Shown here: one piece after another, positions 1 through 48,192 of the stretch
Layout: every line of letters begins with the position of its first letter
Numbering within the stretch: the stretch's first letter is position 1
DNA from: Gammaproteobacteria bacterium
GTDB lineage: Bacteria; Pseudomonadota; Gammaproteobacteria; Poriferisulfidales; GCA-002705445
Length of the DNA stretch: 48,192 nt
Assembly: GCA_018674175.1 (NCBI GenBank)
Contig: JABHAT010000015.1
Location: 1-48,192, forward strand
Direction of reading: 5' to 3'
Notes under the pieces: generated by a model
What the model was told of the DNA's origin: nothing
Seen by the model: the letters and a program-made list of their open reading frames with translations, nothing else
Database searches by the model: none
Program-made: the position numbers and the translations under genes

Positions 1-42
1 GAAGAAGAAAAAACAAAAGAAAAAACAAAAGAGAAAGGTTAA
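1..42 (+). CDS. rpsC: 30S ribosomal protein S3, C-terminal tail only (partial)
   Basis: The first 13 codons of the window form a Glu/Lys/Thr-rich tail ending in Gly and a TAA stop, six bases before rplP. In S10 operons rpsC sits directly upstream of rplP, and bacterial S3 often ends in a charged low-complexity tail, so this is read as the 3' end of rpsC. The rest lies outside the window, so the identification rests on synteny and composition, not on a domain. Confidence 0.75.
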   Translation, partial: EEEKTKEKTKEKG

Positions 43-48
43 TAGAAA

Positions 49-462
49 ATGCTACAACCAAAGAAAACAAAATATCGTAAGCAAATGAAAGGAAAGAATA
101 GAGGGCTTGCGCTTAGAGGCTCAAAAGTAAGTTTTGGAGAGTTTGGATTAAAGGCTACAGGAAGAGGCAGGCTGTCTGCCAGACAAATTGAGGCTGCAAG
201 AAGAGCAATGACAAGACATGTAAAAAGAGGTGGTAAAATTTGGATAAGAGTTTTTCCTGATGTCCCAATAACAAAGAAGCCTTTAGAAGTTAGACAAGGT
301 AAAGGTAAAGGTAACGTAGAATTTTGGATTGCAAAAATACAACCAGGAAGGGTTCTATATGAAATGGAAGGTGTTAGTGAAGATGTAGCTAGACAGGCTT
401 TTAAGCTAGCGGCAGCGAAGCTTCCCTTCTCAACACAATTTGTTATTAGAACAATAATGTAG
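49..462 (+). CDS. rplP: 50S ribosomal protein L16
   Basis: L16 of the large subunit binds 23S rRNA near the peptidyl-transferase centre and the A-site tRNA elbow. The 137-residue protein has the family's usual length. It opens with the classic [12 protein letters not shown] and carries the [21 protein letters not shown] segment around residues 40-60, followed by the [10 protein letters not shown] core. The ATG at 49 starts exactly at the conserved N-terminus. It lies between the rpsC tail and rpmC in the S10 operon. Confidence 0.98.
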
Positions 463-472
463 GTAAAAAAAG

Positions 473-676
473 ATGTTAGCGAAAGAAATTAGAGAAAAAA
501 CAGTTGAGGAACTTGTAACATTATTAGATGAGACAAGTATTGAGCACTTTAAATTAAAAATGCAGTTGACTACAGGGCAACTTCCGCAACACAGACAGGT
601 TAGAGAGTCTAGGAAAAATATTGCATTAATAAAAACCATTATAAATGAAAAAAGGTTAGCTGATGGAACAGAATAG
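473..676 (+). CDS. rpmC: 50S ribosomal protein L29
   Basis: L29 sits at the polypeptide exit tunnel and contributes to the docking site for trigger factor and SRP. The 67-residue product is a two-helix protein of normal length, with the typical N-terminal [12 protein letters not shown] and the C-terminal [17 protein letters not shown] segment. Its last 14 bases overlap the start of rpsQ, which suggests translational coupling. Confidence 0.96.
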
Positions 677-923
677 AAAAATTAAAACGTTAACTGGGAA
701 AGTAGTTAGCGATAAAATGAATAAAACGGCTGTTGTACTTTTTGAAAGAAAAGTTAAGCATCCGAAGTATGGTAAATATATTAAAAAATCAACAAAATTC
801 AAGATTCATGACGAAGATAATAAATGTAAAATTGGGGATATTGTAACAATTACAGAAGTCAGACCAATATCAAAAGACAAGTCATGGAAATTAGTGGAAG
901 TTTTAGGAAGCAAGGAGAACTAG
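663..923 (+). CDS. rpsQ: 30S ribosomal protein S17
   Basis: S17 is a primary 16S rRNA-binding protein of the small subunit with an OB fold. The 86-residue sequence has the family signature [14 protein letters not shown] near the N-terminus and the KFKIHDE and [14 protein letters not shown] motifs. It overlaps rpmC by 14 nt and ends with TAG one base before the GTG start of rplN. It closes the S10 operon. Confidence 0.97.
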
Positions 924-924
924 A

Positions 925-1293
925 GTGATACAAGTACAAACAGTATTGACAGCAGCAGATAACAGTGGAGCTAAAAAGATCCAGTGTATTAAAGTACTTG
1001 GCGGGTCAAAAAGAAGGTATGCAAGAATTGGAGATATAATAAAAATAAGTGTTCAATCAGCAATACCCAGAGGAAAAGTTAAAAAAGGAGAAGTATTGAA
1101 CGCTGTCGTTGTAAGAACAGCAAAAGGTGTTAGAAGAGAAGATGGTTCATTAATAAAATTTGATGGGAATGCAGCTGTGTTACTTAATGCACAACTACAA
1201 CCTATTGGAACAAGAATATTTGGTCCTGTAACAAGGGAATTGAGAACAGAAAAGTTTATGAAAATTATTTCATTAGCTCCAGAAGTTTTGTAG
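925..1293 (+). CDS. rplN: 50S ribosomal protein L14 (GTG start)
   Basis: L14 forms part of an intersubunit bridge and is the first gene of the spc operon. The 122-residue length is exactly the bacterial norm. The protein begins with the conserved MIQVQT, contains [17 protein letters not shown], and ends [16 protein letters not shown]. The start is a GTG at 925, two bases after the rpsQ stop; the conserved N-terminus leaves no alternative. No separate spc promoter fits in the gap, so it is probably cotranscribed with the S10 operon. Confidence 0.98.
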
Positions 1294-1305
1294 GAAGGTT
1301 TATAG

Positions 1306-1623
1306 ATGAATAGATTAAAAAAAGGTGATCAGGTTTATATAATATCAGGTAAAGATAAAGGAAAGCTTGGTATAGTCTCAAAAATTGTTAGCGAAGAAAA
1401 AATTTTGGTAGATGGTATAAATTTAGCAAAAAAACATGTTAAACCTAATCCTAATAAGAATGAGACTGGCGGTATAGTTGAAAAAGAAATGCCGATACAT
1501 ACATCGAACGCAATGATTTATAATATTAAGACTAAAAAACCAGATAGAGTTGGTGTTCTAAAATTAAAAGATAATAAAAAAGTTAGAGTGTACAAATCAA
1601 CAGGGGAACAAATTGATTTATGA
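1306..1623 (+). CDS. rplX: 50S ribosomal protein L24
   Basis: L24 is an early large-subunit assembly initiator with a KOW domain. The N-terminal [15 protein letters not shown] (about residues 5-20) is the KOW motif, and the [21 protein letters not shown] stretch is typical of the family. At 105 residues the length is normal. The stop overlaps the ATG of rplE (ATGA arrangement at 1620), which implies translational coupling. Confidence 0.98.
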
Positions 1624-2162
1624 GTAATAGACTTCAAACAATTTATAAAGAAGAAATAAGAAATTCATTGCAGGAAAAAATGAAATACAAATCTTCTATG
1701 GAAATTCCATGCATAACAAAAATTACTATTAATGTAGGTTTAGGGCAAGCTGTCAAAGATAAAAAAGTAGTTGAGCAAGCTGTTGGTGATATTGAGAAAA
1801 TTTCTGGACAAAAAGCAGTGACAACAATAGCAAGAAAGTCTATTGCTAATTTTGGTTTAAGAGAAGGTATGCCAATAGGTTGTAAGGTAACATTAAGAAA
1901 AGATAAAATGTATGAATTTCTTGACCGTCTAATAACTATAGCTATTCCAAGAATACGTGATTTTAGAGGTTTTTCTAGAAAATCATTTGATGGAAGAGGT
2001 AATTATACTTTGGGTATTAAAGAGCAAATAATTTTTCCAGAGATAGATTATGAAAAAATAGATAGTGTTAGAGGTTTAGATATAGCTATAACAACATCTG
2101 CAAAAAATGATGATGAAGCTAGATTATTACTTCAAGAATTTAACTTTCCTTTTAGGAGATAA
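1620..2162 (+). CDS. rplE: 50S ribosomal protein L5
   Basis: L5 binds 5S rRNA and forms the central protuberance of the large subunit. The 180-residue product has the canonical [24 protein letters not shown] start, the [15 protein letters not shown] core, and the [20 protein letters not shown] motif around residues 120-140. It overlaps rplX by four bases and is followed two bases later by rpsN. Confidence 0.98.
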
Positions 2163-2164
2163 AT

Positions 2165-2470
2165 ATGGCTAAAACATCAATGATAATGAGAGAGAGAAAA
2201 AGAATAAAACTTAGTAAGAAATTATTTACTAAAAGAAAGGTTTTGAAAGATATTTTAAATAGTCAAGATGCATCAATGGAAGAGAAGTTAGAAGCATCTG
2301 CAAAATTACAAAAGTTACCGCGTGATTCAAGCATGAGTAGAATTACAAATAGATGTGCAATTACAGGAAGGCCAAAAGGTTTCTATAGGAAATTTGGTCT
2401 TGGAAGAACAAAAGTTAGGGAAGCAGCAATGCGAGGTGATATCCCTGGATTAGTAAAAGCTAGTTGGTAA
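2165..2470 (+). CDS. rpsN: 30S ribosomal protein S14 (zinc-free type)
   Basis: S14 is a late-binding small-subunit protein of the 3' head domain. The 101-residue length and the C-terminal block RNRC-like [19 protein letters not shown] identify the long, zinc-independent paralogue. The CxxC pairs of the short zinc-binding form are absent. This is the normal spc-operon version in Proteobacteria, located between rplE and rpsH. Confidence 0.97.
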
Positions 2471-2483
2471 GGGAGATATAATT

Positions 2484-2882
2484 ATGAGTATGAGTGACCC
2501 AATAGCAGCAATGCTAACAATAATAAGAAACGGACAAATGGTGAATAAAGCATTTGTTTGCACAGATATGTCTTCAAAAAAAGAATCTATTCTTTCAGTA
2601 TTAAAAGATGAAGGGTTTATACAAGACTATGAAGTAAAAGAAATTGAAAACAATAAAAAAAGATTGAAGATAAAATTAAAATATTTTCAAGGGAAACCTG
2701 TGATTAGTAATATTAAAAGAATTAGTAAGCCTAGTTTAAGAATATATAAAAGTAAAAATGAGCTCCCAAAAGTTTTGGGCGGACTTGGTGTAGCGATAGT
2801 CTCAACTTCAAAAGGAGTTATGACTGCTGACTCAGCAAGAAAGCAAAATTTTGGTGGTGAAATAATTTGTACAGTGGAGTAA
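2484..2882 (+). CDS. rpsH: 30S ribosomal protein S8
   Basis: S8 binds the central domain of 16S rRNA and in E. coli is the translational repressor of the spc operon. The 132-residue protein begins [18 protein letters not shown], which matches the family start, so the ATG at 2484 is preferred over the in-frame ATG two codons later. The C-terminal [15 protein letters not shown] block is the rRNA-binding signature. Whether the S8 feedback site is conserved here was not established. Confidence 0.98.
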
Positions 2883-2886
2883 TAAA

Positions 2887-3411
2887 TTGTCAAGAATAGC
2901 AAAACAACCTGTTGAAATACCGAATGGCGTAGAAATTAATATTAAAGATAATTTAATATCATTTAAAGGGCCTAAAGGAGAGATGTCGATGGATGTTCAT
3001 TCTACTGTAAATGTAAATAAGGATGACAAGACTATTAATGTTGAGGTAAAAGAAAAGAATAGCGCTATGGCTGGAACCATGAGAGCACTTATATATAACA
3101 ACGTAATAGGTGTAAGCCAAGGTTACGAAAAAAAATTAAATTTAGTGGGCGTAGGATATAAAGCTGAAGTTAAAAATAACCAGTTACATTTGGCTTTAGG
3201 TTTTTCTCACCCAGTAGTATATGACTATGAAAAAGCTATAGATATAAAAACACCTACTCCAACAGAGATTATTATAAGCGGTATTAGCAAACAAAGGGTT
3301 GGGCAGATAGCAGCTGAAATAAGAGCTTTTAGACCACCAGAACCTTATAAAGGTAAAGGTGTTAAGTATAGTGATGAAAATATTATTAGAAAAGAGGCTA
3401 AAAAGAAATAG
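2887..3411 (+). CDS. rplF: 50S ribosomal protein L6 (TTG start)
   Basis: L6 lies near the factor-binding site of the large subunit. The 174-residue sequence has the diagnostic MSRIAKQPVEIPNGVEI start and the C-terminal ISGISKQRVGQIAAEIRAFRPPEPYKGKG signature, the latter around residues 147-175 and cited here in part. Translation starts at a TTG at 2887: no ATG or GTG lies at the conserved position. The gene is separated by four bases from rpsH and by two from rplR. Confidence 0.97.
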   Translation: MSRIAKQPVEIPNGVEINIKDNLISFKGPKGEMSMDVHSTVNVNKDDKTINVEVKEKNSAMAGTMRALIYNNVIGVSQGYEKKLNLVGVGYKAEVKNNQLHLALGFSHPVVYDYEKAIDIKTPTPTEIIISGISKQRVGQIAAEIRAFRPPEPYKGKGVKYSDENIIRKEAKKK

Positions 3412-3413
3412 TA

Positions 3414-3764
3414 ATGAAAAATAAATTAGCAAGATTAAGATCTGCAAAAAAAATAAGAAGTAAGATTGCATTAGGTGAAAAACATAGATTAACAGTTTAT
3501 AAGACTACAATGCACACTTATGCACAACTATGTTCTCCAAAGGGTGCTGTTATTGCTTCTGCAAGCACATTAGAAAAAGATATAGTAAACAATAAATTTC
3601 ATACAGGAAATATTGAAACTGCAAAAATTATTGGAAAAGTAATTGCGGAAAGAGCAGGGGAAAAAAATATTACAGAAGTTGCTTTTGATAGAAGTGGTTA
3701 CAACTATCATGGAAGAGTTAAAGCGCTTGCTGAATCTGCAAGAGAAAATGGATTAAAATTTTAA
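3414..3764 (+). CDS. rplR: 50S ribosomal protein L18
   Basis: L18 binds 5S rRNA together with L5. At 116 residues it is the standard length. The N-terminus is basic (KNKLARLRSAKKIRSKI), the TVYKTTMHTYAQL strand and the C-terminal AFDRSGYNYHGRVKALAE block are typical of the family. It starts two bases after the rplF stop and is followed by rpsE. Confidence 0.97.
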   Translation: MKNKLARLRSAKKIRSKIALGEKHRLTVYKTTMHTYAQLCSPKGAVIASASTLEKDIVNNKFHTGNIETAKIIGKVIAERAGEKNITEVAFDRSGYNYHGRVKALAESARENGLKF

Positions 3765-3776
3765 TAGAGAATAAAT

Positions 3777-4304
3777 ATGTCAACAAATATAGACAAATAT
3801 CAAGGTAGCGAAGAGCTTTTAGAAAAACTAGTTAAAGTCAACCGTGTGGCAAAAGTTGTTAAAGGTGGTAGGCAATTTGGATTTACAGCTCTAACAGTAA
3901 TAGGTGACGGTAATGGTAGAATTGGTTATGGCTATGGAAAAGCTAAGGAAGTACCTTTGGCGATTCAAAAAGCCATGGAGAAAGCTAGAAGAGATTTGAC
4001 AAGAATTCCAATTATTGATGGAACATTGCATTATCCGTTAGTTGGTAGGCATGGGGCCGCAAGAGTATATATGCAACCAGCTTCTGAAGGAACTGGAATT
4101 ATTGCTGGCGGAGCTATGAGAGCAGTATTTGAAGTATTAGGAGTGAGAAATGTCTTAGCTAAATGTATTGGCACAACAAACCCAATCAATGTAGTTAAGG
4201 CGACAATTAATGGATTAAGATCTGTTGAATCACCACAGCATGTTTCGAATAAAAGAGGGAAATCCATAGAACACATACTAGGTATAGAAAATGTCAAAGA
4301 TTAA
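3777..4304 (+). CDS. rpsE: 30S ribosomal protein S5
   Basis: S5 lies near the decoding site and influences translational accuracy. The 175-residue protein has the [18 protein letters not shown] segment (about residues 20-37), the [18 protein letters not shown] motif and the [13 protein letters not shown] motif, all S5 signatures. Its last 14 bases overlap the start of rpmD in another frame, so translation of the two is probably coupled. Confidence 0.98.
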
Positions 4305-4467
4305 ATTAACTTTAGTAAAAAGCTTAAGTGGAAGATTAAAAGCACATCAAGCATGCGCTAGAGGTTTAGGTATAAAGAAAATACATAGAACTATTGAAGT
4401 AAATGATACTCCTGAAAATAGAGGCATGATCAATAAGATTAATTATTTATTAAAAATTGAGAAATAA
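4291..4467 (+). CDS. rpmD: 50S ribosomal protein L30
   Basis: This 58-codon gene was read directly: ATG at 4291, inside the 3' end of rpsE, to TAA at 4465-4467. The product begins [19 protein letters not shown] and continues [19 protein letters not shown], which matches L30 (KxTLVKSxIGR and LGLRRxxxTVExxDTP). Its length and its place between rpsE and rplO are the expected ones. L30 is a small non-essential 23S rRNA-binding protein. Confidence 0.96.
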
Positions 4468-4470
4468 AAA

Positions 4471-4899
4471 ATGGAACTAAATACAATTGCACCCGAAGTA
4501 AAGAAAAAAAATGCCAAAAGGGTAGGTAGAGGAATAGGTTCTGGCACTGGAAAAACTGCTGGAAGAGGACATAAAGGACAAAAAGCTAGAGCAGGCGGAT
4601 ACCATAAAGTAGGTTTTGAAGGTGGTCAAATGCCCATTCAAAGAAGGCTTCCAAAAGTAGGTTTTTCTTCCAGAAAAAATGATACAGCTAGAGTTAGATT
4701 GGGAGAGCTTCAGTTTGAGGGTAACGAAGAAATAACAATTGATGTATTAAAAGAGAAGAAAATAATTTCACATAAAGCAAAAGAAGTTAAGGTCTTTCTT
4801 TCTGGCGAATTAAAAGAAAAAGTAAACCTTAAAGGCATCATGGTAACTAAAGGTGTAAGAACGGTTATTGAAGATTTAGGTGGAAAAATTACAGAATAA
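4471..4899 (+). CDS. rplO: 50S ribosomal protein L15
   Basis: L15 is a late assembly protein of the large subunit. The 142-residue sequence has the glycine- and arginine-rich N-terminal extension ([21 protein letters not shown]), the [17 protein letters not shown] motif and a normal C-terminal end, [11 protein letters not shown]. Its stop codon is in the same frame as secY and only three bases ahead of the secY ATG, which bears on the SecY start. Confidence 0.98.
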
Positions 4900-4902
4900 A
4901 TT

Positions 4903-6177
4903 ATGGAAGAACTTAGAAAAAGATTATTTTTTGTATTTGGAGCTATACTAGTTTATAGAATTGGTACTTACATACCTGTTCCTGGTATAAATCCAGCTGC
5001 ACTAGCATCTTTTTTTGAGCAACAAAGCGGGACAATAATTGATATGTTTAATATGTTCTCAGGTGGAGCGTTAGAAAGATTTAGTATTTTAGCGTTAGGA
5101 ATAATGCCATATATATCTGCTTCAATCATAATGCAATTAATGTCTTCAACAATGCCAGCACTTAAAGAGATAAAGAAAGAAGGTGAGACAGGAAGAAAAA
5201 AAATTACTCAGTACACAAGATTTGGAACATTAGGTTTAGCAACCTTGCAAGCTGGAGGGGTCGCAGTAGCACTCCAAGCACAAGGAATAGCTTTGTATAG
5301 TGGATCAGGCTTTGTATTTTCAACAATAATTACTTTAGTAACTGGAACAATGTTTTTGATGTGGTTAGGCGAACAAATATCAGAAAAAGGAATAGGTAAT
5401 GGAATATCTATAATAATATTCGTAAGTATAGTTTCTGGATTACCTACAGCAGTCGGTGGAACATTGGAGCTAGCGAGTACAGGCGAACTAAATTCTGCAT
5501 TAGTTGTGATGATCTTAATATTAGCTATAGCAGTTACAGCATTCGTAGTTTTTATAGAGAGAGGGCAAAGAAAAATCACAGTAAATTATGCTAGAAGACA
5601 GCAAGGCAGAAAAATGGTTCAAGCTCAGTCAAGCTATTTACCATTGAAATTAAATATGGCTGGTGTTATACCTCCTATTTTTGCATCTAGTATAATCTTA
5701 TTTCCATCAACATTAGGTCAGTGGGCAGGGTCTACAGAAAACATGGGTTGGTTAAAAGATATTTCTTCAACTCTTGCTCCTGGGCAACCGCTTTATGTAG
5801 TTCTTTATGCTGCGGCAATAATGTTTTTTTGTTTTTTTTACACAGCTCTTGTTTATGACTCAAGAGAAACATCAGATAATTTAAAAAAATCTGGAGCTTC
5901 TATACCTGGAGTAAGACCAGGAGAGCAAACTTCAAAATATATTGACAATGTTTTAACAAGATTGACAGCAGTTGGAGCGTTATATATTACATTAGTTTGT
6001 TTATTACCAGAATTCTTAATAATTGGTCTCAATGTTCCATTTTACTTTGGTGGAACTTCATTATTAATAATAGTAGTTGTAATAATGGACTTCATAGGTC
6101 AATTACAGTCCCATATGATGAATTATCAGTATGGAAGTTTAATGAAAAAATCAAACTTACAGGGTTATAAGCGATGA
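4903..6177 (+). CDS. secY: Sec translocase channel subunit SecY (short N-terminus)
   Basis: SecY is the ten-helix inner-membrane pore of the Sec translocase, working with SecE, SecG and SecA or the ribosome. At 424 residues it is about 19 shorter than E. coli SecY. The loss is at the N-terminus: the protein begins [15 protein letters not shown], equivalent to E. coli SecY from about residue 17. An in-frame stop (the end of rplO) lies three bases upstream, so no longer ATG, GTG or TTG start exists. Conserved blocks include [13 protein letters not shown] (plug region), [28 protein letters not shown], and the cytoplasmic loop [19 protein letters not shown]. The stop overlaps the rpmJ ATG. Confidence 0.98.
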
Positions 6178-6287
6178 AAGTAAGAGCGTCAGTAAAAAAA
6201 ATATGTAGGAATTGTAAAATAATTAGAAGAAATCGAGTAATTCGTGTGATTTGTATAAATCCAAGACATAAGCAAAGGCAGGGATAA
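6174..6287 (+). CDS. rpmJ: 50S ribosomal protein L36 (zinc-binding type)
   Basis: A 37-codon gene read directly from the ATG at 6174, overlapping the end of secY by four bases. The product starts [15 protein letters not shown] and ends PRHKQRQG. Cys11, Cys14, Cys27 and His32 form the C-C-C-H zinc site of the C+ form of L36. Its length and position after secY are canonical. Confidence 0.97.
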
Positions 6288-6293
6288 TAATGA

Positions 6294-6321
6294 TTGAACA
6301 TATTAACCATATTGTTAAAAT
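6294..6321 (+). promoter_or_regulatory. Candidate sigma-70 promoter for the alpha operon
   Basis: TTGAAC (6294-6299) and TAAAAT (6316-6321) are spaced by 16 bases in the 58-nt gap between rpmJ and rpsM, 24 bases upstream of the rpsM ATG. This is the one sizeable gap in the ribosomal run and the place where an alpha-operon promoter would be expected. It is a consensus match only, in AT-rich DNA where chance matches are common. Confidence 0.4.
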
Positions 6322-6345
6322 ACATAACATTTTTCAGGAAATATA

Positions 6346-6702
6346 ATGGCTAGAATAGCAGGTATAAACGTCTCAGATAATAAGCATACAGTAATTGCTT
6401 TGCAGTCTATTTATGGAATAGGCCCAACAAGAGCAAAAAAGATTTGTGATGACTCAAAAATAAAACCATCTATAAAGATAAAAGAATTAACAGAAGCAGA
6501 AGTAGAAACTCTAAGAACGCAGGTTTTAAAATACAATATTGAAGGTGATCTTAGAAGAGAGATTACACTTAATATTAAAAGATTGATGGATTTGGGAACA
6601 TATAGAGGAATTAGACATAGAAAAGGATTGCCTCTAAGAGGGCAAAAAACTAAAAATAATTCGAGGACTAGAAAAGGCCCTAGAAAAGCGATAAGAAAAT
6701 AA
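6346..6702 (+). CDS. rpsM: 30S ribosomal protein S13
   Basis: S13 lies in the small-subunit head and contacts the P-site tRNA and L5. At 118 residues it matches the family. The N-terminus [14 protein letters not shown], the helix-hairpin-helix region [14 protein letters not shown] and the basic tail [15 protein letters not shown] are diagnostic. It is the first gene of the alpha operon and is preceded by an AGGAA ribosome-binding sequence. Confidence 0.98.
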
Positions 6703-6714
6703 TTAGGAATACTA

Positions 6715-7104
6715 ATGGCAAAAACAAACATAAAAACAAAGAAGAAAGTTAAAAAAGTTGTTACTGACGGCATAGCCGTAATAAATTCAACTTTTAATAA
6801 CACAATTATTACAATTACTGACAGGCAAGGTAACACGCTTTGCTGGGCGACAGCTGGTGGGTCAGGTTTTAGAGGCTCAAGAAAAAGCACACCTTTTGCT
6901 GCGCAGGTTGCAGCAGAAAAAGCTGGAAACTTAGGGAAAGAATTTGGACTAAAGACCTTAGTTGTTTTAGTTAAAGGGCCAGGACCAGGAAGAGAATCTG
7001 CAGTTAGAGCACTAAATAATATAGGGTATAAAATAACTGATATAAACGATGTTACGCCAATACCACATAATGGGTGTAGACCACCTAAAAAGAGGAGAGT
7101 GTAA
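6715..7104 (+). CDS. rpsK: 30S ribosomal protein S11
   Basis: S11 forms part of the platform next to the E-site. The 129-residue sequence has the signature region [20 protein letters not shown] and ends in the conserved [18 protein letters not shown]. Its length and position between rpsM and rpsD are the normal ones. Confidence 0.98.
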
Positions 7105-7107
7105 AAA

Positions 7108-7731
7108 GTGGCAAGATATATAGGACCAAAATGCAAATTAATGAGAAGAGAAGGAACAGATCTTTTATTGAAAAGTAGAAGAAGATCTCTCGACTCAAAA
7201 TGCAAGCTTGACAACCAGCCAGGGCAACATGCAGATAAGAAAGCAAGATTGTCTGATTATGGTTTACAGCTTCGTGAAAAACAAAAGCTAAAAAGAATAT
7301 ACGGTGTTTTAGAAAAGCAATTTAGACTTTATTATAAAAAAGCTGCAAGGCAAAATGGGTCTACAGGCGAAAACTTGCTGAAATTATTAGAAAGAAGACT
7401 AGATAATGTAGTTTATAGGATGGGATTTGGGTCAACAAGAGCTGAATCTAGACAACTTGTTAGTCATAAAGCAATTTTAGTGAACGGTATAATAGTAAAT
7501 ATTGCTTCATACCAAGTATCTGCTGAGGATGTAATTTCTATAAAAGAGAAGTCAAAAACACAAACAAGGATACAAGAGTCATTAGCTTTAAGTGATCAAT
7601 ACGATACTATTTCGTCTTGGGTTGCGGTAGATAGTAAAAAAATGGAAGGAATTTTCAAATCTATACCTGAAAGAATGGACTTACCTTCAGATATAAATGA
7701 ATCATTAGTTGTCGAATTATATTCTAAATAA
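7108..7731 (+). CDS. rpsD: 30S ribosomal protein S4 (GTG start)
   Basis: S4 nucleates assembly of the 16S 5' domain and in E. coli represses translation of the alpha operon. The 207-residue protein starts at a GTG with [16 protein letters not shown]. It contains [19 protein letters not shown] and an S4 RNA-binding domain (about residues 97-160) with [31 protein letters not shown], cited here only as a landmark. The GTG at 7108 is fixed by the conserved N-terminus. Confidence 0.97.
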
Positions 7732-7746
7732 AAGAGGTGTTTTATT

Positions 7747-8748
7747 GTGTCAAATTTTAATAATTTATTAAAGCCAAAAATAGTTAATATAGAGAATGTA
7801 TCTCTAAATAATACAAAAGTTACTTTAGAGCCATTAGAAAGAGGTTTTGGTCATACTTTAGGAAGTGCTTTGAGAAGAATTATGCTTTCTTCAATCGTTG
7901 GTTCTTCAGTAACCGAGGTTTCAATAGAAGGTGTTCAGCATGAATACAGTACTATTGAAGGTATCCAAGAGGACGTAATTGATATAATGCTAAATTTAAA
8001 AGAAATATCTTTTAGAATGAATGGAAATAGTAGCGCAACATTATCATTATCAAAAAATGAAGTTGGTCCAGTTACAGCTTCTGATATTGAATTAAAAGGG
8101 GATATAGAAATTGTAAATCCAGAACACGTTATAGCTAACATCACTACAAAAGGTGCTTCTATAAATATGCAAATAGAAGTGAGCGAAGGGATTGGTTATT
8201 CTTCTGCTAGCCAAAGAAAAGATGATGTAAATAGAATTGTAGGTTCTTTATTAATTGACGCAAGTTACAGCCCAATAAAAAAAGTATCTTATAAGGTAGA
8301 TTCAGCTAGAGTAGAACAAAGAACTGATTTGGATAAACTGATAATAGAATTAGAAACTGATGGAACTATAGATCCTGAAGCTTGTATAAGAGAAGCTGCC
8401 ACAATATTGCATGATCAAGTTTCGGTATTTGTTGATCTAAAAGCTATAGAAGAAAAAGAACAAAAAACAGAAGAAGCAGAAATAGATCCTAATTTATTAA
8501 GACCAGTTGATGATCTTGAACTTACAGTGAGGTCAGCAAATTGTCTTAAAGCTGAAAATGTATATTATATAGGTGATCTAATTCAAAGAAGTGAAAATGA
8601 ATTATTAAAAACACCTAATTTAGGAAAGAAATCTCTTACAGAAATAAAAGATATACTAGGAACATACGGACTATCTTTAGGTATGAAATTAGATAACTGG
8701 CCTCCAAGTAATCTTCAAGATCAAGACAACCAAGCTAAAAAGTTTTAG
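7747..8748 (+). CDS. rpoA: DNA-directed RNA polymerase subunit alpha (GTG start)
   Basis: Alpha dimerises to nucleate core polymerase assembly, and its C-terminal domain binds UP elements and activators. The 333-residue length is close to the 329 of E. coli. The N-terminal domain has [18 protein letters not shown] (about residues 28-46) and [14 protein letters not shown]. An acidic linker leads to a C-terminal domain beginning at [21 protein letters not shown], with the [16 protein letters not shown] helix-hairpin. The start is GTG. It sits between rpsD and rplQ as usual. Confidence 0.98.
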
Positions 8749-8757
8749 GAGAACATA

Positions 8758-9138
8758 GTGAGACATAAGTATTCTGGTAGAAAATTAAATAGAACATCAT
8801 CACATAGAACTGCGATGTTTAAGAATATGATGGCATCTCTTATTGAGCATGAAGAAATTAAGACAACAGTTCCAAAAGCAAAAGAACTTAGAGGTTTTGT
8901 TGAGAGACTAATAACTATATCTAAAAATGATACGGTAGCAAAAAGAAGAATAGTGTTCTCAAGAATAAGATCAAAGGAAGCAGTTGCAAAATTATTTACA
9001 GAACTAGGGCCAAGATTTAAACAAAGACCAGGTGGATACCTGAGAATTTTAAAGTGTGGTTATAGGGCGGGTGACAAAGCGCCCATGGCAATAGTCCAGC
9101 TTGTTGATAAAAAACAAGAGGTTACTGAAGAGTCATAA
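8758..9138 (+). CDS. rplQ: 50S ribosomal protein L17 (GTG start)
   Basis: L17 binds 23S rRNA near the exit tunnel and is the last gene of the alpha operon. The 126-residue product begins [20 protein letters not shown] and contains the conserved [23 protein letters not shown] end. Translation starts at a GTG at 8758. Its last six bases overlap the 3' end of the opposing uvrA gene. Confidence 0.98.
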
Positions 9139-11943
9139 TATTTTTTTTAAGTAAGTTCCAGTAAAAGATTTCTTATTTTTTGAAATTTTTTCTGGTGTTC
9201 CTACTTCTAGTATAGTTCCTCCTTTTATACCACCTTCGGGTCCCATATCAATTATCCAGTCAGCAGTTTTGATAACATCAAGGTTGTGTTCAATAATGAT
9301 AATAGTGTTGCCTTTATCTCTTAGTGCATAAATTATTTTTAACAACTGATTTATATCGTGAAAATGAAGGCCTGTTGTTGGTTCGTCAAATATATATATA
9401 GTTTTCCCTGTATCTCTTTTTGAAAGTTCTTTTGCCAACTTAACTCTTTGTGCTTCACCACCAGAAAGTGTTGTAGCATTTTGACCTACTGTTATATATG
9501 AAAGCCCAACATCAACTAGTGTTTTTAGTTTTCTTTTAACTGTCGGCACACTATCAAAAAAACCATAGGCTTCATCTACTGTCATATCTAAAACTTCAGA
9601 AATATTTTTATTTTTATACAAAACTTCAAGCGTAGAATTATTATATCTTTTGCCTTTACAGATATCACACTGAACATATATATCTGGAAGAAAATGCATT
9701 TCTACTTTTATTACTCCATCACCATGGCATGATTCACATCTTCCACCTTTAACATTAAAACTAAATCTTCCTGGATTATAGCCCCTGGATCTTGATTCTT
9801 GTGTTGCAGCAAATAGATCTCTTATTATTGTAAATAATCCAGTGTATGTTGCAGGATTTGATCTTGGTGTTCTTCCTATTGGACTTTGATTGATCTCAAT
9901 AATTTTATCAAATTCTTCCCAACCTTTAATATCTTTAACTTTTCCGTATGAGTTGCTATTTTTATTAATTTTATTGCTAAGATATTTATATAGGGTCTCA
10001 TTGATAAGTGTTGATTTTCCGGACCCAGAAACACCTGTTACACATGTCATTAAGCCAATTGGAATATCTACACTTAAATTTTTTAAATTATTAGATGAGG
10101 CCCCTAAAATAGATATCTTTTTATTACTAGGTAGAACTCTATTTTTAGGAATTTTAATTTCTTTTTTACCTGAAATATACATTCCAGTTATGGAATTTTC
10201 ATTATTCTCAATACTTTCAGGTGTCCCTTCGGCAATAATTTCACCACCATATGATCCTGCTCCAGGACCAATATCAATCACATAGTCTGCAGCTCTTATT
10301 GTGCATTCATCATGCTCTACTACTATTACTGTATTACCAAGATCTCTTAAGCTATATAAAGTCTCAATAAGTTTGTCATTATCTTTCTGATGTAGCCCTA
10401 TAGAGGGCTCATCAAGTATGTATGTAACACCTACTAAACCAGCACCAATTTGACTAGCTAGCCTAATTCTTTGATTTTCACCTCCTGAAAGAGTTTCTGC
10501 GCTTCTATCAAGACTTAAGTAGTTTAAACCAACATTATTCAAAAAACCTAATCTAGAACTTATTTCCTCAACCAACCTATAGGCTATTTTTTTTCTTTTT
10601 CCATCTAATGATAATTTTTTGAAAAAAATTAAGCAATCTTCTATCGGCATTAATGAAATATCAGAAATGTTTAAGTTGTCAATTAATACATTTCTTGCGT
10701 ATTCTGATAATCTAGTCCCTTTGCATTCTTCGCAAGTTTGTTTTGATAAATATTTATTTAACTCGTCCCTAACGAAATTAGATTCTGTATTATTATATCT
10801 TCTTTCAAAATTATTTAGAACGCCTTCAAAAACTTGTAGTTTTGAAACTTTTTTTCCAGAGTTATTATAATAAGTAAATTTTATTTCTTCTTCTCTGGTG
10901 CCATGTAGTACTATATTTTGTATTTTTTTATTTAGTAAATTAAAAGAGCTGTCTATATTAAATTTATAATGAATTGAAAGTGATTTAATAATTTGATAGT
11001 AAAATTCATTTCTTTTATCCCAACCTTTAATAGCTCCTTCAGATAGACTTAGATCTTTATTTACAATTTTATTTTCATCAAAAAATTGATTTACGCCTAA
11101 GCCATCACATTCTTTGCAAGCTCCTACAGGACTGTTAAATGAGAATAGCCTGGGTTCTAATTCATTAATGCTATAGCCGCAATGTGGGCATGCAAATTTT
11201 GAAGAATAATTTTCATTTGATTCTCTATCAATGGAATATATTGTTACTAAATCATTTTTATAATTTAAGGCAGTTTCTATTGATTCCGTAAGCCTTATCT
11301 TTGATTTTTCATTTATTTTTAAACGATCTATAACTAGTTCAATTGTATTATTTTTTTTTGGATCAATTTTTGGAAGATCACTGATATTATGAATTGTGTT
11401 ATTTATTCTTAATCTTACAAAACCTCTGATTTTAATATCCTCTATTATATTTTTATGTTCTCCCTTTCTACTTTTTATCAACGGAGTTAATATTATTAAT
11501 GATTCATCTTCTTGATACTTGTTATATAGATCCTCTACAATCTCTGAGGCAGATTTTCCCTCTAGACTATTTTTATGTTTTGGGCATATTGGCACTCCTG
11601 CTCTAGCAAAAAGCAGCCTCAAATAGTCGTGAATTTCCGTTATAGTGCCAACTGTTGATCTTGGGTTATGAGAAGTAGTTTTTTGCTCTATCGAGATTGC
11701 TGGCGAAAGACCTTCTATATGGTCAACATCTGGTCTTTCCATTCTTGTTAAAAATTGTCTTGCGTATGCTGATAATGACTCAACATACCTTCTTTGGCCC
11801 TCAGCAAATATAGTATCAAACGCTAAAGTAGATTTTCCTGAGCCAGATAAGCCTGTTATAACCACTAGCTTGTCTCTAGGTATTGTTACGTCTATATTTT
11901 TTAAATTGTGGCTTCTGGCACCCTTAATTACTATATTCTGCAT
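9133..11943 (-). CDS. uvrA: Excinuclease ABC subunit UvrA
   Basis: UvrA is the damage-recognition ATPase of nucleotide excision repair and loads UvrB at lesions. At 936 residues it is close to the usual 940. It has two ABC-type modules: Walker [10 protein letters not shown] at 31-39 with signature [12 protein letters not shown], and Walker [10 protein letters not shown] near 636 with signature [26 protein letters not shown] zinc module lies in the first half and CESCHGDG with CDICKGK near residues 734-765, as in the family. It is divergent from ssb, a common gammaproteobacterial arrangement. No LexA-like CTG-N10-CAG box was seen in the intergenic region. Confidence 0.98.
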
Positions 11944-12007
11944 TTACATATGATATTATTATGGAATAAGTGCATAGAGTATATCTACTGAATTGAAAGG
12001 TATAGTG

Positions 12008-12037
12008 TTAATTGCAAATATATGGTTAATGTATAAA
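12008..12037 (+). promoter_or_regulatory. Candidate promoter for ssb
   Basis: TTAATT (12008-12013) and TATAAA (12032-12037) are spaced by 18 bases and lie 22 bases upstream of the ssb ATG, which has an ATAGGAG ribosome-binding sequence between. This is a consensus match only; the 116-nt uvrA/ssb gap is very AT-rich. Confidence 0.35.
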
Positions 12038-12059
12038 TAAATAATAGGAGTTTCAAAAA

Positions 12060-12509
12060 ATGGCTGGAGTAAATAAAGTTATAATTCTTGGTAGGCTTGG
12101 AGCTGATCCTGAATTAAGGTCATCACCTTCTGGAGTTACGTCTTGCAACTTAAGTATTGCAACTTCTCAAAATTGGACCGATAAGTCCTCAGGGGAAAAG
12201 AAAGAAAAAACAGAATGGCATAGGATTGTATTTTTTGGGAGATCAGCTGAAATTATTGATCAATATGTAAAAAAAGGACAAGAGCTATATATTGAAGGAA
12301 GTTTATCGACTAGTAAATATGAAAAAGATGGAATTGAAAGATATACAACAAATATCATTGGGTCTTCTTTTAACTTTATAAGTGGTTCTGGATCATCTTC
12401 TTCTAATTCAAATAATAATCAATTTAATGATAATATGAATCAAGATGTTGCTACAAAATCGCAAGAAACATCTAGTAAAGATGATTTTGATGATGATATA
12501 CCATTCTAA
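12060..12509 (+). CDS. ssb: Single-stranded DNA-binding protein
   Basis: SSB coats single-stranded DNA during replication, recombination and repair, and recruits partners through its C-terminal tip. The 149-residue protein has the OB-fold N-terminal domain ([18 protein letters not shown], about 1-110, including [11 protein letters not shown]). A Ser/Asn/Gln-rich linker follows, then the acidic tip DDFDDDIPF. It is divergent from uvrA. The start is supported by a good ribosome-binding sequence and the conserved N-terminus. Confidence 0.97.
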
Positions 12510-12536
12510 ATTTTTTTAAAAAATTCAAATTATCTA

Positions 12537-13562
12537 ATGTTATTAACTTTATTTTTCTCCACAATAATAATTTCACTAATTATTACTAATATAATAGAGA
12601 AAAATTTTTCAAGATATTCCTTATTTATAGATAAACCTAATAATAGGAGTATGCATTCAAATCCGGTACCAACAGCAGGTGGGATAGGCATGCTTGCTAC
12701 ATATATATTATACATAACTGCTCTTCACAATATTTATGATGTAAATAATAATGTAATCTTTTTTTTATTTGTATCATTGTTACCTATAGCAATTGTTTGT
12801 ATCATAGATGATTTTAAAGAAATAAATATTTTTGTGAGATTGTTGGCACAATTTTTTTCAGCATTATTAATAATATATTATTTTCAAATAAGTGATGATG
12901 GCAATTTTAGAAATTATTTAAACCAAGAGTTTTTTTTAATAATAATTTTATCAATTATATTATCAATGTGGTTGATGAATTTATATAATTTTATGGATGG
13001 AATAGATGGCTACGCAGTTTCTGAATGTATCTTTGTATCTTTTTCTTCAGCATTAATAATTTATTTGAATAACGAAGATAGCATACTATCTTTATATTTA
13101 GTTGGTCTTGGATTATCAAGTATTGGTATTTTAGTAAGAAATTGGCACCCTGCAAAAATTTTTATGGGAGATACCGGTAGCGTTTCTATTGGTTTCTTTT
13201 TTTCATTTTTCATTTTTTATAGTGCTTCAGAATCAATGATCAGTATATATACATGGCTTATACTACTATCAATTTTTATATCTGATTCCACATATACTTT
13301 ATTTGTGAGAATTGTAACAAAAAAAAATATTACACAGCCTCATTTAACACATGCTTTTCATCTTTTAGCATCGAATAAAAATTCTCAAGTATTTGTAACA
13401 AAGAGAATGATTATTTTAAATATTTTTTGGGTTTTACCTATGGCAGTACTTTCAAATTTCTATATGAATTACAATGTTGTAATAACATTTATAGCCTACG
13501 TACCTATGGTTGTTTATCTAATTAAAATTGGAGCTGGATTAGAGTATAATAAGAAAATATGA
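12537..13562 (+). CDS. Undecaprenyl-phosphate sugar-1-phosphate transferase, MraY/WecA family
   Basis: This family transfers a sugar-1-phosphate from a UDP-sugar to undecaprenyl phosphate in the inner membrane, the first step of O-antigen or exopolysaccharide synthesis. The 341-residue protein is almost entirely transmembrane. It shows the family motifs: DKPNNRSMHSNPVPTAGGIG near residue 33, the Asp pair in IIDDFKEI, LYNFMDGIDGYA near 150, and NWHPAKIFMGDTGSVSIGF near 203. A HLTHAFHLL motif replaces the usual HRxH-type loop. It resembles WbpL/WecA more than MraY, but the sugar cannot be told. No other polysaccharide gene is nearby, and its stop overlaps the miaB start by four bases. Confidence 0.85.
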   Translation: MLLTLFFSTIIISLIITNIIEKNFSRYSLFIDKPNNRSMHSNPVPTAGGIGMLATYILYITALHNIYDVNNNVIFFLFVSLLPIAIVCIIDDFKEINIFVRLLAQFFSALLIIYYFQISDDGNFRNYLNQEFFLIIILSIILSMWLMNLYNFMDGIDGYAVSECIFVSFSSALIIYLNNEDSILSLYLVGLGLSSIGILVRNWHPAKIFMGDTGSVSIGFFFSFFIFYSASESMISIYTWLILLSIFISDSTYTLFVRIVTKKNITQPHLTHAFHLLASNKNSQVFVTKRMIILNIFWVLPMAVLSNFYMNYNVVITFIAYVPMVVYLIKIGAGLEYNKKI

Positions 13563-14887
13563 AAAAAAAATATTATATTGAGACCCAAGGCTGCCAAATG
13601 AATGAGTATGACAGCGATAAAATGAAAGATCTTCTTAGTAAAGAAATGGATTTTGTTGGCACAAATATTAAAGAAGAGGCGGATGTTTTAATTGTAAATA
13701 CCTGTTCAATTAGAGAAAAAGCACAAGAGAAAGTTTTTTCTTTGCTGGGAAAATGGAGAAAATTAAAAAAAATTAATCCAGATATTGTTATAGGAGTTGC
13801 TGGATGTGTTGCTTCACAGGAAAGCGATGCTATTTCATCTAGGGCACCGTATGTTGATATGGTTATTGGCCCACAAACAATTCATAGACTGCCAAAAATC
13901 TATAAAGAGTCATTAAAATCAAAAAAAACTATCGTTGATGTTGAGTTCCCATTAATTGAAAAATTTGATAATTTGCCAGTAGTATCTGAATCAAAATTTT
14001 CAGAAATGGTTACTATAATGGAAGGTTGCAGTAAGTACTGTTCTTATTGTGTTGTTCCATACACAAGAGGTACTGAAGTTAGTAGACCATTAGATGATAT
14101 ATTGCTAGAAATAAATTCTTTAGTAGATAATGGTGCAAAAGAAATTATTTTATTAGGTCAAAATGTAAATGCATATTTTTATGAAGACAATAAGGGAAAT
14201 ATAGTAAATTTTGGATTATTATTATTCTATATTGCGAGAAATAAGGGTATTAAAAGGATTCGTTACACAACCTCACACCCAAATAATTTTGATGCGCAGA
14301 CTTATTTAGCTTATGAAAAACTTCCTCAACTAGTTAGTCACCTTCATTTACCAATTCAAAGTGGGTCAGATAGAATATTGGCAGCAATGAAAAGAGGTTA
14401 TACGGTTCTTGAATATAAATCAGTAATAAGAAAGTTAAAAAAAGCTCGACCAAGCATGACATTTTCTTCGGATTTTATAGTAGGTTTTCCTGGTGAAACA
14501 GAAGAAGATTTTATGAAAACTATAGATTTGATAAAAGAAGTAGAGTTTGATCAGTCATATAGCTTTATATATAGCAAGAGACCAGGCACACCGGCTGCAT
14601 CATTACATGATGAAGTAAGTGATTCAGAAAAAAAACTGAGGCTTAAATTTTTACAAGAGACAATAAATACGCTGTCTAAAAGCAGATCTAAATCAATAGT
14701 TGGTGAAAATGTAGAAATTTTGGTTGAAGGTAAGTCATCAAAATATAATGACATGGTGACTGGCAGAACCACAAATAACAAAATTATTAACATACCAGGA
14801 AAAGATAATCTTGTTGGTGAGCTTTTAAATATTCAGGTTACAGAACTAAATAATAAGTCTTTAAAGGGAGAGATTTTAATAAAATAA
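13559..14887 (+). CDS. miaB: tRNA-2-methylthio-N6-dimethylallyladenosine synthase MiaB
   Basis: MiaB is a radical-SAM methylthiotransferase that converts i6A37 to ms2i6A37 in tRNAs reading UNN codons. The 442-residue protein has an N-terminal UPF0004 domain starting YYIETQGCQMNEYDSDKM with cysteines for the second Fe-S cluster. The radical SAM motif CSKYCSYC lies at about 157-164, and a C-terminal TRAM domain follows. The HLPIQSGSDRILAAMKRGY segment is typical of MiaB. It begins the conserved miaB-phoH-ybeY-corC-lnt run. Confidence 0.97.
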   Translation: MKKKYYIETQGCQMNEYDSDKMKDLLSKEMDFVGTNIKEEADVLIVNTCSIREKAQEKVFSLLGKWRKLKKINPDIVIGVAGCVASQESDAISSRAPYVDMVIGPQTIHRLPKIYKESLKSKKTIVDVEFPLIEKFDNLPVVSESKFSEMVTIMEGCSKYCSYCVVPYTRGTEVSRPLDDILLEINSLVDNGAKEIILLGQNVNAYFYEDNKGNIVNFGLLLFYIARNKGIKRIRYTTSHPNNFDAQTYLAYEKLPQLVSHLHLPIQSGSDRILAAMKRGYTVLEYKSVIRKLKKARPSMTFSSDFIVGFPGETEEDFMKTIDLIKEVEFDQSYSFIYSKRPGTPAASLHDEVSDSEKKLRLKFLQETINTLSKSRSKSIVGENVEILVEGKSSKYNDMVTGRTTNNKIINIPGKDNLVGELLNIQVTELNNKSLKGEILIK

Positions 14888-14891
14888 TTTT

Positions 14892-15839
14892 ATGGATAAA
14901 GTAGAGATAATACTAGAGCCGGTCGATAATAATAGGTTATTAAATTTATGTGGACCTCTAAACAATAACTTAAAAGAATTAGAATTAAGATTTGACGTTG
15001 AAATTAATCAAAGAGGCAACTTATTTTATTTTTCAGGAAATAAGAAAAATATTTTTATAGCATCTGAAACTCTTAAAGAGCTTTATGTGGAAGCTGGCAA
15101 AAAAGATATATCAATAGACTTATTGCATGATTTTCTTGACCAGCCAAATGTTTTAAAAAATAATAAAAGAGGCCCCAGTAATAATGGTGTTGGTAATCTT
15201 AAATATAAAAATTATGTAATAAATATTTCTAGTGATAGCCAAAGAAATTTCGTAGAAGAAATTGATAAAAATGATTTAGTTTTTTCAGTAGGAGCTGCTG
15301 GCTCAGGAAAAACTTTTCTCGCTATTGGTGCAGCTTTGCATTTTTATGAAATTGGTTTAGTAAAAAAAATTGTTTTAGTTAGGCCAGCTGTTGAAGCAGG
15401 GGAAAGTCTTGGTTTTTTACCAGGAGATCTTTCTCAAAAAATAGACCCCTATTTAAGACCAATGTACGATGCTTTGAATACTATTATGGATACAAATCTT
15501 TTAAATAAAATGATTGATCAAAATATTATCGAAGTAGCTCCTTTAGCATACATGAGAGGTAGAACATTGAATAATTCATTTATAGTTCTAGATGAGGCGC
15601 AAAATTCTACAAAAGAACAAATGAAAATGTTTTTAACAAGATTAGGAAAAAATTCAAAAGCAGTCATAACAGGAGATGTAACGCAAATTGATTTGCCTAA
15701 TGCTTTTTCTGGGTTAGTGCATGTATTGCCATTAATAAATAAGATTCCAGGTATAAGTGTATGTGAGTTTAAAAATACAGACGTTATGAGACATCCGCTT
15801 GTAAAAAAAATTATCAAAGCTTATGAAGTTAAAAACTAA
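14892..15839 (+). CDS. ybeZ: PhoH-like ATPase (YbeZ)
   Basis: This is a PhoH-family P-loop ATPase, thought to act in RNA metabolism with YbeY. The 315-residue protein has an N-terminal KH-like region (about 1-100), Walker A GAAGSGKT near 134-141, the VRPAVEAGESLGFLPGDLSQK block, a Walker B-like FIVLDEAQN, and TGDVTQIDLP. All are standard for the family. It lies between miaB and ybeY, overlapping ybeY by one base. Confidence 0.95.
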   Translation: MDKVEIILEPVDNNRLLNLCGPLNNNLKELELRFDVEINQRGNLFYFSGNKKNIFIASETLKELYVEAGKKDISIDLLHDFLDQPNVLKNNKRGPSNNGVGNLKYKNYVINISSDSQRNFVEEIDKNDLVFSVGAAGSGKTFLAIGAALHFYEIGLVKKIVLVRPAVEAGESLGFLPGDLSQKIDPYLRPMYDALNTIMDTNLLNKMIDQNIIEVAPLAYMRGRTLNNSFIVLDEAQNSTKEQMKMFLTRLGKNSKAVITGDVTQIDLPNAFSGLVHVLPLINKIPGISVCEFKNTDVMRHPLVKKIIKAYEVKN

Positions 15840-16282
15840 TGATTAAGAGTTTTCTAATTAATAATATTAAAGATGAATATGCTCCTGACAGCGCATTATT
15901 TGATGAATGGTTTGGCTCAGTAGAGTACTGTGGAGATGCAGAAATAACAATAAAAGTTGTAACCCCTGAAGAAATGAGAAATCTAAATATTCTATATAGA
16001 GATAAAGATAAAATATCTGATACTTTAGCGTTCCCATTTGATAATCTATTTGTAGGTAAAAAAATTATATTAGGTGATATTGCAATGTGTGCAAATAAGA
16101 TTAATACAGATTCTATTTTTTTTAATAAAGAAAAGTTAGAAAGATGGGCGCATTTAACAATCCACAGTACTTTACATTTATTAGGTTACACGCATGATAA
16201 TAAAATAGATCAAGAAAATATGGAAAATACAGAAATTGATATATTAAGAAAATTTGATATCTTTAACCCATACGAAATTTAA
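15839..16282 (+). CDS. ybeY: Endoribonuclease/rRNA maturation factor YbeY
   Basis: YbeY is a zinc metalloprotein required for 16S rRNA 3'-end maturation and ribosome quality control. The 147-residue sequence carries the diagnostic metal-binding motif HSTLHLLGYTH near residues 108-118. The upstream signature LNILYRDKDKISDTLAFPF is also typical. Its ATG uses the last base of the phoH-like stop codon (TAATG). Confidence 0.96.
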   Translation: MIKSFLINNIKDEYAPDSALFDEWFGSVEYCGDAEITIKVVTPEEMRNLNILYRDKDKISDTLAFPFDNLFVGKKIILGDIAMCANKINTDSIFFNKEKLERWAHLTIHSTLHLLGYTHDNKIDQENMENTEIDILRKFDIFNPYEI

Positions 16283-16287
16283 ATATT

Positions 16288-17094
16288 ATGAAAATTTTTA
16301 AAAATTTAATACAAAAATTTTATGAAAATAATTTAGATAGAAAAAAAATTATTTTACAGTTAAGACGTTATCATGAAAAAAAATACATTAATATGGAATT
16401 ACTTTCCATGCTACTTGGTGTATTTAAAGTTCAGGAAACTAGAGTAAAAGATATTATGATACCAAGATCAAATATGGTAATAATTAAAAAAAACTCATCC
16501 ATAAATGAAATTTTACCACTCATTATAAAATCTTCTCATTCAAGATTTCCTGTAATTCTTGAAAATAAAGATGAAATTATTGGAATATTATTAGCAAAAG
16601 ATCTTTTAAAATTTATAGATAAAGATAGCAGTAGTTTTAATATTGATGAGATTATAAGACCAAGCGTAATAATTCCAGAAACAAAAAAATTAAATGTTCT
16701 ATTGAGTGAGTTCAAATCCGGAAGAAATCATTTGGCTGTAGTGGTAGATGAATATGGTGGTGTCTCTGGTCTAATAACTATTGAAGATGTGTTAGAGCAG
16801 ATAGTTGGAGATATTATTGATGAACACGATACTGTTTTAATCAACAGCAATATTAAGAAATTAAAAAATTCTTTATATTTGATTAACGGGTCAACAACAT
16901 TACAAGAATTTAATGATTTTTTTAAGTGTCATTATAGTAGTGATAAATTTGATACTATAAGTGGATTATTAATAAATAAATTCAAAGGGCTACCAAAAAA
17001 TCAAGATATAATATTAATTGATAATTATAAGTTTCAAATAAAACTTTCAGATCAAAGAAGAATTCACAGTATTCAATTAGATATTAAAGATTAA
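16288..17094 (+). CDS. ybeX: CBS-domain protein CorC/YbeX
   Basis: CorC is associated with magnesium/cobalt efflux, and the family is genetically linked to ribosome homeostasis through the ybeY operon. The 268-residue protein lacks membrane segments. It has two CBS domains (about 50-175), with RVKDIMIPRSNM and HLAVVVDEYGGVSGLITIEDVLEQIVGDI, and a C-terminal CorC/HlyC transporter-associated domain. It sits between ybeY and lnt as usual. The molecular role of the family is incompletely settled. Confidence 0.92.
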   Translation: MKIFKNLIQKFYENNLDRKKIILQLRRYHEKKYINMELLSMLLGVFKVQETRVKDIMIPRSNMVIIKKNSSINEILPLIIKSSHSRFPVILENKDEIIGILLAKDLLKFIDKDSSSFNIDEIIRPSVIIPETKKLNVLLSEFKSGRNHLAVVVDEYGGVSGLITIEDVLEQIVGDIIDEHDTVLINSNIKKLKNSLYLINGSTTLQEFNDFFKCHYSSDKFDTISGLLINKFKGLPKNQDIILIDNYKFQIKLSDQRRIHSIQLDIKD

Positions 17095-17107
17095 ATAAGG
17101 CAAGTAT

Positions 17108-18583
17108 ATGAAGTATTTAGTATGTTTTTTTATTGGCTGGATGTATACACTCTCTTTTTCTCCGTACAATGTATCTCTGCTATCATTAGTAAGTATTTTG
17201 GTGTTACTGCTTTTTCTAGATCTTGATTCTTTAAAAGATTCTACTATAAAAGCATTTTTATTTTCTTCTGGGTATTTTTTGAGTGGTACATATTGGCTTG
17301 AAAATGTAATAAGACAATATTCTGAAGTTGGCTACATATTATCAATAATTATAATATTATTTTTTATCTTATACTTATCAATTTTTATTGCTTTACCAAT
17401 AATTATATCTTCGTATTTAAAAATTAATTTAAAACTTCATGAAAACTATTCCTTAATTATAATGTCAATACTTATGGTTTTTTTTGAAATTATAAGAGCA
17501 GAAATATTTACTGGTTATTCATGGCATAATTTTGGTCAGGCAGGAATAGGCTCTCCACTTGAGTATTTTTTTCCTGTCATAGGCGTTCACGGCATAACTT
17601 TAATTATTTTCTTATCTGCGCTAATTATTATTAATATAATTAGGTCAAAAAATTTAAAATTTTTTTTACCATTACTCACAATTTTTTTATTATTTTATTT
17701 TAGTATTTATTCAAAAGATTGGACATTTGAAAGTTCAAAGATGGCATCCATAACTATTATCCAACCAAATACTTCGAATAAATTATCTTATGATAAAGAA
17801 GAGACAATCAAAAGAATGAATATTTTAAGTAATATGAGCTCTGATTTAACTGTTAATTCCCCTGATATTGTTTTATGGCCAGAAGCACCATTAGTTGTAC
17901 CTTATAATAATATAAAAAAATCTTTTTATGAAAATATTTTAAGTAAGATGCCTAGCTCAACCTCTCTTGTTACAGGGTCATTCTACGAAGACAATGGTAA
18001 TATTTATAATACTATAATTAATGTATCAGACCCTTCAAATTTATATCATAAAAAACATCTTGTTCCGTTTGGTGAGTATTTGCCTTTTAGAGAAATAATG
18101 TCGTCTATTTATAATTTTATTGGAATAAATATTTATGATTTATCAAAAGGAAAAATATCAAATGTTATAAAAGTTAATGAATTTAAAGCTTACTCATTAA
18201 TTTGTTACGAAAGTATATTTTCTAAAGAATCTTTAATAAAAATTTCTGAGGCTGATTTTATATTAAATGTTTCAAATGATGGTTGGTTTGGAGATTCTCT
18301 TGCGCCATACCAACATCTTGATGCTTTGCGTATGAGAGCACTAGAGAATCAAAGGTACGCAATAAGATCTGCGAATAATGGAATATCAGCAATTATTTCT
18401 CCATACGGAAATATAATAAATTTTATACCATATAATAAAACGGGTTTAATAAACGCTAGTATAGTAGCTAGGAATGGTTACACACCACTATCAAGATATG
18501 GTTATAGCACTCTGTATATCTTTACATTCTTAATATTTATTTACGCTAGCATCTATTTTAATATAAAGGCGTTCAAGCGCTAA
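17108..18583 (+). CDS. lnt: Apolipoprotein N-acyltransferase
   Basis: Lnt adds the third acyl chain to the N-terminal cysteine of lipoproteins in the inner membrane. The 491-residue protein has an N-terminal bundle of about six membrane segments (1-200) and a periplasmic nitrilase-like domain. The Glu-Lys-Cys triad is visible: WPEAP (E near 258), HKKHLVPFGEYLPF (K near 316) and ICYESIF (C near 366). A C-terminal membrane helix precedes the basic end. Its last 11 bases overlap the opposing mfnB-like gene. Confidence 0.96.
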   Translation: MKYLVCFFIGWMYTLSFSPYNVSLLSLVSILVLLLFLDLDSLKDSTIKAFLFSSGYFLSGTYWLENVIRQYSEVGYILSIIIILFFILYLSIFIALPIIISSYLKINLKLHENYSLIIMSILMVFFEIIRAEIFTGYSWHNFGQAGIGSPLEYFFPVIGVHGITLIIFLSALIIINIIRSKNLKFFLPLLTIFLLFYFSIYSKDWTFESSKMASITIIQPNTSNKLSYDKEETIKRMNILSNMSSDLTVNSPDIVLWPEAPLVVPYNNIKKSFYENILSKMPSSTSLVTGSFYEDNGNIYNTIINVSDPSNLYHKKHLVPFGEYLPFREIMSSIYNFIGINIYDLSKGKISNVIKVNEFKAYSLICYESIFSKESLIKISEADFILNVSNDGWFGDSLAPYQHLDALRMRALENQRYAIRSANNGISAIISPYGNIINFIPYNKTGLINASIVARNGYTPLSRYGYSTLYIFTFLIFIYASIYFNIKAFKR

Positions 18584-19265
18584 TAGAAATAATTTTGTAA
18601 TTTCTAACTAGTTTTACAATATCATTAACATTTTCAGCAGTAATATTAGAGCTTCTTGAGGCATTATTTTCACAAAGAGCTCCTCTGAAACCCATATAAT
18701 TAGGGTTTAGTTTTATAATGTCATCGATGTGAGTTTTATTTATTGAGCCAGCAATCCCAGTTAATAAATTCATGCTTTTTGCTATAGTAATAAAATTATT
18801 TATTTGATAATGAGTAACATGATTAAATAAATTCCCAGATTTTTTATTTGATGTGTCTACCATTATCCCTGAAAAACCTGATTCTTTAAGCTCAGCAATT
18901 TCATTTTTAGTTGGAAGAAACTTATCTGCAAAAAAAACAGCAATAAGTTTTTTACATGATTTTATATTACATAATGTTTTTATGTAACTATTATCGTATA
19001 CTCCAATTTTTATGAAATCTACATTTGTAGATGAAACTTCATCTACATTTTCAGAGATTAGCTCTATATCATTTGGTAAATCTCCAACTGTTGAGCTTGT
19101 TAATTTTTTTTTATTAATAAAATTTACTATTATTTCAATATCATTTTTCTCGAGTCTACCCAAAGCTCCTTTAGACGGGTCCTTGAGATCTATGATGTCA
19201 ATGTCAGTATCTATTAATATTTTTGCTTCAGACAAATCCTTTATACTTGCTAAAATTTTTGACAT
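18573..19265 (-). CDS. mfnB: (5-formylfuran-3-yl)methyl phosphate synthase-like protein (MfnB, DUF556)
   Basis: MfnB condenses two glyceraldehyde-3-phosphate molecules into the furan precursor of methanofuran; bacterial homologues occur in methylotrophs that use H4MPT-linked formaldehyde oxidation. The 230-residue protein has a TIM-barrel pattern. Near the N-terminus is DIIDLKDPSKGALG, whose Lys28 aligns with the Schiff-base lysine of the archaeal enzyme. Later it has GIAGSINKTHIDDIIKLNPNYMGFRGALC. It is the last gene of a tight three-gene minus-strand run and overlaps lnt by 11 bases. The substrate role is inferred from the family. Confidence 0.85.
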   Translation of the reverse strand: MSKILASIKDLSEAKILIDTDIDIIDLKDPSKGALGRLEKNDIEIIVNFINKKKLTSSTVGDLPNDIELISENVDEVSSTNVDFIKIGVYDNSYIKTLCNIKSCKKLIAVFFADKFLPTKNEIAELKESGFSGIMVDTSNKKSGNLFNHVTHYQINNFITIAKSMNLLTGIAGSINKTHIDDIIKLNPNYMGFRGALCENNASRSSNITAENVNDIVKLVRNYKIISISA

Positions 19266-19266
19266 T

Positions 19267-19836
19267 TTATTTAATACTATCCTTATATTTATTTATATAG
19301 TCCAAAAGCCACTCCCATGCTTCAGCTTCATTACTTCCTGCGGTCTTATTTATTGCAATTTGAAGATATTTTATTTCTTCATCAATTTTTTTATTATCTA
19401 TAATTCCAAGTCTTGATGCAAGAATACATAGTTCAATTACTGCTGATTTTGCTCTATTAAATCCATAATACATTCTATGTATCTCTTCATTTACTGGCTT
19501 ACATATTATTGTAGGCCTTTTGCTATCTTCATCTATGTTTTCTACTACGAATTCAGTATGTGAAACTGCATCTTTTATTCGAAAACAGTCTATCGTATTG
19601 GTTTCTATAAAATCTATATTTATTCTTTTTTTTATTATACAGGAGGCAAATATTCTTACATCATCAATATAATTTATTACACCTGATTTATTTCTTAGAA
19701 TATTATCTAATGATACAGACGGTTTGAAAGGTTTTATTTTTAATATATTTTTATCTATATATATACCAAGAGGTGATACTTTAATCGAATTATCTAGATT
19801 TTTAGTTGTTACTACAGTTTCTCTTACGTAAGTCAT
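19267..19836 (-). CDS. DUF447 family protein of the H4MPT gene set
   Basis: DUF447 proteins are found in methanogens and in H4MPT-using methylotrophs, where they cluster with cofactor genes; the fold is a flavin-reductase-like split barrel. The 189-residue protein begins MTYVRETVVTTKNLDNS and contains PFKPSVSLDNILRNKSGVINYIDDV. The C-terminal signature GFNRAKSAVIELCILASRLGI followed by NKTAGSNEAEAWEWL is diagnostic. It starts on the base after the upstream gene's stop and ends one base before mfnB. The biochemical function is not firmly known. Confidence 0.85.
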   Translation of the reverse strand: MTYVRETVVTTKNLDNSIKVSPLGIYIDKNILKIKPFKPSVSLDNILRNKSGVINYIDDVRIFASCIIKKRINIDFIETNTIDCFRIKDAVSHTEFVVENIDEDSKRPTIICKPVNEEIHRMYYGFNRAKSAVIELCILASRLGIIDNKKIDEEIKYLQIAINKTAGSNEAEAWEWLLDYINKYKDSIK

Positions 19837-21252
19837 TTATTTTTTACTCTTACTATTTTTAATTTTTCTCATCGTGTGTCCTGCGGTCTTAAATCTCATC
19901 ATATCATCTTCAGAAATGTCTACTGAGCAGCCCCACTTAAGCATTTCGTCTTGGTCATATCTTTTACCTAATTGAAATGCTATGTGAGCCTTTGCTAGCT
20001 CCATACCCAGATAATATGCATGACCGTCGTCATTTTTTATATCGAGATATTGATAAAATTCAGTCGCATCTTTTTCTGTATAAAAGCTTTTATTATTAAA
20101 AACATGAATTCCATCTTCATTTACATATATCCTGTAATTTTTATCTTTTACATTTGACCACATTTCTTTTAGTTCATCAGTATTATATGGAAATGGTTTC
20201 CTCTCATGTAAGTGGAGTAGTTTATTAGAAATATCTTTAGGTGGCATACTATAAGTTTTTGTAGTGTACATAATTCTTCTTGCAAAATTACCTTCAATTA
20301 TTGCTTTATTACAATGTTCACTTACTTGAGTGCAAAGAGCATAATTGATATCTAATTCTGAGGCTATTCCAAACAATAATGCATTCATTCCTGCAGTATC
20401 AGCATGCGTTAGTTCTGTAAGATTTCCAATTCCTATCATTACCTCAATATCCGGAAACTTTCTTCTTAGCTTTTGATATCTTACAATGGAATCAGTGAAA
20501 CCAAAGTTTATCGGTTCTAGAATTGAATCAGCAATAAACTGCCTATTATCTTTTAACAACCTATCTATTAATTTATGAAAATTATCTTCCTCACGTGGAG
20601 AGTCTGGAATAATAACTGGTATTGAATCTACTTTGTCCATTACCCAGATAGATTTTTCTTGAAGGCTTAATAAGAAATCAGCTCCTGCTTTTGATCCAGT
20701 TATTAAATCATTTGTATCTAAAGAATCAACGCTCACCATAAAATTTTGTTTTTTTAATTCTTGTATAGTTTCACTTAAATGCGGAAATTTTGTACTTGGC
20801 AGACATCCAATGTCAATTATATCGGCTCCATCTTTTTTATACATATTAGCTTGTTTAATGATCTGACCTATTGTCATATTTGGTGCTTCAGTAACCTCGC
20901 CAATTATTTTTGTATCATATTTACTTAAGTCTAAATCTTTACCTTGCAGACCTAGAAAACTAGGTATGTCTTTTAATTCCTCAGGACCTCTTATGCATTC
21001 TTTGCCAGAAAACTTTGTTAATTCTTCAATGTCCCCTCTACATCTTCCTGGTATTACAATTTTTGTACCTTTTTTTAAACTATCTAAATTTATTTTTTTA
21101 ATAATAATATCTATTGTTGCAAGTGCTGCAACATTTACACCAATGTCAAGAACCTCATACGTGAACTTGTTTTTTGAACTTATATCAGATAAAACTTTTT
21201 CAAGCGATATCTTTGCTAATTTCCCTGTTAAAAATATTAAATGGTCCTTCAT
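19837..21252 (-). CDS. Dihydropteroate synthase-like protein (DUF6513), H4MPT pathway
   Basis: This 471-residue protein belongs to the DHPS-related family conserved in H4MPT producers and proposed to act in methanopterin synthesis. It starts HLIFLTGKLAKISLEKVL, the family's N-terminal signature. The TIM-barrel portion (about 120-330) includes KKDGADIIDIGCLPST, FMVSVDSLDTNDL, DSILEPINFGF and MIGIGNLTELTHADTAGMNALLFG. A C-terminal extension carries GHAYYLGMELAKAHIAFQLGKRYDQDE. It is about 200 residues longer than folate-pathway FolP and lacks its usual architecture, so it is unlikely to be a plain FolP. It is the first gene of the trio. Confidence 0.85.
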   Translation of the reverse strand: MKDHLIFLTGKLAKISLEKVLSDISSKNKFTYEVLDIGVNVAALATIDIIIKKINLDSLKKGTKIVIPGRCRGDIEELTKFSGKECIRGPEELKDIPSFLGLQGKDLDLSKYDTKIIGEVTEAPNMTIGQIIKQANMYKKDGADIIDIGCLPSTKFPHLSETIQELKKQNFMVSVDSLDTNDLITGSKAGADFLLSLQEKSIWVMDKVDSIPVIIPDSPREEDNFHKLIDRLLKDNRQFIADSILEPINFGFTDSIVRYQKLRRKFPDIEVMIGIGNLTELTHADTAGMNALLFGIASELDINYALCTQVSEHCNKAIIEGNFARRIMYTTKTYSMPPKDISNKLLHLHERKPFPYNTDELKEMWSNVKDKNYRIYVNEDGIHVFNNKSFYTEKDATEFYQYLDIKNDDGHAYYLGMELAKAHIAFQLGKRYDQDEMLKWGCSVDISEDDMMRFKTAGHTMRKIKNSKSKK

Positions 21253-21271
21253 AGCGTCTCATATGATTGAA

Positions 21272-21300
21272 TTGTATATTTTATTTTGTTTTAGCATAAT
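21272..21300 (+). promoter_or_regulatory. Candidate promoter for nadD
   Basis: TTGTAT (21272-21277) and CATAAT (21295-21300) are spaced by 17 bases in the 85-nt divergent gap between the DHPS-like gene and nadD. The predicted start site would be about 31 bases upstream of the nadD ATG. On the other strand a TTTACA occurs in the same gap, but no equally good -10 at standard spacing. Consensus match only. Confidence 0.4.
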
Positions 21301-21337
21301 GTAAACTAATTAAAATAAATAATTTAGTACAGTTTAT

Positions 21338-21976
21338 ATGATAGGAGTCTTTGGTGGAAGTTTTGATCCAATACATTTTGGCCATATAGAGCCCTTAACA
21401 GAGCTATCAGAAATTTTTGATTTTTCAGAAATTAGGTTAATTCCAACACATCAATCGCCGATAAACAAATTATTTTCTGCAAGTGCAGACCATAGATATA
21501 GAATGGCTGCTATTATTGCTTCTTCAGGATCAAATAACTTCGTATCTGATGATGTCGAGCTCAGAAAAGAAGGTATTTCATACACATATGAAACTATAAA
21601 AATTATTAAAAAAGAGACAAATAAAGAAGATTTGTGCCTAATTTTAGGATTAGATGTATTTCTTAATATTGAAACTTGGTATAATTATTTAGAAATTTTA
21701 AAAGAAGTAAATATAATTGTTATTAATCGCCCAGATTCTGATGTAAAAAAAATTGAAAATATGAATTTTGAAATCTTAGATAGAATTACAAGTAACAAAA
21801 TAGATTTTTTGAAAAATGAAAAGAAACAAATTTTTTTTTACCAAATGTCTTCAATAAATATTTCTTCTACGAAAATTAGGGACATGATTAGGAAAGGAAA
21901 AAATCCAGTTGGATTAATTCCAGGATCAATAATGTCGTATATTAAAAGAAATAAACTTTATATGGAAAAAATATGA
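21338..21976 (+). CDS. nadD: Nicotinate-nucleotide adenylyltransferase
   Basis: NadD transfers AMP from ATP to nicotinate mononucleotide in NAD synthesis. The 212-residue protein has the nucleotidyltransferase motif GGSFDPIHFGH at residues 5-15, the RLIPTHQSPINK substrate loop, a LILGLDVF segment, and a C-terminal ISSTKIRDMIRKG motif (the ISxTxxR signature). The stop overlaps the rsfS ATG. No clear Shine-Dalgarno sequence precedes the start, but the N-terminus is at the family position. Confidence 0.97.
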   Translation: MIGVFGGSFDPIHFGHIEPLTELSEIFDFSEIRLIPTHQSPINKLFSASADHRYRMAAIIASSGSNNFVSDDVELRKEGISYTYETIKIIKKETNKEDLCLILGLDVFLNIETWYNYLEILKEVNIIVINRPDSDVKKIENMNFEILDRITSNKIDFLKNEKKQIFFYQMSSINISSTKIRDMIRKGKNPVGLIPGSIMSYIKRNKLYMEKI

Positions 21977-22335
21977 GTAATATAGATATCAGTGATGTTA
22001 AAAATATTGTTTTAGAGTCATTAGATAATTTAAAAACACAAGATATTGTAATGATTGATGTTAGTAAAAAATCGAATTTTACTGATTGCCTCTTAATAGG
22101 TACAGGTACCTCTTCGACTCATATAAAATCTATCTCAAACGAAATTACTGAAAATTTAAAAAAAAGTGGTTATGGAAAATTAATAAGGGGTGTTGAATTA
22201 GATAGTGAATGGGTTTTAATAGATCTTTTTGATATTGTAATTAATTTAATGTTGAGCGATACAAGAGAATTTTATGGTCTCGAAAAATTATGGTCAGCAG
22301 AAGGGTCATACAGTTCAAAAGCAAACTCTATTTAA
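21973..22335 (+). CDS. rsfS: Ribosomal silencing factor RsfS
   Basis: RsfS binds L14 and blocks subunit joining in nutrient-poor or stationary conditions. The 120-residue protein has the family pattern: DIVMIDVSKKSNFTDCLLIGTGTS near residues 24-47, then the GVELDSEWVLIDLFDIVINLM block with the conserved aromatic and acidic residues. It lies between nadD and rlmH, with a four-base overlap with nadD. Confidence 0.95.
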   Translation: MSNIDISDVKNIVLESLDNLKTQDIVMIDVSKKSNFTDCLLIGTGTSSTHIKSISNEITENLKKSGYGKLIRGVELDSEWVLIDLFDIVINLMLSDTREFYGLEKLWSAEGSYSSKANSI

Positions 22336-22340
22336 ATTTA

Positions 22341-22802
22341 ATGGAAATTTTTATTATTACAATATGTAATAAAAAAGAAGATTATTCAAATAACTTAATT
22401 GAAAAATATATTAATTTAATTAAAAAATTTTATAAATTAAGCTACATTGACATTAGTTTTAAAACAGTGAAAGTTAAAAAAAATTTGTATGATAAGGAGT
22501 ATAAGAAAGCTATATCATTAATTAAGCCAAATTCAACTTTAGTAGCATTAGACGAAAACGGTAAACATATGAGCTCTTTAGATTTTTCAAAAAAAATTAA
22601 GTTGTTAGCAGAGAATAACGCACAAATATATTTTCTTATAGGAGGGCCAGATGGTTTATCTGATTTTGTAAAAAAAAAAGCAGACCTGATAGTCTCCTTG
22701 TCAGATTTAACATTCCCTCATCAGCTTGCCAAAATTATACTTACAGAGCAAATTTATAGATCAATATGTATAATGAATAAACATCCGTACCATAGGTCAT
22801 AG
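22341..22802 (+). CDS. rlmH: 23S rRNA pseudouridine-1915 N3-methyltransferase RlmH
   Basis: RlmH is a SPOUT methyltransferase acting on pseudouridine 1915 of 23S rRNA in the assembled ribosome. The start was placed at the ATG at 22341, six bases after rsfS, rather than at an upstream in-frame ATG inside rsfS; this gives 153 residues against the usual 155. The knot motif IGGPDG is at about 100-105, and the protein ends NKHPYHRS, the family's SAM-binding C-terminus. Gene order nadD-rsfS-rlmH is conserved. Confidence 0.95.
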   Translation: MEIFIITICNKKEDYSNNLIEKYINLIKKFYKLSYIDISFKTVKVKKNLYDKEYKKAISLIKPNSTLVALDENGKHMSSLDFSKKIKLLAENNAQIYFLIGGPDGLSDFVKKKADLIVSLSDLTFPHQLAKIILTEQIYRSICIMNKHPYHRS

Positions 22803-22803
22803 A

Positions 22804-25800
22804 ATGAAGTTTATAAAATATATAGTAATAATATTAATAGCCTATTTAGTGATATCACTAACTGCAGCAAGAATATTAGTTGCAAATGCTGAAAATAATA
22901 TTAATTTTTTTGAAAATTATATAAGTAACAGTAATATTACAGGCATAGCTGTAGAAAAAATTACTAGTGATTGGAAAGGGTTGTACCCATCAATAGAGAT
23001 ATTTCTTAGCAGAAAGAATAAAGACAGTAGCAAGATTTATTTTGATAATGTAAAAATAAATTTAAATATATATAAGTCTGTGGTGCTACTAAGACCAGTT
23101 ATAAAAGAAATTTATCTAAAAAATATTTATTACGAAACCAGTGTAAAAGAAATTTTAGTAATATTTAATAGAAAAAAACTTAATAACAATATAGTAATAG
23201 AAAATATTAAAATAAAAAAATCTAATTTTATAATTAAATATAATAAAAGTAGCTTTGATTTAAACAATGTCAATATTTTAATTAAAAATAATAACTTAAT
23301 AATTGATGCAAATATTGATGATAATAAAAAATTTGCTTGTAGTATAAAAAATATTAAAGTAAAAGGTTCTAAATTAATAAATTTTGATTATAAAATAAAA
23401 ATTAACGGAAAATTTAATTATAACTTTGAAAATATATTCTATAAACATAAATTGATAATAAATAATTCTGATCTTTTTATAACGACAAGTGGAAATTTTT
23501 CAAATGGTTATCTTGTAAAAAACAAGTTCTCTATTTTAACAGATAAAAAATCTAATATTATTTTAAATAACAATGTTATCAATAATATAAATAGTAGATT
23601 AATTTTAGATGGAAATGTTAATCAGAACGTTAAATTTGAAATAAATGAATTAAATTTTCTTTCTAAAAATAATAATTATTATAGCTTTAATGATACTTCT
23701 GGAAGTATTAGTAGTGATAATGGTAACGTATCAATTTTTTCTAAAAAGTTGGATATAAATTTAGAGAATTTTCACAATGACTATGATTTACCTTCTACAA
23801 ACAATATTTATTTTTCTGGTTTAGTTAAAAATCTTAAAATGAAATTTAATTTATTAAACTTTTATAATGAATTTTATGTTTCTGGTGATTTTATTAAATC
23901 AAATATATCATCAGATACTGGTTATATAAGAAATTTTTCTGGATATATAGAGGCTAGTAATAAATCAACTTTTGTTAAATTTTATTCTAAGAATGTGGAA
24001 ATACAGTACAAATCTATGTTAAGAGATCGCAAATTATATGAATCTATTTATGGTGAAGTTGAATTTTCTAATTATTCAAACTTGTTATTAAACATATATG
24101 ATTTAAGTATAGTTAATAATGAAATAGATATTAACACATCTGGAATTATTGATTTTTCTAAAGATTCTATAAAAGTACTTTCTAGTATAAATTTTATTGA
24201 TATGACAAAGGTTACAGATTACATTCCATTGTCGCTTATGAGTGAAAAATCTTCTAGTTGGTTTAAAAAATCTTTTTTAAGTGGGTATTCAAGGAAAGCA
24301 TTTATTATGATTGATGGTAATTTATCCAACTATCCTTTTTATGATAATAATAATGGTCTATCTTATGCTGTTTTCCCAATAAAAAAACTAACAGTTGATT
24401 ATAAAAAAAATTGGGTGCCATTTGAGAATATTGATGGTTTTGCATATTTTAACAATAGAAAAGCACAATTTAATTCAGATGAATTTAATGTTTTAAAAAC
24501 TAAAGCAATAAATACTATGCTTGAAATTGATGATGTAAAGAATATCGAATTAATTTTAACAGGAATTTTAAAGGGGCCTTTTAATGATCTTTTAAAATAT
24601 TCAAATACTGCTTCATTAACAAGTGTTGCAAATAGAAAAGTTATAAATATTAAGGGTAATTCTGAAACAGATTTTAGAATCAAAATTGGAATTAATGGTA
24701 CAAAAAATGACTATAGAAGTACCATAAGACTTAATAATATTAGTTTTAATATGGATGAAAATAATAGTATTGCTAAAATTAACGGAAAAATTTTATTTAA
24801 AAATAATTTATTTTTTACAGATAAAAATGAATATATTACAGCTTCTTACAATAATAAGGATATTAAATTCTCATTAAGCACATTAAAAGATAACAGCTTT
24901 ATTATTAAAGGAGTGCAGGAAATTGATATTAGTAAAAATACACCTAGTAATAACTATAGTGATAAGATACTTGGTTCATCGTTATGGAATTATAAATTAA
25001 TTATACCAGGATTTAATAGTAAATCTAAAAAAATTAAACTTTCAGCAGTATCGAATTTATATGGAACGTCTATTATTCTTCCAAAACCATTTTATAAAAA
25101 TAAAGATATTAAAAAAAATATTTCTATTAATGCTTTTTTGGAAAACAATAAATTATATGACATTAATATAATTTATAATGGTATTTATGCAGAACTAAGT
25201 TCCTTGGATAAAATTAGTGGTTATATTAACTTTTCAGGAAAAAAGCTAAAATTGCCAAATAATAGGTTTAATATAATTGGAAAATTAGATGTAATAAATA
25301 TAGACGACTGGAAGGCCTTAAATAAAAATGGCACACCTATAAATTATTTTGATTATATAAATAAAATAGATCTGAATATTGGTCAATTAATTAGTAATAA
25401 TATTATATTGGATAACTTTTCTGCTAAAGGATATCGATCTAATAAATCATTTTTATTTAATAAGATTGAAGTTAATTCAGATAAAGTTAGGATTAGATCT
25501 AATGGTAAAATTGAGTTTGGTAATATTTCATCCTTTAAAGTTAATTTAAGTAGTGAAAATTTAGAGATTCTATTAAATTATTGGAAATTTACCCATAGTT
25601 TGCGTGACTCTTCTATTGATAGTATTTTTGATATAAGTTGGCAGGGTGGATTGTTTGATTTTAGTTTAGATAAGATTTATGGTGAATTTAATACCACTAT
25701 GACTAATGGGCGTTTAAAGAAAGTTGGAAATCGTGCCACAAGAATATTTGGATTATTTAATATTGATTTATTAGTTAAAAGATTGTCTTTAGATTTTGAC

Positions 25801-26193
25801 GATGTTACTAAAAATGGATTTTACTATAATACTTTAAGCGGTGATTTTAGAATAGAAGGAGGTAATATTTTTACTACTAATTTATTAATTAAAGGGCCGG
25901 CGGCTGAAATGCTAGCAGTTGGAACAACTGATATAATCAATGAGACCTATGATATGCAGGTTGTTGCAAGCCCAGAATTTGGAGAAGCTTTGCCAGCCAT
26001 AGCATTATTAGGTGGCCCAATTACAGCTGCCGCTACATTTGCTGCTGAGAAACTAGCCAAAGCCTTTGGTAAAGATATAAATGATTTAATTAAGATAAAA
26101 TACAAGGTTTCTGGATCTTGGGATAAGCCAATTTTAAAAGTTATAGAGAAAAATGGAAGTGCGCTAGAAAATGTGGAGGATTTATTTAAATGA
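22804..26193 (+). CDS. yhdP: YhdP-family AsmA-like lipid-transport protein
   Basis: YhdP is a large AsmA-family inner-membrane-anchored protein proposed to bridge the periplasm and move phospholipids to the outer membrane. The 1129-residue protein has one N-terminal membrane helix (about 4-26), then a long beta-rich, Asn- and Lys-rich region. Its conserved C-terminus (about 970-1110) contains NTTMTNGRLKKVG, GDFRIEGGNIFTTNLLIKGPAAEM and LPAIALLGGPITAAATFAAEKL, the family signature. It is followed by a nitrilase homologue as in other gammaproteobacteria, but rng, which usually precedes yhdP, is absent here. Confidence 0.9.
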   Translation: MKFIKYIVIILIAYLVISLTAARILVANAENNINFFENYISNSNITGIAVEKITSDWKGLYPSIEIFLSRKNKDSSKIYFDNVKINLNIYKSVVLLRPVIKEIYLKNIYYETSVKEILVIFNRKKLNNNIVIENIKIKKSNFIIKYNKSSFDLNNVNILIKNNNLIIDANIDDNKKFACSIKNIKVKGSKLINFDYKIKINGKFNYNFENIFYKHKLIINNSDLFITTSGNFSNGYLVKNKFSILTDKKSNIILNNNVINNINSRLILDGNVNQNVKFEINELNFLSKNNNYYSFNDTSGSISSDNGNVSIFSKKLDINLENFHNDYDLPSTNNIYFSGLVKNLKMKFNLLNFYNEFYVSGDFIKSNISSDTGYIRNFSGYIEASNKSTFVKFYSKNVEIQYKSMLRDRKLYESIYGEVEFSNYSNLLLNIYDLSIVNNEIDINTSGIIDFSKDSIKVLSSINFIDMTKVTDYIPLSLMSEKSSSWFKKSFLSGYSRKAFIMIDGNLSNYPFYDNNNGLSYAVFPIKKLTVDYKKNWVPFENIDGFAYFNNRKAQFNSDEFNVLKTKAINTMLEIDDVKNIELILTGILKGPFNDLLKYSNTASLTSVANRKVINIKGNSETDFRIKIGINGTKNDYRSTIRLNNISFNMDENNSIAKINGKILFKNNLFFTDKNEYITASYNNKDIKFSLSTLKDNSFIIKGVQEIDISKNTPSNNYSDKILGSSLWNYKLIIPGFNSKSKKIKLSAVSNLYGTSIILPKPFYKNKDIKKNISINAFLENNKLYDINIIYNGIYAELSSLDKISGYINFSGKKLKLPNNRFNIIGKLDVINIDDWKALNKNGTPINYFDYINKIDLNIGQLISNNIILDNFSAKGYRSNKSFLFNKIEVNSDKVRIRSNGKIEFGNISSFKVNLSSENLEILLNYWKFTHSLRDSSIDSIFDISWQGGLFDFSLDKIYGEFNTTMTNGRLKKVGNRATRIFGLFNIDLLVKRLSLDFDDVTKNGFYYNTLSGDFRIEGGNIFTTNLLIKGPAAEMLAVGTTDIINETYDMQVVASPEFGEALPAIALLGGPITAAATFAAEKLAKAFGKDINDLIKIKYKVSGSWDKPILKVIEKNGSALENVEDLFK

Positions 26194-27005
26194 AAGATTT
26201 TAAATTATCATGCATACAAGTAGCATCAGGACCTAATATTGCAGCTAACTTTTTAGAAATTAGCAAGCATATTGTGGCAGCAAAAAAACTTGGAGCAGAC
26301 TTAATTGTATTACCTGAAAATTTTTCTATGATGGCAAAAGAAGATTCAATGTATCTAGATATAAAAGAAGAATTAGGGCAAGGGAGAATACAAGACTTCA
26401 TAAGTAATGAAGCTAGAAAACATGACTTATGGATAGTTGCTGGAACTATTCCTATAAAATCACAAAAAAAAGATAAAGTTTATTCAACTTGTATAGTTTT
26501 TAATAATTTGGGTGAGCAGGTTTCATCTTATAATAAAGTTCATTTATTTGATGTTAATATTATTGAGACTAATGAGAAATATAGTGAATCAGATATTTAT
26601 CTAAATGGTAATTCTATAACCGTAATAGATACTCCCTTCTGCAAGATTGGTTTAGCTATATGTTATGATCTTAGATTTCCTGAATTATTTAGAAAGTTGT
26701 CACAAGAAAATGTTGATGTTGTGTGTATGCCAGCCGCATTTACTTCTGTAACAGGAAAAGCTCACTGGGAACACCTAATAAAGGCAAGAGCTATAGAAAA
26801 TTTAGTTTATTTTGCAGCTAGCGCTCAGGGAGGCTATCACGTTAGCGGCAGAGAAACTTATGGGCACTCAATGATTGTCAATCCATGGGGAGAAACGCTT
26901 GATATTATAAAAAATAATTCTGGGGTTATAATTTCATCTATAGATTTAAAATCTTTGAAAAAACTTAGAAAAAATTTTCCATGTTTGAGTCATAAAAGGT
27001 TTTAA
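26190..27005 (+). CDS. Nitrilase-family amidase (Nit2/deaminated glutathione amidase-like)
   Basis: Members of this C-N hydrolase branch hydrolyse omega-amides or deaminated glutathione as metabolite repair. The 271-residue protein shows the Glu-Lys-Cys triad: E43 in LPENF, K116 in YNKVHLFDV and C158 in ICYDLRFPELFR. The HWEHLIKARAIENLVYFAA segment and the GHSMIVNPWG motif near the end are typical. Its start overlaps the yhdP stop by four bases, and its end overlaps the opposing purN by four. The exact substrate cannot be read from the sequence. Confidence 0.88.
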   Translation: MKDFKLSCIQVASGPNIAANFLEISKHIVAAKKLGADLIVLPENFSMMAKEDSMYLDIKEELGQGRIQDFISNEARKHDLWIVAGTIPIKSQKKDKVYSTCIVFNNLGEQVSSYNKVHLFDVNIIETNEKYSESDIYLNGNSITVIDTPFCKIGLAICYDLRFPELFRKLSQENVDVVCMPAAFTSVTGKAHWEHLIKARAIENLVYFAASAQGGYHVSGRETYGHSMIVNPWGETLDIIKNNSGVIISSIDLKSLKKLRKNFPCLSHKRF

Positions 27006-27637
27006 CTAAAAAATATGGGATCATCTAGAATATTATTTTTGTAATATACTTTATTGTTCTCTAATTTTATATCTTTATTTTCAATCATCTTTAGTGTTTT
27101 ATAATATAAAATATGTTCAACTGCCAATAATCTTTTAGCAACAGATGTAGAATCATCAGTTCTATTTACAGGTATTTTATACTGAGCAATTAAAGGCCCG
27201 CAGTCAATATCATTAGTGACATAATGAGTAGTACATCCATGATATAAATCTTTATTTGCAATAACCTTATCATGCGTATAGAGACCTTTATATTTAGGAA
27301 GAAGTGAAGGGTGAATATTAATTATATTACCATTATATGATTTAATTATATTTTCTGGAACTTTGTTCATGTAGCCACAAAGTAGTAATAGACTATTTTT
27401 TTTTGGATTAAGTATTTTTATAAGATCAGAATTATACTTATCATTACTAACAAACGATTTTTTATCAATTATTTTTACATTAAAATTTAATTTACTAATA
27501 ACTTTAATTCCTTCAGCTTCATTATTGCTGCAAATAATATTATCAACTTCAAATTTTAACTTATTATCTAGTATGAATTTTAATATGGAGTATGCGTTTG
27601 ATCCTCTTCCAGAAAAAAGTATGCTTATTTTTATCAT
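27002..27637 (-). CDS. purN: Phosphoribosylglycinamide formyltransferase
   Basis: PurN formylates GAR with 10-formyl-tetrahydrofolate, the third step of purine synthesis. The 211-residue protein begins ISILFSGRGSNAYSIL (phosphate-binding loop). It has the catalytic Asn-His pair in INIHPSLLPKYKGLYTHDKV and the catalytic Asp in THYVTNDIDCGPLIAQ. It follows purM on the minus strand after two bases. The use of a folate formyl donor shows a tetrahydrofolate pool alongside the H4MPT genes. Confidence 0.96.
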   Translation of the reverse strand: MIKISILFSGRGSNAYSILKFILDNKLKFEVDNIICSNNEAEGIKVISKLNFNVKIIDKKSFVSNDKYNSDLIKILNPKKNSLLLLCGYMNKVPENIIKSYNGNIINIHPSLLPKYKGLYTHDKVIANKDLYHGCTTHYVTNDIDCGPLIAQYKIPVNRTDDSTSVAKRLLAVEHILYYKTLKMIENKDIKLENNKVYYKNNILDDPIFFS

Positions 27638-27639
27638 TT

Positions 27640-28695
27640 TTATATATTAATATATTTAACTAATGGCTTACTATTCGTATCAATAATATCGCCAATTATA
27701 AAAGCGTCCATTTTAATTTTTTTAAGTTCTTTTATAATATTCATTGTTTCTTTTTTACTTACTATTAAAGTAATACCAATTCCACAATTCAATACCTTTA
27801 ACATTTCTCTATTATCAATATTTCCTTTTTCTTGAATATATTTAAATATTTTTGGCATCTTTATTTTTTTAAAATCTATAAGAGCAGCCTTATTTTTGGG
27901 TAAAACCCTAGGAATATTTTCTGTTAATCCACCACCAGTTATATTTGCTATAGCTTTAATTTTTTCAAAGCTAGGAATATTTAATATTTCAGTATATATT
28001 TTTGTTGGTTTAATTAATTGTTTTCCTAAAAAGGAGGATCCAATTTTTTCTTTAAGTTTAATTTTTTTTTGATCCAGCATATGATTTATTAATGAATATC
28101 CATTTGAATGCAATCCGCTAGATTTTATTCCTATTACGCAATCATTTTTATTGATATTTACTTTTGGTAATAGTTTACTTTTTTCTGCTATTCCTACACA
28201 AAATCCTGCTATATCAAAATCATTTTTTTTATATAGTTTTGGCATTTCTGCAGTTTCACCGCCAATTAAAGACATTTTACTTAATTTACAACCAGTAGCT
28301 ATTCCTTTAATAACTTGAAAACTACTATCTGTATTTAATTTTCCTGTAGCATAATAGTCTAAGAAGAAAAGAGGTTTTGCACCTTGTGATATTATGTCAT
28401 TAACACACATAGCTACTAAATCTATTCCAATTTCATCAAGTTTATTCATTTTTATAGCAATTTTTAATTTTGTACCAACACCATCAGTTCCTGACACTAA
28501 AACTGGATTCTTATGTTTAAATTTTGAAATATCATACATAGCTCCGAAACCGCCAATATTACCCATAACGTTTTTATCACATGTTTTTTTAGCAATTGGC
28601 TTAATTTTATCAATTAACTTATCTGCATTTTCTATAGAAACACCTGATTTTTTATATGTAACCTTATGTTTTTTATCAATTTTTTTATTTGCCAT
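27640..28695 (-). CDS. purM: Phosphoribosylformylglycinamidine cyclo-ligase
   Basis: PurM closes the imidazole ring to form AIR in purine synthesis, using ATP. The ATG at 28695 was chosen over a TTG one codon earlier; this gives 351 residues. Motifs include YKKSGVSIENADKLIDKIK near the N-terminus, GGFGAMYDI, VSGTDGVGTKLKIA, GVGTK-linked DLVAMCVNDI, GETAEMP and NITGGGLTENIPRVLP. It heads the purM-purN pair, divergent from the CDP-alcohol phosphotransferase. Confidence 0.96.
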   Translation of the reverse strand: MANKKIDKKHKVTYKKSGVSIENADKLIDKIKPIAKKTCDKNVMGNIGGFGAMYDISKFKHKNPVLVSGTDGVGTKLKIAIKMNKLDEIGIDLVAMCVNDIISQGAKPLFFLDYYATGKLNTDSSFQVIKGIATGCKLSKMSLIGGETAEMPKLYKKNDFDIAGFCVGIAEKSKLLPKVNINKNDCVIGIKSSGLHSNGYSLINHMLDQKKIKLKEKIGSSFLGKQLIKPTKIYTEILNIPSFEKIKAIANITGGGLTENIPRVLPKNKAALIDFKKIKMPKIFKYIQEKGNIDNREMLKVLNCGIGITLIVSKKETMNIIKELKKIKMDAFIIGDIIDTNSKPLVKYINI

Positions 28696-28710
28696 CAATT
28701 GTCTCGGTAT

Positions 28711-28738
28711 TTGTTAATGTTATTTATTTATGTATTAA
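28711..28738 (+). promoter_or_regulatory. Candidate promoter giving a leaderless transcript
   Basis: TTGTTA (28711-28716) and TATTAA (28733-28738) are spaced by 16 bases in the 50-nt divergent gap between purM and the CDP-alcohol phosphotransferase gene. The expected start site would fall at about 28745, next to the ATG at 28746. No Shine-Dalgarno sequence is visible before that ATG, which fits a leaderless message. Consensus match only. Confidence 0.35.
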
Positions 28739-28745
28739 TATAAAC

Positions 28746-29303
28746 ATGAATTATATACCAAATATTATAAGCGGTTTAAGAGTATTATTGATACCAGTTT
28801 TTGTAATATTGCTATTAAATAGTAATTACTTTAATGCACTAATACTATTTATTATTATGGGTTTATCAGATGCACTCGATGGTATTTTAGCAAGGTATTT
28901 AAAATGTGAAACATTATTTGGTGCTTATTTAGATGCAGTTGCAGATAAAATGATGATAAATATATCTTTCTATATTCTGTGTATTATGGATATTCTGCCT
29001 TTGTATATCCTTATTCTAGTGTTAGCCAGAGATTTAATTATATTAACAGCAATCGTAATAAATTATAGAAATAAGGCTAATATAATTTTGAATCCAATTT
29101 TTATAAGTAAATTAAATACATTCATACAAATTATTTTAGTGATTTATTGCCTATTATTTTTAAATAAAATGGCGAATTTAACTTATGTGCAAGATATTAT
29201 TAACGTAATAATGATAACAACAATTTTTAGTATAGTAGAATATGTGTATAATTATAAAAAAAATTATACCTTTAAGAGTGTTAGATATACAACAGATATA
29301 TGA
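28746..29303 (+). CDS. CDP-alcohol phosphatidyltransferase family membrane protein
   Basis: The family swaps CMP of a CDP-alcohol for another alcohol in the inner membrane; PgsA-type enzymes make phosphatidylglycerophosphate. The start at 28746 was chosen because the conserved N-terminus NYIPNIISGLRVLLIP begins there; an in-frame ATG 19 codons upstream would give an implausible N-terminus. The 185-residue protein has about five membrane helices and the catalytic motif SDALDGILARYLKCETLFG through YLDAVADK. This copy next to hda and purM is a known gammaproteobacterial arrangement and may be a PgsA paralogue, so no symbol is given. Its stop overlaps the hda ATG. Confidence 0.85.
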   Translation: MNYIPNIISGLRVLLIPVFVILLLNSNYFNALILFIIMGLSDALDGILARYLKCETLFGAYLDAVADKMMINISFYILCIMDILPLYILILVLARDLIILTAIVINYRNKANIILNPIFISKLNTFIQIILVIYCLLFLNKMANLTYVQDIINVIMITTIFSIVEYVYNYKKNYTFKSVRYTTDI

Positions 29304-29989
29304 ATCAACTAATTTTACCTTATCAAAAAAATGTAAAAAAAAAATTTGATAGTTTTTTTTGTGATAATGAAAAAAATGATCAAATAATAGAGATTATTAA
29401 AAATATTTTTGATAATAAAAATAATCAAATTTATATATGGGCAGATAAATCTTTTGGTAAATCTCATCTCCTTTATGCTGCATGTAACTATTTTGGTGAA
29501 AAAAATAAAAAATGTGTTTATTTGCCTTTAACTGATAATAAAAAATTTAAACCTGATATTTTAGATGGTTTTGAAAATTATGATCTAGTATGTATAGATG
29601 ATATAGATCTAATATTCCAAAAAAAAGATTGGGAGTTTAGTTTCTTTGTGTTAATTAATAAAATACTAGATAAGTCCAAGAAAATAATATTTACATCTTC
29701 ATCAAGTCTGGCTTTAAATAATGTTGATCTTAAAGATTTTCACTCAAGATTATCTTCAAGTTTAATATTTATGATTAATAGTCCAAATGATATTACTAAA
29801 AAAAATATTTTAAAAAGAGTTATTCTTGAAAAAGAATATAATATTAATTTAGATATTTGCGAATATTTATTAAAAAGAAATTATAGGGATATTGATTCCT
29901 TGCTAAATACTATTGATAAAATTGGAAGATATTCCTTGTCAACTAATAAAAAAGTTAGTAAAAAAAACTTAAGTCTTATCATTGATTAA
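29300..29989 (+). CDS. hda: DnaA regulatory inactivator Hda
   Basis: Hda binds the beta sliding clamp and triggers ATP hydrolysis by DnaA, preventing over-initiation. The 229-residue protein has the clamp-binding motif QLILP at residues 3-7. An AAA+ core homologous to DnaA follows, with a P-loop ADKSFGKSHLLYAAC near 48-62 and the Walker B VCIDDIDLI. The P-loop departs from GxxxxGKT in the same way as in other Hda proteins. Its last 21 bases overlap the opposing DUF2069 gene, the longest overlap in the window. Confidence 0.93.
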   Translation: MNQLILPYQKNVKKKFDSFFCDNEKNDQIIEIIKNIFDNKNNQIYIWADKSFGKSHLLYAACNYFGEKNKKCVYLPLTDNKKFKPDILDGFENYDLVCIDDIDLIFQKKDWEFSFFVLINKILDKSKKIIFTSSSSLALNNVDLKDFHSRLSSSLIFMINSPNDITKKNILKRVILEKEYNINLDICEYLLKRNYRDIDSLLNTIDKIGRYSLSTNKKVSKKNLSLIID

Positions 29990-30331
29990 TTTATTATTTT
30001 TTTCTCGTACATAAAAAATTGAGCTTGCAAAAATTGTTAAGCTTAATATTGAAATTGTGATACCAAGAATAAAAGTATTCTCATTTGTAGTATTGCCAAC
30101 CCCAACCACAAAATATAAAAGCATTACATATGATGTCATTATATAAGTGCTAAAATTATTTTTCCTTAATTTGAACATTAATATTAGTAGTGGGGCATTA
30201 TAAATTAATGTCGGTAATATTCTTGGTAGATTGGGTGAAGGGCTAATCAATGCATTCCATGTTGCTATCAATAATATTAAAAACACTAAAGACATATACG
30301 TTATGTATTCATATAAGGTGATTTTTTTCAT
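29969..30331 (-). CDS. DUF2069 family inner-membrane protein
   Basis: A 120-residue protein with four predicted membrane helices and a short basic tail (YVREKNNKLINDK). The pattern of helices, the NLPRILPTLIYNAPLLILMFKL segment and the YFVVGVGN turn resemble DUF2069, a small family usually encoded next to wrbA in gammaproteobacteria. It starts inside the wrbA stop (four-base overlap), which implies translational coupling. Function is unknown. Confidence 0.75.
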   Translation of the reverse strand: MKKITLYEYITYMSLVFLILLIATWNALISPSPNLPRILPTLIYNAPLLILMFKLRKNNFSTYIMTSYVMLLYFVVGVGNTTNENTFILGITISILSLTIFASSIFYVREKNNKLINDKT

Positions 30332-30906
30332 AATTTTTTAGCTAATTTTGCAATTCTTTCGCCAAAAGATATGCATAGATTAATTTCGTTTTTCGATAGT
30401 TCTTCCTTTTTATCGCCCGAAAAATGAGTTGGTCCATAGGGGCTTCCACCAGTCCTGGTTTCATTTAAATCATTCTCACTATAGGGAATTCCAGATAAAA
30501 TCATTCCATGATGCAATAAAGGTATCATCATCGTTAGCAAGGTTGTTTCTTGCCCACCATGAATGCTAGATGTTGAGGTAAATACTCCCGCAGGTTTTCC
30601 TGATAATGTGTTGTTAAACCATTCTGTAGTAGTAGTATCTAAGAACACTTTCATAGGTGCAGCCATATTACCAAAGTGTGTTGGCGAACCCATTATAAGC
30701 CCATCACAATTTGATAAATCCTCATTTGTTGCAAATAAAACGTTCTCTTCATTAGCAATTTCATTATCAAATGTATTTTTTATATTTGGTAGTGTTCTTA
30801 TTATAGCCTCAATATTTTCTACAGAATTTACGCCCCTAGAAATTTTTTCAGCCATTTTTTTAGTAGAACCATTATTACTATAATAAATAATTAATATTTT
30901 TTTCAA
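30328..30906 (-). CDS. wrbA: NAD(P)H:quinone oxidoreductase, WrbA family flavodoxin
   Basis: WrbA proteins are FMN-dependent two-electron quinone reductases that limit redox cycling. The 192-residue protein has the flavodoxin phosphate loop YYSNNGSTKKMAEKI near residues 7-21, the GSPTHFGNMAAPMK segment, the STSSIHGGQETTLLTMMIPLLHHGM signature near 112-136, and SPYGPTHFSG. It lies two bases after the lipoprotein gene in a four-gene minus-strand run with norD. Confidence 0.93.
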   Translation of the reverse strand: MKKILIIYYSNNGSTKKMAEKISRGVNSVENIEAIIRTLPNIKNTFDNEIANEENVLFATNEDLSNCDGLIMGSPTHFGNMAAPMKVFLDTTTTEWFNNTLSGKPAGVFTSTSSIHGGQETTLLTMMIPLLHHGMILSGIPYSENDLNETRTGGSPYGPTHFSGDKKEELSKNEINLCISFGERIAKLAKKL

Positions 30907-30908
30907 TT

Positions 30909-31583
30909 TTATATTCCTATAGGTAAAAATAAAACTTTTTGAACAACCCCTTGGGCAGCTTTTTGAATCATTCTACCTTGTTGAGAGGATATTATTCTTG
31001 CCATATTTTCTTGATTATTTATTAGTTTACCAAAAAGTCTTTCAAAACTTAAATTTATTTTATTTTTTTTAATGTTATTTGTCGTAATTAACAATACACC
31101 ATCTTCTTTTGTATTGCTTAATCTCCAAACTAAAGTTTCAATATTAATTGCGGTATTCATAATTTTTTGCGCATCTATATTTTGGTCAGTGAAGTAAAAT
31201 TTACTCTTATAATTATACGAAGCATTAATCATTCCATATAAACCTTTACAGATATAATATATCCTATCACCCGTAAATTTTTTATCAAAACCTTTTAGTA
31301 TAAAATCAATATTTTCTTGGCCAGTTTTATCAACTTCGTTAATATCTACTTCTTTAAATATATCTAATATAACTTGGGATACGCTATTAAAATGCTCATT
31401 TTTTTTTATGTATATAGGATTTAATTTATATAATTTAATAATTAAATCTTCAATTTGACTTTTTGCGTTAACAGCATGAATTTCTGTAATTATGTCTATA
31501 TCTGTTTTGGCTATATTTTTTAAAATATTATTTTGACATGAAGTCAGCAATATTATTGATATTAGTATTAATATTTTATTCAT
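30909..31583 (-). CDS. Unrecognised lipoprotein downstream of norD-like gene
   Basis: I do not recognise this 224-residue protein. It has a short basic N-terminus, a hydrophobic stretch and a lipobox ending LLTSC at residues 12-16, so it is probably a lipoprotein. The next residue is Gln, which is compatible with outer-membrane sorting. The mature part is mostly helical and Lys/Asn/Ile-rich. It has a YYICKGLYGMINASYNY segment mid-protein and a C-terminal RIISSQQGRMIQKAAQGVVQK helix. It begins on the base after the norD-like stop codon, so the two are almost certainly co-expressed. Confidence 0.7.
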   Translation of the reverse strand: MNKILILISIILLTSCQNNILKNIAKTDIDIITEIHAVNAKSQIEDLIIKLYKLNPIYIKKNEHFNSVSQVILDIFKEVDINEVDKTGQENIDFILKGFDKKFTGDRIYYICKGLYGMINASYNYKSKFYFTDQNIDAQKIMNTAINIETLVWRLSNTKEDGVLLITTNNIKKNKINLSFERLFGKLINNQENMARIISSQQGRMIQKAAQGVVQKVLFLPIGI

Positions 31584-33791
31584 TTAAGCTGTAATTTTCC
31601 TATATATATCAGAAACTTTAATTGGTAATTTATCGACTTGATTTATAACAGCAAAGTTTGTTTTCCCATACATATATGGAAGGTAATCCATTGCTTTCTC
31701 ATCAATCGTTATGCAATACGTATGAATACCAAGAAATCTTGCTTCTATTAAAGCTTTTTTAGTATCCTCTATTCCATATGTCCCCCTATAACCATCTACA
31801 TCATCTGGTTTACCATCAGATAAGGTTATTAGTAGTTTTGTTTTAGCTTCAACTTTACTTAGCAACATAGTTAAATGTCTTATGCTTGCTCCCATTCGCG
31901 TGTAGTCCATTGCTTCAATGTTACATATTCTGTTCTTTACAGATGAATCATATTTTTCTTCAAAATCTTTTATCTTGTATACTTCACATAGATTTCTAGT
32001 TTTACCAGAAAAACCATATATCGCGTATGTGTCGCCGAGAACTTCAAGAGATTCACACAATAAAACTAAAGATTCTTTCTCCATTTTATTAATCCATCCG
32101 GATGTCGAACCACTCATGTCTACCATAAACATTACCGCAACATTTCTTTCTGTTTTATTTAGTTTTATAAATAATTTTTCATCTACTTCTTTGCCTTGTT
32201 TTAAATCTATATATGCGTCAATAAAAGCATCTAGGTCTATATCATCTCCATAATTCTGTTTTCTTAATCTTTTTTCATCTTCTCTTAGCGCTTCAAATGT
32301 TCTATTTAAATTTTTTAATAAGCCCCTGTGCTTACTAAGCGTTTCATTAATAAAATTATTGTTAACTCCTTCAATTGTTTTAACATTAAGCTTACACCAA
32401 TCTTTTCTATATTTTTGTCTCGCATGATCCCACTCGTTATAAGTAAAATTATAATCAGAGTTACCATAATCATGCTCTGAATCCTCATTTTCATTGTCAG
32501 TATCATAACCACCTTCACCTGCAGGCTCTAAATAATCTTCTGGTATTTCACCAAAATCTTGAATTATAGATTCCATAATTTGTTTCATATTTTCTGGCGG
32601 CGTTATATTACTATCACCAAATTCTAGAGCAACATCATACTCGTTATCGTTATTCTCTTTTGAAACCGAGAAAGTTTTATCATTACTATTTTCATTTTCA
32701 CTAGATTCTTCTGGTGCTTTTTCAACTTCTTTCCACTGCTCATGAAGTTCGTCCAAAGCTTTTTCGAAGTTAATTTTATCTTGATTTATTCTTTCGTCTG
32801 CGACTAGTGACGCGCTATCAAGTTTCAGGTTCCCTGCATATTGAGAAGAAGGAACTTTATCAATATCATTAATTATTGAACTAATGAGGTTTAAAGATTC
32901 TTTATAAGTAGAGCTTTGATCCGATAAAGTATTTACCGCATTATTAAAATTCTTTGAAATTGACTTAAGTTGTTTTTTAGGATTTAGTTTGTCTAGTATT
33001 CTTCCAACACCTGGCAGCTCTTTTTTTATTTTTTCGTCTAATCTAACTGTTTCTAGAAGGTGGTAGGCCTTGATTGCTTTTTCTTTATTCTCAAATTCAT
33101 TAAAATCATCTTTATCAACTCTCCAAGTGCCAAAATAAGTTTGGGCCCACAAGTGTATTGCACTAGCTTTTATTAAATGAAAATTCTCTTCTTTTGTTCT
33201 TTCTGACGAGACTCTCTCCGGGAGATATATTGTTTCGGTATCAGTATATATTTCTTCTGCAACCTCTACTTTCAAAGGTCTTCCGTTTAGCCCTGTTAAT
33301 AGTGATTCAATGGTCTTTGAAAACTCTGAAAAGTCTATACTAGTAGCTGTTCCAGCTAAGCTATTTGAGTAAAAAACAATATCATTCATCAGTTGTACTG
33401 ATTTATCAATACCACCATTTCTATAATTTTTTGTTATTTCTGTGACCCAGATTTCCCACTGGGACTCATCTAAATGTTTTAACGATTCAACACCGTGATG
33501 GCAAAAATTATATGCAAGCTCCATATCAATGTCGCATATATTTCCTACAGTATCTATAAATCTCTCTTGATCCTGCATATTGAACATACATAAGGCTTTC
33601 GCAGGACTCAAAACACTTTTTTTAGTAGATAAAAAGTCTTCTAAGTGAATCTCCAACCTAAGTTGTATTTCTCGCTCGCCCATCCCACCATATATTGCAG
33701 AGGCTTTAGTTTTTGGCCCTCGATTAGTTCTAGCCTTAATACCTTTACCCTTTCGGTGTTTTTCAATTGCTTTATCCCAAAAACTTTTCAT
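31584..33791 (-). CDS. NorD/CbbO-type von Willebrand factor A domain protein
   Basis: NorD and CbbO are VWA proteins that work with MoxR-type AAA+ ATPases (NorQ/CbbQ) to activate or insert metal into nitric oxide reductase, or to reactivate RuBisCO. The 735-residue protein has the family's central segment TETIYLPERVSSERTKEENFHLIKA and HLWAQTYFGTWR near residues 195-225, and a long acidic Ser/Asn/Glu-rich stretch near 365-450. A C-terminal VWA domain has the MIDAS motif DMSGS near 557, LITLSDGKPDDVDGYRG near 650 and ends KVSDIYRKI. No MoxR-type ATPase, nor norCB or cbbLS, is encoded in the window, so NorD or CbbO cannot be chosen. Confidence 0.85.
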   Translation of the reverse strand: MKSFWDKAIEKHRKGKGIKARTNRGPKTKASAIYGGMGEREIQLRLEIHLEDFLSTKKSVLSPAKALCMFNMQDQERFIDTVGNICDIDMELAYNFCHHGVESLKHLDESQWEIWVTEITKNYRNGGIDKSVQLMNDIVFYSNSLAGTATSIDFSEFSKTIESLLTGLNGRPLKVEVAEEIYTDTETIYLPERVSSERTKEENFHLIKASAIHLWAQTYFGTWRVDKDDFNEFENKEKAIKAYHLLETVRLDEKIKKELPGVGRILDKLNPKKQLKSISKNFNNAVNTLSDQSSTYKESLNLISSIINDIDKVPSSQYAGNLKLDSASLVADERINQDKINFEKALDELHEQWKEVEKAPEESSENENSNDKTFSVSKENNDNEYDVALEFGDSNITPPENMKQIMESIIQDFGEIPEDYLEPAGEGGYDTDNENEDSEHDYGNSDYNFTYNEWDHARQKYRKDWCKLNVKTIEGVNNNFINETLSKHRGLLKNLNRTFEALREDEKRLRKQNYGDDIDLDAFIDAYIDLKQGKEVDEKLFIKLNKTERNVAVMFMVDMSGSTSGWINKMEKESLVLLCESLEVLGDTYAIYGFSGKTRNLCEVYKIKDFEEKYDSSVKNRICNIEAMDYTRMGASIRHLTMLLSKVEAKTKLLITLSDGKPDDVDGYRGTYGIEDTKKALIEARFLGIHTYCITIDEKAMDYLPYMYGKTNFAVINQVDKLPIKVSDIYRKITA

Positions 33792-33809
33792 ATAAAATTT
33801 ATTTAACCT

Positions 33810-33837
33810 ATAATATAACTTGGGTAATTAATCATAA
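33810..33837 (-). promoter_or_regulatory. Candidate promoter for the norD-like operon
   Basis: Read on the minus strand, TTATGA (33837-33832) and TATTAT (33815-33810) are spaced by 16 bases, 18 bases upstream of the norD-like ATG, in the 64-nt divergent gap with pncC. No strong Shine-Dalgarno sequence follows. Weak consensus match. Confidence 0.3.
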
Positions 33838-33855
33838 TTCGTTTTTTTATATAAT

Positions 33856-34353
33856 ATGCTAATTAATTTTGAGAAGATATTAAATAATTTAGGTAAGATT
33901 TTAGTAGATAAAAACTTAAAGCTATCTCTATGCGAATCCTGTACAGGTGGTTTAATATCTAAAATTTGCACTGATTATAGTGGCAGTTCTCAGTGGTTTT
34001 TAGGCGGTATTATTGCATATAGTAATAACATGAAAGAAATAATTGGGGTCAACCATAAGACCTTGAAAAAATACGGCGCAGTAAGTGAAAATACTGCTCA
34101 AGAAATGTCACTAGCAACTCTTGCTTTTACAAACTCGGATATTTGTTTAAGTGTAACAGGTATAGCTGGTCCAATTGGAGGAAGTTATGAAAAACCAGTT
34201 GGGACAGTTTATTTTTCTTATTCAGATAAATATAGTTCTAATATTACTAAAAAAATTATTTTTAAAGGCTCAAGAAAAGAAATAAGATATTTGGCTGCAA
34301 AAGAGGGTATTCAAATAATCCTTGATTGTGTAACTGATATTAAGACACAATAA
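33856..34353 (+). CDS. pncC: Nicotinamide-nucleotide amidohydrolase (CinA C-terminal type)
   Basis: PncC deamidates nicotinamide mononucleotide to nicotinate mononucleotide, recycling the NMN left by NAD-dependent DNA ligase. The 165-residue protein is the stand-alone CinA C-terminal domain. It has LSLCESCTGGLISKICTDYSGSSQWFLGG near residues 23-50, GIIAYSNNMK, and the SVTGIAGPIGGSYEKPVGTVYF block. It precedes recA, as in E. coli and Pseudomonas. A TATAAT directly abuts the ATG and no ribosome-binding sequence is visible. Confidence 0.93.
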   Translation: MLINFEKILNNLGKILVDKNLKLSLCESCTGGLISKICTDYSGSSQWFLGGIIAYSNNMKEIIGVNHKTLKKYGAVSENTAQEMSLATLAFTNSDICLSVTGIAGPIGGSYEKPVGTVYFSYSDKYSSNITKKIIFKGSRKEIRYLAAKEGIQIILDCVTDIKTQ

Positions 34354-34400
34354 GCAAAAAATATGTAATAATTTAAATTAATTAAACATAGGAAATAATT

Positions 34401-35465
34401 ATGTCAGATCAAAGAGTCGAATCCCTTAAAGCTGCAATAGGACAAATAGAAAGACAGTTCGGTAAAGGAGCTGTTATGAGATTGGGAGATGATGGCCCAA
34501 GAGAGAAAATAGAATCAATTTCAACCGGCTCTCTTAAGCTAGACCAAGCTCTTGGGATAGGTGGTTTGCCAAAAGGCAGGGTTGTAGAAATATATGGTCC
34601 TGAGTCATCTGGAAAAACTACATTAACTCTTCAGGTTATAGCTGAATGTCAAAAACTCGGTGGAACAGCAGCTTTCATAGATGCAGAGCATGCATTGGAT
34701 CCTGATTATGCAGAAAAAATTGGTGTAAATGTAGATAACTTGCTCTTATCTCAACCCGACACTGGAGAACAAGCTCTAGAGATTACTGATATGTTAATAA
34801 GTTCTGGAGCAATAGATGTAATAGTTATTGATTCAGTTGCAGCACTTACCCCAAGGGCTGAAATAGAGGGTGAGATGGGTTCTAGTCATATGGGTCTTCA
34901 AGCAAGACTAATGTCACAAGCATTAAGAAAGCTTACAGGTTCAATTAAAAAATCAAATACTTTAGTTATATTTATAAATCAGATTAGGTTAAAGATTGGA
35001 GTAATGTTTGGAAATCCTGAGACAACAACTGGCGGGAATGCATTAAAATTTTATTCCTCAGTTAGGCTCGATATAAGAAGAATTGGAGCTATAAAAAAAG
35101 GTGATGAGATATTAGGAAACGAGACGCGAGTCAAAGTTGTAAAAAACAAAGTTGCTCCACCTTTTAAGATAGCAGAGTTTGAAATTAGATATGGCGAAGG
35201 TATTTGCAAAGTCGCAGAAATTATAGATCTAGGAGTTGAGCACAAAATTGTTGAAAAAGCAGGCTCTTGGTATAGTTATGACGGCAATAAAATTGGTCAA
35301 GGAAAAGATAATGCTATGAGTTACTTAAAGGATAATCCTGAGTCACTTAAAGCTATAGAAGAAAAACTTTATGAGATAATACTTCCAGACAAAAAAAGCA
35401 CCGATAATGATAAGAAAGAAGTAAAAAAAGATAAGAAAGATAAGAAAGAAGAGGAGAATGTCTGA
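34401..35465 (+). CDS. recA: Recombinase RecA
   Basis: RecA forms the ATP-dependent strand-exchange filament and triggers LexA cleavage where SOS exists. The 354-residue protein has Walker [10 protein letters not shown] at 66-74, [20 protein letters not shown], the loop regions [17 protein letters not shown] and [22 protein letters not shown]. The C-terminal tail is lysine-rich with mixed charges ([11 protein letters not shown]), unlike the mostly acidic tail of E. coli RecA. No CTG-N10-CAG SOS box was seen in the 47 bases upstream. It overlaps recX by eight bases. Confidence 0.98.
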
Positions 35466-35913
35466 ATACGACAAATGTCTAGCATCAGCACAAAAGTCGC
35501 TTGCTATGCGAGAGCATTCTAAAATTCAATTAATAAATAAGTTAAAAAATAAAGGTTTTGAGACAGGTACTATTAATAACGTTTTAGAAGATTTGCGTAA
35601 TTCTGGATTTCAGTCTGACGAAAGGTATACAGAAGAATATATTAGGTACAGGCAAAATAGTGGGTATGGTTTAGAAAAAATAATATATGAATTAAAATCT
35701 AATGGTATCAGCTCAGGTTTGATAGATAAAAATCTATATAAATTTATAGACGATTACGATGTTCTTCTTGATTTTGCAAAATTTAAAATTCGTAATAAAA
35801 ATTTAGAAGATCAAAAAGTTTTATTTAGATATATTAATAATTTTAGAGCAAGAGGTTTTGAAGGTGACACAATTTTAAAGGTGATAGAAAATATTAAAAG
35901 ATATGAAAAATAG
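35458..35913 (+). CDS. recX: Regulatory protein RecX
   Basis: RecX modulates RecA filament growth. The 151-residue protein is made of three-helix repeats. It begins with [24 protein letters not shown] (about residues 10-33), followed by [26 protein letters not shown] and [16 protein letters not shown], all typical of RecX. It overlaps recA upstream by eight bases and alaS downstream by 11, so the three genes are tightly coupled. Confidence 0.93.
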
Positions 35914-38530
35914 TAGTTCAGAAATTAGAAGTAAATTTATAAACTATTTTACTGCAAAAGGTCATACTTATGTTGACTCAAGCCCAATACTTCCTCCAAA
36001 TGATGACAAAACCTTATTATTTACCAATGCCGGCATGGTGCAATTTAAAGATGTATTTTTAGGACTAAAAGATTCTAAACTTAAATCCGCTGTCACAAGT
36101 CAAAAATGTATAAGGGCTGGAGGTAAGCACAATGATTTAGATAATGTTGGTTTTACAAATAGACACCATACATTTTTCGAAATGCTTGGAAATTTTAGTT
36201 TTGGTGATTATTTTAAAGAAGAGGCAATTAAATACGCATGGGATTTTTTAACTTTAGAGTTAAATATTCCAAAGGATAAATTGTGGATTACTGTTCATGA
36301 TACAGATTTAGAAGCAAAAAATATTTGGATTAATGAAATCGGTATAAATGAAAATAGACTTTCTATTATTGGAACTAGCGATAACTTTTGGAGCATGGGT
36401 GATGTCGGACCGTGCGGCCCATGCACTGAAATTTTTTATGATTACGGAGATAAATATAAGGGTATGCCGCCCGGAAAAGGAGACGAAGGTGAAAGGTACG
36501 TAGAGATATGGAATTTAGTTTTCATGCAATTTAACAGATTATCTAAAGATGAAATTATTGAGTTACCTAAACCTTCTGTAGATACCGGGATGGGACTAGA
36601 GAGAATATGCGCTGTAATGCAAAATGAGCATAGTAATTACAGTACAGATTTATTTGCTCCAATGATTGATTTTATCAAAAATAGTGTTGATAAAAAATAT
36701 ATTAGCGAGATCAGTTCAATGAAAGTTATAGCTGACCACATTAGATCAATTTCTTTTTTGATTACGGAAGATGTGAGACCCTCAAACGAAGGACATGGTT
36801 ACGTTCTTAGAAGAATAATAAGAAGAGCTATTAGGCATTCGCAAAAAATAAATCTAGATACTAAAAAATTATTAGAAATTATACCTATCTTTATTGACAC
36901 ATTAGTTGACCAATATAAAGAGGTTAATAAATATGATTATATTAAAAAAATATTGTCTTTAGAGATAGATAAATTTTCTGAAACTTTAGAGGTTGGATTA
37001 GAAATATTAGATAAAAATATAAAAAAAATAATTTCTAACGGGAGTAAAAAAGAAATTTCAGGTGATCTATTATTTTTACTTTATGATACATATGGTTTTC
37101 CTATTGATTTAACGTCAACTATAGCTAATGAAAAAAAATTTAAAGTTGATATAGATTCTTTTGATAATTTGATGGAGAAACAAAAAATCAATAGTAAAAA
37201 ATCTAGTAAATTTGAAACTCAAAATTTTATAGATATAAAAACAAAACATGTGACTGATTTTACAGGATATTCAGACTATAAAAATAATATTGAAGTACTG
37301 GATATATATATTGAAGGTGAAAATTCAAATACAATTAACTTTGGAGAAAGCGCATGTATAATAATTAATCCCTGCCCGTTTTATGCTGAATCAGGTGGTC
37401 AAATTGGAGATTCAGGGGTAATTGCATCTAAGAACGGTGAATTTGAAGTTATTGATACCAAAAAACTTGGTGCAGCTAATTTATTGTATGGAAAACAAAC
37501 TAAGGGGTTCTTAAAAATTAATGATAAGGCCAATGCTGAAATTAATAAAGAAAAAAGAGATTGTATTATGCTTAATCATTCTGCAACTCATTTATTGCAT
37601 GCTGCATTAATAAAAAATATTGGTAATAGCGTTCAACAAAAAGGTTCTTTGGTTTCAGACACCAAACTGAGATTTGATTTTAGTTGCGAAAAACCCATTA
37701 AAAGAAAAGTTTTAAATCTAATCGAGGAAGAGGTTAATAATAATATTAAAAAAAATATTACTGCCGACACTAAACTCATGGGTAAAGAAGAGGCCATATC
37801 TAAAGGTGCTATGGCTCTTTTTGGTGAAAAATATGATGATGAGGTGAGAGTTTTAAGTTTTTCAGACGTTTCAATTGAATTATGTGGTGGTACTCACGTA
37901 AAAAGTACTGGTGATATTGGTGTTTTTAAAATACTATCTGAATCAAGTGTTTCATCAGGTGTAAGGAGAATAGAGGCTATAACAGGTATGTCTGCAAATA
38001 ATTATTTAACAAAAAGGGATAACCTGGTAACTGATGTATGTCAGATATTAAATGTGCATGATGAAGAACTGCAAAATAAAGTACATGCAATATTAGACGA
38101 TAATAAAAAATTAAAAAAAGAAAACTTAAATTTACTTAAAAACTTTAATAAATTAAAAATCTTAGAAGTTATTAGTAATAAAAATTTAAAAGATAAATTT
38201 AACGTTCAAGTTATTGCGCAAGAATATTTTGACGGCAAAGTTTTAAAAAATGTTTTGGAGGATATTAAGTCATCTGAAGAAAATTTAATTTTAATAATAA
38301 TTCAAAAAAATAAATCAAAGGTTGAGATTTATACGCTTGTAACTAAGGACTGCTTTAATTTTATAACTGCTAAAGAAATTATAAATATTATAAATAATAA
38401 TATAGGATCAACGGGTGGTGGCCGTGATGATCTAGCCCAAGCGGGACTTGAATATAAAGATAATATAGAAAATCTTACCGATATTATCAAAAATAATATA
38501 TCTGAAGTAATTCTAAATAAGGGAAAATAG
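35903..38530 (+). CDS. alaS: Alanine-tRNA ligase
   Basis: AlaS charges tRNA-Ala and edits mischarged Ser and Gly. The 875-residue protein matches the usual 870-880. It begins SSEIRSKFINYFTAKGHT and has class II motifs including FTNAGMVQFKDVFLG and TGMGLERICAVMQ (near 230). The editing domain has metal ligands HSATH near 559 and CGGTH near 661. The C-terminal C-Ala domain ends with NNIGSTGGGRDDLAQAG. The gene begins inside recX. Confidence 0.97.
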   Translation: MKNSSSEIRSKFINYFTAKGHTYVDSSPILPPNDDKTLLFTNAGMVQFKDVFLGLKDSKLKSAVTSQKCIRAGGKHNDLDNVGFTNRHHTFFEMLGNFSFGDYFKEEAIKYAWDFLTLELNIPKDKLWITVHDTDLEAKNIWINEIGINENRLSIIGTSDNFWSMGDVGPCGPCTEIFYDYGDKYKGMPPGKGDEGERYVEIWNLVFMQFNRLSKDEIIELPKPSVDTGMGLERICAVMQNEHSNYSTDLFAPMIDFIKNSVDKKYISEISSMKVIADHIRSISFLITEDVRPSNEGHGYVLRRIIRRAIRHSQKINLDTKKLLEIIPIFIDTLVDQYKEVNKYDYIKKILSLEIDKFSETLEVGLEILDKNIKKIISNGSKKEISGDLLFLLYDTYGFPIDLTSTIANEKKFKVDIDSFDNLMEKQKINSKKSSKFETQNFIDIKTKHVTDFTGYSDYKNNIEVLDIYIEGENSNTINFGESACIIINPCPFYAESGGQIGDSGVIASKNGEFEVIDTKKLGAANLLYGKQTKGFLKINDKANAEINKEKRDCIMLNHSATHLLHAALIKNIGNSVQQKGSLVSDTKLRFDFSCEKPIKRKVLNLIEEEVNNNIKKNITADTKLMGKEEAISKGAMALFGEKYDDEVRVLSFSDVSIELCGGTHVKSTGDIGVFKILSESSVSSGVRRIEAITGMSANNYLTKRDNLVTDVCQILNVHDEELQNKVHAILDDNKKLKKENLNLLKNFNKLKILEVISNKNLKDKFNVQVIAQEYFDGKVLKNVLEDIKSSEENLILIIIQKNKSKVEIYTLVTKDCFNFITAKEIINIINNNIGSTGGGRDDLAQAGLEYKDNIENLTDIIKNNISEVILNKGK

Positions 38531-38533
38531 ATT

Positions 38534-39751
38534 ATGTCTATTATAGTTCAAAAGTATGGAGGCACATCAATAGGTACTATTGATAAAATATCAAAGGTTG
38601 CAGATAAAGTTATTTCTGAAAAAAATAATGGTAATAGTTTGGTAGTAGTTGTCTCTGCTATGAGTGGAGAAACTAATAGGCTTTTAAATTTAGCTAAGTC
38701 TATAAATCCTGATATTTCTGGAAGAGAATTAGATACTCTTATCTCTACTGGAGAGCAGGTTACAATCTCTTTATTAGCTATGACTCTTGCAAAAAAAGGT
38801 CATAAAGCTATTTCTTTAACTGGATCACAGGCAGGAATTTTTACTGATGATATCTTTAATAAAGCTAGAATAGATTATATTAATAATCTACCTATAAAAA
38901 AATATCTGGATTTAGGAAACATCGTTGTTGTTGCTGGGTTTCAAGGAATTACAAAAGCGGGTGATATAACTACTCTAGGAAGAGGTGGTTCAGACACTTC
39001 AGCAGTTGCTATATCTGTTGCTTTAGACGCTAAAGAATGTCAAATTTTCACAGATGTTAATGGTGTATATACAACGGACCCAAGAATTTCTCCTGGAGCA
39101 AAAAAAATAGATCAAATAACTACAGAAGAGATGCTTGAATTATCAAGTCAAGGTTCTAAAGTTTTACAACCTAGAGCAGTAGAGTTTGCTGGAAAATATG
39201 ATGTTGGAATAAGAGTTCTTTCAACATTTGAGGAAGGTACCGGAACTATAATAAAAAAAGAAAATGATGATAAAATGGAAAAAGCTATTATATCTGGAAT
39301 AGCTTTTAATAAGGATGAGGCGCAGCTAAATATTAGGGGTGTTCCTGATCAACCAGGTATTGCTTCACTAATACTTGGGCCTATTGCAGATCTTAATATA
39401 GATGTTGATATGATAGTGCAAAACGTTGGTGAAGATGGTTTAGCAAATTTCACATTTACAGTTCCTAGAAATGATTATAAAGTTGCAATGCAATCTCTGA
39501 AAGAAAGTTCAAAAAAATTGCAAGCAAAAAAAGTCAAAGGTAATAATGAAATAGTAAAAATATCTATGGTTGGTGTTGGAATGAGAACGCATGCCGGTAT
39601 TGCTAGCAAAATGTTTTCTGTTCTCGCTGAGAACAATATAAATATTAGTATGATTTCTACATCTGAGATTAAGATATCAATAGTAACCAATGAAGATAAT
39701 CTTGAAACCGCAGTGAATGTTTTACATAAAGAGTTCAATTTAGATAAATAG
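38534..39751 (+). CDS. lysC: Aspartate kinase
   Basis: This is a monofunctional aspartokinase phosphorylating aspartate for lysine, threonine and methionine synthesis. The 405-residue protein has the signature QKYGGTSIG at residues 6-14, VVVVSAMSGETNRL, the TLGRGGSDTSAVA block and FTDVNGVYTTDPR. Two ACT regulatory domains occupy about residues 265-405, so feedback inhibition by lysine and/or threonine is likely. The alaS-lysC-csrA order is shared with Pseudomonas. Confidence 0.96.
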   Translation: MSIIVQKYGGTSIGTIDKISKVADKVISEKNNGNSLVVVVSAMSGETNRLLNLAKSINPDISGRELDTLISTGEQVTISLLAMTLAKKGHKAISLTGSQAGIFTDDIFNKARIDYINNLPIKKYLDLGNIVVVAGFQGITKAGDITTLGRGGSDTSAVAISVALDAKECQIFTDVNGVYTTDPRISPGAKKIDQITTEEMLELSSQGSKVLQPRAVEFAGKYDVGIRVLSTFEEGTGTIIKKENDDKMEKAIISGIAFNKDEAQLNIRGVPDQPGIASLILGPIADLNIDVDMIVQNVGEDGLANFTFTVPRNDYKVAMQSLKESSKKLQAKKVKGNNEIVKISMVGVGMRTHAGIASKMFSVLAENNINISMISTSEIKISIVTNEDNLETAVNVLHKEFNLDK

Positions 39752-39759
39752 TAATATCC

Positions 39760-39787
39760 TTGTAGTATTTTTCATAATATGTAATAT
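39760..39787 (+). promoter_or_regulatory. Candidate promoter for csrA
   Basis: TTGTAG (39760-39765) and TAATAT (39782-39787) are spaced by 16 bases in the 87-nt lysC-csrA gap. The predicted leader would be about 45 nt. Consensus match only, in very AT-rich sequence. Confidence 0.35.
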
Positions 39788-39821
39788 AGTAATTTGATAT
39801 TATAAAATAATAATAATAAAT

Positions 39822-39834
39822 GGAATCAAGGAGG
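39822..39834 (+). promoter_or_regulatory. Strong Shine-Dalgarno with two GGA motifs before csrA
   Basis: The ribosome-binding site AAGGAGG (39828-39834) is the fullest SD noted in the window and lies four bases before the csrA ATG. It contains a GGA at 39830-39832, and a second GGA lies at 39822-39824. CsrA binds GGA motifs, and in E. coli it represses its own mRNA at such sites; autoregulation here is an inference. Confidence 0.5.
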
Positions 39835-39838
39835 GGCG

Positions 39839-40054
39839 ATGTTAATTCTAACACGCAGGGTAGGAGAGTCTCTAAGGATTGGTGACGAAGTATCGGTTAC
39901 AGTCTTAGGCATTAAGGGTTCTCAAGTAAGAATAGGTGTTAACGCACCAAAAAGTGTATCTGTTCACAGGGAAGAAGTGTACGACAGAATTAATGAAGAA
40001 AAATCAAAGAATTCTGAGGACATTCAAAAAAATCCTGAAAAAAGTTCACTTTAA
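39839..40054 (+). CDS. csrA: Carbon storage regulator CsrA
   Basis: CsrA is a dimeric RNA-binding protein that represses or stabilises mRNAs by binding GGA motifs near ribosome-binding sites. The 71-residue protein has the canonical [16 protein letters not shown] start, [32 protein letters not shown], and a short polar tail. The RNA-contacting residues of the first strand (L4, R6, R7) and R44-like Arg in VHREE are present. It sits upstream of tRNA-Ser(GCU), as in many gammaproteobacteria. Confidence 0.97.
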
Positions 40055-40064
40055 GTAGTATTCA

Positions 40065-40154
40065 GGAGAGATGGCTGAGTGGTCGAAAGCGGCACCCTGC
40101 TAAGGTGTTATACGGGTAACTGTATCGAGGGTTCGAATCCCTCTCTCTCCGCCA
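40065..40154 (+). tRNA. tRNA-Ser (GCU anticodon)
   Basis: A 90-nt class II tRNA with encoded CCA. The acceptor stem pairs GGAGAGA (40065-40071) with TCTCTCC (40144-40150). The anticodon stem GCACC/GGTGT encloses loop CTGCTAA with anticodon GCT at 40099-40101. A long variable arm and the TpsiC sequence GGTTCGAATCC follow. This isoacceptor reads AGC/AGU, and its position after csrA matches serV of E. coli. Confidence 0.96.
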
Positions 40155-40245
40155 TATTTTTTTACACCCATCAAAACTATTTTTTTTCGTCGTATCTAAG
40201 TATAATTAACTTTATGAATACAGTGTTCTTATACTCAGACGAAAG

Positions 40246-40443
40246 ATGAAAGGGTGCCCTAAATGTAAGTCTAATATGATAATAGACATTGTCTATGGTT
40301 TTCCATCCCGAAAAATGTGTGATGATGCGACTTCTAATAAAATTAATTTAGGTGGTAGTGTAAAAGAACTTAAAAGTCCAGATTATAAATGTAAGTCATG
40401 TGGTTATGAATTTAGAGAACTAGATAGATTTTTTAAAAACTAA
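40246..40443 (+). CDS. Small zinc-ribbon protein
   Basis: A 65-residue protein with two CxxC pairs: CPKC at residues 4-7 and CKSC near 49-52, a complete zinc-ribbon ligand set. Between them are YGFPSR and a LGGSVKE segment, which resembles small conserved zinc-ribbon proteins of unknown function. An upstream ATG at 40214 runs into a stop, so the start at 40246 is used, preceded by GAAAG. It is followed after seven bases by the HIT-family gene. Confidence 0.7.
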   Translation: MKGCPKCKSNMIIDIVYGFPSRKMCDDATSNKINLGGSVKELKSPDYKCKSCGYEFRELDRFFKN

Positions 40444-40450
40444 ATATAAA

Positions 40451-40789
40451 ATGAAAACACTATTTGAAAAAATAATTGATAGAGATATACCTGCAGATTT
40501 CGTATATGAAGATGATTTATGTATTGCAATAAATGATATTAACCCACAAGCTCCAATTCATATTTTATTAATACCTAAGAAACCAATTGAAAAGTTAAGT
40601 GATTGTGATGATTGTGATAAAGATTTATTATCACACTTGTTTTTGACTGTTGGGAAAATAACAAAAAAATTAGATATTAATAATACTTTTAGAGTTAATA
40701 TTAATAATGGCAAAGGAGCAGGGCAAGAAGTTTTTCATCTTCATATTCACATTCTTGGTGGAAGAAAATTTAACTGGCCTCCAGGGTAA
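40451..40789 (+). CDS. hinT: HIT-family purine nucleoside phosphoramidase (HinT-like)
   Basis: HinT-type proteins hydrolyse AMP-lysine and other nucleoside phosphoramidates. The 112-residue protein begins FEKIIDRDIPADFVYEDD. It has the substrate-binding FRVNINNGKGAGQEVFHLHIHILGGR with the HxHxH triad near residues 99-103, and ends WPPG as HinT homologues do. It follows the zinc-ribbon gene and precedes the DUF4396 gene by four bases. Confidence 0.93.
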   Translation: MKTLFEKIIDRDIPADFVYEDDLCIAINDINPQAPIHILLIPKKPIEKLSDCDDCDKDLLSHLFLTVGKITKKLDINNTFRVNINNGKGAGQEVFHLHIHILGGRKFNWPPG

Positions 40790-40793
40790 ACTA

Positions 40794-41219
40794 ATGAAAT
40801 TTTGGAGTAATAAAGACAAATGGATTACATCTTCTTTTAACACGCTGGTGTGTTTAATAGGTTGCTCAATAGGTGATTTTGGAACTATATTATATTTTCA
40901 GATTTTTACTGAAGTTAAATCAGTATTAGTAATTATGCCAATAGCTATTATTAATGGAATAATAACAAGCATTATTCTTGAAACATTATTACTCTTGAGA
41001 AGTATGAATTTTCAGGATTCAATAAAAATGGCAACGGGTATGAGTATGATTAGTATGATTTCGATGGAATTTGCAATGAACATCACAGATATTATGTTAG
41101 AAGGAAGTCTAGTACTTTCTTTGTCATCTGTTTTACCAGTTTTAATTGTAGGATTTATTGTCCCGTGGCCATATAATTACTGGAGACTAGTGAAACATAA
41201 TAAAAGTTGTTGTGGATAA
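40794..41219 (+). CDS. DUF4396 family membrane protein
   Basis: The start at 40794 lies just after hinT; an in-frame upstream ATG inside hinT was rejected. The 141-residue protein has four membrane helices. It shows the features of DUF4396: WITSSFNTLVCLIGCSIGDFG near residues 9-29, MATGMSMISMISMEFAMNITD near 82-102 (cited as landmarks), and VPWPYNYWRLVKHNK near the end. It ends in Cys-Cys-Gly. The Met-rich helix and terminal cysteines could bind metal, but no function is established. It abuts tRNA-Arg. Confidence 0.75.
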   Translation: MKFWSNKDKWITSSFNTLVCLIGCSIGDFGTILYFQIFTEVKSVLVIMPIAIINGIITSIILETLLLLRSMNFQDSIKMATGMSMISMISMEFAMNITDIMLEGSLVLSLSSVLPVLIVGFIVPWPYNYWRLVKHNKSCCG

Positions 41220-41224
41220 TTATT

Positions 41225-41301
41225 GCGCCCGTAGCTCAGCTGGATAGAGTACTTGGCTACGAACCAAGGGGTCGGGAGTTCGAATCTCTCCGGGCGCACC
41301 A
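41225..41301 (+). tRNA. tRNA-Arg (ACG anticodon)
   Basis: A 77-nt tRNA with encoded CCA. The acceptor stem pairs GCGCCCG (41225-41231) with CGGGCGC (41291-41297). The anticodon arm CTTGG-CTACGAA-CCAAG gives anticodon ACG, deaminated to ICG to read CGU/CGC/CGA. The TpsiC arm contains GTTCGAATC. In E. coli the argVYZQ tRNAs of this type follow serV directly. Confidence 0.96.
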
Positions 41302-41306
41302 TATTA

Positions 41307-41615
41307 ATGAATAAATTTATAATAATATTTTTAGCTTTAGTGTGTTCAAATTTAACTTTTTCTGCGGACAAAGTTAAAGGTTTAGGATTGTCAAAATGTA
41401 CAACTTTCAATAGTGTTGCTATAGAAGAGAAGGTGATTTACATGAGTTGGGTTGCAGGATTCATTACTTCCCAAAATATATTTAAAGATAAACTTCATGC
41501 TAAGAATATAACTTACAACATGTCACAATCATGGTTAGAGTCTTTTTGCTACAAAAATCCAAACATAATTTTTGAACGAGCAGTTAATAAATTTATATTC
41601 GAATTTACAAAATAA
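41307..41615 (+). CDS. Small secreted protein of unknown function
   Basis: The start at 41307, six bases after the tRNA-Arg end, was chosen because it begins a clear signal peptide (MNKFIIIFLALVCSNLTFSA, cleavage likely after Ala20). A longer in-frame ORF starting inside the tRNA was rejected. The 102-residue precursor has two mature-region cysteines (in SKCTTF and SFCYKNP), a YMSWVAGFITSQN segment and an Asn/Lys-rich end. This WxxGF...C...P pattern resembles small periplasmic proteins in other Proteobacteria, including Rap1a/Tai-like ones, but the match is too weak to name it. Confidence 0.6.
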   Translation: MNKFIIIFLALVCSNLTFSADKVKGLGLSKCTTFNSVAIEEKVIYMSWVAGFITSQNIFKDKLHAKNITYNMSQSWLESFCYKNPNIIFERAVNKFIFEFTK

Positions 41616-41618
41616 AAA

Positions 41619-43493
41619 CTATTTACTAATTGTTTCTTTCTTATTAGCGCTGACATTAATATTACCATTAGTATTATTACGACTTGCATTTTTATTAGCA
41701 TTACTATAATTTTTTCCCCTAGAGAACTTATTACTTCTAGGTCTATAATTCTTGTTAAATTTTTTCCCTTTATAATTTGGATTATAGTTTTTTGTTTTTT
41801 TTCTTTGCTCTTGTTGTTTATCTGTATTTCCAAATATAATATTCTTTATAAATTTTATAAACTTAATTAATATATTAGTTTTCTTCATAGGGATTGGTTT
41901 TCTTGGCTTAATTCCTTTAACTGTAGGTTCATCAGCTTTAACCTTATTTTCTTCTCTAAACACATATGATGGCTCTGAGTTTTTCTCTATTAGCTCATAA
42001 CTTGATTTATTTTCTGTTTCGTCGTTATCACTTCTATATCTTGTTAGCTTATATTTTGGGCTTTCTAGATCAGTACTAGGAACTATTATAATGCTTACTT
42101 TATTATTTTCATTTATATTATTAACTTCGGTTCTTTTTTCATTCATTAGGTATGCAGCAATTTGTATCGGTAATTCCGCTATAACTTTACTTGTGTTAAC
42201 TTTCAATGATTCTTCTTCAATTAATCTTAAAATTGACAGAGACATTGACTTTATATTTCTTATTCTTCCAATACCATCGCATAAATGACATATTTCTTCA
42301 GAAGAATCTTTAAGTGATGGCCTTAATCTTTGCCTAGACATTTCTAACAGGCCAAATCTTGAAATTTTTCCAAACTGGACTTTTGCTCTATCAACTTTCA
42401 CAGCTTCTTTTATTTTATCTTCAACTGATTTTTGATTTTTAATTGCAAGCATATCTATAAAATCTATTACTAATAGACCGCCAAGATCTCTTATTCTAAG
42501 TTGTCTTGCTATTTCCTCAGCTGCTTCAAGATTTGTGTTTAAAGCTGTTTCTTCTATATCACTTCCTTTTGTAGATCTGGCAGAGTTTATGTCGATTGAT
42601 ATTAAAGCTTCAGTATGATCAATTACAATAGAACCACCAGACGGCAATGATACTTCTCTGCTAAATGCTGTTTCTATTTGATTTTCTATTTGATACTTGT
42701 TAAAAAGTGGCGTGTTATCACTATATAATTTTAATTTGTTTGTTTGCTGAGGCATGGAAAACTCTAAAAACTCTTTTGCCATATCAAAAACTTCTTGATT
42801 ATCAACTAAAATTTCATCAATTGAATCATCCATATGATCTCTAAGTGTTCTGATAATAATATTACTTTCTCTATATATTAAAAATGGTGCGCTTTTTTCT
42901 TTAGATGAATCTACAATATTTTTCCATAGCGTCACTAAGTAATCTTGGTCCCATTGAAGCTCTTCTAAAGTCTTTCCAACTCCAGCAGTTCTAATGATAT
43001 TCCCACCATCTTTAATTTTTTTTAGATTATCAAGATTATCTTTAACTTGTCTTCTATCAGACCCTTCTATTCTTCTAGATACACCGCCAGCTTTTGGATT
43101 ATTCGGCATTAGCACTAAATATTTTCCCGCTAAACTTATAAATGTTGTTAGCGCAGCACCTTTACTTCCTCTCTCTATTCTCTCAATTTGCACTATTAAC
43201 TCTGTGCCTTCTTTAAGCATTTCTTTAATATTGCTTTTTTTATCAAAGGTTTCGTTTTTTAGGTATTCTTTTGAAATTTCTTTTAGTGGGAGAAACCCAT
43301 GTCTTTCAGCGCCAAAGTTTACAAACGCAGCTTCTAAACTAGGCTCAACCCTAGTTACAACTGCTTTATATATATTACCTTTATTTTGACTACGAGATTT
43401 GTGCTCAATATCTAAATCGTATAGTTTCTGACCATTTACCGAAGCAACTCTCAACTCTTCTTGCTGAGTGCCATTTATTAAAATTCTTTTCAT
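41619..43493 (-). CDS. rne: Compact ribonuclease E
   Basis: RNase E/G is the single-strand-specific endonuclease that initiates mRNA decay and processes rRNA and tRNA. At 624 residues it is longer than RNase G (about 490) and much shorter than E. coli RNase E (1061). The N-terminal part has an S1 domain (about 38-120), the LLVIDFIDM metal-binding aspartates, and the zinc-link CHLCDGIGR near 401-409. After the catalytic core, an amphipathic segment [15 protein letters not shown] at 541-555 resembles the membrane-targeting helix of RNase E. An Arg/Lys/Asn-rich tail follows. The scaffold region seems absent. It is divergent from rluC, the usual rne position. Confidence 0.9.
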
Positions 43494-43615
43494 TATTTTT
43501 CCTGTTTATCGAGCAAAATTGAGAAAGAGGAAACACTTCTAATTTAAGAAGAATTTTTATATATATTAAATTTAATAAATTTTTTATTAATTTTACCACT
43601 GTTCTTTTCATCATG

Positions 43616-43669
43616 CTCTTTGATTGACTATTGTTTTCATTAAAGAGATTGCGATTTTATCGATATCTC
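43616..43669 (-). promoter_or_regulatory. Two mutually exclusive hairpins in the rne leader
   Basis: CTCTTT (43616-43621) can pair with AAAGAG (43642-43647) around a 20-nt loop. Alternatively GAGAT (43645-43649) pairs with ATCTC (43665-43669), enclosing an inner CGAT/ATCG stem (43652-43655 with 43659-43662) with a 3-nt loop. The bases 43645-43647 are shared, so both cannot form at once. The rne leader of E. coli is an autoregulatory target of RNase E; a similar role here is inferred. Confidence 0.4.
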
Positions 43670-43715
43670 ATAATTCATTTGAGGTTTTTTTGTTCGTATA
43701 TATCTTTCCCTCATT

Positions 43716-43744
43716 TTGATAGTATAGCATTCTTACAATAATTC
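43716..43744 (+). promoter_or_regulatory. Candidate promoter for rluC, interleaved with the rne promoter
   Basis: TTGATA (43716-43721) and TAATTC (43739-43744) are spaced by 17 bases. The -35 touches the rne -10 and the -10 touches the rne -35, so the two promoters occupy the same DNA. The predicted rluC leader is about 30 nt. The -10 is only a moderate match. Confidence 0.35.
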
Positions 43745-43749
43745 AGCAA
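43721..43749 (-). promoter_or_regulatory. Candidate sigma-70 promoter for rne
   Basis: On the minus strand, TTGCTG (43749-43744) and TATACT (43726-43721) have the optimal 17-base spacing. Transcription would begin near 43714 and give a leader of roughly 220 nt. This is one of the better consensus matches in the window. Confidence 0.5.
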
Positions 43750-43779
43750 AGCGCTCTAAATACAAATAGGTTTGCACAT

Positions 43780-44670
43780 ATGATAGTTAATAATAAGGCT
43801 CAAAAAGTTATAGTTAGCTCAGGAAATGATGGACAAAGATTAGATAACTTTTTAATGGCTGCCATAAAGAATACGCCGAGAAGCCACGTATATAAGCTTA
43901 TTAGAACAGGTCAAGTTAGGGTTAACAGCTCCAGATCAAAGCCTAGTACCAGGCTAAAAGTTAACGATATTGTTCGAATACCGCCTTTTAGAGCATCAGA
44001 GGAACTTAAACCTGAAATTTCTGATGAAATGATACAAAAAACATTAGAAGGTATTATTTATGAGGACGAAAGTGTTATGGTTTTCAATAAACCAGCTTCT
44101 TTAGCGGTGCATTCAGGAACAAATATTGGATATGGCTTAATAGATGTTTTACGTCTTGTTAAAAGTGAATGTGAGAGGATTGATCTTTTACACAGATTAG
44201 ATAAGGATACTAGTGGGTGTATTATAATAACTAAAACATTATTTGCTTTAAGAGAACTACAAAAGCAAATGGTTAATAATCTATTAGATAAAAAATATAT
44301 ATGTCTGGTTGATGGATTATGGGATAAAAAAATTAAAACAAGTGAGGTTCAGTTAACAAGAAACAATAAAACAAATAATGCTATTTCGAAATTTAAAGTT
44401 TTAGATTATTTTGAAAACTCTACTTTATTAGAAGTTAATATTATTACGGGCAGATATCATCAGATAAGAAAGCACTGCGCTATACTTGAGCATCCTATAA
44501 TTGGTGATGAAAAATATGGAGACTTTACAATAAATAAAGTTTATAAAAAAAATGGGCTATCAAGAATATTTTTACATGCGTCTTCTGTAAGTTTCAATTT
44601 GGATAAAAAAAATAATATTAGTTGCCCAATACCTAAAGATTTAGAAAAGTTTTTAAAGTTTCATAGATAA
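43780..44670 (+). CDS. rluC: 23S rRNA pseudouridine synthase RluC
   Basis: RluC makes pseudouridines at 955, 2504 and 2580 of 23S rRNA in E. coli. The 296-residue protein has an N-terminal S4 domain (DGQRLDNFLMAAIKNTPRSHVYKLI, about residues 17-41). The catalytic motif HRLDKDTSGCII follows near 139-150, and TGRYHQIRKHCA near 224 is typical of the RluA family. It is placed as RluC because it lies divergent from rne, as in E. coli; RluD is the main alternative. Confidence 0.93.
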   Translation: MIVNNKAQKVIVSSGNDGQRLDNFLMAAIKNTPRSHVYKLIRTGQVRVNSSRSKPSTRLKVNDIVRIPPFRASEELKPEISDEMIQKTLEGIIYEDESVMVFNKPASLAVHSGTNIGYGLIDVLRLVKSECERIDLLHRLDKDTSGCIIITKTLFALRELQKQMVNNLLDKKYICLVDGLWDKKIKTSEVQLTRNNKTNNAISKFKVLDYFENSTLLEVNIITGRYHQIRKHCAILEHPIIGDEKYGDFTINKVYKKNGLSRIFLHASSVSFNLDKKNNISCPIPKDLEKFLKFHR

Positions 44671-44685
44671 AAAAATATTTGTAAG

Positions 44686-45267
44686 TTATAACTCATAACT
44701 ATCTAAAATTACTTTTAATTTTTTTAAAGGTAGACCAATTAAGCCAGAAATATCGTTTTCAGTATCAATAAATTCTTCTATCAAAATATCTTTTGCAACT
44801 TCATATCTAAAAGCAGCAGAAGAGTTTATAGGGTTATGTTTTTTTACGTAGTCCAAAATATCTTTAGAGCTTAATTTTTTTATTTTTATTTTATATTTAG
44901 CAATATCTGTTTTAAAATCCATTAGTCCTGAATTCAAAACACAAATGCCTGTGTAGAAAACGATAATTTTTCCTGATATATACTCTAAATGCTCTACCGC
45001 CTTAATTTCGCTTAAAGGTTTTCCTAGAATTCTTCCATCACATGATGCACAGGAGTCTGAGCTTATAATTAGTGAATTATTTTCTAATAAAGATATTTTT
45101 TTTGCTTTCTCTATTGCGAGCCTCAGCACCATATCTCTAGGTCCTTCTTCTGGAAGTCTTGATTCGTCTATTTCCGGGGATATGCATACAAAATCAATAT
45201 CTAGTGTCTTTAGAAGAGATTTCCTGAATTTTGAGCTACTTCCAAGAATTATTTTTTTCTTTTTCAT
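44686..45267 (-). CDS. yceF: Maf-family nucleotide pyrophosphatase (YceF-like)
   Basis: Maf proteins hydrolyse non-canonical nucleotides; the YceF branch prefers 7-methyl-GTP. The start was placed at 45267, where an AGGAAA ribosome-binding sequence precedes by four bases, not at an ATG seven codons upstream. The 193-residue protein begins KKKIILGSSSKFRKSLL and has SPEIDESRLPEEGP, the catalytic Asp in IISSDSCASCDGRILGKPLS, and the terminal GLPLKKL. The YceF assignment rests on its place between rluC and rpmF. It is inverted relative to those neighbours. Confidence 0.85.
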   Translation of the reverse strand: MKKKKIILGSSSKFRKSLLKTLDIDFVCISPEIDESRLPEEGPRDMVLRLAIEKAKKISLLENNSLIISSDSCASCDGRILGKPLSEIKAVEHLEYISGKIIVFYTGICVLNSGLMDFKTDIAKYKIKIKKLSSKDILDYVKKHNPINSSAAFRYEVAKDILIEEFIDTENDISGLIGLPLKKLKVILDSYEL

Positions 45268-45279
45268 TCGTTTTTCCTG

Positions 45280-45285
45280 TATAAT
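45280..45285 (+). promoter_or_regulatory. Candidate -10 element upstream of rpmF
   Basis: A perfect TATAAT lies 51 bases upstream of the rpmF ATG, with only T-rich sequence and no good TTGACA match at -35. A second TATAAA occurs at 45298-45303. Both lie in the short divergent maf/rpmF gap. Confidence 0.3.
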
Positions 45286-45335
45286 CATCGAAATTTCTAT
45301 AAAACATAAGTAGATTTTAATTAAAGGACCTTATT

Positions 45336-45539
45336 ATGGCTGTACAAAAAAGTAAAAAAACTAGCTCAAAAAGGGGAATGAGAAGATCTCATGACCATCT
45401 TGACCTACCTAAACTTTCTCAAGATCCAACTTCTGGAGAAACTCATATGAGACATCACGTGTCTAAAAATGGTTTCTACAAAGGTAATCAGGTAATTATA
45501 CCTAAATCTGAAGATAGTTCTAATAACGAAGATAGCTAA
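45336..45539 (+). CDS. rpmF: 50S ribosomal protein L32
   Basis: L32 is a small large-subunit protein encoded ahead of plsX in most Proteobacteria. The 67-residue product begins [20 protein letters not shown], the family signature, and has [14 protein letters not shown]. The zinc-ligand cysteines found in some L32 proteins are absent. It is about ten residues longer than the E. coli protein because of a Ser/Asn/Asp/Glu tail. An AAAGGA sequence precedes the ATG. Confidence 0.95.
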
Positions 45540-45568
45540 ATCTAAAGAAATTATTTTTTTCAAAAAAT

Positions 45569-46582
45569 ATGATGAAAGAAACAAGAATTGCTGTTGATGC
45601 CATGGGCGGTGATGGTGGGCCTGAAATTATAATGCCTTCTGTTAAAGATTTTCTTTCGGAAAACAGGGAAGTTAAAATTGATGTATACGGCGATGAAAAA
45701 ATTCTATCTAAATATTTAAACCTTTTTGATAGCGATATATCTAGAAATTTAAAAATTATACATACAGATGAAAAAGTATTGAGTGAAGATTCACCCTCAC
45801 ACGCTTTAAGACATAAAAAAAATTCCTCAATGAGTATGGCAATAAAATCTGTAAAAGATAAAAATGCTCAAGCATGTGTAAGCGCAGGTAATACTGGTGC
45901 ACTTATGGCTATATCAAGATTTATTTTAGGAACACTTGATGGTATTGATAGGCCAGCTATAGAAAGTATGCTTCCCTCGTTAAATGGTCATACTCATGTA
46001 TTAGATTTAGGCGCAAATATAGATTCTAAAGCAGAGCATTTATATCAGTTTGCAGTAATGGGATCCGCGCTCTCATCAGTATTAGATGAAAAAGAAAATC
46101 CAAGTGTAGGATTACTAAATGTTGGTGAAGAAACAATTAAAGGAAACACACAAGTTAAGGAAGCTCATGATTTATTACTAACTAGTAAATTGAACTATGT
46201 TGGTTTTGTTGAAGGTGATGATATATTTTGTGGTAATATTGATGTCATAGTTTGCGACGGTTTTGTAGGTAATATTGCTTTAAAAACTAGCGAAGGTACT
46301 GCGAAGTTTATATCCTCAAAATTAAAAGATGAGTTTAAAAAAAATATTTTTACAAAAATTGCTGGAATTTTATCAATGAAAGTTTTAAATTCTTTTAAGA
46401 AAGTTGCTGATCCAAGAAAATATAATGGAGCAAGTTTACTAGGACTCAAAGGAATTATAGTAAAAAGTCATGGTGGTGCTGATTCCTTTGCTTTTAATAA
46501 TTCTTTAAAAATAGCATTAAAAGAAGTGAATAAAGATGTGCCTTCATGTATAGATAAGAAATTAAAAGAGATATTAGGTTAA
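45569..46582 (+). CDS. plsX: Phosphate acyltransferase PlsX
   Basis: PlsX converts acyl-ACP to acyl-phosphate for phospholipid synthesis. The 337-residue protein has [15 protein letters not shown] near the N-terminus, [14 protein letters not shown] near 112-125, GVxRPA-like [24 protein letters not shown], and a C-terminal [14 protein letters not shown]. An in-frame ATG at 45572 is an alternative start one codon later. It sits in the standard rpmF-plsX-fabH order. Confidence 0.97.
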
Positions 46583-46586
46583 TTTT

Positions 46587-47510
46587 ATGTACTCTAAAAT
46601 TATTGGAACTGGCGGCTATTTACCAAAAAAAATTCTTACAAATAAGGATTTGGAATCAATTGTTGATACAACGGATGAGTGGATTTTAGAAAGAACAGGT
46701 ATAAAACAAAGACACATAGCTGAAGAAAATGAAACCACATCTTCTATGGCAACACAGGCCTCTTTAGATGCTATAAATAGTGCAGGTATAAAAGAAAGTG
46801 ATATAGATTTAATTATTGTTGCAACTACTACACCTGATCAGATATTTCCAAGCACAGCATGCATAGTCCAGAATAAATTAAATATTAAGGCACCAGCATT
46901 TGATGTTCAGGCAGCCTGTACTGGCTTTATATACGCCCTAAGTATTGCTGATAACTATATAAAAACAGGTATGAATAAGAATGTTTTAGTTATAGGTGCA
47001 GAAAAATATTCGAATTTACTAGATTGGAGTGACCGTTCAACATGTGTTTTATTTGGAGATGGTGCAGGCGCAGTAGTACTTTCAGCTCAATCAAAAGAGG
47101 GTATTATTTCTTCTCATATCCATGCTGATGGGCAATATAATGATTTATTGTCAGTAGAAAACAGCCATATAAAAATGAAAGGTAACGAAGTTTTTAAAGT
47201 AGCTGTTAACACTTTAAGTAAATTGGTTGATGAAACTCTCACCAAAAATAATATGAAAAAATCTGATATAGATTGGCTGGTTCCTCATCAGGCTAATTTA
47301 AGAATCATTAAAGCAGCAGCAAGAAAATTATCAATGCCTATAGATAAAGTAGTAGTCACTGTAGACAATCATGCTAATACTTCTGCAGCATCAATACCTT
47401 TAGCTTTGAATGAAGCAGTTAAAGATGGAAGAATTAAGAGTGATCAAGTAATATTATTAGAGGCCTTCGGAAGTGGCTTCACATGGGGATCAGTATTACT
47501 TAGGTATTAA
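46587..47510 (+). CDS. fabH: Beta-ketoacyl-ACP synthase III
   Basis: FabH condenses acetyl-CoA with malonyl-ACP to start fatty-acid synthesis. The 307-residue protein has the Cys-His-Asn triad: C111 in [14 protein letters not shown]234 in [10 protein letters not shown] and N264 in [21 protein letters not shown]-like [11 protein letters not shown] occurs near the N-terminus and [13 protein letters not shown] ends the protein. Downstream the usual fabD, fabG and acpP do not follow; uvrC begins two bases later. Confidence 0.97.
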
Positions 47511-47512
47511 AA

Positions 47513-48192
47513 TTGATAGACATAAAAGATATAAAACATAGTCTTAAAAATATGACATCAAATCCTGGTGTTTATAAGATGTATAATTCTGATAAAGAAG
47601 TTATATATGTTGGTAAAGCAAAAAATCTAAAAAAAAGAGTTTCCTCTTATTTTCGAGCTGGTAATCATTCTAATAGAATAAAACGAATGATTAGCCTAAT
47701 AAAAAATGTTGATTTAATTATTACAAAATCAGAAGCTGATGCTCTACTTTTAGAAAATATTCAAATAAAAAAGTATAGACCTAGATTTAATATTTTACTT
47801 AGAGATGATAAGTCCTACCCGTATATCTATGTAGATACTCATCATAACTATCCTAGATTAAGTTTTTATAGGGGTAAAAGAAAAAAAGATGGAAAATTTT
47901 TTGGTCCTTATTCAAATGTTTATTCTGTGAGAGACGCCTTAAACACTTTGCAAAAACTTTTTAAAGTTAGACAATGTAGTGATTCATTTTTTAAAAATAG
48001 AGTAAGGCCTTGCCTTCAGTATCAAATAGAGAGATGTTCAGCACCGTGTGTTGGTTTAATAAAAAAAGATGAATATATTGCAGACATAAATATGTCTATG
48101 AAATTTCTTGATGGAAAAAATACAGAAATAATAGATCTATTAATTAAAAAAATGGAGCATGCTTCAGATAGTCAAAATTTTGAATCCGCTGC
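47513..48192 (+). CDS. uvrC: Excinuclease ABC subunit UvrC, N-terminal part (runs off the window)
   Basis: UvrC makes both incisions in nucleotide excision repair. I read it directly from a TTG at 47513, two bases after fabH; a stop at 47501-47503 closes the frame upstream. The visible 226 codons contain the GIY-YIG domain (NPGVYKMYN, VIYVGKAKNLKKRVSSYF), LLLENIQIKKYRPRFNILLRDDKSYP, and the cysteine cluster RPCLQYQIERCSAPCVG. The UVR motif begins at the window edge (SQNFESAA). The reading frame is open to base 48192. Confidence 0.93.
   Translation, partial: MIDIKDIKHSLKNMTSNPGVYKMYNSDKEVIYVGKAKNLKKRVSSYFRAGNHSNRIKRMISLIKNVDLIITKSEADALLLENIQIKKYRPRFNILLRDDKSYPYIYVDTHHNYPRLSFYRGKRKKDGKFFGPYSNVYSVRDALNTLQKLFKVRQCSDSFFKNRVRPCLQYQIERCSAPCVGLIKKDEYIADINMSMKFLDGKNTEIIDLLIKKMEHASDSQNFESA

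Follow-up and report, generated by a model that had tools for sequence, protein, structure and literature searches.

A NorD-like VWA protein of a gammaproteobacterium and its distant NorQ ATPase as a candidate machine for dissimilatory APS reductase

Among the known MoxR/VWA machines, NorQD supplies nitric oxide reductase with iron and CbbQO rescues RuBisCO. We propose that the NorD-like protein encoded in the window, the 48,192-nucleotide stretch of DNA analysed here, is the adaptor half of a MoxR-type AAA+/VWA pair that matures or reactivates the dissimilatory APS reductase AprBA, a reading to which we give an even chance of being right. The only NorQ/CbbQ ATPase found by a whole-genome search is encoded outside the window, just downstream of aprMBA, the genes of dissimilatory APS reductase, and both proteins fall in groups that hold pairs linked to apr, sat or qmo elsewhere. 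In many sulfur oxidisers APS reductase is central to the oxidation of sulfite, and in the reverse direction it serves sulfate reduction. The broader claim, that APS reductase is a third client class of CbbQ/NorQ-type machines and that sulfur-oxidising proteobacteria have a dedicated activase or maturase for it, seems to us about evenly poised between true and false.

The window locus and its ATPase

The norD-like gene opens a run of four genes:

31584 to 33791, minus strand: norD-like VWA adaptor, 735 aa, a long form within the apr-linked group (open reading frame, Foldseek/phmmer and tree group)
30909 to 31583, minus strand: lipoprotein, 224 aa, of a mostly helical, uncurated family (open reading frame, homologue alignment and model)
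30328 to 30906, minus strand: wrbA, NAD(P)H:quinone oxidoreductase, 192 aa (NF002999 and TIGR01755 above cut-off)
29969 to 30331, minus strand: DUF2069 membrane protein, 120 aa (PF09842 above cut-off)

A divergent cinA lies 64 nt from norD. The junction between norD and the lipoprotein gene is 0 nt, 2 nt separate the lipoprotein gene from wrbA, and the run ends with the DUF2069 gene, which shares 4 nt with wrbA; reading frames, lengths and strand agree with the original prediction. A scan returned 19 promoter-like sites against 25.9 expected and three terminator-like sites against 0.9 expected, none of the latter at the end of the run. The complete order recurs in all eight norD loci of the window organism's family (f1), and norD stands beside the lipoprotein gene in 5/5 norD-bearing genomes of a second family (f2), so the adjacency exceeds chance. 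The original prediction named loss of this adjacency in relatives as one of two joint grounds for refutation; instead it is conserved in two families.

All five MIDAS residues (D558, S560, S562, T631 and D659) are present in the window VWA protein, as they are in 102/102 aligned long-form NorD sequences. No Pfam or NCBIfam family scored above cut-off with this protein, the Pfam VWA models included, and residues ~448-734 match NorD VWA domains by Foldseek and phmmer. It thus has the C-terminal VWA domain and MIDAS site of a MoxR/VWA adaptor. Queried as a whole, the protein returned no sequence match to its N-terminal part among solved chains, and the structural matches listed cover at most 296 columns of its 735 residues. 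Plasmids gave only partial VWA matches: 256 records matched, each over less than 80% of the query.

The absence of a MoxR ATPase beside norD was confirmed, with none among the open reading frames listed for 26000-38000. The description of norD as an orphan does not survive at the level of the genome, where norQ occupies positions 4890-5702 of contig C27 and adjoins apr, while norD does not. Its product has the AAA_5 and CbbQ_C domains, and its Walker A and B motifs are intact, as expected of a MoxR/VWA ATPase; across apr-type NorQ, the Walker A G, K and T and the Walker B D and E are intact in 71/71 sequences. In the window organism's family, norQ stands beside aprMBA in 10/10 loci from nine genomes. 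A norQ or cbbQ elsewhere that coevolves with norD had been named as evidence against a separate module, and NorD and NorQ divergence is indeed correlated, a pattern that could also come from shared ancestry alone. Searches of the window genome, which is 88% complete, found no match to the RuBisCO large subunit (PF00016) or to NorB, and NorB was likewise unmatched in 11 other genomes of the family.

Linkage to APS reductase

In quick trees made without bootstrap from 78 of 127 NorD rows and 72 of 96 NorQ rows, NorD and NorQ each form a group apart from the norCB- and RuBisCO-linked ones (SH-aLRT 99). The NorD tree does not include the shortened NorD of locus L158. Two norCB-linked sequences, L302 and L303, were placed with the nor group in that tree and were left out of the divergence correlation and the motif-conservation counts. 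The window genome's NorD and NorQ lie outside both the norCB-linked groups and the RuBisCO-linked CbbO and CbbQ groups. Other NorD/CbbO loci that we read have norB or RbcL and never apr. Together with the lack of RbcL and NorB matches and the apr/sat/qmo linkage, this supports the suggestion that the window gene belongs to a module for activation or metal insertion that is distinct from those of nitric oxide reductase and RuBisCO.

Clusters of the same NorQ and NorD groups in other sulfur oxidisers have the orders sat-aprBA-CxxCxxCC-norQ-norD, hdrBC-qmoBA/norQD and aprMBA-norQD, where the names AprM, QmoA/B and HdrB/C, as well as AprA lineages I and II, are used as labels; the Qmo and Hdr proteins carry the expected domains, and AprM gave no family match. 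Among 80 named norD loci, about a quarter of whose titles name a sulfur-oxidiser genus or family, 26 contain at least one apr, sat, qmo or hdr gene in repeated orders (aprBA in 12, qmo in 13, sat in seven). One of them (L162) reads aprM-aprB-aprA-119aa-FKBP-like-norQ-norD, the FKBP-like label resting on matches below cut-off, and whole gene islands of norQD with sulfur-oxidation genes occur in three genomes (G053, G143 and G102). The clusters with sat, those with aprM and, when whole islands are considered, those with qmo/hdr all share AprBA, which we therefore name as the probable client of the pair, on the strength of gene linkage.

The same clusters would also fit a different client from the pathway, such as QmoAB-HdrCB, AprM, Sat or some other Fe-S or metal enzyme of sulfur oxidisers, a reading which we consider unlikely, if the strongest of the competing explanations. 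Consistent with it, ten loci and genomes G143, G102 and G140 have qmo/hdr genes directly divergent from norQD, the association described below is with lineage-II AprA, the lineage with qmo in the clusters seen, and there are NorD genomes that lack a strong AprA. Lineage-I clusters (L152, L162, L203 and the window family), however, have aprM and no qmo in the stretches read, which would rule out Qmo as the shared client unless qmo lies elsewhere in those genomes.

For AprBA as client, co-occurrence of long-form NorD with AprA was surveyed in 369 genomes of the class, where related genomes are not independent. Per genome we scored at most two NorD and three AprA candidates, so second copies may be missed; the NorD cut-off of 250 bits was set by eye, as was the division of strong AprA matches, some of them fragments, into lineage I (at least ~58% identity) and lineage II (all others). 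Lineage-II AprA was present in 45/61 NorD-positive genomes versus 25/308 others (p = 2e-26). Counted by family, the figures were 33/41 versus 8/142 (odds ratio 69), over 183 family codes of which at least one (f3) is probably outside the 369-genome sample. Against AprBA as client, lineage-I AprA, the type of the window organism, showed no association, with NorD in 10/52 genomes (p = 0.55), and 35/40 genomes with lineage-I AprA alone lack a long NorD. NorD is also missing from 25/70 lineage-II genomes, which indicates that AprBA does not always need it. Of the 60 genomes with Apr but without NorD, 57 were searched again with all NorD candidates (G052, G105 and G359 were left out), and no further match reached 250 bits. 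Two genomes hold remnants that suggest loss, judging from the gene fragments: in G327 a norD fragment abuts a qmoB fragment ~31 kb from lineage-II aprA, and in G150 a norD fragment lies with a norQ fragment ~12-13 kb from lineage-I aprA.

Strong AprA is missing in 11/61 NorD genomes, two of which are only 72-73% complete. The nine loci read from such genomes lack any apr, sat, qmo or hdr gene, and in three loci of these genomes cytochrome c and Fe-S proteins are among the norD neighbours. These cases, and the loss of norD-norQ adjacency in the window subgroup, would fit a MoxR/VWA chaperone that is a generalist or has other targets, only travels with sulfur-oxidation genes and may have different clients in different lineages. 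We regard this as rather improbable, as the family-level odds ratio and three independent-looking apr/qmo orders exceed what a shared lifestyle need produce.

Returning to AprBA as client, we suggest that an apr-norQ-norD cluster was probably split in the window organism's order, with norQ staying by apr and norD ending up beside the lipoprotein gene and wrbA. Such separation in small-genome relatives would produce an apparently orphan norD. Against this client, the loci read for the nearest relatives of the window norD (L127-L132, L287 and L289) contain neither norQ nor apr. Likewise, in single-contig genomes norD and aprA are 1.05 Mb and 175 kb apart in two with lineage-I AprA alone, and 186 and 532 kb apart in two of the five with lineage II.

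The lipoprotein as a neighbour of norD

The lipoprotein begins with a lipobox-like LTSC read from the sequence, its Cys16 is nearly invariant in 24 homologues, and the Pfam model LPAM_1 stayed below cut-off. HMM searches and structure prediction, proposed as a way to assign it, gave no assignment: no Pfam family was above cut-off across 24 family members, a PDB sequence search returned a single match (E 0.061), and Foldseek returned nothing at E 0.001 or better for the AlphaFold model, a largely helical one built from six sequences with a mean pLDDT of 73. VIA-align gave Z 8.6, within the level common for helical bundles, and the ferritin-like and YtfE-like structural rows were set aside.

The original prediction treated norD, the lipoprotein and WrbA as an envelope-linked module. 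The full gene order in f1 and the norD-lipoprotein pair in f2 speak for this, as do lipoprotein homologues near sat-apr-norQD in four loci (L154, L158, L159 and L184). The lipoprotein, present in 27/369 genomes of the class, also co-occurs slightly with NorD by genome (9/27, p = 0.027) and with lineage-I AprA (10/27, p = 0.0017). Against it, the lipoprotein gene is beside norD in only 4/27 of these genomes and apart in 23, the association with NorD is absent by family (5/14, p = 0.31), and among the 80 named norD loci the lipoprotein occurs in five and is adjacent in one; its contexts away from norD are unrelated genes. An envelope module is accordingly very unlikely in our view. The adjacency itself stands, while partnership of norD with the lipoprotein and WrbA is weak at best and NorQ is the likelier partner; the lipoprotein is probably a conserved neighbour of norD.

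Proposed mechanism and comparison with known systems

By analogy with NorQD, the NorQ hexamer would grip the VWA finger of NorD, the NorD N-terminal part and MIDAS site would hold the client, and ATP hydrolysis would twist the linker and open the client. With AprBA as the presumed client, the pair would either complete a cofactor or metal site in the enzyme or restore activity to an active site that is inhibited. Nine clusters encode a CxxCxxCC protein, a putative chelator of zinc or iron, between aprA and norQ, and on that ground we favor maturation. If correct, a dedicated AAA+ machine of this kind would account for a gene pair that stands unassigned within sulfur-oxidation clusters and would be relevant to expressing oxidative APS reductase in foreign hosts. 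A third MoxR/VWA client after RuBisCO and nitric oxide reductase would also give a handle on how adaptors choose their targets. None of the literature titles and abstracts searched connects a norQ-norD pair to apr.

RavA-ViaA of E. coli, presumably of a different MoxR subfamily, is a MoxR/VWA pair that resembles the proposed one in its reported target, a point in favor of AprBA as client. That target, FrdA, is a flavoprotein of the family that includes AprA. RavA-ViaA is reported to bind FrdA and to repress fumarate reductase, and a conflicting report is also mentioned (PMC10585395).

The CbbQ-CbbO activase of RuBisCO shares the ATPase domains and a VWA adaptor with the window genome's pair, and the solved chains closest to its NorQ are 5c3c (CbbQ/NirQ/NorQ domain protein) and 6l1q (CbbQ). 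It differs in that the window genome has no match to its client and in the separate tree groups. A CbbQ class without RuBisCO association is mentioned by Sutter et al. 2015 (PMC4633670), and this class may overlap the apr-linked one. NorQD of nitric oxide reductase is alike in its AAA_5 and CbbQ_C ATPase and MIDAS-bearing VWA adaptor, the VWA domains matching in both sequence and fold. In contrast to NorQD, the window genome's pair occurs without a norCB match, falls in NorD and NorQ groups of its own, has an adaptor whose N-terminal part is unmatched in sequence by solved NorD, and is linked instead to apr, sat and qmo.

The norD-lipoprotein run and its recurrence

The four genes predicted on the minus strand were recovered as described, with ORFs, lengths and the 0-nt norD/lipoprotein junction all matching:

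29969-30331, minus strand, ORF, DUF2069 protein
30328-30906, minus strand, ORF, WrbA
30909-31583, minus strand, ORF, 224-aa lipoprotein, 0-nt junction with norD
31584-33791, minus strand, ORF, 735-aa norD-like VWA protein

The run begins with norD, and a divergent cinA lies 64 nt away. The VWA protein has no Pfam or NCBIfam family above cut-off (sub-threshold matches only). Among solved chains it resembles only NorD proteins in sequence (residues 448-734), the top fold matches of its model (mean pLDDT 80.7) are NorD VWA domains, and all five MIDAS residues are conserved in 102/102 aligned long-form NorD proteins.

When the norD-lipoprotein-wrbA order was surveyed in relatives, it recurred with DUF2069 in 8/8 norD loci of the window family. 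All five norD-bearing genomes of family f2 encode a homologue of the lipoprotein (25-27% identity) ~110 nt 3′ of norD; no homologue was found in G014, the norD-bearing genome of family f3. The norD-lipoprotein adjacency is conserved in the first two families, but the lipoprotein is probably not a NorD partner. Homologues of this conserved family, which has no Pfam entry above cut-off, occur in 27 of 369 class genomes and adjoin norD in four of the 27. At genome level co-occurrence is slight with both long-form NorD (9/27, p = 0.027) and lineage-I AprA (10/27, p = 0.0017), and that with NorD disappears when counted by family. Elsewhere the lipoprotein adjoins unrelated genes (undecaprenyl-phosphatase-like, methyltransferase-like, sigma-factor-like and, by Pfam, ETF). 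In four Thiobacillus-type loci it is found close to sat-apr-norQD, a suggestive if shallow link. The predicted lipoprotein model is helical, with no significant Foldseek match.

The probable ATPase partner and the apr locus

The VWA protein had been called an orphan, and this does not survive a search of its own genome (1.08 Mb, 30 contigs, 88% complete). A single NorQ/CbbQ-type ATPase match, with AAA_5 and CbbQ_C domains, lies behind apr genes on another contig (C27:4890-5702); five further AAA_5 matches are weaker. On the same strand, 5′ of this norQ, the gene in the aprM position encodes a membrane protein and is accompanied by genes for AprB and AprA (TIGR02060 and TIGR02061 above cut-off), a phosphoesterase and a 119-aa protein that matches no family. 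All 10 loci fetched from nine genomes of the window family encode AprA, the 119-aa protein and NorQ. In the window genus norQ is present in 11/11 genomes and norD in 7/11, one norD-negative genome being 93% complete.

NorB has no match in the 88% complete window genome or in 11 other genomes of the family, and the RuBisCO large subunit was not found in the window genome. Since apr genes and ATP sulfurylase are present and the RuBisCO large subunit was not found, this incomplete genome suggests an organism that oxidises sulfite via APS without RuBisCO.

Two further features were seen in the loci read. A 116-135 aa protein with no Pfam/NCBIfam match lies directly 3′ of lineage-I aprA (L007:3903-4262, L162:8270-8677, L152:2681, L288:12256), and an MMPL-family transporter adjoins norQ at L052:11042-13789, where it is fused to a cyclic-nucleotide-binding domain, and at L124:8496-10982.

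Neighbourhoods, trees and co-occurrence of apr-type NorD

A scan of named genomes with an alignment of these proteins gave 590 confirmed matches, of which the top 80 were used; contig ends interrupt many of their loci. About a quarter of these 80 titles name sulfur oxidisers (among them Thiobacillus, Sulfuricella, Sulfurimicrobium, Thiomargarita, Thiocystis, Lamprocystis, Sedimenticola, Thiosymbion, Thiodiazotropha, Thioalkalivibrio); many others read merely Gammaproteobacteria or Proteobacteria bacterium. The 80 loci include NorQ in 47, Qmo-like proteins in 13, a CxxCxxCC protein in 13, AprA and AprB in 12, HdrB-like proteins in 11, Sat in 7 and AprM in 3; in 26 loci one or more genes of the apr, sat, qmo and hdr sets are present.

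Three gene orders recur among these 80. The first, aprB-aprA-CxxCxxCC-norQ-norD, occurs in nine loci, six with sat in front, and its AprA is 43-47% identical to that of the window genome. The second, hdrB-hdrC-qmoB-qmoA divergent from norQ-norD, occurs in ten loci plus three partial ones. The third, in three loci, has lineage-I aprMBA (69-71% identity to the window genome's); one of these, L162, is colinear as aprM-aprB-aprA-119aa-like-FKBP-like-norQ-norD. Among surveyed genomes, norQD and qmo/hdr are divergent in G143 and G102 and ~8 kb apart in G053, with norD 22-25 kb from aprBA in all three; in G140 norQD adjoins qmo/hdr and aprA is 532 kb distant. The 24 loci of other NorD/CbbO types, two of them assigned there on the strength of the NorD tree, carry norB (11), RbcL (10) or neither (3), and apr, sat or qmo in 0/24.

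In quick trees, made with no bootstrap and containing some long branches, 54 apr-type NorD rows including the window's form one group (SH-aLRT 99) separate from norCB-linked and RuBisCO-linked rows, and 48 NorQ rows including the window genome's form another (99). Within the apr-type group the two trees differ: the window NorD clusters with L127, L131, L287 and L289, and its genome's NorQ with L162 and L178. Distances among NorQ proteins correlate with those among NorD proteins (r = 0.75, 66 pairs; 0.67, 36 thinned pairs; 0/2000 permutations each), which could be explained by shared ancestry alone.

Several loci have unusual features. A DnaJ-domain protein lies just 5′ of norD in L127 and L050:9924-10568 (PF00226 in both), L128, L129, L130, L132, L287:10474 and L289:10856; these loci are close relatives of the window norD without adjacent norQ, and a further chaperone link is possible. 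Open frames of ~1010 residues (L133:4272-7310, L135:3028-6069, L140:3095-6127) carry a methyltransferase-like domain, identified as Methyltransf_25 in L135, ahead of the NorD part and may be fusions; several more NorD matches in the genome survey lie in frames of ~1000 aa. A metagenome record titled Bordetella parapertussis (L203), probably a misassigned name, has aprMBA and norQD.

Across the 369 class genomes, long-form NorD was found in 61, lineage-II AprA in 70 and lineage-I AprA in 52. Lineage-II AprA accompanies long-form NorD in 45/61 genomes and occurs in 25/308 that lack it (odds ratio 32, p = 2e-26), and by family in 33/41 versus 8/142 (p = 2e-21). Lineage-I AprA, the window genus's type, shows no association (10/52, p = 0.55), and long-form NorD is absent from 35/40 genomes whose only AprA is of lineage I. 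In 12 of the 45 genomes that combine the two, norD and lineage-II aprA lie on one contig, no more than 53 kb from each other; in five single-contig genomes they are 22, 25, 53, 186 and 532 kb apart. Eleven long-NorD genomes lack a strong AprA; nine loci read from them contain no sulfur marker, and in some of these norD has a cytochrome c or Fe-S protein gene nearby.

When 57 Apr-positive genomes that lacked long-form NorD were searched again, no additional full-length copy emerged; norD remnants lie close to apr in G327 and G150, as if the NorQD pair were being lost. The fragments of apr-type norD near apr are at L337:14606-15151 and L338:8738-10413, the latter with a norQ fragment; in L337 the norD fragment directly abuts a qmoB fragment, which could mark a past deletion or a fault in the assembly.

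Proposed client and comparison with known systems

NorQD serves as the mechanistic model for the ATPase/VWA pair (PMC13036017, PMC9976466). By analogy, the ATPase ring would hold the VWA finger and twist the linker while the adaptor holds the client. Gene linkage suggests as that client AprBA, which is present with both lineages and in arrangements with and without qmo. A precedent is the binding of RavA-ViaA to FrdA, a flavoprotein of AprA's family, reported in PMC10585395. We speculate that NorQD would complete a cofactor or metal site, since the protein between aprA and norQ, a putative zinc- or iron-chelating CxxCxxCC domain, fits such a role. Alternatively, NorQD may free a site from inhibition, the way CbbQO acts on RuBisCO (PMC5437159).

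Sutter et al. 2015 (PMC4633670) mention a CbbQ class without a RuBisCO tie, and the Thiodictyon syntrophicum genome paper (PMC5944118) gives sat, aprBA and qmo-hdr locus tags with a short, uncommented gap between. No published link between the NorQD pair and apr was found in the literature searched. Machines of the CbbQ/NorQ type are known; the apr link of the NorQD pair appears to be new, and its client and chemistry are proposals.
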